Shown here: piece by piece, positions 1 to 37,114 of the stretch
How the letters are laid out: each line of letters starts with the position of its first letter
Numbering within the stretch: position 1 is the stretch's first letter
Virus record (IMG/VR): IMGVR_UViG_3300046002_000907
Span: 1-37,114 of that record
Strand: one strand, 5' to 3'
Origin: a virus
DNA: 37,114 bases
Notes under the pieces: model-generated
Databases searched by the model: none
What the model was told of the DNA's origin: nothing
Seen by the model: the letters and a program-made list of their open reading frames with translations, nothing else
Program-made: the position numbers and the translations under genes

Positions 1-73
1 CCTCGTGCATACAATTCTTACCGCCTTTGCACTCGCCGCCCTTGCACTTAGGGCATGATTTCATACCTTTCAT
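1..73 (-). CDS. Cys-rich small protein, truncated by the window start
   Basis: Only the first 24 codons are present; the gene runs off the left edge. The visible N-terminus has the same CPKC and later Cys residues as the complete copy at 36106-36291. It starts with the ATGA overlap that ends the Lys-rich gene at 70-231. The truncation comes from where the contig begins, not from a mutation. Function is unknown; the CxxC pattern suggests metal binding. Confidence 0.6.
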   Translation of the reverse strand, partial: MKGMKSCPKCKGGECKGGKNCMHE

Positions 74-231
74 TTTTTAGCCTTTTTAGGTGGTTTTGCA
101 GTCTTAGCCGCTTGCTTGAAGTCGGCTTTAGTAGGAGCGCCCTTAGTACCTGGCTTATTCATCTTCTCGCCAGAACCCTCGGCTATGCGCTTACGTTTAG
201 CGGCAATATTGCTGTAGAGGCCGGGTTTCAT
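70..231 (-). CDS. Lys-rich 53-aa phage protein (left copy)
   Basis: A 53-residue, strongly basic protein beginning MKPGLYSNIAAKRKRIAEGS, followed by EKMNKPGTKGAPT and a tail of Lys/Ala/Pro. Small proteins with the GLYxNIxAKxKRI...GSGEKM pattern recur in phage genomes without a known function. It overlaps the DUF6496 gene upstream by ATGA and the Cys-rich gene downstream by ATGA, so translation is probably coupled. The right-end copy (36288-36449) differs only in its N-terminal third; the last 30 or so residues are the same. High Lys content hints at nucleic-acid contact, which is inference only. Confidence 0.65.
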   Translation of the reverse strand: MKPGLYSNIAAKRKRIAEGSGEKMNKPGTKGAPTKADFKQAAKTAKPPKKAKK

Positions 232-389
232 TTCTTACCCTTAGCAGCTTTCTTACCTTCGCTTATCATAATTGCAACTGCTTGTTTCTTAGACTTAACA
301 ACAGGGCCACCTTTACCAGAGTGCAAAGTACCTGCCTTAAACTCGTTATATACTTTGCTCATCTTTTTCTCGGTTTTGGTCTTCTTCAT
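228..389 (-). CDS. DUF6496-like small basic protein (left allele)
   Basis: A 53-residue Lys-rich protein with the core LHSGKGGPVVKSKKQAVAI and then an ISEG segment, the pattern of DUF6496 phage proteins (LHSG..GPVV....QAIAIALSE). Function is unknown. The start is preceded by GGAG about 9 nt upstream, inside the 3' part of the HNH gene, giving a 44-nt out-of-frame overlap. The right-end counterpart at 36446-36610 is 54 residues and clearly diverged outside the core. This gene holds most of the difference between the two terminal copies. Confidence 0.65.
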   Translation of the reverse strand: MKKTKTEKKMSKVYNEFKAGTLHSGKGGPVVKSKKQAVAIMISEGKKAAKGKK

Positions 390-666
390 TTAACAATTCT
401 CCTAGCTGTAATTGAAGTTCCTGCTCAGTCACACCATAAGCCCTCTCAAAGGCTTTACGGCCTAAGCCGTGATAACCTGAGTTTCCTCGATGATGAGTCG
501 GGCATAACGGCAGGACGTTATCGTGCGAGTTCCTTACTCCCATCCCAAGACCTAAGCCTCGGATATGGTGAATCTCAGCAGGTGTGCCAGGATAACCTGC
601 TCTATAGCAGATTATACAGCCAATGTCAGCAACTTTTGACAAGTATTGTGCTTCTCTTTTACGCAC
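346..666 (-). CDS. Ref-like HNH nuclease (left allele)
   Basis: A 106-aa protein with CIIC (residues 17-20), AEIHHIR (about 30-36) and LPLCPTHHRGN (about 52-62). This is the HNH/zinc arrangement of phage nucleases related to P1 Ref (DUF968-like). P1 Ref is a RecA-dependent nuclease; that this homologue shares the activity is inferred. Compared with the right copy (36540-36887), about 25 silent or near-silent differences produce one change (T/S in LCPxHHR) before residue 97. The two copies then have different C-termini because the end of the gene overlaps the divergent DUF6496 gene. Purifying selection on both copies is evident. Confidence 0.85.
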   Translation of the reverse strand: MRKREAQYLSKVADIGCIICYRAGYPGTPAEIHHIRGLGLGMGVRNSHDNVLPLCPTHHRGNSGYHGLGRKAFERAYGVTEQELQLQLGELLNEEDQNREKDEQSI

Positions 667-841
667 GATTTTTACCTTCTAGCCGCTTCTGAGCCAGCTT
701 TACTATGTGTTTTATCTGGTCTGGGTAGTAGTACCAAAGGTTACCGAATGACTGCAACCCAATTTCCTCAATATCCTGATCCGTTAACTTTCGCAAGGTT
801 AGCGGCAATTCGCTCTTGTCTAGCAAGGTTTGTTGGATCAT
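659..841 (-). CDS. 60-aa hypothetical protein (left allele)
   Basis: The protein begins MIQQTLLDKSELPLTLRKLT and contains a Trp-Tyr-Tyr-Tyr cluster near residue 36 and a basic C-terminus. No family is recognised. The near-identical copy at 36880-37062 differs by one residue (I/V). It overlaps the HNH start by 8 nt and the upstream zinc-ribbon gene by 74 nt in another frame. That is a long overlap, but both proteins look well formed and both are kept in the second copy. Confidence 0.6.
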   Translation of the reverse strand: MIQQTLLDKSELPLTLRKLTDQDIEEIGLQSFGNLWYYYPDQIKHIVKLAQKRLEGKNRA

Positions 842-1001
842 AGTCGGCGAATCCGTCTACGTCACCGCACTCTGGACACTCAGTGAGAGTATCTTCTGTA
901 AACGAGCATTTGCCTCTAGGTATCTCATCCCAATCGTCTATAAATCCGCATAAGCAACATTGAGCCAGATTGCTATCGTCAACTATGTATTTGTCGTTCA
1001 T
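768..1001 (-). CDS. Small zinc-ribbon protein
   Basis: A 77-aa protein with CCLC near residues 15-18 and CPEC near 43-46, an acidic middle, and the C-terminal stretch TNLARQERIAANLAK. Two Cys pairs suggest a zinc ribbon. Function is unknown. The start at 1001 is supported by AGAGGA 5-6 nt upstream. The C-terminal 41 codons reappear at the right edge (36989-37114), where the last residue is Cys instead of Tyr. Confidence 0.75.
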   Translation of the reverse strand: MNDKYIVDDSNLAQCCLCGFIDDWDEIPRGKCSFTEDTLTECPECGDVDGFADYDPTNLARQERIAANLAKVNGSGY

Positions 1002-1010
1002 ATTATCCTC

Positions 1011-1352
1011 TTATTGAGTTGATCTATCCAGACCTCTATTAGACGCTTCCTGTGAGCGCCAGACATCGATTCTAGCCTGTGCTGCTACCAACATCCACCT
1101 AAGCGTCTCTGCCTTCTCTACGGCCTCTTTAAGCCCGTCCAGCACTGCTAGATACTCTGGATGGCTGTAAGCATAATTATCCTTGTCGGCAATAGTGTTC
1201 CCCATTGCTACAGAGAACAACATTGCTTTCTTGCTTTTACGGAATTCTTCAAGGTAGGTAACCTGAGCCTTGGCCTGTGCGTATTCAGCAGAGTGCCGGA
1301 TCATGTAGTCGATAGCCTCATGGGGATTAATCTGTTTCATATTCGCAATCAT
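1011..1352 (-). CDS. Conserved phage protein of unknown function, 113 aa
   Basis: A mostly helical, charged protein. The segment MLFSVAMGNTIADKDNYAYS is followed by an HPEY motif and a C-terminal helix with the pattern LRWMLVAAQARIDVWRSQEA. This looks like a widespread phage/prophage protein family of unknown role; I recognise the pattern but cannot name a domain. The start could also be the Met at 1340; neither has a good Shine-Dalgarno. It is the first clear gene downstream (leftward) of the structured element at 1608-1711. Confidence 0.75.
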   Translation of the reverse strand: MIANMKQINPHEAIDYMIRHSAEYAQAKAQVTYLEEFRKSKKAMLFSVAMGNTIADKDNYAYSHPEYLAVLDGLKEAVEKAETLRWMLVAAQARIDVWRSQEASNRGLDRSTQ

Positions 1353-1572
1353 ATTTATTTAGAGTATAGGATAGGGCGAGGGGTTGATCTTTAACACCTT
1401 TCCCACACTGGCTAATCCCTCTCGGGGCTACATTCATCTTCCAAGGTGACCGTATCGTGGCCCAACCGTTCATCAACCGTTCTACCTTGTTTATGCAAGT
1501 ACCTGTAGCAAGTCTGCTGCGCCGCCCTATCAATATAGCGCACTCGGTTTTCTTGGCAGCAACCCCGAACAT
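1327..1572 (-). CDS. Weak 81-aa ORF in a mostly non-coding stretch
   Basis: The interval 1353-1607 has no convincing gene. One open frame on the minus strand could start at the ATG at 1572 (AGGA about 10 nt upstream) and end inside the next gene. Its product has scattered Trp, Cys and Arg and no motif I recognise. The longer version, starting at 1650, would run through the structured element and is less likely. This stretch could instead be the leader of the 1011-1352 gene. Confidence 0.25.
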   Translation of the reverse strand: MFGVAAKKTECAILIGRRSRLATGTCINKVERLMNGWATIRSPWKMNVAPRGISQCGKGVKDQPLALSYTLNKYDCEYETD

Positions 1573-1607
1573 GGGTTCATTCCTAACGCGACCAGTACGA
1601 CCTAGAC

Positions 1608-1711
1608 AATAAAAAAGCCCTCTAGGTTTGGCTCTCACGTGTAACGGCACGTCCCTTGCGGGTAAAGAACCAAAGCTAAAGGGCTTTGATTTTTTCTATG
1701 CCGTTACATAG
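1608..1711 (-). ncRNA. Structured intergenic element, copy 2 (candidate cis-regulatory RNA / attenuator)
   Basis: An outer stem pairs AAAGCCCT (1614-1621) with AGGGCTTT (1680-1687) and on the minus strand runs into TTTTTT. A second stem pairs TTTGG (1627-1631) with CCAAA (1670-1674). Inside are hairpin ACGTG/CACGT (1637-1641/1648-1652) with loop TAACGG, and CCC/GGG (1653-1655/1660-1662). Outside lies hairpin CTATG/CATAG (1696-1700/1707-1711) with loop CCGTTA. The two hexaloops are perfectly complementary, a possible kissing loop. CTCTCAC (1632-1638) and GCGGGTAA (1658-1665) are shared with the element at 5461-5564. The minus strand is chosen because leftward transcription crosses it. T-runs occur on both sides. 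Confidence 0.6.
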
Positions 1712-1720
1712 ACAATTAAA

Positions 1721-1885
1721 TTATAGACCATTATTTTGTTTTTGCAACGCCTTTAATTCAACTATTTTCTTCAATATAGGAATAGCCTTGCCTACAGGCA
1801 ACCTAGTTGCCAATTCCTCGTAATACTTGATCTGATCGCCAATCGGCATATCAGATACCTTACTTAGCAGCGTGTTGCCATACAT
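1721..1885 (-). CDS. Hypothetical protein, 54 aa
   Basis: A short helical protein starting MYGNTLLSKVSDMPIGDQI. An in-frame TTG start at 1903 exists, but the ATG at 1885 with AAGG about 9 nt upstream is preferred. It overlaps the end of the 1860-2285 gene by 26 nt. No family is recognised. It is the last gene of the replication block before the structured element at 1608-1711. Confidence 0.55.
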   Translation of the reverse strand: MYGNTLLSKVSDMPIGDQIKYYEELATRLPVGKAIPILKKIVELKALQKQNNGL

Positions 1886-2285
1886 AGTCGATAGCCTTAG
1901 CAAATTGCTTTCTTGTTAACGATAGCTGTAAGTTATCAGTAAGCACCAGACCATCGCCCACCTGCTTTAAATCGCTACCAGACAAGCCCCACTTGCCAGA
2001 CTTCTTATGTCTTTCATCTACCTTTAGCATGGCATCTAGCCCTATCCGTATATCCTTGGCCTGATCTTCCTTGCCATCAGCGTTAGCAGCCACTAACCCG
2101 ATATTAAGCCTTGCGACTATCGTATGCCAGCTCTCAACATCTCCGTAGCCCTCTCTTAGCTTCATTAGTTCAGCATGGGGAGCCAGTTGCAGGGCTGTTT
2201 CTGATTCTGCGCTATGCCTTATTGTCAGTGGTATCGTTCTTGGTACGTATCTTTTAGGTTTTCTTGGTTTCTTATTTGATGGCAT
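1860..2285 (-). CDS. Hypothetical protein, 141 aa
   Basis: The N-terminus is very basic (MPSNKKPRKPKRYVPRTIPL). It is followed by a helical region with ESWHTIVARLNIG near residue 51 and a C-terminal segment SLTRKQFAKAIDYVWQHAAK. The domain is not recognised. It overlaps the nuclease-like gene upstream by 14 nt, so it belongs to the leftward replication operon. The basic N-terminus suggests nucleic-acid or virion contact, but this is not demonstrated. Confidence 0.7.
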   Translation of the reverse strand: MPSNKKPRKPKRYVPRTIPLTIRHSAESETALQLAPHAELMKLREGYGDVESWHTIVARLNIGLVAANADGKEDQAKDIRIGLDAMLKVDERHKKSGKWGLSGSDLKQVGDGLVLTDNLQLSLTRKQFAKAIDYVWQHAAK

Positions 2286-2556
2286 TTTTAATCACGCTTA
2301 ACGCTTCCTCTATATTCCGAACAATAGCCGCCTGACCTTGCCAGTCTGCGTGCCAGATTATTTGTTGTGGTGTCAGCTTCCCATCACCCTCTTTAATTTC
2401 CATTAAGAAATTGTATTTAATGCCTTTGTTTGTATGACCTATTAGAATGTCAGGGCATCCCTCACCTACCTTATGCAAGTGCTGGACTGTGTAGCCCTCA
2501 GCTCGCAGGGCTTTCACAATCTCACTCTGGTTCTTGTCTACCCTGTAAGCTCTCAT
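2272..2556 (-). CDS. PD-(D/E)XK / VRR-NUC-like nuclease
   Basis: A 94-aa protein with CPDILIG (about residues 34-40) and LMEIKEGDGKLTP (about 51-63). The spaced PD...E-x-K signature is that of small PD-(D/E)XK or VRR-NUC nucleases, whose members include Holliday-junction and structure-specific nucleases. Its place among replication genes fits a role in recombination or branched-DNA processing; the exact substrate is inferred. It is joined to the upstream gene by ATGA. Confidence 0.65.
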   Translation of the reverse strand: MRAYRVDKNQSEIVKALRAEGYTVQHLHKVGEGCPDILIGHTNKGIKYNFLMEIKEGDGKLTPQQIIWHADWQGQAAIVRNIEEALSVIKNAIK

Positions 2557-2954
2557 TTAGTCACGTTCCATTGATTAGTGCGTTTTTGGGCATCCCAGTT
2601 TTCCAACAGAATACCGCCCTTTCTTCTATCAGCATTTGACTTCTTTTTTAACGTCTGGCGTTCAGATAAAACTTTGTCGCTTCTAAAGTAACACTCAATC
2701 CCATTCATCCAATCTAATGTTTTTATATCTTGGCTCTTATCAGTATCCCATAACCTATCTGCTAAAGGCTTCATATTGTTGGCAACCATAACCCTGACTT
2801 GTTCTGCCCAACCAATCTTTTTAGGGATACGTTTTAACTGTCTATCCATCAATTTAATATCGTAAGGAACAAGCCATTTCTCAAGCTCCGTCATACGGAT
2901 ACCAGCCCTGAAAGCCTTTATTAACATTGCGTCATATATTCTTTGCTTATCCAC
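2553..2954 (-). CDS. Hypothetical protein in replication block, 133 aa
   Basis: The start is GTG at 2954 with GGAG about 6 nt upstream, overlapping the end of the previous gene. The protein is basic, rich in Lys and Trp, with WLVPYDIKLMDRQLKRIPKK early and a Lys/Arg cluster (KKKSNADRRKGG) late. No family is recognised. Composition and operon position suggest DNA or RNA contact, but nothing in the sequence proves it. Confidence 0.65.
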   Translation of the reverse strand: MDKQRIYDAMLIKAFRAGIRMTELEKWLVPYDIKLMDRQLKRIPKKIGWAEQVRVMVANNMKPLADRLWDTDKSQDIKTLDWMNGIECYFRSDKVLSERQTLKKKSNADRRKGGILLENWDAQKRTNQWNVTK

Positions 2955-3171
2955 GCCAATCTCCTTTTATTCCCCTGTTTCCCTTAGCCCACTGCTCTTT
3001 GCAGTCATTGGCTAGTTTATCTGCGACTACATCACCTCGGGCTTTTCTAACCCTAGTTAGGTATTCAATAACCTTGTTCCTGTCTTCTGATCTCCAGCGT
3101 AACACTTGCCGGACTTCGCACTGGTGTCTGTGGTCTTCAACTGCATGAATTTTCAATGAAATTTCATCCAC
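2947..3171 (-). CDS. DUF7696-like small protein
   Basis: A protein of about 74-81 aa with CEVRQVLRWRSEDRNKVIEY and the C-terminal KGNRGIKGDWRG. This resembles a small conserved family of unknown function (DUF7696, recalled from memory, moderate trust). There is no ATG. The possible starts are TTG at 3192, or GTG at 3171 with AAAGG 8 nt upstream; I prefer GTG because it overlaps the helicase stop by only 8 nt. Confidence 0.6.
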   Translation of the reverse strand: MDEISLKIHAVEDHRHQCEVRQVLRWRSEDRNKVIEYLTRVRKARGDVVADKLANDCKEQWAKGNRGIKGDWRG

Positions 3172-4165
3172 TAAATCGGCCTTTGTTATCAAAATCCATC
3201 GGCATTAGCCCCAAATTCTCTACAAACTGCTGGCTTGCTGCGTTATACCAAAGACCGTACCATTCCTGAGCCTCACCATTACGCTGCTTCTCACACATTA
3301 AGTAAGCATCTGGCTGCGTCTCATCTACCTGTTCACCACGGCTCCTCATGTTCTCTTTCTTCTTATTTCTCCACATTAGGAACACATTGTCCACCTGATC
3401 CGAGATAGAACCTGAACCCTTCAAGTCGTTCTTGTTGGGCTGCTGTTCCTCGTTAACTAGCTTGCGGATATGGTGAACTAAGTGAATGTGTACCGAGTGA
3501 TCCCTAGCCAGTGCCGTTAGCTCGTCAATAAAGTTCTTCTGCCCATTAAAGTCATCCTCACCCTTAACGCACTTCATTAGACTGTCGATAAATATATGCT
3601 TTATGCCAAGCTCCATAGCGCAATACCTTGCCATAGCTATAACTTTATCGGTTGACGTTGTACCCTGCTGATCGTAAAGAAACAATTTGTCAGAAACGTA
3701 CCCATCAAATCTGACAAAAAGGTTGTTGATATATTGCTCACGGTCATTACTTAGCGGGTTGTCTATGTACTCACCAGAGAACTGCCTGACCATTCTCTCA
3801 AGGGTTTTCTCAGGCTTCATCTCAAAGCTGGCTATGCAAACCCTCTGGCTTTGACGGATCAGGTTCAAAGCAATCTGCCCAGTAATCAGCGACTTACCAC
3901 CACCGTTACCACCAGCGTAAACAGTGACCTCACCGTCCCTGAACGCAAAGCTAGAATGCGTCTTAGGCCAAGGTAATACTATCTTTGTTTCATTTTTGCT
4001 ATTTAAGTAATTATGCTTTATTACTTCAGACCATTCCGTAGCGCGTCTTACTTTTAACGTAACATCGTTAGCATGTAGATACTTCTCTACATCAATGACT
4101 TCTGACTTAATCAGTCTGGCTTTCCTAGCCTCGTCTAAATCTATTGCGCGATCTTCTAAGCTCAT
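3164..4165 (-). CDS. DnaB/RecA-fold replicative helicase
   Basis: A 333-aa ATPase with Walker A GGNGGGKS (residues 85-92), Walker B HIFIDS (about 190-195), a sensor-like HLVHHIRK (about 228-235) and GSGSISDQVDN (about 255-265). These are motifs of RecA-fold DnaB-type helicases. It lacks a primase domain. It should unwind the fork with the O-like initiator at 4598-5251. The ATG at 4165 is chosen because GAGG lies 5 nt upstream; the longer open frame would overlap the primase gene by about 100 nt. The protein is shorter than bacterial DnaB. Confidence 0.85.
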   Translation of the reverse strand: MSLEDRAIDLDEARKARLIKSEVIDVEKYLHANDVTLKVRRATEWSEVIKHNYLNSKNETKIVLPWPKTHSSFAFRDGEVTVYAGGNGGGKSLITGQIALNLIRQSQRVCIASFEMKPEKTLERMVRQFSGEYIDNPLSNDREQYINNLFVRFDGYVSDKLFLYDQQGTTSTDKVIAMARYCAMELGIKHIFIDSLMKCVKGEDDFNGQKNFIDELTALARDHSVHIHLVHHIRKLVNEEQQPNKNDLKGSGSISDQVDNVFLMWRNKKKENMRSRGEQVDETQPDAYLMCEKQRNGEAQEWYGLWYNAASQQFVENLGLMPMDFDNKGRFSG

Positions 4166-4172
4166 ATTGTCC

Positions 4173-4601
4173 TCAATTAATATAATTAGCTGCTTCGTTG
4201 ATTCTTTCAAAAGCCGTTTTAAGCCGTTTTCTATCGGTGTCTGATACCTGCCTACCCTCGGATAAATCAAACGCAGCCAGTGACGTTAAAAGTGCCTCAA
4301 AATGGATTATTTTAAGCAGGTCTGTCGCATAAAATGGTCTACGCTCAGGTTTTTGTCGCTGATTGTCAATTGAGTAACCAAGTTTGTTTTCTTTAGGAAA
4401 CAAGTCTCCGATGTCCATTCCGACAGCAGCAACTACTTCGTAAGCAGAACAACCACCAAAGCACTTGAGCAGAATGCGACCATCGTCAAGGTGAGTGATT
4501 GCTAGGCTAGGGCTTCTGTCTTCGTGAGCAGGACAACAAGCAGTCCACCGGCCTTTGGAGCCTTTAACTTTTTCTAAGCGGTTAAGTAGATTGCCGATCA
4601 T
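4173..4601 (-). CDS. Primase-type zinc-binding (CHC2-like) domain protein
   Basis: A 142-aa protein with RWTACCPAHEDRSPSL (residues 19-34) and LLKCFGGCSAYEV (about 45-56). These supply the Cys/His zinc ligands of DnaG-family primase N-termini, followed by VGMDIGDLFP. The family normally continues into a Toprim catalytic domain. Here only a Lys/Arg-rich helical tail follows, and no Toprim motif is seen here or nearby. It may guide the host primase or act as an accessory factor. It overlaps the O-like gene by ATGA and precedes the helicase by 7 nt. Confidence 0.8.
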   Translation of the reverse strand: MIGNLLNRLEKVKGSKGRWTACCPAHEDRSPSLAITHLDDGRILLKCFGGCSAYEVVAAVGMDIGDLFPKENKLGYSIDNQRQKPERRPFYATDLLKIIHFEALLTSLAAFDLSEGRQVSDTDRKRLKTAFERINEAANYIN

Positions 4602-5251
4602 AGTGCGCGTCTCCCCATATTCGTTACGTTAGTTGTAGTCGCTGATATTTCGTCTTCCCAACGTTTTGCATTAAGCCATGTAGAGGCATGAGGGACAAAT
4701 TGAATATCTCTACTAGGTAAGCCTTGATGATTAATTGCTTTAATCAATATTGCCAAAAACTCATCATTCATTTTTAGCTTTTTAAAGGCTTTCCAAGCTG
4801 GATCTTTTGCTGTCTTCTTTGGATAGCATTGCCAGAACTTAACGAAATGCTCACTATATTCTCTGGTAGTCTCTGTATTTACAGTGTTATCGCAAGTCTT
4901 TCTTTCTCGATCTTGCAAACTTTGCGAGATGGTGTGGTCAAGAAATTCATAGTTCAAACGGTAGTACAAAGTGTGATCCCAAGGGCTTTTGCTCCTTTTC
5001 TCAGCGATCAAAATACCGTCTTCACGAAGACCTTTAAGAATAGAAAAAATTGTCCTTTCAGACCAAAAAGGAAACTGCTTCCTCCACTCAGGGATGGTGT
5101 TATATACCCACGAAAACCCATCATCCGCAACGTCTAACTTACGTGACCAGTATTGAATCTGCTGAATTACAATTGCCTCGTTTAAACCATATTTGACAGC
5201 CAATGATGGTAAAACGAGCAGAGGATACTCGTTAATAAGGAGATTACTCAT
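4598..5251 (-). CDS. O-like phage replication initiator
   Basis: A 217-aa protein. The N-terminus (MSNLLINEYPLLVLPSLAVK, then AIVIQQIQYWSRK and ERTIFSILKGLREDGIL) is a winged-helix domain typical of phage replisome organisers. The C-terminal part has FWQCYPKKTAKDPAWKAFKK, found in O/DnaT-like proteins. It should bind the origin and load the helicase (inferred). The ATG at 5251 is used instead of the one at 5266, because GGGGTGG precedes it and it overlaps the previous stop. No iteron array typical of an O-bound origin was seen inside the gene. Confidence 0.75.
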   Translation of the reverse strand: MSNLLINEYPLLVLPSLAVKYGLNEAIVIQQIQYWSRKLDVADDGFSWVYNTIPEWRKQFPFWSERTIFSILKGLREDGILIAEKRSKSPWDHTLYYRLNYEFLDHTISQSLQDRERKTCDNTVNTETTREYSEHFVKFWQCYPKKTAKDPAWKAFKKLKMNDEFLAILIKAINHQGLPSRDIQFVPHASTWLNAKRWEDEISATTTNVTNMGRRAL

Positions 5252-5444
5252 CTTCCACCCCTTCATTCCAAGCTAACTCAATCTCATCTTTGTTCTTAAA
5301 AACCCAATGCTCAATTCTTGAAAACTGATCCAAAGTGAGAAAAATACATACTGGCTCACCAAATTCAATAGCATCCTGTCTTATCCCAATCTTGCCGCCA
5401 ACAGTTATAAAAACTTCAACAGCTTCAGTTCCCTTGATTTCCAT
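5244..5444 (-). CDS. Hypothetical protein, 66 aa
   Basis: The product begins MEIKGTEAVEVFITVGGKIG and contains a Phe-Gly-Glu-Pro-Val turn; it looks like a compact beta-rich domain with an acidic end. No function is recognised. An upstream in-frame ATG (5456) abuts the T-run of the structured element, leaving no room for a ribosome site. The ATG at 5444 has GGAA about 8 nt upstream and is preferred. This is the first replication-operon gene after that element, so its expression is the likeliest to be controlled by it. Confidence 0.6.
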   Translation of the reverse strand: MEIKGTEAVEVFITVGGKIGIRQDAIEFGEPVCIFLTLDQFSRIEHWVFKNKDEIELAWNEGVEDE

Positions 5445-5460
5445 AGCTTTTTCCATAAAA

Positions 5461-5564
5461 AAAAGCCCTAGGAGAGACTCTCACCAATTAAGGTGTTGGC
5501 AGACTGGCGGGTAACCAGCAGAGTCCCTTCTAGGGCTTACCCATAAACGCGCTGCCAAGCACGC
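5461..5564 (-). ncRNA. Structured intergenic element, copy 1 (candidate cis-regulatory RNA / attenuator)
   Basis: A 12-bp outer stem pairs 5463-5474 with 5527-5538 (core AAGCCCTA/TAGGGCTT). On the minus strand it runs into TTTTTTTT just before the 5244-5444 gene, like an intrinsic terminator. Inside are GACTCT/AGAGTC (5476-5481/5520-5525), CACC/GGTG (5482-5485/5492-5495) and CTGG/CCAG (5504-5507/5515-5518) with loop CGGGTAA. Beyond the stem, CTGCCAA (5552-5558), in the loop of a short GCG/CGC hairpin, is complementary to TTGGCAG (5496-5502) inside. CTCTCAC (5478-5484) and GCGGGTAA (5507-5514) are shared with 1608-1711. One inner pair is G-U on the plus strand and A-C on the minus strand, so strand choice is not settled. 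Confidence 0.6.
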
Positions 5565-5569
5565 AATTA

Positions 5570-5668
5570 CTATACTTTAACTCCCCTAAGCTGGCAAGTC
5601 CTGCAAACATTAGCGTCCTTAAACTGCATATTGCTGCGAGACCGCTTGCATCCTGGACATACTTTCAT
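5570..5668 (-). CDS. Tiny zinc-ribbon protein, 32 aa
   Basis: This short frame encodes MKVCPGCKRSRS, then a spacer, then CRTCQLRGVKV. The two CxxC pairs, spaced as in zinc ribbons, make chance unlikely. It starts 10 nt after the upstream gene's stop and ends just before the structured element. The Shine-Dalgarno is poor (GGG directly before ATG). Function is unknown; small zinc ribbons often mediate nucleic-acid or protein contacts. Confidence 0.5.
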   Translation of the reverse strand: MKVCPGCKRSRSNMQFKDANVCRTCQLRGVKV

Positions 5669-5678
5669 CCCAAAATAG

Positions 5679-6029
5679 TTAGTTTTGGAGGGTTCCTGCG
5701 AGCTTGCTGGTGCAGGTGTAGAAGGTTCGATTTTCAATTGTTTGATTCCGTGGTGATTTTTTCGGCAGAAACGTTGATAACGGCTTAAATTCTGCTTGAT
5801 ACCTTGGTGGAACTATCTCCATTACCGTAGCCTCTTTAGCTGGCTGACCAGTCGGGAAGTACACATTGCCAAGGATACGAAGTTTCGCATAATTAACTAA
5901 AGTCTGCAATTCTGACTTCAGCTCATACGTCCTCAAACAACCAAATAGGCCAAAGTTCGTTAATAAGACATCAGCAGTCATCCCGCCATGTTTATGGAAC
6001 ACCTCTAGGATTTTCTCTCTACGAGTCAT
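5679..6029 (-). CDS. Hypothetical protein with winged-helix-like N-terminus, 116 aa
   Basis: The N-terminal part, TRREKILEVFHKHGGMTADV, and the following helices resemble a helix-turn-helix/winged-helix fold. The C-terminal half is Pro-, Lys- and Thr-rich. Coupled to the preceding membrane gene by ATGA, it is the second gene of the leftward operon. A DNA-binding regulatory role is plausible from fold and position only. Confidence 0.6.
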   Translation of the reverse strand: MTRREKILEVFHKHGGMTADVLLTNFGLFGCLRTYELKSELQTLVNYAKLRILGNVYFPTGQPAKEATVMEIVPPRYQAEFKPLSTFLPKKSPRNQTIENRTFYTCTSKLAGTLQN

Positions 6030-6211
6030 AGCTTATGTCCCCTTATGAGTCTGCATTTCTCACGATCCTGATAATTAAAGTCTGGGCTAATCTCAGCAAA
6101 AGCACAATTAGATGGCTTAAACCCACGCTCCTGAGCCTTCAGACTCCAGTAAATAGCCAATGCCCCACAGGTAAACACAAATATTAAAATAGCAATTTCA
6201 GCAACTTTCAT
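6026..6211 (-). CDS. Single-pass membrane protein, 61 aa
   Basis: First gene of the leftward operon. Residues 3-25 are hydrophobic (VAEIAILIFVFTCGALAIYW), a transmembrane helix or uncleaved signal anchor, followed by a short hydrophilic tail with two Cys. The ribosome site GGAGG lies 5 nt before the ATG and is among the strongest in the window, so early high expression is likely. Function is unknown. Confidence 0.7.
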   Translation of the reverse strand: MKVAEIAILIFVFTCGALAIYWSLKAQERGFKPSNCAFAEISPDFNYQDREKCRLIRGHKL

Positions 6212-6237
6212 ATTTCCTCCGTTAGTTGTGCTGCCGA

Positions 6238-6269
6238 AATATAGTGGGGCTATCCTTAGATTCTGTCAA
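6238..6269 (-). promoter_or_regulatory. Possible leftward operon promoter
   Basis: On the minus strand TTGACA (6269-6264) precedes TATATT (6243-6238), but the spacer is 20 nt. The alternative hexamer ACTATA at 18 nt is a poor match. The consensus -35, 53 nt upstream of the first leftward gene, makes promoter activity here likely, but the -10 is uncertain. Confidence 0.4.
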
Positions 6270-6313
6270 TAGTATTTTTATATAGGAATATTGCGCTTGA
6301 TTAAAACTATTCA

Positions 6314-6342
6314 TTGACACAGTTATTGCATTGGTGCATTAT
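6314..6342 (+). promoter_or_regulatory. Rightward early promoter
   Basis: TTGACA (6314-6319), a 17-nt spacer, then CATTAT (6337-6342): a consensus -35 and a 4/6 -10 for sigma-70. It would start transcription near 6349, about 40 nt before the first rightward gene, and faces the leftward unit across the divergent region. Confidence 0.6.
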
Positions 6343-6390
6343 CTCTACATCGACACAGAAATTAGAACTCAACTTTTTCCGGAGGCTTCC

Positions 6391-6570
6391 ATGTTTTCAG
6401 TCAACCAAATCGTAGCTGGCAAAAACGCTGGTGTATTCGTAGTCTTGTCATTTCGTATTGGTGCTGACGGCGAGCGTTGGGCGAACCTGAAGGAAATCAA
6501 TCCTGTAACGCAGAAAACTTATCCCGGTGGTTTGTCTCTACCAGAAAGTGCTTTGCGCCAGTACCAGTAA
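6391..6570 (+). CDS. Small early protein, 59 aa
   Basis: First gene after the rightward promoter. The ATG at 6391 has GGAGG 6 nt upstream, which rules out the longer frame starting at 6331, inside the promoter. The protein (MFSVNQIVAGKNAGVFVVLS...) looks like a compact beta-rich fold with FRIGADGERWANL in the middle. The family resembles small phage proteins of unknown role. High early expression is suggested by the signals. Confidence 0.7.
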   Translation: MFSVNQIVAGKNAGVFVVLSFRIGADGERWANLKEINPVTQKTYPGGLSLPESALRQYQ

Positions 6571-6628
6571 ATTAAATACCCGCGGAAACTCGGGTTAGTA
6601 GCACAATATCAATCAATAGGAGACCAAT

Positions 6629-6790
6629 ATGAATATCGACGAAATCAAAGCCAAGATGGACGAACTTCTCAAAAGCAATGAACATTGGAAAAAATGCCAG
6701 GACGGTAGCTACGAAATGGCTTTGTTCATGAGTGGGTACGACAAACTGAAAGAGCAATACAACGCATTAAAAGAGGCTCAGAATGGATAA
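6629..6790 (+). CDS. Small helical protein, 53 aa
   Basis: The protein begins MNIDEIKAKMDELLKSNEHW and ends LKEQYNALKEAQNG; it is charged and probably helical or coiled-coil. AGGAG lies 6 nt before the ATG, and the stop overlaps the next start by 8 nt. No family is recognised. The 58-nt gap before it holds a small ACCCG/CGGGT hairpin (6578-6595) with no T-run. Confidence 0.65.
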   Translation: MNIDEIKAKMDELLKSNEHWKKCQDGSYEMALFMSGYDKLKEQYNALKEAQNG

Positions 6791-6977
6791 CGTAACCATT
6801 TCAGATGCCAGCACCACTGCATTTAAAGAAGGCATTGACCAGGGCATTGAGATAGCCCGTCAGATGCTTTGCAATGCGTTAGGTCAGGAAATTGATAGCT
6901 TTGGCAGGGCTTGTGCTCACGTTGATAAATTAATATGGGAGAAAGCACGTTATGAAAAAGCTACTATCGACGAATGA
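6783..6977 (+). CDS. Hypothetical early protein, 64 aa
   Basis: The product starts MDNVTISDASTTAFKEGIDQ and continues with an amphipathic helix containing IEIARQMLCNALG. It overlaps both neighbours (8 nt upstream, 26 nt downstream), typical of translational coupling in the rightward operon. No function is recognised. Confidence 0.6.
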   Translation: MDNVTISDASTTAFKEGIDQGIEIARQMLCNALGQEIDSFGRACAHVDKLIWEKARYEKATIDE

Positions 6978-7050
6978 CTGGTTTGCTAGACACCCAGTAT
7001 GCTCTGGTGCAATAATGGTCTTTCTCTATATTTTGGCTAGTTCTCTATGA
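6952..7050 (+). CDS. Tiny membrane protein, 32 aa
   Basis: The frame encodes MKKLLSTNDWFARHPVCSGA followed by IMVFLYILASSL, a hydrophobic C-terminal segment long enough to insert in a membrane. GGGAGAAAG lies upstream of the ATG and the stop overlaps the next start by ATGA. It overlaps the 3' end of the previous gene by 26 nt. Function is unknown. Real status rests on signals and coupling. Confidence 0.45.
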   Translation: MKKLLSTNDWFARHPVCSGAIMVFLYILASSL

Positions 7051-7220
7051 GCAAATCAATCCTAGACCCATCATTTAAATATGTCCCTGCTTCCAGTACC
7101 AATGTTGCTAAGACGTTTGCAAAGATTCGCCGTGAGATGCAAGCTAAGGCTAATCAGGTACAGACTGTTCAGGAAATCAAACCACTCAATATTGTGCAGT
7201 ATAAAAAATTCAAGGGATAA
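7047..7220 (+). CDS. Hypothetical early protein, 57 aa
   Basis: The protein starts MSKSILDPSFKYVPASSTNV and continues with a basic helix KTFAKIRREMQAKANQ and a C-terminal KFKG. The pattern resembles small phage proteins of unknown function that sit beside recombination genes. It starts in an ATGA overlap and ends 3 nt before the ERF gene, so it is in the same operon. Confidence 0.6.
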   Translation: MSKSILDPSFKYVPASSTNVAKTFAKIRREMQAKANQVQTVQEIKPLNIVQYKKFKG

Positions 7221-7223
7221 ATA

Positions 7224-7847
7224 ATGTCTGAATATCAAGTTTACGCAAAGCTGCAAAAAGCTAGGATGATGCTACAAGCAGCGCCAATAAAGAAGTCAGG
7301 ACACAATAAGTTTGCGGGGTATCAGTATTTTGAGTTAGGCGATTTTTTACAAACCATTAACTCTATATTCTATGAAATCGGACTCTGCTCAGTTATCAGC
7401 TTTGATAAAGAGCTGGCTACTCTACGCATTGTCGATACTGATAACGGTAGCAGCATTACATTTACTAGCCCGATGGCTGAGGCTAATCTGAAGGGCTGTT
7501 ACCCTATACAAAATATGGGCGCTGTTCAGACTTATTCTCGGAGGTACTTGTACGTAAGTGCGTTAGAGATTGTCGAGCATGATTCGCTAGACGCTACAAC
7601 AGGCCAGGATGCGCCTAGATCAGCAAAACCGATTACTAAGGATGTGTTCGATGGCATGACTAGTGACGAACAAGACGCTATCCGTAGCATTGGAGTGCAG
7701 GTTATATCACTGCTGGCACTAGACGATGTTGAAGGTGCTGTTCAGTATATTGAACAAGCAGAGTTAGATGCAGATTCCAAGACCGCCCTTTGGAGTCTGT
7801 TGGACAGTAAGCAACGGGCAGCAATTAAAAAATACACTACAAGGTAA
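7224..7847 (+). CDS. erf: ERF-family single-strand annealing protein
   Basis: A 207-aa protein with the ERF-family core: YAKLQKARMMLQAAPIKKSG at the N-terminus, FAGYQYFELGDF near residues 31-42, and MGAVQTYSRRYLYVSALEI near 98-116. ERF proteins anneal complementary single strands and circularise or recombine phage DNA, as P22 Erf does. The C-terminal third is a less conserved helical region. The next gene encodes a candidate single-strand binding protein, the usual partner. No exonuclease gene is adjacent. Confidence 0.85.
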   Translation: MSEYQVYAKLQKARMMLQAAPIKKSGHNKFAGYQYFELGDFLQTINSIFYEIGLCSVISFDKELATLRIVDTDNGSSITFTSPMAEANLKGCYPIQNMGAVQTYSRRYLYVSALEIVEHDSLDATTGQDAPRSAKPITKDVFDGMTSDEQDAIRSIGVQVISLLALDDVEGAVQYIEQAELDADSKTALWSLLDSKQRAAIKKYTTR

Positions 7848-7851
7848 ATAT

Positions 7852-8100
7852 ATGGCTTTCGACAATAATAATCGTGGGATTTTATCTAAGAACCAGAACA
7901 AGACAGCAGATAATCATCCTGAATACTCTGGTTCTATCAATATAGATGGCACAGATTACTGGCTATCTGCATGGATTAAAGAGTCTAGCAAAGACGGTAA
8001 GAAGTTCTTTAGCCTGTCGGTAAAGCCTAAAGATGCTGTTAAACAAAAGCCTAAAGCAATGCAGGAAGATGATTTTCCTATGGATGACGTACCCTTTTGA
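7852..8100 (+). CDS. Small protein with SSB-like acidic C-terminal tip
   Basis: An 82-aa protein. Residues 25-60 (YSGSINIDGTDYWLSAWIKE... and a FFSLSVKPK strand) look like a short beta-rich domain similar to DUF736-type or minimal OB-like phage proteins. The C-terminus ends DDFPMDDVPF, close to the acidic DDDIPF-type tip with which bacterial SSBs recruit partners. Placed 4 nt after erf, it may coat single strands for annealing. The ATG at 7852 fits this domain; the longer frame from 7768 lies inside erf. Function is inferred. Confidence 0.65.
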   Translation: MAFDNNNRGILSKNQNKTADNHPEYSGSINIDGTDYWLSAWIKESSKDGKKFFSLSVKPKDAVKQKPKAMQEDDFPMDDVPF

Positions 8101-8329
8101 TCTACGGAGAGAAAGCAAGCTGGCAGGAGACTTTGGTCGGTTCACTCCTTCTTGTGAGTATCTCCACCTTTTTGGGGAAAGCGGATGCTGTGAAATGGGT
8201 AGCTGGAACTTAATCACTGCCAGCCACAGACGTAGCGAGTACCCACCTAATACGCCTAGCCGGTTGTGGCGAGTAACACCGGCAGCAGGGGCTGAGTCCT
8301 CCTTTGAAGTAGTCTCCAAAACTCAGTGA
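8084..8329 (+). CDS. Hypothetical protein, 81 aa
   Basis: This frame overlaps the previous gene by 17 nt and fills what would otherwise be a 290-nt gap before the repressor. The product begins MTYPFDLRRESKLAGDFGRF and has two adjacent Cys near residue 35. Ser-Arg-Leu-Trp and Pro-rich segments follow. No Shine-Dalgarno is evident and no family is recognised. Complementary blocks within it (8119-8126 with 8217-8224; 8126-8132 with 8311-8317) could instead reflect RNA structure. Confidence 0.4.
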   Translation: MTYPFDLRRESKLAGDFGRFTPSCEYLHLFGESGCCEMGSWNLITASHRRSEYPPNTPSRLWRVTPAAGAESSFEVVSKTQ

Positions 8330-8354
8330 CCCTGCATTGTTTATAAAGTAAAGA

Positions 8355-8371
8355 CTGTATACAGCCGTATA
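8355..8371. promoter_or_regulatory. Candidate operator before the Cro-like gene
   Basis: CTGTATACAG (8355-8364) is a perfect palindrome. It overlaps a second inverted repeat, TATAC-AGCC-GTATA (8358-8371). Both sit 21-37 nt before a Cro/C1-type HTH gene, the usual place for autoregulatory binding. No strong -35/-10 pair with normal spacing was found. Confidence 0.45.
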
Positions 8372-8391
8372 AATTGCTATAGGAGATAACT

Positions 8392-8586
8392 TTGAAACTG
8401 CTAGACGAACTGCAAAGCCGCTTTGAGATCAAGAATGATCGCCACCTGGCTGCAAAACTTGGTATATCCACACCAGTGGTTAGCCGTGTACGCAATGGCA
8501 AATGTGCTGTATCGGCAGAGATTATGATCCGTATCCATGAAGTATTCGGATTGCCTATTGCTGAGATCAAGGAACTTTGCCAATGA
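8392..8586 (+). CDS. Cro/C1-type HTH repressor
   Basis: A 64-aa single-domain protein. Residues 15-45 form a helix-turn-helix: DRHLAAKLGISTPVVSRVRN followed by GKCAVSAEIMIRIHEVFG. The family binds palindromic operators as dimers and switches early transcription. The start is TTG with AGGAG 7 nt upstream. Palindromes lie directly before it. With no integrase in the window, it may control lytic timing rather than lysogeny. The stop overlaps the next start by ATGA. Confidence 0.8.
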   Translation: MKLLDELQSRFEIKNDRHLAAKLGISTPVVSRVRNGKCAVSAEIMIRIHEVFGLPIAEIKELCQ

Positions 8587-8888
8587 GCTGGGCAGGTACA
8601 GAACTTGAAGTTATCAGGTGGTCTGAGGCAAGAGGCATCATAGCCAATTCAGATTCTAAGACGCAGCTACTCAAAGCCGTATCAGAAATAGGAGAGTTAG
8701 CAGATGCTATTATTAAACGGGACAGACCTGCTATTGTTGATGGTATTGGTGATCTGCTTGTATGTCTTATTAACGTGGGGGCTTTAGAAGATATAGACCT
8801 GACCCGTTGCCTAGAATCTGCCTATAACGAGATTAAAGACCGCAAAGGCTATTTAAATAAAAACGGAGTATTTATCAAAGATGAATGA
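8583..8888 (+). CDS. MazG-like nucleotide pyrophosphohydrolase
   Basis: A 101-aa protein with KAVSEIGELADAI (about residues 31-43) and VDGIGDLLVCLIN (about 52-64), the two helices of the all-alpha MazG/dUTPase-like NTP pyrophosphatase fold. The E-x-x-E and G-D motifs would bind Mg. Phage MazG proteins hydrolyse NTPs or (p)ppGpp-type signals; the substrate here is unknown. The ATG at 8583 overlaps the repressor stop (ATGA); the upstream TTG is disfavoured. Confidence 0.75.
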   Translation: MSWAGTELEVIRWSEARGIIANSDSKTQLLKAVSEIGELADAIIKRDRPAIVDGIGDLLVCLINVGALEDIDLTRCLESAYNEIKDRKGYLNKNGVFIKDE

Positions 8889-9087
8889 CATAAATAACCC
8901 AGCACACTATACCGATGGCGGCATTGAAACCATTGATTTTATTGAAGCTAAGAAACTAGACTTCCATCTAGGCAATGCAGTTAAATACATATCCAGAGCA
9001 GGTAAGAAAGAAGACAAGCTCAAGGATCTACTAAAAGCCCAGTGGTACATTAATCGAGCAATTAATAACGAAAATGCAAAAAGTTAA
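8881..9087 (+). CDS. DUF3310 (SaV-like) protein
   Basis: A 68-aa protein with the family pattern NPAHYTDGGIETIDFIEAK, then HLGNAVKYISRAGKKEDKL and a DLLKAQWYINR helix. DUF3310 proteins are common in phages next to nucleotide-metabolism genes; function is not established. It overlaps MazG by 8 nt and the next gene by 14 nt. Confidence 0.8.
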   Translation: MNDINNPAHYTDGGIETIDFIEAKKLDFHLGNAVKYISRAGKKEDKLKDLLKAQWYINRAINNENAKS

Positions 9088-9400
9088 TCAAGAGATATAC
9101 GCTAAATTAATAAAGTACCTAATAAGCAATGATGCAACATTAGGCCAGATAGCAGATAAGACCGGACTTCATGTTATTACTGTCGGCAATCTTATGAAGA
9201 CATTTAGAAAGCATAAGTTAGTCCACATCTGCGAATGGAATGAAGATAGGCTAGGCAGGGATCAGACGATGGTAATCCGTTGGGGAGAAGGCAAGGATTT
9301 AAAGCGGTTTAGAATGTCTAGCAAAGAACGGCAAAGGTTACACAGGGCACGTAAGAAACAAGTAAGTACGCACCCTATCAGCTTGATTATGCCTTTATAA
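9074..9400 (+). CDS. HTH transcriptional regulator-like protein
   Basis: A 108-aa protein, last gene of the rightward unit. Residues 9-55 (YLISNDATLGQIADKTGLHV and following ITVGNLMKTFRKHKLVHI) form a winged helix. The C-terminal segment RMSSKERQRLHRARKK is strongly basic. It likely binds DNA; the target is unknown. Its end overlaps the converging HNH gene by 6 nt. Confidence 0.65.
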   Translation: MQKVNQEIYAKLIKYLISNDATLGQIADKTGLHVITVGNLMKTFRKHKLVHICEWNEDRLGRDQTMVIRWGEGKDLKRFRMSSKERQRLHRARKKQVSTHPISLIMPL

Positions 9401-9979
9401 GTGCTTTACTAATTCTCTTTGTAAAGAAACTTTTTTTACTTTTAATTGTGGTGCAAGCCAGCGTATAAATTCAGATATTGACTGAAAAGATTGTCCTTGA
9501 AATTCAATCTTTACATTAGTTGTTTTATTATTGGCTTGCCCATAATCATCAGCCCATCGAACATTTCCATGCTCATAACCTTTAGAGTTATCAATCCTAT
9601 CTATTGAATGCTTTTCTGATGGAGCAACACCAACATATTCACAGAATGCCTTTGGATCATTTAACCATTCATTGCATAAGAAAATTCCTTTTGCCCCATA
9701 ATTTTTATAAGCTGGATCTTTAGGATTTGTGCATCTCTTTTTAATAGAACACCAGCTTTTGTAGGCTTTTGTCCCATAAAAACCATGTTTTCTAGGTATT
9801 TCATGTCTCTTTTCTGTTCTTATACATCCACAACTTTTAGTGTTTCCTTTTGTTAAATTTAAAGCAAGTGGGGATGTTTCTTTTCCGCAATCGCATAAAC
9901 AATTCCACCGTCTATTTCCAATATAATTTTGAGCTATAAGCCGCCCAAATCTTTTTCCAGTAAGGTCAATTAATTTCAT
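9395..9979 (-). CDS. HNH-type homing endonuclease-like protein
   Basis: A 194-aa protein. The N-terminus MKLIDLTGKRFGRLIAQNYI is followed by zinc Cys (CLCDCGKE; SCGC). The HNH-like core has HSIDRIDNSKGYEHGNVRWA and QANNKTTN. Such free-standing HNH/AP2-type proteins act as mobile nucleases. It is more AT-rich than its neighbours, sits at the end of the late operon and has its own promoter-like sequence, all signs of mobility. The Met at 9979 fits the family start; another ATG lies at 9994. Confidence 0.75.
   Translation of the reverse strand: MKLIDLTGKRFGRLIAQNYIGNRRWNCLCDCGKETSPLALNLTKGNTKSCGCIRTEKRHEIPRKHGFYGTKAYKSWCSIKKRCTNPKDPAYKNYGAKGIFLCNEWLNDPKAFCEYVGVAPSEKHSIDRIDNSKGYEHGNVRWADDYGQANNKTTNVKIEFQGQSFQSISEFIRWLAPQLKVKKVSLQRELVKHL
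9404..9437 (+). terminator. Possible terminator of the rightward operon
   Basis: CTTTAC (9404-9409) pairs with GTAAAG (9421-9426), followed by AAAC and seven T (9431-9437). The stem is weak and AT-rich and lies inside the 3' end of the converging HNH gene, so it is only a candidate. Confidence 0.3.
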
Positions 9980-9985
9980 GTAATT

Positions 9986-10013
9986 ATTATACATGGAATC
10001 AAACTTTAATCAA
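9986..10013 (-). promoter_or_regulatory. Promoter-like sequence for the HNH gene
   Basis: On the minus strand TTGATT (10013-10008), a 16-nt spacer and a perfect TATAAT (9991-9986) lie 6 nt before the ATG at 9979. Transcription would start about at that ATG, giving a nearly leaderless mRNA. The sequence is AT-rich, so it could arise by chance. Confidence 0.4.
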
Positions 10014-10961
10014 CTGGCCTCTAAAATATACTTCGCCAGCATCTTCGTTTATAACCTCTACTAGCTCAGGTGGCATCAATCTTCCGTCAATAAAGGTAAG
10101 AACAGCAAATCCAGACCTATGATTGCGAGTTGAGTCCTCCGAATACTCAAACTGATCGCCCCAAACATTAGCAAGGCTTCCGGTATCGACCCCGTATCTC
10201 GTGCCTGTCAGATCAGTCCACGGCAAGACCTTGAGGGAATGAAGGTGACCGTTTACGGTGCTGATCCCTGATTTTAAAGTTGCGTTATATGCCGCATGAA
10301 TTCCGTTATAAAGACGGTGCTTTATCTGTACAGAATTATTGACCATAATGGATGTAGAGAACTTCCATAGCGGGAAATGGTCAGTTAGGTTCATGCCTTG
10401 GATACCTTTGAACGAATCCCCCACCTGAGCCGCTAGACGGGCATTAAATCTTTGGTCATGATTTCCCCAACACCAATGTAGGGCAGCGCCTTTTGCGGCC
10501 TTCTCAACCTCTCCTAGACGCTCCTGACAGGTCTCTAGCTCTTGCTTTGCGGTAGGTGTTGATCCCCAGCCTGAAGGTGGATGTCGGGAGATACTAGAAC
10601 CGTCAAATACATCGCCATTCATAACCACCATCCGAGGCTTTAAGTCCTTAATGATCTTTACGAATGCACGATGAGCAGTGCTGATAATGTCAGGCCAGTA
10701 ATGGCAGTCAGAGCCAACAACAATAATTCCGTTATCTAACTTTACGTTTGTTCTAACATTGTTGTAAGCGTAGGTTACTTGGAAATCTGGACTTCTTTTG
10801 TCAGGACTAGCTAATATAATCCCGTGAGTCTTTTCTATCTTGCGCCTTCTGATATTTACGTTCCTAGCGCCGATATTTAATATCTTGGCTAATGCAGCTA
10901 CAGATCCGTGTTTATTCCACAAAGCAATAAACTCCTGCTCTGTGCAAGCTGCTTTAGTCAT
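9999..10961 (-). CDS. Calcineurin-like metallophosphoesterase
   Basis: A 320-aa protein with the full metal-binding set: GSDCHYWPD (83-91), NGDVFDG (115-121), WGNHDQRF (165-172), H222 in NGIHAAY, and NGHLHSL (237-243). The N-terminal 50 residues form an HTH-like region (EEFIALWNKHGSVAALAKIL-type pattern with Arg/Lys after it). Such phage enzymes hydrolyse phosphodiesters or monoesters; a DNA-related substrate is possible given the HTH. It follows the lysis genes, late in the operon. Confidence 0.85.
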   Translation of the reverse strand: MTKAACTEQEFIALWNKHGSVAALAKILNIGARNVNIRRRKIEKTHGIILASPDKRSPDFQVTYAYNNVRTNVKLDNGIIVVGSDCHYWPDIISTAHRAFVKIIKDLKPRMVVMNGDVFDGSSISRHPPSGWGSTPTAKQELETCQERLGEVEKAAKGAALHWCWGNHDQRFNARLAAQVGDSFKGIQGMNLTDHFPLWKFSTSIMVNNSVQIKHRLYNGIHAAYNATLKSGISTVNGHLHSLKVLPWTDLTGTRYGVDTGSLANVWGDQFEYSEDSTRNHRSGFAVLTFIDGRLMPPELVEVINEDAGEVYFRGQLIKV

Positions 10962-10969
10962 AATCTTCT

Positions 10970-11164
10970 CTAATTTGAAAAACGATGAAATTCACCGCAC
11001 CAGTCATCCCTGCCAACTATGGGGAAGGTACTGTCATAGTCATCATCACCCATATTAATCAAAGTCGGTGGATAACGTCTGCAATAGCCTAGATCTTCTT
11101 TTGGCTCAACCTCAAAGAATGAACAAGATTGACAAGCTGGCATCCAGTCTTCTTTTTTGGGCAT
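10970..11164 (-). CDS. Cys-rich small protein, 64 aa
   Basis: The protein has ACQSCSFFEVEPKEDLGYCR, then RYPPT and later DDWCGEF. Four Cys in a C-x2-C...C...C layout suggest a metal site. The layout (CxxCxFF...G.CRRYPP...DWCGEF) looks like a recurring phage/bacterial small-protein family without a known function. It starts in a TAATG overlap with the upstream gene. Confidence 0.65.
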   Translation of the reverse strand: MPKKEDWMPACQSCSFFEVEPKEDLGYCRRYPPTLINMGDDDYDSTFPIVGRDDWCGEFHRFSN

Positions 11165-11472
11165 TATAGTTTGTTGTTTTTGTACTCTGGCTCAACATCA
11201 AGAATCTCAAAAGAATCAATGTGCCATATCTTATTTTCGCCAGTCTCAAAGACAACTAAAATTGCATTGTTTCTTCTTGTCCAGCAAAACTTAACATAAG
11301 ACTCCGTACCAAAGGCATAACCATCATTCATGCCCCTAGCACCACAATACTGATCCCTAGTCGTTATTACCGTCCAGCCACCAGCATTATTCTTAAACCC
11401 TGCCGCCTTTGATTCATCAGCGAAACTATAACAAGTTATTAATAACAAAACAATAGCGGCTAGGTTCTTCAT
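11164..11472 (-). CDS. Secreted small protein after the endolysin
   Basis: A 102-aa protein with a clear signal peptide: MKNLAAIVLLLITCYSFADE, cleavage probably after Ala18. The mature part holds two Cys and several aromatic residues and ends in an acidic-then-basic tail. AGGAG lies 8 nt before the ATG. Its place directly after holin and endolysin suggests a periplasmic role in lysis or superinfection exclusion. It lacks a lipobox at the cleavage site, so it is not an obvious o-spanin. Confidence 0.65.
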   Translation of the reverse strand: MKNLAAIVLLLITCYSFADESKAAGFKNNAGGWTVITTRDQYCGARGMNDGYAFGTESYVKFCWTRRNNAILVVFETGENKIWHIDSFEILDVEPEYKNNKL

Positions 11473-11473
11473 G

Positions 11474-11950
11474 CTAGGCTCCTAAATAAAGGGCTTTCTC
11501 ATCGTTCCGTCTTTTTACAAGACCAGGTAAAACCTTACCGCCGCCCTTTGTGTACTTTAGGAACTCTTTAGCAGCACCCTCATAATCACCCCGATTATGT
11601 TTCTGCCTCAAGGTGCTTCTCTGCAAGGCTCCTAAGCCTACATTAAAGGCAAAGCTGACCAGCGCATCCAACTGCCCTTGACTAGCAATAACAGGACAAT
11701 AACGGGATACGCCTCGTATAAAACGAACAAGATCGGTTTTAAGAATCTCATCAACTTCCTCTGTGGAAAATATGCGGAAATCTTCAATCTTTAGTGGATA
11801 CTTCATCCGGTCAGCCATGTTTAAATTACCCTGCTCAGGATACAGAACATGACCAACCCCAATAGTCCATAAAGCAGCAGGGCAGCGGTAAGGCTTATTC
11901 CTTACCCCCTCATGATGCTTCAGCATTTTTAAAGACTTATCACTAATCAT
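11474..11950 (-). CDS. Endolysin, GH24 lysozyme (T4-lysozyme type)
   Basis: A 158-aa muramidase with HHEG (Glu14), the loop YRCPAALWTIGVGH (21-34) and GQLDALVSFAFNVG (about 92-105). It should cleave the N-acetylmuramic/N-acetylglucosamine bond of peptidoglycan. Aligned with T4 lysozyme, Glu14 matches E11 and Thr29 matches T26, but Asp20 is replaced by Cys23, a substitution found in many phage GH24 enzymes. No signal peptide or anchor is present, so export depends on the holin gene overlapping it by ATGA. Confidence 0.9.
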   Translation of the reverse strand: MISDKSLKMLKHHEGVRNKPYRCPAALWTIGVGHVLYPEQGNLNMADRMKYPLKIEDFRIFSTEEVDEILKTDLVRFIRGVSRYCPVIASQGQLDALVSFAFNVGLGALQRSTLRQKHNRGDYEGAAKEFLKYTKGGGKVLPGLVKRRNDEKALYLGA

Positions 11951-12462
11951 TTGCCAAATGCCCGACCACCAAAATGAAACGCTATGATGGATGCAAACAG
12001 CGCCTGAGTCTCGTCATCCCAAAGCTGTTCTGCCATTTCCTTAAAAGAAACACCAGCCTCAAAGCCCTTGTAAGCCAGAACCGCATCCAGAGCGCATAGG
12101 AGGCCAAAGAAGCCATAAGTAATGACAGGACGTACCGAAGCCCTCAGATTCTTCATCCACTGGCTAGTGCCTTCTCCTAGCTTCATATCGTGGGCATAGA
12201 TAGACTGCATCTCAGCCTGTTGAGCGCCTATCAGCGCCACTCTTTCATCAGAGGCAGACTGGACTTTAATCTCGTCGAGCTTAACTTCCTCGATACGCTG
12301 TTGGGCAGCAAAACCTTCTTTAGCCAAAGACAGTTCTCGCTCTGTCTGCATCTTGGCAAGCTCTAGCTCATGCTTCTTGTCCGACTTATCCTGAAAAAAG
12401 TCCAGAATCTTAGGCAAACCACCCATTAAGAACGATGTAAAAGTAGATAGCAAAGTAAGCAT
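11947..12462 (-). CDS. Holin, three-TM type
   Basis: A 171-aa protein. The N-terminal hydrophobic segment (LTLLSTFTSFLMGGLPKIL) is followed by a charged coiled-coil (about residues 28-95) and two more membrane segments (TYGFFGLLCALDAVLAY and QALFASIIAFHFGG). This matches phage '3TM' holins adjacent to endolysins. It should permeabilise the inner membrane to release the lysozyme. The ATG at 12462 (GGGGGA upstream, TAATG overlap) is preferred over the TTG at 12486. Confidence 0.75.
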   Translation of the reverse strand: MLTLLSTFTSFLMGGLPKILDFFQDKSDKKHELELAKMQTERELSLAKEGFAAQQRIEEVKLDEIKVQSASDERVALIGAQQAEMQSIYAHDMKLGEGTSQWMKNLRASVRPVITYGFFGLLCALDAVLAYKGFEAGVSFKEMAEQLWDDETQALFASIIAFHFGGRAFGK

Positions 12463-13013
12463 TAATCCCCCAAAGTAAACATCCAAACAATACCTAATAT
12501 TATTAATATAGAAACTATGACACCTAGTGATATAGCAAACATATCTTGTATAAATTGAACCTTCTTAGCTTTTTGTCGCCTAGCAGCCATTTCCAGAGCT
12601 TTTAAATGTAGCTTATGGTCTGTCTCTCTTTGTCTACGGTCTGTCCTTAGCTTCTCTAGCCGCCCCATAAACTCGTCGTACAAGCCTGGCTCTTGAAACT
12701 GGTAAATAAACATCTCTTTTAGATCTTTGTAGAACTGCTTTAATTGCCGTTCAGCGACCATCATCTCAATGACGATCTCGTAATCATTACGGCTATCTTC
12801 TACAGGTGGATTTTCTTGAAGTTCTTTAGCGTGTGCTATGCCTTCTTCAGCCTTGCCAGCAGACGAAAAAAAACTAGTAAGCGCCCCTAATGATTCGTGA
12901 GCAGACTTACCAGCTTCAGCGCATTCCCTAATCTCGTCAAACGCTTCTTTAGCGACATCAAAAGCCGCCTTAGCCCCTTTAATTACTATCAGGGCTGTGG
13001 CTATTTCGATCAT
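12462..13013 (-). CDS. Tail-anchored coiled-coil protein in lysis region, 183 aa
   Basis: It starts at the ATG at 13013 in an ATGA overlap. Residues 1-30 are Ala/Ile-rich (MIEIATALIVIKGAKAAFDV). The middle is highly charged and helical, and a C-terminal membrane helix (FAISLGVIVSILIILGIVWM) precedes the stop. The type is frequent beside holin genes in podoviruses but has no assigned function. A role in lysis or membrane attachment is inferred from topology and place. Confidence 0.7.
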   Translation of the reverse strand: MIEIATALIVIKGAKAAFDVAKEAFDEIRECAEAGKSAHESLGALTSFFSSAGKAEEGIAHAKELQENPPVEDSRNDYEIVIEMMVAERQLKQFYKDLKEMFIYQFQEPGLYDEFMGRLEKLRTDRRQRETDHKLHLKALEMAARRQKAKKVQFIQDMFAISLGVIVSILIILGIVWMFTLGD

Positions 13014-13195
13014 TTTGGCAATGTACCGTTTCCAGCCATCCAGAACATTAAACCTAATGCTCCAGCACCTACAACCCAAAATATTTTCTTAACGACAGAA
13101 CGACCCACTTCCTCGTAGATCTTCTTAAATGCTACCTCAGCGGCTCTCTCAGCTATAGCCTCTATTTGATCGTCTGTGAGTGGAAGTTCTTTCAT
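13010..13195 (-). CDS. Small membrane protein in lysis region, 61 aa
   Basis: The protein begins MKELPLTDDQIEAIAERAAE, a charged helix, and ends with a membrane segment IFWVVGAGALGLMFWMAG. One TM with the charged part N-terminal suggests a small holin-like or accessory lysis protein. The ATG at 13195 is chosen over an in-frame GTG at 13216. It lies between the tail-fibre gene and the coiled-coil gene, overlapping the latter by ATGA. Confidence 0.65.
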   Translation of the reverse strand: MKELPLTDDQIEAIAERAAEVAFKKIYEEVGRSVVKKIFWVVGAGALGLMFWMAGNGTLPK

Positions 13196-13197
13196 GA

Positions 13198-13914
13198 TTA
13201 CACAGTCCTTTTCCACATACGAACCACGATATATGGTTGCAAGTTAGCATTAGTCCCAGAAGAACCAGCAGAATTAATAGTTAAATTAGTAGATGCTGAA
13301 TTTGTTGCGTAGGTTGCATTATTTCCGCGACCGTCGCCCACGCTAAAATTATTTGCGCCGCCGCCGGTATAACCATCAGTTCTACCCGCTATATTATGTG
13401 TATGTGGGGATTCACTTACTGTATGATTATGACTAACTACAATAGCATCAGCAGAGCCGCCTGTTTCCTCAGCCGTATCAAATGCCGCATTACCAGCATC
13501 TAGGCCAACCATAACTCGACCAGCACCAAAAGCTACCCAAGTACCAAAACCAAGCAATGTGGCAGGATTAGTTGCACTTGTTGCGTTTATGTAGATAGAA
13601 CCAACAGGATAAACAGCAGCTAATGCAGTCTGAACAAACGCAGTCGTAGCAACCTTAGTTGTACTGTCACCAAATGTAGGAGTCGGAGCTGTTGCAGAAC
13701 CTGTCAGTGCTGTCGTTCCAGTAACAACTAAGTTACCGCCTACCGTAAAATCATCCGCATCAGTACCTGTTTGCTGGTCTTTAAGCTGCGCCATAAGCTC
13801 ACGGATAGCGTTATTAATACCTGACGGAGCGCAGCCCTCAGCTATGTTAATACCCGCTATATCGGTATTATTTGCAGGTGTAGAGCTAAACTCACTGATC
13901 TTGTTCTTTGCCAT
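13198..13914 (-). CDS. Tail fibre / collar-domain protein
   Basis: A 238-aa protein. The N-terminal half is Thr/Ala/Gly-rich (fibre shaft). YPVGSIYINATSATNPATLL (about residues 101-120) opens a collar-type domain as in T4 gp10/gp12-like tips. VSHNHTVSESPHTHNI (about 160-175) holds alternating His typical of metal-binding fibre tips, and the protein ends NLQPYIVVRMWKR. It probably recognises the host surface. It is the last virion gene before lysis functions. Confidence 0.8.
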   Translation of the reverse strand: MAKNKISEFSSTPANNTDIAGINIAEGCAPSGINNAIRELMAQLKDQQTGTDADDFTVGGNLVVTGTTALTGSATAPTPTFGDSTTKVATTAFVQTALAAVYPVGSIYINATSATNPATLLGFGTWVAFGAGRVMVGLDAGNAAFDTAEETGGSADAIVVSHNHTVSESPHTHNIAGRTDGYTGGGANNFSVGDGRGNNATYATNSASTNLTINSAGSSGTNANLQPYIVVRMWKRTV

Positions 13915-13916
13915 GA

Positions 13917-15968
13917 TTAATCCCTAGTTTCAAACATACCGTAGTCAGACAGTAACTGACCTAATCCAGCCCAATATTTAGTTGATGTAGGAGACATTTG
14001 ACGCAATTCTCTCAGTCTAGTTATACCGTCTGGACTCGTAATAATCTTGGATATTTGGTCTGCATTAGCAGCAGCATCTTTACGAATAGCCCAGTCAGAA
14101 ATGAACTTAACTGGCTGATCCAATTTAATCCCACCAACAACCCTAGCCGCACCTGTTGTTAGGCTAGTTATTGGAGGATTCTTCATCAATTCTTCAGTAA
14201 TTAACTGGTTAAATGCAGTGTCAGATCCTAGCTTCTTAACCCGTCCAGCAGCCTCAAGAACCTGAGATAGATCGCGTAATGCCTGATACTCCTGCTTTCC
14301 TAATGCCACACGAATAGCAGCCTTTGATTTTTCATCGCCAAGCAATATGTTTTGCCAGGTATTGCCAGTGTCAAACTTATCACCCTGCTGAGTCTTTGCT
14401 GGCTTCTTAGCAGCCATCCAAGCATCGTCAAGATAAGCCCGAACAACAGCATTCCAAGCGTCCTGACCACCGCCAGCAATAACCTGATCTTTAGCATAAC
14501 GAACAGTTTCAGGACTAGGATTATCAAATATTCTACGAGAGAAATTCTTTAGATTATCCTTAGACATCTGAAGCAATGACGAGCCAGTAATGCGCTGATT
14601 AAACTCATTAATCGGAGCAGAAAGACGTTCAAACTCAGCATTGGCAGAAAGGTAATCAGGATTATCCTTGCCCATCTGCTCAACTAATGTATTCTTAATC
14701 TCTGCTAAATTACCTTGAATCTTCTTATCAAGCGACTTGAAAGCATCTTCATTAAACATTGAATCAAGCTCAAACTTGATATTTTGCAATACCGGCAATC
14801 TGTTCTCTACGCCTTTTTTAGTAATCTCCTGACCAGCCTCATCCAATGCAGGAACTTCTCTCTCAAAAAGACCCTTCATCTTTTTAAGATAACTAGCAGC
14901 ACGACCGTTAGCTGGTTGTGTCTTTAAGAAATTATCAATCTTGCCAATAACAGGAGTAGTATCTACAGGAACGGATGCAGCAAAAGCACTTTCATAGATA
15001 GGCTCTGTAGCTACTTTACGCTCATCTATAAGTTGTTGTTTTCTAGCTTCTAATGCCTCAAACCCCATTGAACCAGCTTGAGCCTGATCCTGAACCTTGG
15101 AAACAGTATCTAGATAGTCATCAACGGCTGCTTGTACTTTCTTCTCACGCCCCTTGTAAAACTTCTGCATTTTTACCTGAGACTCTGGCACATTAGTAAT
15201 GACTTTTTGCTGCGACATTAATGAAGCCAAGTTAGTAATTTCAGCAGGAGTCAAAGGAATATCTAAACGACCAGCTTTTTGGCGCAAAGAATTAACCAAT
15301 GGCACGCTCATCTGTGCAATGTCTTTAGCTGTTCTACGCTCAATAAATCCCTTGCGGATTGCAGGAGCAGTCTCGCCAAGCAAAGATAAGCCACCAGAAA
15401 TAGCTACCTCAGTAGGATTGACCTCTTGCCCACCAATCAATCCACCTAATTTTTGACGCAAGTAATTAGCAGCAGCAGCAGTTCCACCAGTAATACCACC
15501 AGCAGCAGCTACGCCTAAAGGCCCACCTAGCGTAAGCGGAGCACTAGCCACACCAGCAAGGATGTCAGGAACCATCTCTGCAACGTCAGGAGCGTAGTAA
15601 GCCGCTGTAGGCAATGCCCCTACAACCTCTTTATAGAACTTACCGTCTTCAGCCTGATACGCTATATCGCCATCAATGATCTGATAACGGCTCTCAGGAA
15701 TACCACGTTGTTTAGCAAAGTAACGGACAGCAGCCATCTTATCCGTTGGGACACCAGCCATAAACGTAGTACCAGCACCGGCAGCCCTACGAGGATCAGC
15801 AATAGGCTTCGGCCCTAGCTCTGGGAATTGACCGCCTCCTGCCTGTTGACCAGATGTAGCTCTTTGACCAGAAAAAAAAGAAGTCGCATAATCAAAATCA
15901 TCAGTAGCCTCTTGTGGCTTCTGTTGCTTATTAGCAAAGAACTGACCTGCATAATCAAATTCAGTCAT
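13917..15968 (-). CDS. Internal virion / DNA-ejection protein, 683 aa
   Basis: The N-terminus has repeated DFDYA-type motifs (residues 3-7, 22-28) and Gln/Gly-rich linkers. Residues about 133-175 form a hydrophobic Gly/Ala-rich stretch (ILAGVASAPLTLGGPLGVAA) able to insert in membrane, and the rest is long, charged and helical. The layout is that of podovirus ejection proteins (T7 gp15/gp16, P22 gp16/gp20 positions), although sequence alone does not show homology. No lytic transglycosylase motif is seen. Confidence 0.65.
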   Translation of the reverse strand: MTEFDYAGQFFANKQQKPQEATDDFDYATSFFSGQRATSGQQAGGGQFPELGPKPIADPRRAAGAGTTFMAGVPTDKMAAVRYFAKQRGIPESRYQIIDGDIAYQAEDGKFYKEVVGALPTAAYYAPDVAEMVPDILAGVASAPLTLGGPLGVAAAGGITGGTAAAANYLRQKLGGLIGGQEVNPTEVAISGGLSLLGETAPAIRKGFIERRTAKDIAQMSVPLVNSLRQKAGRLDIPLTPAEITNLASLMSQQKVITNVPESQVKMQKFYKGREKKVQAAVDDYLDTVSKVQDQAQAGSMGFEALEARKQQLIDERKVATEPIYESAFAASVPVDTTPVIGKIDNFLKTQPANGRAASYLKKMKGLFEREVPALDEAGQEITKKGVENRLPVLQNIKFELDSMFNEDAFKSLDKKIQGNLAEIKNTLVEQMGKDNPDYLSANAEFERLSAPINEFNQRITGSSLLQMSKDNLKNFSRRIFDNPSPETVRYAKDQVIAGGGQDAWNAVVRAYLDDAWMAAKKPAKTQQGDKFDTGNTWQNILLGDEKSKAAIRVALGKQEYQALRDLSQVLEAAGRVKKLGSDTAFNQLITEELMKNPPITSLTTGAARVVGGIKLDQPVKFISDWAIRKDAAANADQISKIITSPDGITRLRELRQMSPTSTKYWAGLGQLLSDYGMFETRD

Positions 15969-15976
15969 GATTCACC

Positions 15977-17989
15977 TTAAAATGACACGCCAAATTCAGC
16001 AGCCAACTGACGGTTAACTGTGTTTAAATCTGCTGGTTTATTAGGATCAAGATTATATTGTTTAGCAATTTCTTTGGCGCGAGCCTGAACTATCGAGGGT
16101 ATTTTATCAAGAGGAGTGCTTTCCCAATTTAGCCCTTTTCTCAATGAATATTGTTTGCGAGCAAGAGCATATTTAGTCTGAGTAATTGCATTATTTAGCT
16201 TTGCCTCAAATTCTGTTGGGCTATCACCACTAAATATATCAGCTCCAGCATTAGGCAATGTAGCAGTAATTCGCTCTGCTTCCTGAATGCCCATAGCAGC
16301 ACCAGTAATATCCTTAATGGTTTGGTTAAGGTTTTGTAAAGCATTTTGACGATATTGGGAATACTGAGTAAGTTGATTCTTTTGTGCTTGAGGTAACCCA
16401 ACAAACTTATCTCTAAGCGTATTCCATGCCTGTTTACCTCTAAACTGAATATTTTGATATTCTGGCTTATAAGAAAACTGAATATTATTAAGACGAGTAA
16501 CAGCATCAGCAGTAGTAATTACACTCTTTTCAACGTCACCTCTAGTCGATTTACTAAGTTCACCTGTGTAAACAGATACATCAGTTTTACCTGCTTTACG
16601 CTCCTTTTCTCTTTGAGCAGCTAACCTAGGATCAAGTTGCTCACGTATTTTTGCGTCATCACTTAATATCTTCTCAGACTCAGCAATAATTTGATCTCTA
16701 GTCATTGTTGACGCTCTAGCAATAAGAGCATCAACACTAGGCTTCAGTGTTGGATAAATACCAGCAAACTGAGTAGGCAAAACTTTAAGCAAGTCTGCTT
16801 TATTAGCAACTGTTCCAATGTCAGTAACTACAGATATGTTACCGTCAGGTGTTATTTGATAGGCTTTATTTGGATCAAGTGAATTATTTGTAATTTCTTG
16901 CGCTGTCAATAATTTAGTTGTTCCTGTACCCTCAACTTTTTTATATTCACCAGAAGGCAATCTAAAGTATTTTTGTCCAGCACCAATAAATAAGCCTTCT
17001 GCTTTAGCTTGTTCATCAGTTAATTTAACTGCCTGTTCTGTTATTGGTATTTCACTAATAACACCATCAGCTTTAACTTGATAACGTTTATTCGGATCAA
17101 GACGATTTGTTACTATTTCTTCCGCAGTCAATGGTCTTGTTTGTTTTTCTGTACCACCAACCAATGAAGGGATACCACCTTTCATCGTCCACTTCCCACG
17201 ATTAGGATCTAAACCCAATGCGGTTGCTTGCTCATCAGTTAGGATTTTCCCACCACTAAAGTCACCAATTACCCCACGTTTACTAGATACTAATTTATCA
17301 TCTCTATAAAATAATTGCTCTTTAGGATCAATTCTGTCTGCTTCATCTTGTAAAAATTTAGCCGTAGGTGCATCACCCAAAGACATTGCCAATCCTGCTT
17401 TTTTACGCAGATCATTAGCTTTGGCAACACTAGCTGGATCAATTATTGGCGCTGCTTGTGGTTGAGCCTGAGGAGCCACTTGAGGAGCACCACTAGTAGG
17501 CATTGCGGCAGGAGTAACTGCTGGCTGACCTTCAGTGCCAAAGCCATACATCTTTGCCCGTTCCATAGCAAGCATTTGCTTAGTAGCTTCTTCAGGGTTA
17601 ATAGCAAACAACTGAGCCAACTGAGGATTCTGTTGAGCAGCTTGCTGAATAGCCTTCAATCTATTAGCCGCTTGAGCTTGTGTTAGTGCTGCGCTTTGCA
17701 ATTGCTGTTGCTGGACTACGTTCTGCAATCCCTGCTGATAAGCACCACCAGCCGCACCAAAGCCACCAGCCAATGCACCCAAGATATTCTCAGCAGCAGA
17801 GCGACGAGGCCCAGTTCTACCCATACCCTGAGCTAGTGAAAGACCAGCGCCTAGCAATCCCTGAATATTTGCCACGTTCTGCTGCTTCTGTACCTGTTCA
17901 GGCGTAAGAAGACCCATCCCAAGCAAACTCTCATAGCTTGATGGAGCAGCCGAACCAAATATATTAGGAATGTAATCTGTAATTGCCAT
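15977..17989 (-). CDS. Internal virion protein with ABAB repeats, 670 aa
   Basis: Residues 35-125 are Gly/Gln/Ala-rich (LLGAGLSLAQGMG; NVVQQQQLQSAALTQAQAA), followed by a Pro/Ala/Gln linker (about 155-185). Residues 248-390 carry four related units. Two begin LTDEQA (about 250, 323) and two are LTAxEI...LDPNK (about 287, 361), with strands between. The C-terminal half is helical with many charged residues. Gene order puts it among ejection proteins. The repeats may form a stalk or linker; catalytic motifs are absent. Confidence 0.65.
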   Translation of the reverse strand: MAITDYIPNIFGSAAPSSYESLLGMGLLTPEQVQKQQNVANIQGLLGAGLSLAQGMGRTGPRRSAAENILGALAGGFGAAGGAYQQGLQNVVQQQQLQSAALTQAQAANRLKAIQQAAQQNPQLAQLFAINPEEATKQMLAMERAKMYGFGTEGQPAVTPAAMPTSGAPQVAPQAQPQAAPIIDPASVAKANDLRKKAGLAMSLGDAPTAKFLQDEADRIDPKEQLFYRDDKLVSSKRGVIGDFSGGKILTDEQATALGLDPNRGKWTMKGGIPSLVGGTEKQTRPLTAEEIVTNRLDPNKRYQVKADGVISEIPITEQAVKLTDEQAKAEGLFIGAGQKYFRLPSGEYKKVEGTGTTKLLTAQEITNNSLDPNKAYQITPDGNISVVTDIGTVANKADLLKVLPTQFAGIYPTLKPSVDALIARASTMTRDQIIAESEKILSDDAKIREQLDPRLAAQREKERKAGKTDVSVYTGELSKSTRGDVEKSVITTADAVTRLNNIQFSYKPEYQNIQFRGKQAWNTLRDKFVGLPQAQKNQLTQYSQYRQNALQNLNQTIKDITGAAMGIQEAERITATLPNAGADIFSGDSPTEFEAKLNNAITQTKYALARKQYSLRKGLNWESTPLDKIPSIVQARAKEIAKQYNLDPNKPADLNTVNRQLAAEFGVSF
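16820..17248 (-). repeat. ABAB protein repeat within the 670-aa virion protein
   Basis: Units A (LTDEQA...) and B (LTAEEIVTNRLDPNKRYQV and LTAQEITNNSLDPNKAYQI) alternate with a pair period of about 74 residues. The DNA is diverged, so the duplication is old and kept at protein level. Confidence 0.6.
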
Positions 17990-17996
17990 ATATCAC

Positions 17997-18761
17997 CTAG
18001 ATAAGCGAAACCTGCGGAACACCTACTTGGTATTGTGGTGCTGCTACTTGCATTTGAGTACCACGCAATAATCCTGGTGGCTGTGCTTGTCTTTGTGGCT
18101 GCTGCATCATCTGTTGGGCTGATTGCATTGCCATTTGAGTTAATACTGGGTTTTGTTGAGCAAATTGACCTACTTGACCAGCTCCAGAACCAACCTGCTC
18201 CATAAAAGACGGAGCCATTGAAGATGATTCAATATTAGGATTCAGTAATGATTCAAAAGTCCCGTAAGGTCTTTGTATTCCAGCAGCGGTAGCTTGCTCA
18301 TACGTTAAAGGCTGACTTATCGAAATAGGAGCCGTAACATTGGAAAAAATACCTGGTGTAGCAGTTGCTCCAGTAGGAACAGCCTGACTAGCCCCCATTA
18401 GTGCATTTGCACCAGCATTAACACCAGTAGGATTAATAAAAGCAGCCGTAGAAGCACCAGCTCCTGTTAATGCGCTAGTAGTACCCGCCGCAGTACCAGC
18501 ACTAGTTCCAGCCATTCCAAGGCCAGTATAAGTACCAGCAGCACCAGCACCGGCAGCAGCCCCAGTACCAGCAGCACCAGCACCAGCAGCAGTTCCAGCA
18601 GCACCAGCAGTGCCAGCTAATGTACCGCCAGCACCAAGAGCTGCACCACCAGTACCCCCAACTGCCGCACCAATCATTGCGTATTTTACTGGATCTTTAC
18701 CTGTAGCAAGGGCATAGGTTGCCCCCGCTGCTGCACCAATCCCTGCACCTGGAGCACTCAT
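17997..18761 (-). CDS. Gly/Ala-zipper virion protein, 254 aa
   Basis: Residues 1-110 are almost wholly Gly/Ala/Thr with GxxxG spacing (IGAAVGGTGGAALGAGGTLA; GTAAGAGAAGTGAAAGAGAA), a glycine-zipper membrane-active segment. The rest is Gln/Pro/Met-rich (MQSAQQMMQQPQRQAQPPG). This composition is usual for small podovirus ejection proteins that cross the envelope. It starts in a TAATG overlap with the upstream gene. The coding DNA is low-complexity GCA/CCA triplets on the plus strand (about 18530-18640). Confidence 0.65.
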   Translation of the reverse strand: MSAPGAGIGAAAGATYALATGKDPVKYAMIGAAVGGTGGAALGAGGTLAGTAGAAGTAAGAGAAGTGAAAGAGAAGTYTGLGMAGTSAGTAAGTTSALTGAGASTAAFINPTGVNAGANALMGASQAVPTGATATPGIFSNVTAPISISQPLTYEQATAAGIQRPYGTFESLLNPNIESSSMAPSFMEQVGSGAGQVGQFAQQNPVLTQMAMQSAQQMMQQPQRQAQPPGLLRGTQMQVAAPQYQVGVPQVSLI

Positions 18762-19465
18762 TATTTACCTCCCCCTGTTGTCGTTGTAGACTTAGTTTCC
18801 AAAGGAGCACCATAGAAAACATTAGCAGCCTGTTGCAGTCTTTGCATTGGTATATCCTGAGCAGCCAACTGACCCTGTATAGCTTGCTGGCTATAACCTT
18901 CCTGAGCTTGACCTGCTTGCAATAGACGCTGAATATCAGCATAGTCAGCAGCAGCCATTTGCGGAGCAGCCTGAACAGCAGCCATCTGACGAGCACGTTC
19001 AGCCTCAGCCGATTGATAAGCCAATTGACCGCCTTGTTCAGCCAGAGATCGAGCAAATATATCCTGAGCCTGACCCGTCTGTTGACCTTGAGCAGCAGAT
19101 CCATAGCGACCCATAGAGGAAGCCTGAGACTGTAGGTTTTGGATGTTGCGAGTATATTGTTCACCAGCCAAACGGTTAGACTGCTCCAAAGCACCCGCTA
19201 GGAATGGATTAACGCCCCGCCCTTGAATCGTAGCTAGTTGCTCTGCCTGAGCCGCACCAACTAGCGGAGAGCCAGCCTGAGCACGTTCAGCAGCCCGTCG
19301 AATAGCTTCTTGAGAATATGCAGATTGTTCAGGAGCCAAAGTTGCAGGAGCCTGTGGCATACCCTGATAAAGCCGTTGAGCTTCTTCTAAACTGTACGTT
19401 ACAAACGGCTTAAACTCTTTGCCTATCTCTGTCGTGCTTGTTTCACCACCGCCGCCACCACCCAT
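18761..19465 (-). CDS. Internal virion protein, Ala/Gln-rich helical, 234 aa
   Basis: The protein starts MGGGGGGETSTTEIGKEFKP and continues with Ala/Gln/Arg-rich helices (RRAAERAQAGSPLVGAAQAE; QNLQSQASSMGRYGSAAQGQ). It has no membrane segment. The start at 19465, 2 nt after the previous stop, is preferred over an upstream in-frame start at 19504. This is the first of four consecutive probable ejection or internal virion proteins. Homologues of this Gln/Ala-rich type are common in podoviruses with unknown exact role. Confidence 0.65.
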   Translation of the reverse strand: MGGGGGGETSTTEIGKEFKPFVTYSLEEAQRLYQGMPQAPATLAPEQSAYSQEAIRRAAERAQAGSPLVGAAQAEQLATIQGRGVNPFLAGALEQSNRLAGEQYTRNIQNLQSQASSMGRYGSAAQGQQTGQAQDIFARSLAEQGGQLAYQSAEAERARQMAAVQAAPQMAAADYADIQRLLQAGQAQEGYSQQAIQGQLAAQDIPMQRLQQAANVFYGAPLETKSTTTTGGGK

Positions 19466-19466
19466 A

Positions 19467-19868
19467 TCACACCTCGCATATCCATTTTCGAGGACGGAAC
19501 CCATAGGCTTGCGCTCTACGACCCCATCCTGGCCTATGACTAGAAAATGTTAGGTATTTGAACCCCCCATCCCTAGCCATATTTTTTATAAATTGTAAAC
19601 CTTTTTGCACTACTTGATAATCATTTTCTAACGTCCATGCAGCCCAAACGTGCAATTCCTTGTCTATGGGTTGCAGGATAAAGAAGCCATAAAAATGGGT
19701 ATTCTTCAGTACCACCCACAGCATTGCCTTTTGGTTCCAACAATCCGTGTATACGTCTTCAGGTATCCAGTTTTCTGGACTCTTGGTTTTAATTTTATTC
19801 AAGCCAGCACGAAGGCTAGGCCACCAGTTGCGGAGTTGATCCACAGGAATATGTTTAAATTCTGTCAT
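19467..19868 (-). CDS. T7 gp13-like / GNAT-fold internal virion protein
   Basis: A 133-aa protein with the N-terminal pattern FKHIPVDQLRNWWPSLRAGL, AMLWVVLKNTHFYGFFILQP in the middle, and a C-terminal FSSHRPGWGRRAQAYGFRP. This is the acetyltransferase-like fold seen in podovirus internal virion protein A (T7 gp13). A catalytic role is not expected; in T7, gp13 is needed for assembly. It sits between tail-accessory and ejection genes, as expected. Confidence 0.6.
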   Translation of the reverse strand: MTEFKHIPVDQLRNWWPSLRAGLNKIKTKSPENWIPEDVYTDCWNQKAMLWVVLKNTHFYGFFILQPIDKELHVWAAWTLENDYQVVQKGLQFIKNMARDGGFKYLTFSSHRPGWGRRAQAYGFRPRKWICEV

Positions 19869-20185
19869 CCCACAACTATATACATAAAATCACAAACGTG
19901 GGCATTACTCGCATGGTTTATTACAGCAGAACCCTGAGATCGAGTACCTACCCATAACTTAGCCATTTCCTGAGCCGCTTTATCATTCATCGGTGTAAAA
20001 AGAATTGCTGAATCAAAACCAATTCTCGGATCATATAAAGTTGTTTGTGTCGCAGTTGTTGTTGTTGTGAAATACCCTGAGTTATTCGTCTTTCCATCCA
20101 TAATTCCACGAACAACCTCGGAAACATCACGTTCAGACGCTCCAAAAGTAGGTAGAGTCCGGAACTGTACGTTTTTAGTTGTCAT
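19865..20185 (-). CDS. Small virion-associated protein, 106 aa
   Basis: A compact, beta-rich sequence starting MTTKNVQFRTLPTFGASERD, Thr-rich near residue 40, ending NAHVCDFMYIVVG. It overlaps both neighbours by 4 nt and lies between the gp10-like tail gene and the gp13-like gene, so a virion or assembly role is probable. No named family is recognised. Confidence 0.65.
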   Translation of the reverse strand: MTTKNVQFRTLPTFGASERDVSEVVRGIMDGKTNNSGYFTTTTTATQTTLYDPRIGFDSAILFTPMNDKAAQEMAKLWVGTRSQGSAVINHASNAHVCDFMYIVVG

Positions 20186-21600
20186 CGATTACCCTGTTTA
20201 ACAACGTCAAACTCCAAACCAACCGCAGTCTCCCAGTTAGCACCGCTAGGAGTCAGTCTCAGACGATGATATTCGCCATTAGACCGCAAGCTCACACGGT
20301 TTTCAGCATCTGGAGCCACATCTGAGCCAAATTCCACCTGTTCAGCAAGATTATCCCGACTTGAAACAGCTATAGAGCCAGTACCCTTGTCCACAATCGG
20401 CTTTGCCAACATCACGGTAGACCGACCTACATCAATATCACCCGTTGTAATGATGGCAGTCTTAGGCTGACCAGAGAAAGATATGATCTTCTGCCCAGTT
20501 ACACCAGCAAACAGTAATTGACCACCAGCAAACACCCGTGAATCCAACGGAATATCTAACGCATCAATACTTGCACTGTAATTATCTACCTGTTCTAACG
20601 TGGCTGAAGGTGTCAAAGCATACGCAATAGATGTTGCTGTAGTTTCCCCGTATGACCATTTATTTAAATCAATGGAAAATATTAATAAATATTTACCGCC
20701 AAACGTATTATTAAATTTCCATATTACTAACTTATTAATAGGATCAACCGTAGCACTCATTCCTGTAGGTATTTCATTAGGAATAGCATTATTAAAAAAC
20801 CAACGGTTTACTTTCTCAGTGCCAATGTTCTTAGTTGATTGACCATCACAAACATAAAATCCATCGTCTGCAAGGAAATACGTTAGATTCCCATACTGAG
20901 CGATAGATCCATTAGAAATACAGCCCAAAGACCGGCTAATAGCATCAAACTGGAAGAAGAACGGAGAGCCAGCATAGCTCATCCGGTAAATAGCACGCTC
21001 TAGAAATACCAGACCATACTCACCACCAGCCAAACCAGTAATATCACCACCGTCAGGCAGGATCTGGTTATCCGACTGAGAAGCAGCACCGGGAGTCCAG
21101 TCTGTCTCATCGTTAATATCTGACCAGTAGACCTTGCTTGTATCTGTACCATCGTTAGCCGCAACCACAAAGTCGCGAACAACAGTAACAAACTTAGCAA
21201 TAGGTGCAGCAGCAGCCAAATCACCAAAGTAAGTTGATGAGTTTAGCGTCCATGCTTGCAGCTTGTCCTGACCGTTAGCCAGAATCATCTTAGGGCCGAA
21301 CTGGGTTACATCCCAACCTTCAACCGCTGTGTAACCCGTAGTCGTAGCTGCATCCAAACTAGCATCATTACTGTCAAACTTGTATATTTGAGTTGCACTA
21401 GCCGCAAACAATGTACTAGCCCCGCCAAACTTCCCAGCAAAAGTAATAAGCAAAGTAGCACCAGCAGCATCAGAATAATCAGCCTCACTCTTAATAGGAG
21501 AATATCCGTTAGCCACTGGATAACAATTCTTTGCGTCTGTTACTGTACCTGTTACACCAGGTTGATCTGGCAACCACTCCCCGAATAGAATCTTTTGCAT
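20182..21600 (-). CDS. P22 gp10-like tail accessory (stabilisation) protein
   Basis: A 472-aa protein with repeated beta-propeller-like segments. It contains FGEWLPDQPGV at the start, QAWTLNSSTYFGDLAAAAPI, VYWSDINDETDW, and DGGDITGLAGGEYGLVFLER with YRMSYAG. This matches packaged-DNA stabilisation proteins of P22-like phages, which cap the portal and link it to the tail. The ATG at 21600 overlaps the previous stop (TAATG); the TTG at 21615 is not needed. Confidence 0.75.
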   Translation of the reverse strand: MQKILFGEWLPDQPGVTGTVTDAKNCYPVANGYSPIKSEADYSDAAGATLLITFAGKFGGASTLFAASATQIYKFDSNDASLDAATTTGYTAVEGWDVTQFGPKMILANGQDKLQAWTLNSSTYFGDLAAAAPIAKFVTVVRDFVVAANDGTDTSKVYWSDINDETDWTPGAASQSDNQILPDGGDITGLAGGEYGLVFLERAIYRMSYAGSPFFFQFDAISRSLGCISNGSIAQYGNLTYFLADDGFYVCDGQSTKNIGTEKVNRWFFNNAIPNEIPTGMSATVDPINKLVIWKFNNTFGGKYLLIFSIDLNKWSYGETTATSIAYALTPSATLEQVDNYSASIDALDIPLDSRVFAGGQLLFAGVTGQKIISFSGQPKTAIITTGDIDVGRSTVMLAKPIVDKGTGSIAVSSRDNLAEQVEFGSDVAPDAENRVSLRSNGEYHRLRLTPSGANWETAVGLEFDVVKQGNR

Positions 21601-24600
21601 TACTGCCTCAACCAAGTATTAGAAGATTGTGAAGCTGGTTGCCACGTACTACTTGCAGGTGTCGTATCAGTCCATGTTGACGATGTAGTAGCAGCATCTC
21701 CCCATTCCTCACCGATAATTTGACCATTCGCAATGACATCAGCATTCGCTGTAACTAAAGCATTAAAACTGTAAGTAGCACTACCATAAGCCGAAACCTC
21801 AGCAAACCCGCTAATATTTGCTGCGCCGCCAGCCGTAATGTTACCAATTCCAGTAACTGTTGTATTGCCAGTAATATCACCTGAAGCAACCCTAACCCTA
21901 ACGGCTTGGCCTTCAACCGAGGCATTAGCAGATATATCACCAGAAAATAACCTTGCTCTAAATGCAATAGCAGAAATAGCAGCAGCGGCAGACACATCAC
22001 CAGCAAATAATCGCACTCTTAAAGCAGAACCAGTTACGGTTGCGTCAGCCGTAACATCCGCTGAAGCGTCTACGTAATTACCAGCAACAAATAACCAGCC
22101 AAGGTTATTGCCTGAGTCTACGTTGCCGTTTGATGTAGGCGCACTCCAAGTAGCACCGCCAGTTGCATTACTGTCCCGAATATCAAGGTAAGACACGTTT
22201 ACAGTGCCAGAGGACTTAGATAGCGTAAATCTTGTTCCAAGGCTAGAACTGCGAATAGATACCAAGTTACCCGACGATCCGGATAAGGTAAACGCATTGA
22301 CTGTCGTTGTCGTACTAGCAGGGAACGTGATCTGACTTGCTGTGGCGTTCGTATTGGCAATATCGTTAAACGTATTTGCACCAGTAATTGTCAGCGTTCC
22401 GACACCGCCTTGATTTAATGTGCAGTTGTAAGTAGAACCACCACCGACAAACGTCTTGGCAGTTGCAGCAGTCATGGAGATTGTGCCTGTGCCCGTACCT
22501 GCTGTAGTGGTAAATCCTGTTGGAGCCGCGTTATTCCAAGCGGTGGCACTTGCAGCAGAACAAACTAAAGTTCCACCATTAAACGTCAAATTTTTTGTTC
22601 CAGTAGAAGTTGCTGCGGAGGTGGTATTTGTAAGAGTAAACCCAGCTAAATTAAGCGTCCCGTTCGTTAGTGTTGTCGTAACATTTTGACCTGCATCAGC
22701 CAGCGTAGTCGTAATTCCGGCTGTGTTGATATTTAATATATCAATCGCTTTGCCTGTATACGTTAGCGTGCCTGTGCCAACCGTTGTAAAGTCGGTAGTT
22801 GTATAAGTCCCACCACTTGCAAGAGTAAAGCCGTGACATGAAATGATCTGGTTGCCGGGGTTAGACGTTGACCCAGTAAAGTTAATTTGCCTAAATGAAC
22901 CTACGAATGAAGGAACTGATGCGCCTGATGTCAGGTTGATGTTCAACCTGTTTGATGCTGTAGCTCCGCTAGAAGAACCAAAGTTAAATGTCCTTGTAAC
23001 AGACATTCCTGCCGATATGTTTGATGTGCCAGTAAACGTAAAGTTTGTGGCAGTTGCCATCGACAGAACTGTTGATCCGGCTGTGGTTGTAGTGGTGACA
23101 ATTGAGCCGGTTGTACCAAAAGCTACAGAGCGCGTGAGGCTGTTGGATGAACTAAACACACCTGTACTTAACGTCAGGTTGTTTAGGTCTAACGTGCCTT
23201 GCGATAGAAACGTTGTAAGTGTTAAACCTAACGTCAGATTGTTTGTAACAAGTTGAATACCCCCGCCCGGCGCATTTATTGATACTGGCTGAGTAAATGT
23301 TTTACCCCCAGAATTAAGTGTTTTTGTTGATCTGTTGGAAAATGTATAATTACCAGTACCAGTCGGCGTTACACCTGAACCATAAGTAAAATTTCCATAA
23401 AATATAGGAAATGTCGTACCTGATGCTAACGTCATTGCGTTAGTACGTGTTGATGCGTCTAACGTGCCTATATTCCAAGCACCGTTAATTGTAATAGTAT
23501 TACCAGCAGTAAGTCCGGTATTTTCAATAATTGCCGTATCTTGCGGAAGCGGATAGTTTGTAGTTGCTACACCTCCACCTGAACTCGTTGCCCAAGCGTT
23601 TGCGTCCCAGTTACCACCAGCCGCCAAATTCCAATACTTGCTTGCTCCAGCCACAAACGTAATGTTGCTGTTACCCCCGCAATCACCTAGCCTAGTACCA
23701 GATAATGGAGACGCTGCACCAGCTATTGTTATGTCACGGAAGTCAACGTCTGTCATTGCCGCAATAGCTGCACAAGTTAATGTGCGGGATGTTGTTCCAA
23801 CATTAGCATCGGTACGAACAAACTGTCTTTGATTACCGTTAGCGCCATTAATTGTCAGCGTTCCATTGATTGTCTGGTTTCCACCAAAAGAAATATTATT
23901 AAGCCCCGCAGCACCAATCGTAGCAAACGTCAAGTTATTAAATGTATTAGCGCCTGAAATTGCTTTTACTCCATCTGTCGCTGTTGTTGATGTGAAAGAT
24001 ACGTTGTAGTAAGTAAGATTACCGCCATCAAAAGAAGGAAGAATTCCCGTAGCCGTTATTGTTGACGTTCCAGCATTTAATGTTGCATTAGTGCTGGTTG
24101 TCATAATCCACGAGGAAATGCCACTACCACTTAAAGTTATTGTTGACCCATTTAAAGTTATTGTCCTTGTATTGGAATTGTCTGAAAAAAATATTCCAGC
24201 AGTAACCGCATAATTACTTACTGAAGTATCAAATGTTCCGTTAGTAAGTGTTAATGTGCTACTGCCGCAGCTAAACGCAGAGCCAAGTGTCCACGCACCA
24301 CCAACCCCGTTGAGCGTAACATTTCCGCCAAAAGCAACGCCATTAGTCGTTATTGTCTTGCCTGTAGTCGTGGCGTTAAATGTCGTTGTACCTGTATAGG
24401 TACGCGTGAGATTAGTTGCAGGAAAAGATAGACTACCGCTAACAGTCAAGCCAACGCCTGAACCTGCTAGGGTCATTACTCCATCAAGACCGCTGATTGT
24501 GATGTCGTTGCAAACCCGTGGTGAGTTTGCCATCGTGACAGTAAACGCACCTGTTCCTACGTTTGAGTTGACGTTAAAGAAGACGTTATCCGCAGCCGTA

Positions 24601-24701
24601 GGAACAGAAGCACCACTAGCACCGCCTGATGATGCAGCCCAGTTAGTCGTGCTGGTGCTACTCCATGTGCCAGTGCCACCAACCCAATAGCGATCTGCCA
24701 T
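21600..24701 (-). CDS. Large beta-repeat adhesin-like tail protein, 1033 aa
   Basis: A Thr/Asn/Gly/Ser-rich protein almost without Cys, Lys or Met, built of short beta strands. An N-terminal module (RYWVGGTGTWSSTSTTNWAA) recurs in diverged form near residue 355 (KYWNLAAGGNWDANAWATSS), with autotransporter-like strand repeats after each. Residues 889-968 contain 20-residue repeats with (R)V/AR..(S/A)GD(I/V). The C-terminus has three S/N-T-W units. It is a likely receptor-binding or head-decorating fibre. Plus-strand frames here are shadows of its biased composition. Confidence 0.75.
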   Translation of the reverse strand: MADRYWVGGTGTWSSTSTTNWAASSGGASGASVPTAADNVFFNVNSNVGTGAFTVTMANSPRVCNDITISGLDGVMTLAGSGVGLTVSGSLSFPATNLTRTYTGTTTFNATTTGKTITTNGVAFGGNVTLNGVGGAWTLGSAFSCGSSTLTLTNGTFDTSVSNYAVTAGIFFSDNSNTRTITLNGSTITLSGSGISSWIMTTSTNATLNAGTSTITATGILPSFDGGNLTYYNVSFTSTTATDGVKAISGANTFNNLTFATIGAAGLNNISFGGNQTINGTLTINGANGNQRQFVRTDANVGTTSRTLTCAAIAAMTDVDFRDITIAGAASPLSGTRLGDCGGNSNITFVAGASKYWNLAAGGNWDANAWATSSGGGVATTNYPLPQDTAIIENTGLTAGNTITINGAWNIGTLDASTRTNAMTLASGTTFPIFYGNFTYGSGVTPTGTGNYTFSNRSTKTLNSGGKTFTQPVSINAPGGGIQLVTNNLTLGLTLTTFLSQGTLDLNNLTLSTGVFSSSNSLTRSVAFGTTGSIVTTTTTAGSTVLSMATATNFTFTGTSNISAGMSVTRTFNFGSSSGATASNRLNINLTSGASVPSFVGSFRQINFTGSTSNPGNQIISCHGFTLASGGTYTTTDFTTVGTGTLTYTGKAIDILNINTAGITTTLADAGQNVTTTLTNGTLNLAGFTLTNTTSAATSTGTKNLTFNGGTLVCSAASATAWNNAAPTGFTTTAGTGTGTISMTAATAKTFVGGGSTYNCTLNQGGVGTLTITGANTFNDIANTNATASQITFPASTTTTVNAFTLSGSSGNLVSIRSSSLGTRFTLSKSSGTVNVSYLDIRDSNATGGATWSAPTSNGNVDSGNNLGWLFVAGNYVDASADVTADATVTGSALRVRLFAGDVSAAAAISAIAFRARLFSGDISANASVEGQAVRVRVASGDITGNTTVTGIGNITAGGAANISGFAEVSAYGSATYSFNALVTANADVIANGQIIGEEWGDAATTSSTWTDTTPASSTWQPASQSSNTWLRQ
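21858..22037 (-). repeat. Three 20-residue tandem repeats in the adhesin
   Basis: The units read VTGSALRVRLFAGDVSAAAA, ISAIAFRARLFSGDISANAS and VEGQAVRVRVASGDITGNTT. A fourth degenerate unit follows (21798-21857). The pattern A-x-R-x-R-hydrophobic-x-x-GD is kept exactly in phase. Confidence 0.7.
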
Positions 24702-24704
24702 TTA

Positions 24705-24887
24705 TCATTCCTCTGGTGGTAGTTCTTCGTCTTCTGGAAAAGGCGCTGTTATAACGGCTATCCAGTTGTCTAACCGTTGCTGTTTCATCGCATCAATCTC
24801 AGACTCAGTAAACGTATGATCGTCTGGCAAATGCAAGGCATCGCAGAACTTACCGTACTGAGTATCAAAAGAGAAATCTATTTTCAT
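24705..24887 (-). CDS. Hypothetical protein, 60 aa
   Basis: An acidic protein, MKIDFSFDTQYGKFCDALHL at the start and PEDEELPPEE at the end. It sits 3 nt before the adhesin gene and overlaps the previous gene by 1 nt. Small proteins of this type occur in phage tail regions without a known role, possibly as chaperones or assembly factors; that is inference from location. Confidence 0.6.
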   Translation of the reverse strand: MKIDFSFDTQYGKFCDALHLPDDHTFTESEIDAMKQQRLDNWIAVITAPFPEDEELPPEE

Positions 24888-25273
24888 TATGCCAACGTAA
24901 CAGATAGGTTGCCAGTGGTAATGCGGAAGATGTCATCAACATCAATAACCTTAGATGTAGTCAATGCAGTGTGATACAGCAAATTACCGCTAGTTGAAGC
25001 ATCACGGATACCAATGTGCGTTATCGTCCCCCATGACGATGTGCAAGTAGGGAATTCAACCGCAGCACTATTGGTACTAACGCCATTACTGGGCGCACCA
25101 AAAGTAACAGCAGTACGAGCATAAGAACCACCAGAGACTTCTGTACCAGTATCAGCATCAGTTGGGTCAGTTGTGTAAAGAGCAACATAGACTGTTGCAG
25201 GGCTTGTATAGCTCGTATTACGCAAGGTAGCGTTAATCAGAGCGTTTTCTAAATAATTCGACATTTCTGCCAT
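24887..25273 (-). CDS. Structural tail/fibre-associated protein, 128 aa
   Basis: The core pattern YVALYTTDPTDADTGTEVSG, then SYARTAVTFGAPSNG and a C-terminal beta segment (IDVDDIFRITTGNLSVTL), is a widespread phage structural-protein family. It lies next to the adaptor and often carries a fibre-attachment role. GAGG lies upstream of the first ATG (25273), so that start is chosen over Met4. Confidence 0.7.
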   Translation of the reverse strand: MAEMSNYLENALINATLRNTSYTSPATVYVALYTTDPTDADTGTEVSGGSYARTAVTFGAPSNGVSTNSAAVEFPTCTSSWGTITHIGIRDASTSGNLLYHTALTTSKVIDVDDIFRITTGNLSVTLA

Positions 25274-25276
25274 GAT

Positions 25277-25897
25277 TTACCTCACGTTATAAGACATTGC
25301 CATAGGCTGACCGCTGTACTCACTAGCTTGGTCAGAGTTCGATATAGAAGCGATAGAACGGTCATAGAGCGAAGCCCAGACCTGCAATCTCGCATCGTTC
25401 ATCAAATACGGTTCAGCCTCACCTAGAGCCGCATACAGCAGCGCATCAGGACAGTTAGCCAAGAATACGTTGCTGGTATTTGCGTCGCTCAGTAGCGTAG
25501 GCTTTGCGTAGTACAGCATCTGAGCCGTATACGCAGTATCAGGGATAGGGGCGAATTGAAGCTCTGAGGCCAGCACAGTATAGATTCTAGGAATGCCAGA
25601 CTCAGTAGACCTAGAGCCAGCGTAGAACGTATTAGGAGCCTCGTAGGACAAGGAACTAATCGGAGTCGTATTCAAGTGAATATCCCGCATCTCCAAGAAG
25701 TCCGTAGGCAATCCAACCTTAGAATTACCGCCAGTCGTAGTAGCCGTAGCCACCACCAACATCTGACGAATTCTCAAGTCTCTACGCAGACGCTCCTCAG
25801 CCAAGCGAATAAAGTCAGGGATTACTGAAGTCAGGTCACTACGAGCTAGGTAGTTCGCTATCGTAGTCTTTAGGTCACTGTAGCTCGTAAATGCCAT
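25277..25897 (-). CDS. Head-to-tail adaptor (SU10-type)
   Basis: A 206-aa protein starting MAFTSYSDLKTTIANYLARS, with IRLAEERLRRDLRIRQM and DFLEMRDIHLN. Near the end, ALLYAALGEAEPYLMND forms a long helix pair. This pattern is that of phage adaptor proteins that dock under the portal ring. It lies in the usual place between head and tail genes. Confidence 0.75.
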   Translation of the reverse strand: MAFTSYSDLKTTIANYLARSDLTSVIPDFIRLAEERLRRDLRIRQMLVVATATTTGGNSKVGLPTDFLEMRDIHLNTTPISSLSYEAPNTFYAGSRSTESGIPRIYTVLASELQFAPIPDTAYTAQMLYYAKPTLLSDANTSNVFLANCPDALLYAALGEAEPYLMNDARLQVWASLYDRSIASISNSDQASEYSGQPMAMSYNVR

Positions 25898-25899
25898 GT

Positions 25900-26580
25900 C
25901 TATTTCCCGTTATTGTGCGCCTCTATAGCGCCTTCCTCTACATCTTCCCACCGATACTCATAAGTACCAATGTGACCAATATGCTTTGAGAGACTGTGAT
26001 CTACATAAGTCTGGATTCCAGCATCAAGTGCCTTAATGCAGAAATGTACATCCTCACCGATAATCCCCTTTGTCCCCCAACCCACATCAAACCAAGGCTT
26101 AGGAACCTTCTCAAAGACTTCCTTGCGAATCATCACCACACCAAAACCAACCGCCGTAACAGGCTCTATGCCTTCCCTACCCATCGAATCTATCTTGTGC
26201 CACGCATGACGAATAATCTTACCCTCGTCATCCTTCTCAATCTCAAGGTTCAACGCAGTCGGCAGTGTAGGCTTACGTCTTGTTACCGCATTAACCCCAA
26301 CAATCGGAACCTCACGACTTAACAAAATGTCAATAGTGTCGTTAGGAAACCGCATATCTGAGTCAATGAACAGAACCGCATCACATCCCTCTTTGAGAGC
26401 AGCATCTACTAGCTTCTCTCTCTGATCGAATATTAGCGTTCCCGCCATTGTGTACAGCTTTAGGCCGTTACCATCTTGAGAACACCTATGCTTAGAATCT
26501 CTGCCAACCATCTTGGCAAAGTCAAAAGCAAAAGAGGTGTGAACCTCGTCCCTAGCTGGTACGCAAACGCCTACGTTCAT
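25900..26580 (-). CDS. GT-A-type glycosyltransferase-like protein
   Basis: A 226-aa protein with an N-terminal Rossmann strand (MNVGVCVPARDE), a GCDAVLFIDSDMRFPN segment (66-80) whose DSD would bind the nucleotide-sugar metal, and a C-terminal GEDVHFCIKALDAG with an acidic base-like ED. It should transfer a sugar to a protein, DNA or glycan; the target is unknown. Lying inside the head operon, virion glycosylation is possible. TAATG overlap with the upstream gene. Confidence 0.7.
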   Translation of the reverse strand: MNVGVCVPARDEVHTSFAFDFAKMVGRDSKHRCSQDGNGLKLYTMAGTLIFDQREKLVDAALKEGCDAVLFIDSDMRFPNDTIDILLSREVPIVGVNAVTRRKPTLPTALNLEIEKDDEGKIIRHAWHKIDSMGREGIEPVTAVGFGVVMIRKEVFEKVPKPWFDVGWGTKGIIGEDVHFCIKALDAGIQTYVDHSLSKHIGHIGTYEYRWEDVEEGAIEAHNNGK

Positions 26581-26891
26581 TAGTTCCCCTTAGAGATAGT
26601 GCCACGGTAAGTCTTCCAAACAGCATTATCAGGATTATTAAGCCAACTGGCAAACGCTGCGTCATCCAAAATGCTAAAACCTTTCATGATGCCTATCTTG
26701 TTCAAGTCATCAATGACCGTGAACGGTATCCTGGCTACATGGTGCAAGTCTTTAAGATGCCCAGTCCTTTGCTTGTCGAACTCTAATTGAGCCTTGTTAG
26801 CCTCAATGATCTCCGATACATCCTGTTTAGTCTCAATGACGATACCGCCATCACCGTCTGCGTGTACTGCCGTATCTCTAAAGTCCGTCAT
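26580..26891 (-). CDS. Hypothetical protein downstream of capsid, 103 aa
   Basis: The start at 26891 uses an ATGA overlap with the HNH gene; the product begins MTDFRDTAVHADGDGGIVIE. It is helical in the middle (EIIEANKAQLEFDKQR) and ends near WLNNPDNAVWKTYRGTISK. Placed after the major capsid gene, it is probably a head-assembly or decoration factor found in related phages. No named domain is recognised. Confidence 0.65.
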   Translation of the reverse strand: MTDFRDTAVHADGDGGIVIETKQDVSEIIEANKAQLEFDKQRTGHLKDLHHVARIPFTVIDDLNKIGIMKGFSILDDAAFASWLNNPDNAVWKTYRGTISKGN

Positions 26892-27481
26892 AATTTCTCG
26901 ATGTGCGACCAAGTTCTGCCAGTTCTAACCCCTCGGACGCAGTTAGAAGAAACTCCTAATTGCTTTCCAAGCGCAGTATTGTTTAGTGTGCTTGATCTAA
27001 TCAATCTTACCTTTTCGGCATCTAGCAGCGACTTGCCGTTGCTTTCACCTAAAGGAGCTACTGTTTTCTTACGACCCTTTCGGATCATGTCCTGCGTGTT
27101 TTCCTTAGGCGTTCCAACCAACAAATGATAAGGATTTACACAACTAGGATTATCGCATTTATGCATAACGTACATACCATCAGGTATATCTTTTTTATTA
27201 TTCAATCGCCAACTAACCCTATGTGCGCCATCCGATCCATCAACCTTAGCGCCTAAAGATATTCTGCCGTAACCATTAGGAAGAAGTTGCCCAGTCCAAT
27301 GCCAACAATCATCTTCCGATTTCTTGTCAACAAACCGCCAGAATCTTTCCTCTAATGTGCCGCGACTATATTTTTTTATTTCGGTAGTTCCGTGAGTCTT
27401 TTGCCTTACATAATGCTTGTAGCACAACCCAAGACTTATTACCCTCACGGAACTATCACAACCATCGACTAAGCATTTCAT
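26888..27481 (-). CDS. HNH_3-type homing endonuclease inserted after the capsid gene
   Basis: A 197-aa protein. The N-terminal zinc motif (CLVDGCDSSV, LCYKHYVRQKTHG) is followed by a classic HNH core: DCWHWTGQLLPNGYGRISLG, GAHRVSW, MHKCDNPSCVNPYHLLVGTP. A C-terminal helix-turn-helix (ALGKQLGVSSNCVRGVRTGR) likely recognises DNA. Such genes cut intron-less alleles and spread by homing. The ATG at 27481 has GGGAGG 4 nt upstream. A TATAAT (27516-27511) sits between it and the capsid gene without a clear -35. Confidence 0.85.
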   Translation of the reverse strand: MKCLVDGCDSSVRVISLGLCYKHYVRQKTHGTTEIKKYSRGTLEERFWRFVDKKSEDDCWHWTGQLLPNGYGRISLGAKVDGSDGAHRVSWRLNNKKDIPDGMYVMHKCDNPSCVNPYHLLVGTPKENTQDMIRKGRKKTVAPLGESNGKSLLDAEKVRLIRSSTLNNTALGKQLGVSSNCVRGVRTGRTWSHIEKL

Positions 27482-27528
27482 AAAACCTCCCATGAATAAT
27501 CACAAGAGGTATTATATATCCTAATCCA

Positions 27529-28473
27529 TCAAAGTGCCATGTTCAAGTCCGCAATTATGCCATGAGCAGCCTCGTTCTTAACCTCAAGGGTGCACTCGAC
27601 CAAGATTTGAGTCTTGTCAGCATCGCCAGCCTTAGCCAGTTCGTTTGTCTGGAACGGACGCAGGTAAGCGATAGCTGCGTACTCAGGATCAAGGATCAGA
27701 GCATCGCGGGTACGCATGAAGCGGTTAGGAACCACCGACATATTGCCGAAGTCACTGACGTAGATGTCAGCAGCACCGATAATCGTCGAAGGAGCCGCAC
27801 CAGTCACGTTGAAACGAGTCTCAGCGATACCAGTGAACGAGCTAACCTTCTGCTTGCCAGTTGCGCCAACCATCAGCACCTTAGGCGAACCACCGGACAC
27901 AAACACCTCAGCCACAACCTCTTTCAGCAGGGCTTCAGTGAAGGTACGGGTGTTACCGTCAGTACGGGTAGATACGCCGATAGTCGTAGGATCACCACCG
28001 TTAGTCTGAGCCGACGAGTTGGTTTTGATCCAAGACAGGAGCGAACCCATCTTACGAGCAGTAGAGCCATCACCAGCAGAGCGACCCTGATTCGACAACA
28101 GGATGGTTTCCAGATCGCGCTTGATCTCTTGCGAAGCCTTAGCTAACTGATAAGCCTTCTCAGACTTACGACCAGCCTTGTTCACTGTGTCCAGAGTGCC
28201 AGAGACTTTGATAGTCTTTTGCAGAATCTGGGTATAGTTACCAAGACGGACAGTCGGAGACAGGGTAGCGTCCGAAGCATCAGCGCCTTCAACAGCAGCG
28301 TTAGCAGTCGTAGCGGCTGCAAGGTTGTCTGTCTGCCACTCATGATAAACAGCCGAAGCCTTACTCTTGCCAATCGAAGACATAAAGGGAGTCTCGGTTG
28401 GGCTGATGTCATAAATAACATCGGTCAAATCTTCGCGCTGACCAATTGCGCTATGTGCGGTATATGTTGCCAT
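27529..28473 (-). CDS. Major capsid protein (DUF5309 / SU10-like, HK97 fold)
   Basis: A 314-aa protein with the family N-terminus QREDLTDVIYDISPTETPFM and the segment YHEWQTDNLAA. RLGNYTQILQKTIKVSGT and a C-terminal LVECTLEVKNEAAHGIIADL follow. This matches SU10-type major capsid proteins. Several hundred copies should form the icosahedral head. The scaffold gene precedes it by 11 nt. AGGAAAT is the ribosome site. Length and family fit well, with no sign of truncation. Confidence 0.9.
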   Translation of the reverse strand: MATYTAHSAIGQREDLTDVIYDISPTETPFMSSIGKSKASAVYHEWQTDNLAAATTANAAVEGADASDATLSPTVRLGNYTQILQKTIKVSGTLDTVNKAGRKSEKAYQLAKASQEIKRDLETILLSNQGRSAGDGSTARKMGSLLSWIKTNSSAQTNGGDPTTIGVSTRTDGNTRTFTEALLKEVVAEVFVSGGSPKVLMVGATGKQKVSSFTGIAETRFNVTGAAPSTIIGAADIYVSDFGNMSVVPNRFMRTRDALILDPEYAAIAYLRPFQTNELAKAGDADKTQILVECTLEVKNEAAHGIIADLNMAL

Positions 28474-28484
28474 GATCTAATTTC

Positions 28485-29462
28485 CTATAAGAATCGTTCA
28501 AATACACTTGCGGCATCTGCCACCCGTCCGGATGACTTAGCTCGCGCTTTAAGTTTTCTCAGTTCCTCGCTATTACTATCCCTTGGCTTAGAGACACCAG
28601 GCTTAATCGCCTTTGGAGCCTCTGAAACCTTCTTGTTCATAGCTGGCTTGCTCGACTGTAGCTTGTCGTACTGCATAGCCTTGTACAGCGTCAGAACTGC
28701 TCTGGAATCGAACACATTACCCAATTCCTCATCAGAGAATCCTAGTTGCTTGCCAAAGTTGCGAATTTCCTTACGGATTGTTTCGCCCTTCTCTGGATCA
28801 GCATACTCAGGTATCGCAGCAACTAGCTTCTCAGACTCAGCAGCAATCGTCTGCCTCATCTGTTGTTGCCTGTCATATTCTTGCTGTTGAGTAATTCTTT
28901 CTCGTTCAGCACGAACCTGCGATAACTGCTTCTCCCTTTGAGACATCTCAGCGACCTTAACAGCATAGCCGATAGGATCAGTCTCTTTCAGGTAGTCAAG
29001 ATTCTCAGACTCCTCTGGTTGGTGCAGCATCTGCTCGATCATGCCCAACCGTTGCGCGTATTGATCGCGCATTGCCTTAGCCTCTTGAACCGCTTGACGT
29101 TCGGCCTCAACCGCCTTGCGTTCCTCAGCTACAGCTTGCGATTTCTTGGTGTAATCTGTGCCAAGTTGATAAGACTTGATAAGCTCATCAAGGGTTACCT
29201 CCCGTTCTTCGCCAGCGGCTTTCACACGGAATGTCTGAGGTTCCTCTTGCTCATCCTCGCCATCTTCTTGTTCTACCTCTGATTCATCTGAATACTCAGA
29301 CTCCTCAGATTCGGCATCGCTATCGTTGGCCTCTGCTTGGAGTTCAGGTTGTTCCTGTTCGGAGCCTTCTTCCCCACCCATTAGACCCAAGATAGCGTCT
29401 GCTGCACCATTTACCGTTAACTCACCACTACCCTCAGGTGTCGTGTTTTGAGTATCGCTCAT
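28485..29462 (-). CDS. Capsid scaffolding protein
   Basis: A 325-aa protein. An acidic N-terminus (about residues 30-80, Glu/Asp/Ser/Gln-rich) is followed by QTFRVKAAGEEREVTLDELI (residues 75-95). A long coiled coil (about 110-220, Lys/Glu/Gln/Arg) comes next, and a basic C-terminus near PRDSNSEELRKLKARAKSSG. This shape and place, directly before the capsid gene, fit scaffolds that drive procapsid assembly and leave on maturation. AGGA lies 8 nt before the ATG. Confidence 0.8.
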   Translation of the reverse strand: MSDTQNTTPEGSGELTVNGAADAILGLMGGEEGSEQEQPELQAEANDSDAESEESEYSDESEVEQEDGEDEQEEPQTFRVKAAGEEREVTLDELIKSYQLGTDYTKKSQAVAEERKAVEAERQAVQEAKAMRDQYAQRLGMIEQMLHQPEESENLDYLKETDPIGYAVKVAEMSQREKQLSQVRAERERITQQQEYDRQQQMRQTIAAESEKLVAAIPEYADPEKGETIRKEIRNFGKQLGFSDEELGNVFDSRAVLTLYKAMQYDKLQSSKPAMNKKVSEAPKAIKPGVSKPRDSNSEELRKLKARAKSSGRVADAASVFERFL

Positions 29463-29502
29463 TTATGTTTCCTAAATTATATCGGGAACCGCCCGACACG
29501 GG

Positions 29503-29733
29503 TTACAAAATCTTCATCCTTTTCTCGTCGATCATCTTCTGAGCAGCGACACCTTCAAGATAGGATTCAACAGATTCCAAGACTCGGAGGCGCATATACG
29601 CTTGTTCCCTAGTCTCAGTATCCGAATAATCACTTGTTACAAACTTGTTAAGTTCTGTGCCTCGGAGTTCTTCCATCATCTCCTGCCACATCGGCTCCCT
29701 AAGCAGGTTAATAGCCCACTGTGCTTTATCCAC
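29503..29733 (-). CDS. Small head protein, 76 aa
   Basis: A GTG start at 29733 with GGGAG 11-15 nt upstream, overlapping the portal stop by 8 nt. The product (WAINLLREPMWQEMMEELRG... LRVLESVESYLEGVAAQKM) is helical and charged. It lies between the portal and scaffold genes, where small head-associated proteins are usual. Function is not known. Confidence 0.65.
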   Translation of the reverse strand: MDKAQWAINLLREPMWQEMMEELRGTELNKFVTSDYSDTETREQAYMRLRVLESVESYLEGVAAQKMIDEKRMKIL

Positions 29734-31828
29734 CAGTCAGGCTCCCTAGCTCTCTAATTGCTTTCAAGACAATCTCAGCCTGTTTGTTACGGCTATCCTC
29801 GTCAGCCAGATCCATAGCCAAAACCGCTTGCAGTTGCTGGACTGCTAACTGAGCTTCCTTAATCCGAATCTCGGCCTGATCCTTCTGGTTCTTCATCTGC
29901 ATCTCAATGCCCTTGCGAGTGAACTCAGCCTCCAGACTTTGACGTTCCAAATCCAACTTAGCGGCATCAATCTGCGACTTAGCCTGTGTCTTCTCACGCT
30001 CTACCTGCATCAGCATTTGAGCTACCTCAGCCTGTGCATCAGGAGTAGGTGGCTTTGGCTGCGACAACTGAGCATCCATCTCAGGCGTAATCTCATTCAT
30101 AAAGGCTGTAGCGTCCTTAAACCCTGCTGCCTCAATGAACCTAGCCAATGTGTTGCGGTACTGACCCACTGTAACCAAAGGATTGGCAGGGCCATACTGC
30201 TGAATAATCTGTTCCTGTTTAGCAAGAACCATCTGCAACATGGTTAGCTTCTGATCCCTGTCACCTGAACCCAGTCCGACATTGACCGACACATCGTACT
30301 CATTCGACCATGTACGAGGATCAAACTGTACATACTTGCCACGCATACGGACTATCTTAGCCTTGTCCTGATACTTGCCTAGCAGGTACAGAATGCCCTT
30401 AAACAAGCTCTTAACACCAGTCTCAGCAAAGATACGAGCAATCAACTCCAGCTTGCCAGAGTTAGACTTCATCATCGCAGCCACAGCAGCAGCCGTAACG
30501 TTAGACAATACGTCTGGATCCATACCCTGCTGGGCATCATTAACACCAGTACGCTTGGCCTGTACGGAGTCCATGTACTCCAGCATTGGCATAGCCTGAC
30601 CAAAGGTAGACTGCACCTGCAATGGAACTAGAGCGTTAGGGTTCTTCATCCGGACAATACCGCCAGGAGTCGCATTCAGCAGGTCATCCAGATTCACCTG
30701 ACCATCAACAGCACCAACCCGATTATTGTTCGTCAGGTAGAGGTTATCCAGAGACTGACGAGTAATAGTGGACTTGATAAGCTGGATGTCCATAGTCCGA
30801 TCTGCCAGAGACTGACCGAAGAACTTATGCGGAATCGGTATAGGGCAGATGCTATGGAACGGAATATAGTCGCATTCTTCATCTTCAAGGATCTCCGAAC
30901 CACAGTAAACGATACGATGCAGTTCGGCAATACCGTCTTCATCCTCGTCAATCCGAATATAGCACTCGTATACCTCAACCGTCTGCATGGCAGGATCTAG
31001 GCTCTGTGCTTCGTCTGGCTGTTCACCCTCGTTAAACCGAGCAATACGCTCAGGGCTGAACGATAGGTCATCATAAGAAGGTAGCTCATCTACGGTATCT
31101 TTGTCGTAGCCAAGCGCAATCAACTCTGACCGCTGCATTAGCTTACGATGAGCTACAAAAGGAGCATCCTCGATATTCCGAGCAGCCTTGGAAATCAGGA
31201 ACTCCTCAGGAGGGACATTCTCAATCTTCACACAGCCGTACTTATTAACACGCTTGACAGTCACAGAGTAAGACGGAGCCTCGATAGGCATACCCATCAT
31301 ATCCACGCCAGCCGGAACCATCTCTACGCTCTGCCTGACTACTTCTAGCGACTCATCAGACAACAAGAGAGCCATCTCATCCTCAGTCAAGCTCTGGTAT
31401 TTCTCTTTGGTAACGTCTTCCTTAGCATCCCAATAGGACTTAACTACGCCAACCTTTTGCAGCAGGGCATCTTTGAACCAGTTGTGCAGGATCAGTAGAC
31501 CCTCGTTCTCACGGTAGAACACCCAGTTACAGTAATCTGTGGCCTGTTTAGCAGACTCCTCATCATTGGCAGTCTTAGGCTCAAAATAGACAATATCCTC
31601 AGTAGTCGTAAATACTCGGATAAGTTGCGGCAATGCACCGTCAATAGCTTCAGCAACCTCACCAGTAACGATCTGGCTGCGGCCTTCTACCTCATTACCA
31701 TACGGGTTACGCAGGTAATAATCCAACGCTCTACGACGTTCTTCTGTGGTTTCTGTCTCAATGTAGCCGATTGAGTTATCTATCTCGGCTTCAAGTATGC
31801 CCTTGATCTGGCCTTCATCCATCTTCAT
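29726..31828 (-). CDS. Portal protein
   Basis: A 700-aa protein containing ERRRALDYYLRNPYGNEVEG, LHNWFKDALLQKVGVVKSYW, and later SICPIPIPHKFFGQSLADRT. After these comes a long C-terminal coiled coil (QVEREKTQAKSQIDAAKLDL). This organisation is that of P22/SU10-type portals, a dodecameric DNA channel. The ATG at 31828 has AAGGG upstream; a TTG at 31843 is less likely. It follows TerL by 27 nt. Confidence 0.85.
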   Translation of the reverse strand: MKMDEGQIKGILEAEIDNSIGYIETETTEERRRALDYYLRNPYGNEVEGRSQIVTGEVAEAIDGALPQLIRVFTTTEDIVYFEPKTANDEESAKQATDYCNWVFYRENEGLLILHNWFKDALLQKVGVVKSYWDAKEDVTKEKYQSLTEDEMALLLSDESLEVVRQSVEMVPAGVDMMGMPIEAPSYSVTVKRVNKYGCVKIENVPPEEFLISKAARNIEDAPFVAHRKLMQRSELIALGYDKDTVDELPSYDDLSFSPERIARFNEGEQPDEAQSLDPAMQTVEVYECYIRIDEDEDGIAELHRIVYCGSEILEDEECDYIPFHSICPIPIPHKFFGQSLADRTMDIQLIKSTITRQSLDNLYLTNNNRVGAVDGQVNLDDLLNATPGGIVRMKNPNALVPLQVQSTFGQAMPMLEYMDSVQAKRTGVNDAQQGMDPDVLSNVTAAAVAAMMKSNSGKLELIARIFAETGVKSLFKGILYLLGKYQDKAKIVRMRGKYVQFDPRTWSNEYDVSVNVGLGSGDRDQKLTMLQMVLAKQEQIIQQYGPANPLVTVGQYRNTLARFIEAAGFKDATAFMNEITPEMDAQLSQPKPPTPDAQAEVAQMLMQVEREKTQAKSQIDAAKLDLERQSLEAEFTRKGIEMQMKNQKDQAEIRIKEAQLAVQQLQAVLAMDLADEDSRNKQAEIVLKAIRELGSLTGG

Positions 31829-31855
31829 AGCAAACCCTTGCAAGAATTTTGCTTA

Positions 31856-33130
31856 TTATACAACCCATTTGGTATTGATAGGCAAGTCTGATGACCACGA
31901 AACATCGCTCTCGTCAAGCCCAATCGCCAAGTATCTGAAGGCATCTGAGTAGTGGCTAGACCAGTCGTGTAATGGCTTGTCGTAGAAGACCTGTTGCTTC
32001 TCGTTATATTCCCTACGGTAGTTCCGAATAGCGTCTAGTCCAGCCTTAGTCTTGTGGTCAAACCAGCATCTAGGAAGCAAGCGTCTAACAGCCTGAATAC
32101 CATCAGCTATAGACAGTCGAGGCGCAACCGTAATGTCCAACCCTGCCTCCTGCAATACTTCCTTACGGCTGCGACCAGTGCCTAGCTCCCTTACCTCCAC
32201 ATCGTGCGGGAGTATCTGTGCAAAGCCTTCGTACTTGTTTTCTCTGAGCCAGGATACATACCAGTCCAGACCGACTCCGTGGTTCTCGACGCAGTCGATA
32301 AGCCGCACTTCTTTGCCAGCAATTTGGCAAATCCAGAGGCAAGTAGAATCGCCCATACCGAGATCCCAAGCAACAAAAGACTTGCAAAGATCATCCCTGT
32401 CAATAGTGGTAATACGATTTTTGGCTTCGAGATCGTTAATAATCTGACCATAATAACTACCCTCAACCGCTGCGTTAAAGGAACACTCAAACTCCTGCTG
32501 GTACTTGTCCTCCCCCATCTCCTTACGAGCGCCCCAGAGTTCTTTGTCGCTGAGGATGCCTGTGTCACTAGCCTTGAACTCCAGTAGCTTCCAGCCTTCC
32601 GCTGTCTGTGCGCGATCCCTAAAGTCAGCAAAATGGTTCTTACCTTTAGGCGTACCAATAAAGAGACACCACGTAGGAGCATCGTCTGTATTCCTATCTG
32701 CTAGGGCTGGCCTGATGACCTCGTTCCAGATTTTAGGGTTTTGATCTCCGATCTCATCCAGTACAACACCATCAAAGTATTGACCACGCAAGCTATCAGC
32801 GTTATCAGAACCATAAAGACTAATCCGTCTTCCCCAGAAGTCAACCCGTAGCTCCGAGATATTTGCAGTAGCTCCCAAAGGGCGAGTGAACTCAAGCAGA
32901 TAGTCCCAAGCGACACGCTTAGACTGAGCGTAAGTAGGAGCAATATAGGCAAATCGTGGGTTTGGTTTCTTGCACTCAATGGCAGCCTTTATCAAGTGAT
33001 TGATAGCGCTTACAGTTTTTCCCATACGACGATGGGCCACTACAACCGTAAACCTGTGGTTATCTACTGCCTCATGGATCTTTAGCTGCTGATCCCTCGG
33101 CTTATAAGCTATCTCGATTACTTCTGCCAT
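31856..33130 (-). CDS. terL: Terminase large subunit
   Basis: A 424-aa packaging motor. Walker A is AHRRMGKT (32-39). Walker B with catalytic Glu is GVVLDEIGD (121-129). The coupling motif is FIGTPKGKNHF (158-168). Nuclease acidic residues are in VAWDLGMGDST (253-263), PHDVEVRELGTGRSR (308-322) and a C-terminal YSDAFRYLA. It hydrolyses ATP to pump DNA through the portal and cuts concatemers. It overlaps TerS by 13 nt. Confidence 0.95.
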   Translation of the reverse strand: MAEVIEIAYKPRDQQLKIHEAVDNHRFTVVVAHRRMGKTVSAINHLIKAAIECKKPNPRFAYIAPTYAQSKRVAWDYLLEFTRPLGATANISELRVDFWGRRISLYGSDNADSLRGQYFDGVVLDEIGDQNPKIWNEVIRPALADRNTDDAPTWCLFIGTPKGKNHFADFRDRAQTAEGWKLLEFKASDTGILSDKELWGARKEMGEDKYQQEFECSFNAAVEGSYYGQIINDLEAKNRITTIDRDDLCKSFVAWDLGMGDSTCLWICQIAGKEVRLIDCVENHGVGLDWYVSWLRENKYEGFAQILPHDVEVRELGTGRSRKEVLQEAGLDITVAPRLSIADGIQAVRRLLPRCWFDHKTKAGLDAIRNYRREYNEKQQVFYDKPLHDWSSHYSDAFRYLAIGLDESDVSWSSDLPINTKWVV

Positions 33131-33441
33131 GTAACTTGATGTATTTGAGCGCCACCGTCTGGCCCAGACAATTCCTGCTTCTGTGTCTCAGCCCATTTCA
33201 TCTGAGCCTTAGTCCACCAGATCAATGCAGTCGTATCACCTGATTGCGCCTTGTTAAACAGCGTCTTGGCTATCTGTGCGCTTGCCTTAGCCTTACCCAA
33301 ATCAAGCTCAACCCGGTAATGCTTACGCAGCGTCTTATCATCTATGCCAATAAGCGCTCCTATTTGTTCATGAGGCAAGCCTAATCCAGCCGATGTTTCG
33401 ACTAATCGCTTGTTTTCCTCTGTTGCAATATGTTCATTCAT
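33118..33441 (-). CDS. Terminase small subunit
   Basis: A 107-aa protein with an HTH near the N-terminus (LVETSAGLGLPHEQIGALIG followed by IDDKTLRKHYRVELDLG). The pattern IAKTLFNKAQSGDTTALIWW is typical of short phage TerS proteins. It should bind the packaging site and recruit TerL, which overlaps it by 13 nt. An 18-nt gap separates it from the methylase gene. Confidence 0.85.
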   Translation of the reverse strand: MNEHIATEENKRLVETSAGLGLPHEQIGALIGIDDKTLRKHYRVELDLGKAKASAQIAKTLFNKAQSGDTTALIWWTKAQMKWAETQKQELSGPDGGAQIHQVTWQK

Positions 33442-33458
33442 TTTATTAAGGGGAAATG

Positions 33459-34583
33459 TTAATCATTAGTCAATAATACAGCCTTTTTGCCCGTGAAGTC
33501 TTCCCATCGCTTTACTATTACATCGCAGAACCTTGGATCAAACTCCATTATGTATGCGGTAATGTTGTGTTTTTCTGCCGCGATAAGAGTACTTCCACTT
33601 CCACCAAAGTAATCTGCAATGGTCTTTGCTGACAAATTAAAGCGCTTAATTATCCATTCCATTAATTCAACCGGCTTTTGTGTTGGGTGAACTCTGTTTG
33701 TTTTTTCAGATGCTTTGGTAAATTGCCTAACAACACTTCTAAAATTTGCCCATGCAAGCTCGCAATCTGTCTGGTCACTTTGACCATTGTTCTTATCCCA
33801 TACCAACCAGCATTCGCTATCTGGCAATGCGGAGCAGTAATAATTTGCCCCCCACCATATTTGCTTTGCTTCAGGATACATTCCATAAATCAACCTGAAT
33901 GAGTCTTTAGCAACATCTGGTGTGTCATCTCCCAAAATATCAATTTTATAATTTTTCTTTAAAACAGAAGATTTTGATACTGCATTCATTCCGTAGGGCG
34001 GGTCTGTATGAATCAAATCAGGATATACGCCATTCATCAGTTTCTCTACGGCATCAATACTCGTACTATCCCCACACATCAACCGATGATTGCCAAGTTG
34101 ATAAATATCACTTAGCTTAGTAACTGGCTCATCCGGTATATCAGGAACAGCATCCTCATCCGTTAGCCCGTCTACCTGTTCAGGCTCCAGCAGGTTATCT
34201 AGCTCTTTTGGATCAAAGCCAAGAATATCTAAGCTGAACCCAGCTTCCTTCAGGTCAGAAAGCTCTAACGTTAGCATTGACGTATCCCAACCTGCGTTCA
34301 TCGCTAATTGATTGTCAGCAATAACATAAGCCTTCTTCTGGCTTTCAGTCATATGCGCTAACTCAATTACAGGAACATCCGTCTGGCCTAGCTTTCTTGC
34401 AGCCAATAACCTGCCATGCCCGGCAATTATCCCGTTGGTTCCGTCTACTAATATGGGGTTTGTCCAGCCGAATTCTTTGATGCTGGCTGCTATTTGGGCT
34501 ACCTGAGCGTCAGAATGTGTACGGCTGTTTCTGACATAAGGGATGAGTTTCTCAACCGCTACTTGTTTAATTTGCACTTGCAC
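33459..34583 (-). CDS. ParB-like/DNA methyltransferase fusion
   Basis: A 374-aa protein. Residues 1-95 are a ParB/Spo0J-like domain (IPYVRNSRTHSDAQVAQIAA; GIIAGHGRLLAARKLG, 51-66). Residues about 160-370 are a beta-class N6-adenine or N4-cytosine methyltransferase: HTDPPYGMN (192-200), HPTQKPVELMEW (299-310), and DYFGGSGSTLIAAE (324-337). It should methylate phage DNA, likely against host restriction; ParB probably helps target it. Fusions of this type are common in phages, placed beside terminase genes as here. Confidence 0.9.
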   Translation of the reverse strand: MQVQIKQVAVEKLIPYVRNSRTHSDAQVAQIAASIKEFGWTNPILVDGTNGIIAGHGRLLAARKLGQTDVPVIELAHMTESQKKAYVIADNQLAMNAGWDTSMLTLELSDLKEAGFSLDILGFDPKELDNLLEPEQVDGLTDEDAVPDIPDEPVTKLSDIYQLGNHRLMCGDSTSIDAVEKLMNGVYPDLIHTDPPYGMNAVSKSSVLKKNYKIDILGDDTPDVAKDSFRLIYGMYPEAKQIWWGANYYCSALPDSECWLVWDKNNGQSDQTDCELAWANFRSVVRQFTKASEKTNRVHPTQKPVELMEWIIKRFNLSAKTIADYFGGSGSTLIAAEKHNITAYIMEFDPRFCDVIVKRWEDFTGKKAVLLTND

Positions 34584-34596
34584 TACCTTTCAGGTG

Positions 34597-35304
34597 TCAT
34601 GCGTAAAAAACTTCGTACATATCCGGCCTGTTAGCCTTTATCCACTCTCGCGGTTCCTCATGGCATTTCTTGAAGTCTGTGCCTACCGTCTGGCTTCCTG
34701 CATGATGCACATAAGCCCTTGACACAAAATGCCTAAATCCTGCCTGTTGCAGGTCATGGCATATTATATTATCGGAATACCAATTTGTACTAGGAAACTT
34801 AGCCGTATTCCATGCCTTCCTGCTTATGCTGGCAAATATTGGCGCGATTACATTCGTTTCCTTGATCTGCGCCTCACTGCGCCACCTTAGCCCTACCCTA
34901 CTGTCATCCTCTACAGGGAACCTGATATTTTGATCTGGCAATACATAGTCAGACCTAGCCCCCAAGATTCCGTAATTTAGGTCGTTTGATTCCAGAATTC
35001 TCAGATCCTCTGCCAGCAGCTTTATCGTATTCGGGTTCAGCACCACATCGTCATTACTGAGGATTACTGAGTCAAACTTGCCATGCTGGAATGCGTAATC
35101 TGTAGCCGTATTGTAGGCATCACCAAAGTTACTCGATAAATTAGGACTCCAAACTAGGTTCGGCAGGATTCCCTTAACCTTGTGCCACAGGTCTAAACTA
35201 TTCCCAGATAGGTATACAGGCATTGTAGGCGCATAGACTCTGATGCTCTCCAGCAATACAGTTATGCCAGGATTGTTTACCGTACAGATGACTATTGCTT
35301 GCAC
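34597..35304 (-). CDS. Family-2-like glycosyltransferase
   Basis: A 235-aa protein with AIVICTVNNPGITVLLESIR (residues 3-22), SVILSNDDVVLN (79-90; the NDD pair would bind metal-nucleotide sugar) and a C-terminal DNIICHDLQQAGFRHFVSRA. The fold is GT-A. The substrate is not known. It overlaps the SAM methyltransferase gene by 13 nt and precedes the DNA methylase, so a DNA or virion modification pathway is possible. Confidence 0.75.
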   Translation of the reverse strand: MQAIVICTVNNPGITVLLESIRVYAPTMPVYLSGNSLDLWHKVKGILPNLVWSPNLSSNFGDAYNTATDYAFQHGKFDSVILSNDDVVLNPNTIKLLAEDLRILESNDLNYGILGARSDYVLPDQNIRFPVEDDSRVGLRWRSEAQIKETNVIAPIFASISRKAWNTAKFPSTNWYSDNIICHDLQQAGFRHFVSRAYVHHAGSQTVGTDFKKCHEEPREWIKANRPDMYEVFYA

Positions 35305-35813
35305 AAAACCACCTTCATAGAATCGACTGCTCTTGGCGTTCTAAGAATTTCCTCATCGGGAAAGTTGCCTTCAGACATTTTTGTGCCTAGCACTGATAAG
35401 TTAAAACTCAGCTCTGTTAACTTAAACCCTGAATCCCACCCCAAATACCAGCACCAGTCAGTATAATACAGCCAACTGTTCTCATTAAATGCCCGTACAT
35501 GAGTCGGATCTTGCCATGCGCCAAGGCTTAATTCATACGGAACAGAAATAATAAATTTCCCGTTCGGGATTAATAAGTCCCGACAATTCCTCATGGCATC
35601 GACTAGGTTGGGGATATGCTCCAGAACATCGTTAGCCAGAATAGTGTCAAATATCTCTGGTCTTATCTTGATCTGTCCGAATCGAGTCTCAACAATCTGA
35701 CCCCATTGAACCTTTGAAATATCGCAACACCAGTCAGGTTTTACCCTTGACTGAATGTCGGAGTTTAGACAATCTTCCCGCCAATCCTTGCCGGAACCTA
35801 GATTTAATATCAC
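35292..35813 (-). CDS. Class I SAM-dependent methyltransferase
   Basis: A 173-aa protein with motif I ILNLGSGKDW at the very N-terminus, CCDISKVQWG as the acidic second strand, ANDVLEHIPNLVDAMRNCRD as motif IV, and FIISVPYELSLGAWQDPTHV. This is the small Rossmann methyltransferase type (methyltransf_11-like). The start is GTG at 35813, in a GTGA overlap with the previous stop. The target is unknown; the neighbouring glycosyltransferase suggests a sugar or glycan substrate. Confidence 0.8.
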   Translation of the reverse strand: MILNLGSGKDWREDCLNSDIQSRVKPDWCCDISKVQWGQIVETRFGQIKIRPEIFDTILANDVLEHIPNLVDAMRNCRDLLIPNGKFIISVPYELSLGAWQDPTHVRAFNENSWLYYTDWCWYLGWDSGFKLTELSFNLSVLGTKMSEGNFPDEEILRTPRAVDSMKVVLCKQ

Positions 35814-36109
35814 TTTTTCTTGTTTCTAGCGGAAATTGCTGCGGCTTTCTTCTTGGCATCTGCCTTACTGCTGGCTCCCCATGCTCGTAAAGACAGTAGC
35901 AGACGAGTAGGCTCACCATTTGGCTTCTTCTCCGCACCAGGCATCCCACCCATTCTGGCTAGGAAGCTGGCTCTACGTGGGTTGTCTCCAGACTTAACCG
36001 GAGCCTTTAGGTTAGAACCAGGGTTCTCAGCCTCGTAAGACTTCCTACCCTTCTCGTTCAGACCACCCTTGGCATTCTTTCCTGCCTTCTTAGTCCATGC
36101 CGCTGTCAT
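35810..36109 (-). CDS. DUF6321-like basic protein, 99 aa
   Basis: The family pattern is clear: MTAAWTKKAGKNAKGGLNEK, then NPGSNLKAPVKSGDNPRRAS and FLARMGGMPG, ending in a Lys-rich helix (SSKADAKKKAAAISARNKKK). DUF6321-type proteins are found in many phages without a known role; a DNA-binding or head role is often supposed from charge. ATGA overlaps on both sides place it in the coupled run of small basic genes. Confidence 0.75.
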   Translation of the reverse strand: MTAAWTKKAGKNAKGGLNEKGRKSYEAENPGSNLKAPVKSGDNPRRASFLARMGGMPGAEKKPNGEPTRLLLSLRAWGASSKADAKKKAAAISARNKKK

Positions 36110-36291
36110 TTCTTCTTCTTTGCTTTGCTCTTGGCAGTACGGGAACCGCGCATCGGCAGAGATATTTCAATCTCAATCTTGCCATTTTTACCGTTCTTAC
36201 CGTTCTTTTCTTCTTTTTCCTCGTGCATACAATTCTTACCGCCTTTGCACTCGCCGCCCTTGCACTTAGGGCATGATTTCATACCTTTCAT
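36106..36291 (-). CDS. Cys/Lys-rich small protein, 61 aa
   Basis: Starts MKGMKSCPKCKGGECKGGKN, has CMHEE next, then a Glu/Lys/Gly/Asn-rich stretch (EEKNGKNGKNGKIEIEIS) and an all-Lys end. The CxxC and nearby Cys may bind metal. The tandem Gly-Lys-Asn triplets are low complexity. It starts and ends in ATGA overlaps. The first 24 codons recur at the left window edge. Function is unknown. Confidence 0.6.
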   Translation of the reverse strand: MKGMKSCPKCKGGECKGGKNCMHEEKEEKNGKNGKNGKIEIEISLPMRGSRTAKSKAKKKK

Positions 36292-36449
36292 TTTTTAGCC
36301 TTTTTAGGTGGTTTTGCAGTCTTAGCCGCTTGCTTGAAGTCGGCCTTAGTAGGAGCGCCCTTAGTACCTGGCTTATTCATCTTCTCGCCTGAGCCAGCAG
36401 CTATACGCTTTTGCTTTGCATTAATATTGGCATAGAGACCTGTTTTCAT
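36288..36449 (-). CDS. Lys-rich 53-aa phage protein (right copy)
   Basis: The protein begins MKTGLYANINAKQKRIAAGS and then matches the left copy (70-231) exactly over EKMNKPGTKGAPT and the Lys/Ala/Pro tail. N-terminal changes (K/P-x-GLYxNI region) fall where the divergent core of the repeat begins. ATGA overlaps at both ends suggest coupled translation. Function is unknown; the conserved pattern recurs in many phages. Confidence 0.65.
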   Translation of the reverse strand: MKTGLYANINAKQKRIAAGSGEKMNKPGTKGAPTKADFKQAAKTAKPPKKAKK

Positions 36450-36610
36450 TTCTTGCCCTTCTTCTTAGCCATGCCAGCTTCGCTAAGTGCAATTGCGACC
36501 GCCTGTTTCTGAGACTTGACCACTGGGCCGCCCTTACCGCTATGCAGCTCTCCCTTGCCGAACTCCCTCATAACCTTGGCTACCTTCTTCTGGCCTTTGG
36601 TCTTCTTCAT
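36446..36610 (-). CDS. DUF6496-like small basic protein (right allele)
   Basis: A 54-residue protein with GELHSGKGGPVVKSQKQAVA followed by IALSEAGMAKK. It shares the LHSGKGGPVVKS core with the left allele (228-389) but differs at many positions on both sides. Its first 71 nt overlap the HNH gene in another frame, giving the two HNH copies different C-termini. GGAG lies about 9 nt upstream of the ATG. Function is unknown. Confidence 0.65.
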   Translation of the reverse strand: MKKTKGQKKVAKVMREFGKGELHSGKGGPVVKSQKQAVAIALSEAGMAKKKGKK

Positions 36611-36887
36611 TTAACAATTCTCCTAGCTGTAATTGAAGTTCCTGCTCAGTAACACCGTAAGCCCTTTCAAAGGCTTTGCGACCTAAACCGTGATAGCCTG
36701 AGTTTCCCCTGTGATGGCTTGGGCATAACGGCAGGACGTTATCGTGCGAGTTCCTGACTCCCATCCCTAAACCAAGACCTCGGATATGATGGATCTCAGC
36801 CGGAGTGCCAGGATAACCTGCTCTATAGCAGATTATACAACCAATGTCTGCAACTTTTGACAAGTATTGTGCTTCTCTTTTACGCAC
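36540..36887 (-). CDS. Ref-like HNH nuclease (right allele)
   Basis: A 115-aa protein, the same as the left allele (346-666) to residue 97 except Ser for Thr in LCPxHHR. The catalytic pattern AEIHHIR...LPLCPSHHRGN and the Cys pair CIIC are intact. The C-terminal 18 residues are unlike the left copy because they are read through the diverged DUF6496 region. The true functional part is probably residues 1-95. Confidence 0.85.
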   Translation of the reverse strand: MRKREAQYLSKVADIGCIICYRAGYPGTPAEIHHIRGLGLGMGVRNSHDNVLPLCPSHHRGNSGYHGLGRKAFERAYGVTEQELQLQLGELLNEEDQRPEEGSQGYEGVRQGRAA

Positions 36888-37062
36888 GATTTTTACCTTC
36901 TAGCCGCTTCTGAGCCAGCTTTACTATGTGTTTTATCTGGTCTGGGTAGTAGTACCAAAGGTTACCGAATGACTGCAACCCGATTTCCTCAACATCCTGA
37001 TCCGTTAACTTTCGCAAGGTTAGCGGCAATTCGCTCTTGTCTAGCAAGGTTTGTTGGATCAT
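36880..37062 (-). CDS. 60-aa hypothetical protein (right allele)
   Basis: Identical to the product of 659-841 except Val for Ile in the DQxEEIG segment. It overlaps the HNH start by 8 nt and the zinc-ribbon gene by 74 nt. Its retention in both copies with few changes supports it as a real gene. Function is unknown. Confidence 0.6.
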   Translation of the reverse strand: MIQQTLLDKSELPLTLRKLTDQDVEEIGLQSFGNLWYYYPDQIKHIVKLAQKRLEGKNRA

Positions 37063-37114
37063 AGTCGGCGAATCCGTCTACGTCACCGCACTCTGGACAC
37101 TCAGTGAGAGTATC
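36989..37114 (-). CDS. Zinc-ribbon protein, truncated by the window end
   Basis: Only the last 41 codons and the stop are inside the window; the complete gene is at 768-1001. The CPEC pair and the TNLARQERIAANLAK tail are present. The last residue is Cys here and Tyr in the left copy. Truncation reflects the contig end. Confidence 0.6.
   Translation of the reverse strand, partial: DTLTECPECGDVDGFADYDPTNLARQERIAANLAKVNGSGC

Follow-up and report, generated by a model that had tools for sequence, protein, structure and literature searches.

Candidate kissing-loop leader RNAs at the head of replication and later transcription units of freshwater phages

The 37,114-nt window, that is, the entire analysed stretch of the IMG/VR virus record IMGVR_UViG_3300046002_000907, contains two related RNA elements that probably act as leader RNAs gating the expression of phage replication and later genes, and comparison with their relatives strongly supports their assignment to an undescribed RNA family of freshwater phages with a predicted new fold. 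The elements are present as described in the original prediction, with an outer AGCCCU/AGGGCU stem, inner hairpins and a T-run on the minus strand. On that strand, the starts of the shared motifs UUACCCGC and GUGAGAG are separated by 29 and 26 nt, and the 7-nt complementarities UUGGCAG/CUGCCAA (copy 1) and GUAACGG/CCGUUAC (copy 2) are exact. Compared with shuffled sequence, minus-strand folding gave z values of -4.4 and -6.9, and none of 200 shuffles folded as well. Because a promoter-like site is located just before each fold and a U-run follows the stem, these signals mark the minus strand as the relevant one for both elements; the promoters are sigma70-like and end 4-7 nt before the fold in both copies. 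The 7-nt pairing had been proposed to join a segment outside the stem with one inside it. The pairing itself was found, but the outside segment turned out to be the loop of a separate 5′ hairpin, and the interaction is thus a kissing or loop-linker pseudoknot. The promoters, a second pseudoknot in copy 1 and a structured domain of ~250 nt after copy 2 were absent from the original prediction.

Copy 1, the representative of sequence type A in the window, and the gene behind it are organized as follows:

5569..5597 (-), promoter: -35 TTGCCA 5597-5592, 17-nt spacer, -10 TATAGT 5574-5569
5548..5563 (-), P1 hairpin: stem CGUGC/GCGCG (5 bp), 6-nt loop UUGGCA 5558-5553
5539..5542 (-), 5′ segment GGGU of pairing K2, in the linker; its partner is ACCC 5512-5509 in the P3 loop
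5465..5536 (-), long stem P2: 5′ arm 5536-5520, 3′ arm 5481-5465
5504..5518 and 5482..5495 (-), hairpins P3 (5518-5504) and P4 (5495-5482), both enclosed by P2
5496..5501 (-), target UGCCAA of pairing K1, single strand between P3 and P4; its partner is the P1 loop
5457..5464 (-), terminal U-run, read from the sequence
5244..5456 (-), opening gene of the replication operon: two in-frame starts, 5456 and 5444, the latter immediately preceded by GGAAAAAG

P2 carries a conserved mismatch near mid-stem, its interior forms a three-way junction, and the stem is followed by GGGCUUUUUU. UUACCCGC was rejected as the core of the family: its ACCC part is located, in copy 1, in the P3 loop, where it pairs with a covarying upstream segment, and it varies among relatives.

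Copy 2, of type B, differs in sequence and is followed by a long noncoding domain:

1720..1747 (-), promoter: TTGCAA 1747-1742, 16-nt spacer, TATAAT 1725-1720
1695..1712 (-), P1 hairpin: stem UCUAUG/CAUAGA (6 bp), loop UAACGG 1706-1701
1614..1686 (-), long stem P2, enclosing P3 (CCC/GGG, 1662-1653) and P4
1637..1652 (-), P4 hairpin: stem ACGUG/CACGU, loop CCGUUA 1647-1642
1611..1616 (-), U-run, read from the sequence
1361..1604 (-), long structured noncoding domain of ~250 nt, 3′ of copy 2, conserved among relatives
1011..1352 (-), gene of a 113-aa protein after the long domain, with relatives in the nin region of other phages

Here the 6-nt loops of P1 and P4 are full complements of each other and form a true kissing pair. 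The long domain contains a covarying long-range stem, GAUAGGGCG/CGCCCUAUC, and across relatives it shows covarying stems together with indels that break the reading frame. In loci L106, L147 and L165, the long RNA reaches ~400 nt and has a strong terminator of its own at the end. The long domain had no significant match in Rfam, and copy 2 with the long domain gave no match to GenBank phages in blastn; the long domain of L106, searched in the same way, matched MW202545, MW202484 and Acidovorax phage AP1.

Covariation strongly supports the proposal that the elements belong to a new phage RNA family whose long-range pairs are kept by compensating changes, and the search for relatives yielded further homologues with covarying pairs. 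Across 56 distinct type-A sequences, standard pairs occupied 99.7% of cells, compared with 37.7-45.0% when the partners were slid by 1-3 columns. Changes on both sides were seen in 17 of 40 pairs, amounting to 183 such cells versus 50 in shuffles. In the same sequences K1 was 100% paired, with three of its six pairs compensated by changes on both sides, and K2 was 99.6% paired, with all four pairs compensated. Most type-A members were retrieved by a pattern fixing the 3′ arm of P2 and the U-run. Some of the conservation in these two parts therefore stems from the way the sequences were collected, and P2 itself shows little variation; the pattern did not include K1 or K2. When 77 distinct type-A contexts were considered, K2 was exact in all of them and K1 in 72, the five misses being three parser errors and two weakened pairs. 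In type B, loop-loop complementarity was complete in all 16 members with a readable P4, the loop lengths changed together (6 nt facing 6, 7 nt facing 7), and none of 36 cross-comparisons among the nine distinct loop pairs was complementary. Twelve type-B members had been retrieved by the downstream domain alone, and K1 was present, as judged by eye, in all of them. In each of the 24 loci carrying more than one module, these modules have different kissing sequences.

A pattern derived from the two copies led to five further contigs in IMG/VR, and more loci were collected via the surroundings of the helicase gene, the P2 3′ arm, the region downstream of copy 2 and the 113-aa protein. In related phage contigs, a scan for the fold only, requiring a 5′ hairpin, an exact complement of its 6-nt loop within a long stem, and a U-run, returned 142 matches (84 distinct) in a first pass and, after loci were added and the permitted loops widened, 184 matches (96 distinct sequences), compared with one match in 2.64 Mb of dinucleotide-shuffled loci; in the window it found copies 1 and 2 and no others. 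Types C (L073, L079, L106, L147), D (L068, L070) and E (L074) follow the same plan as A and B, and further forms of the module were found in MW202545, MW202484, MW202573, MW202520 and MW202674. The fold is common to types A, B, C, D and E but the core sequence is not, so that the riboswitch suggested as one possible function is not supported. A type-A covariance model (R1) recovered copy 2 in the window weakly (E 0.02), and a type-B model (R2) recovered D and C members (L070 at 4e-6, L079 at 2e-3, L285 and L073 at 5e-3); the R2 matches link B, C and D by sequence and structure, and type A shares its architecture with them but has only a weak link in sequence. Among 25 related records, R1 identified type A in 19 and R2 type B in 10. 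At the elements themselves, 4227 Rfam families searched at gathering and relaxed (E<=10) thresholds gave chance matches only (trpB, E 2.8), and thus no match to a known family. The copy-1 3′-arm pattern had no match in 84,980 genome species, and the module scan found none in HK022, P22, BcepC6B and AP1; in BPP-1 it gave one weak match with a poor promoter, within a structural gene. A literature search turned up the put structure and the GOLLD/ROOL structures, and nothing on the element described here.

The ends of the window are near-identical (1-900 and about 36,215-37,114), indicating a circularly permuted genome. Leftward, small genes come first and then copy 1 with the replication genes behind it; next are copy 2, its ~250-nt structured domain and the 113-aa gene, and after these small genes and a Ref/HNH-like gene, methylase/ParB, and portal/structural genes. 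Copy 1 thus heads the replication operon, and the copy-2 type usually heads the second structured noncoding domain. In the 77 distinct type-A contexts, a -10 hexamer always precedes P1, usually by 3-6 nt, and 76 of them have an ORF start codon 0-17 nt behind the U-run. The genes that follow fall into six unrelated clusters, e.g. YdaU/DUF1376-like replication, HNH, ParB-like and DnaD-like proteins (labelled by Pfam for some, by N-terminal sequence for DUF1376 and DnaD, and by PHROGs for the window). The module stands before replication genes in types A and E and in MW202520, directly before HNH homing-endonuclease-like genes in L022 and in the second type-B copy of L169, and before long ncRNA domains, as in the first type-B copy of L169. 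As a point against a terminator function, L028 and L033, both of type B, have an interrupted U-run.

Our preferred reading, which we hold with about as much doubt as belief, is that each element would be a cis-acting 5′-terminal leader, a conditional terminator gating its operon. Transcription would start at P1 or within a few nt of it; P1 would fold first, and its loop would then capture complementary bases near the apex of the hairpin that follows (K1), and in copy 1 K2 would join the linker and the P3 loop as well. The product would be a compact pseudoknotted fold whose closing stem P2, together with the U-run, would constitute an intrinsic terminator directly before the operon, and downstream expression would depend on read-through. 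Copy 1 would in this manner gate the replication operon, and copy 2 the second structured RNA domain with the genes that follow it. The leader position and the passage through the terminator are supported by sequence: no promoter fits between the U-run and the start codon, so that the downstream genes must be transcribed through the terminator; the module keeps promoter and terminator while the downstream genes change, which is best explained by a leader acting in cis; and a promoter followed by a terminator is the order of an attenuator and not of an operon boundary. That termination takes place and that it is conditional we infer, as we do that the kissing fold may either set termination efficiency or be recognized by an antitermination factor, which could be a protein of the phage, a host factor or RNA polymerase. 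A search for an alternative antiterminator hairpin found none, nor did any factor prove universal; the 113-aa protein is the only one that the window has in common with six module phages. Judged by sequence, the features of an attenuator are present, i.e. an own promoter upstream, a stable stem with a U-run, and an operon start codon right after it. Among the three functions proposed originally, the attenuator is therefore best supported, since the terminator lies between the module's own promoter and the operon start codon. To our knowledge, no attenuator design has been described in which a 5′ hairpin kisses into the following terminator and the loops change yet keep matching. With the module, the start of phage replication operons emerges as a recurring site of control, and because its loops can be altered in matched pairs, the mechanism is directly testable.

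The same arrangement of promoter and terminator forms a complete transcription unit and could point to stand-alone sRNA genes, whose ~105-nt RNA would act in trans and have a protein, RNA polymerase or a further RNA as its target, read-through being incidental. The unit of L073, which is inverted relative to terL, and the long forms ending in their own terminator in L106, L147 and L165 fit such genes. We nevertheless regard this explanation as unlikely, given the start codons of six unrelated genes so close behind the U-run in nearly all type-A contexts; moreover, no conserved unpaired seed region was seen, and the exposed loops are used internally.

Leader function at the type-A site is supported by the replacement of the module there by RNAs resembling int-alpA. 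The Rfam family int-alpA (RF02996) occupies this site in L032 and L079, as it does, judged by position, in L039 and L080, and RNAs similar to int-alpA were found in L010, L015, L028 and L030. Among 45 loci with a conserved primase start, 35 have type A, seven have an int-alpA-like RNA instead and three have neither. Each of the eight int-alpA or int-alpA-like RNAs examined has a hairpin loop with an exact complement of 6-7 nt located 19-35 nt downstream; the loop complements comprise six different pairs, with ~0.05 expected per sequence by chance. Like type A, int-alpA lies after a promoter and before the first replication gene, in keeping with its position upstream of replication or alpA genes, and has a branched hairpin with a loop pairing elsewhere. 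It differs from the module in its core, CUAG...CGAAAAG...CCUGCC, in having no 5′ P1 hairpin and in the direction of the pairing, its loop pairing downstream and the module's P1-loop pairing lying upstream; several members have no U-run, and the RF02996 model matched neither element at the gathering threshold or at E<=10. Since four int-alpA-like leaders at the type-A site are without a U-run, termination might not be the activity common to both kinds of leader. We know of no function for int-alpA, and it gains a testable one from the recurrence of the module before unrelated genes and its replacement by an int-alpA-like RNA at one site. As a tentative extension, in which we place less trust than in the conditional terminator, there may be a widespread class of 5′-terminal kissing-loop leaders in phages, sequence-orthogonal within each genome and serving as an RNA-built gate before replication, homing-endonuclease and long ncRNA units, in which type A and int-alpA would be interchangeable forms with a single leader function and the copy-2 type would head an undescribed phage ncRNA of ~350-400 nt.

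Leaders without a U-run at the same site would also fit a put-like antiterminator, in which a pseudoknotted 5′ RNA modifies its RNA polymerase to pass terminators without a phage protein. Like HK022 putL, which opens an early transcript, the module is a structured RNA placed 5′-terminally in phage early transcripts, one per operon; one module precedes the replication operon and another a later unit. HK022 put RNA, which antiterminates in cis through the beta' zinc domain of RNA polymerase, is however ~70 nt long and consists of two stem-loops in a V with an RNA triplex. It has neither a kissing pair nor a terminator, whereas the module has ~105 nt and combines P1 with a three-way-junction terminator and kissing pairs. 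The suggested HK022 put-like site thus agrees in its 5′-terminal position at the operon head and disagrees in fold and size; HK022 had no module-scan match, and the built-in terminator has no counterpart in put, which makes this explanation improbable. The late leader of lambda and P22 (pR'-qut-tR') resembles the module in its order of promoter, short leader, terminator and operon, according to the P22 annotation, but the P22 leader is shorter; the module scan of P22 was empty, and the window yielded no Q-like protein.

Kissing could also be intermolecular and lead to dimers or rings, as in phi29 pRNA or the ROOL/GOLLD cages, all of which are phage RNAs with covarying kissing loops. Each kissing pair has both halves in one molecule, paralogues are orthogonal, and the long forms are large structured RNAs, all of which would suit such assemblies. 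We consider oligomers slightly less probable than a put-like site, as the linker and helix lengths appear, by hand estimate, to allow intramolecular pairing, and copy 1 precedes replication and not packaging genes; the module also differs from phi29 pRNA and ROOL/GOLLD in being short, in leader position, with a U-run at its end and no Rfam match. Least probable is an ordinary terminator or RNA-processing/stability hairpin in which the tertiary pairs merely aid folding and nothing is regulated, as the very stable stem-loop and the U-run would fit it but the covarying 5′ hairpin, two pseudoknots and nearby dedicated promoter would not be needed. An HDV-like ribozyme topology was rejected, the P1 loop and junction being unlike the defining features of these ribozymes.

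The 113-aa protein is the sole protein of the window also present in L106, L147, L165, L201, MW202484 and MW202545, of which L201 was retrieved by means of this protein and is hence not independent evidence for its sharing. Searching genomes with it identified seven MAG contigs, mostly betaproteobacterial (Limnohabitans, Rubrivivax), which hints at a betaproteobacterial host for the phage.

Downstream of the copy-2 type (type B) module, a promoter-driven, probable leader RNA, stands a conserved and structured noncoding domain of ~250-350 nt, found in the window and in the related phage contigs L106, L147, L165, L198, L200 and L201. Module and domain together form a ~400-nt phage noncoding RNA that has its own terminator in some phages, and neither the domain nor the whole RNA matched an Rfam family. 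The hypothetical protein whose annotation overlaps both in a GenBank phage record is probably not a gene.

Window 1361-1604 (-), noncoding domain
MW202484 33533-33892, annotated hypothetical protein

Beside terL, the module and noncoding region lie in opposite orientation in L073 compared with L068 and L070, as if they were a movable cassette. Two type-B modules, those of L022 and L169, directly precede HNH/NUMOD4-like homing endonuclease genes.

L073 12018 (-), module and noncoding region
L068 6445 (+), the same
L070 11252 (+), the same
L022 8636, type-B module before endonuclease gene
L169 9984, the same

The promoters of L103, L106, L147 and L198 combine perfect -35 and -10 hexamers with a 19-nt spacer, a sequence arrangement that possibly requires an activator.

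The type-A site, right before the first replication gene, is occupied in eight loci by int-alpA (Rfam RF02996) or int-alpA-like RNAs, whose hairpin loop pairs with a segment 19-35 nt downstream in a covarying, previously undescribed pseudoknot.

~4-5 kb in L010, L015, L028, L030, L032, L039, L079 and L080, int-alpA(-like) RNA

The only window protein common to six other module phages is a 113-aa protein. In Vibrio and Manatee Spring phages, its gene has replication or NinG genes as neighbours.

Window 1011-1352 (-), 113-aa protein gene

The window ends (1-900 and 36215-37114) are near-identical, reflecting a circularly permuted assembly, and hold diverged copies of a Ref/HNH-like gene.
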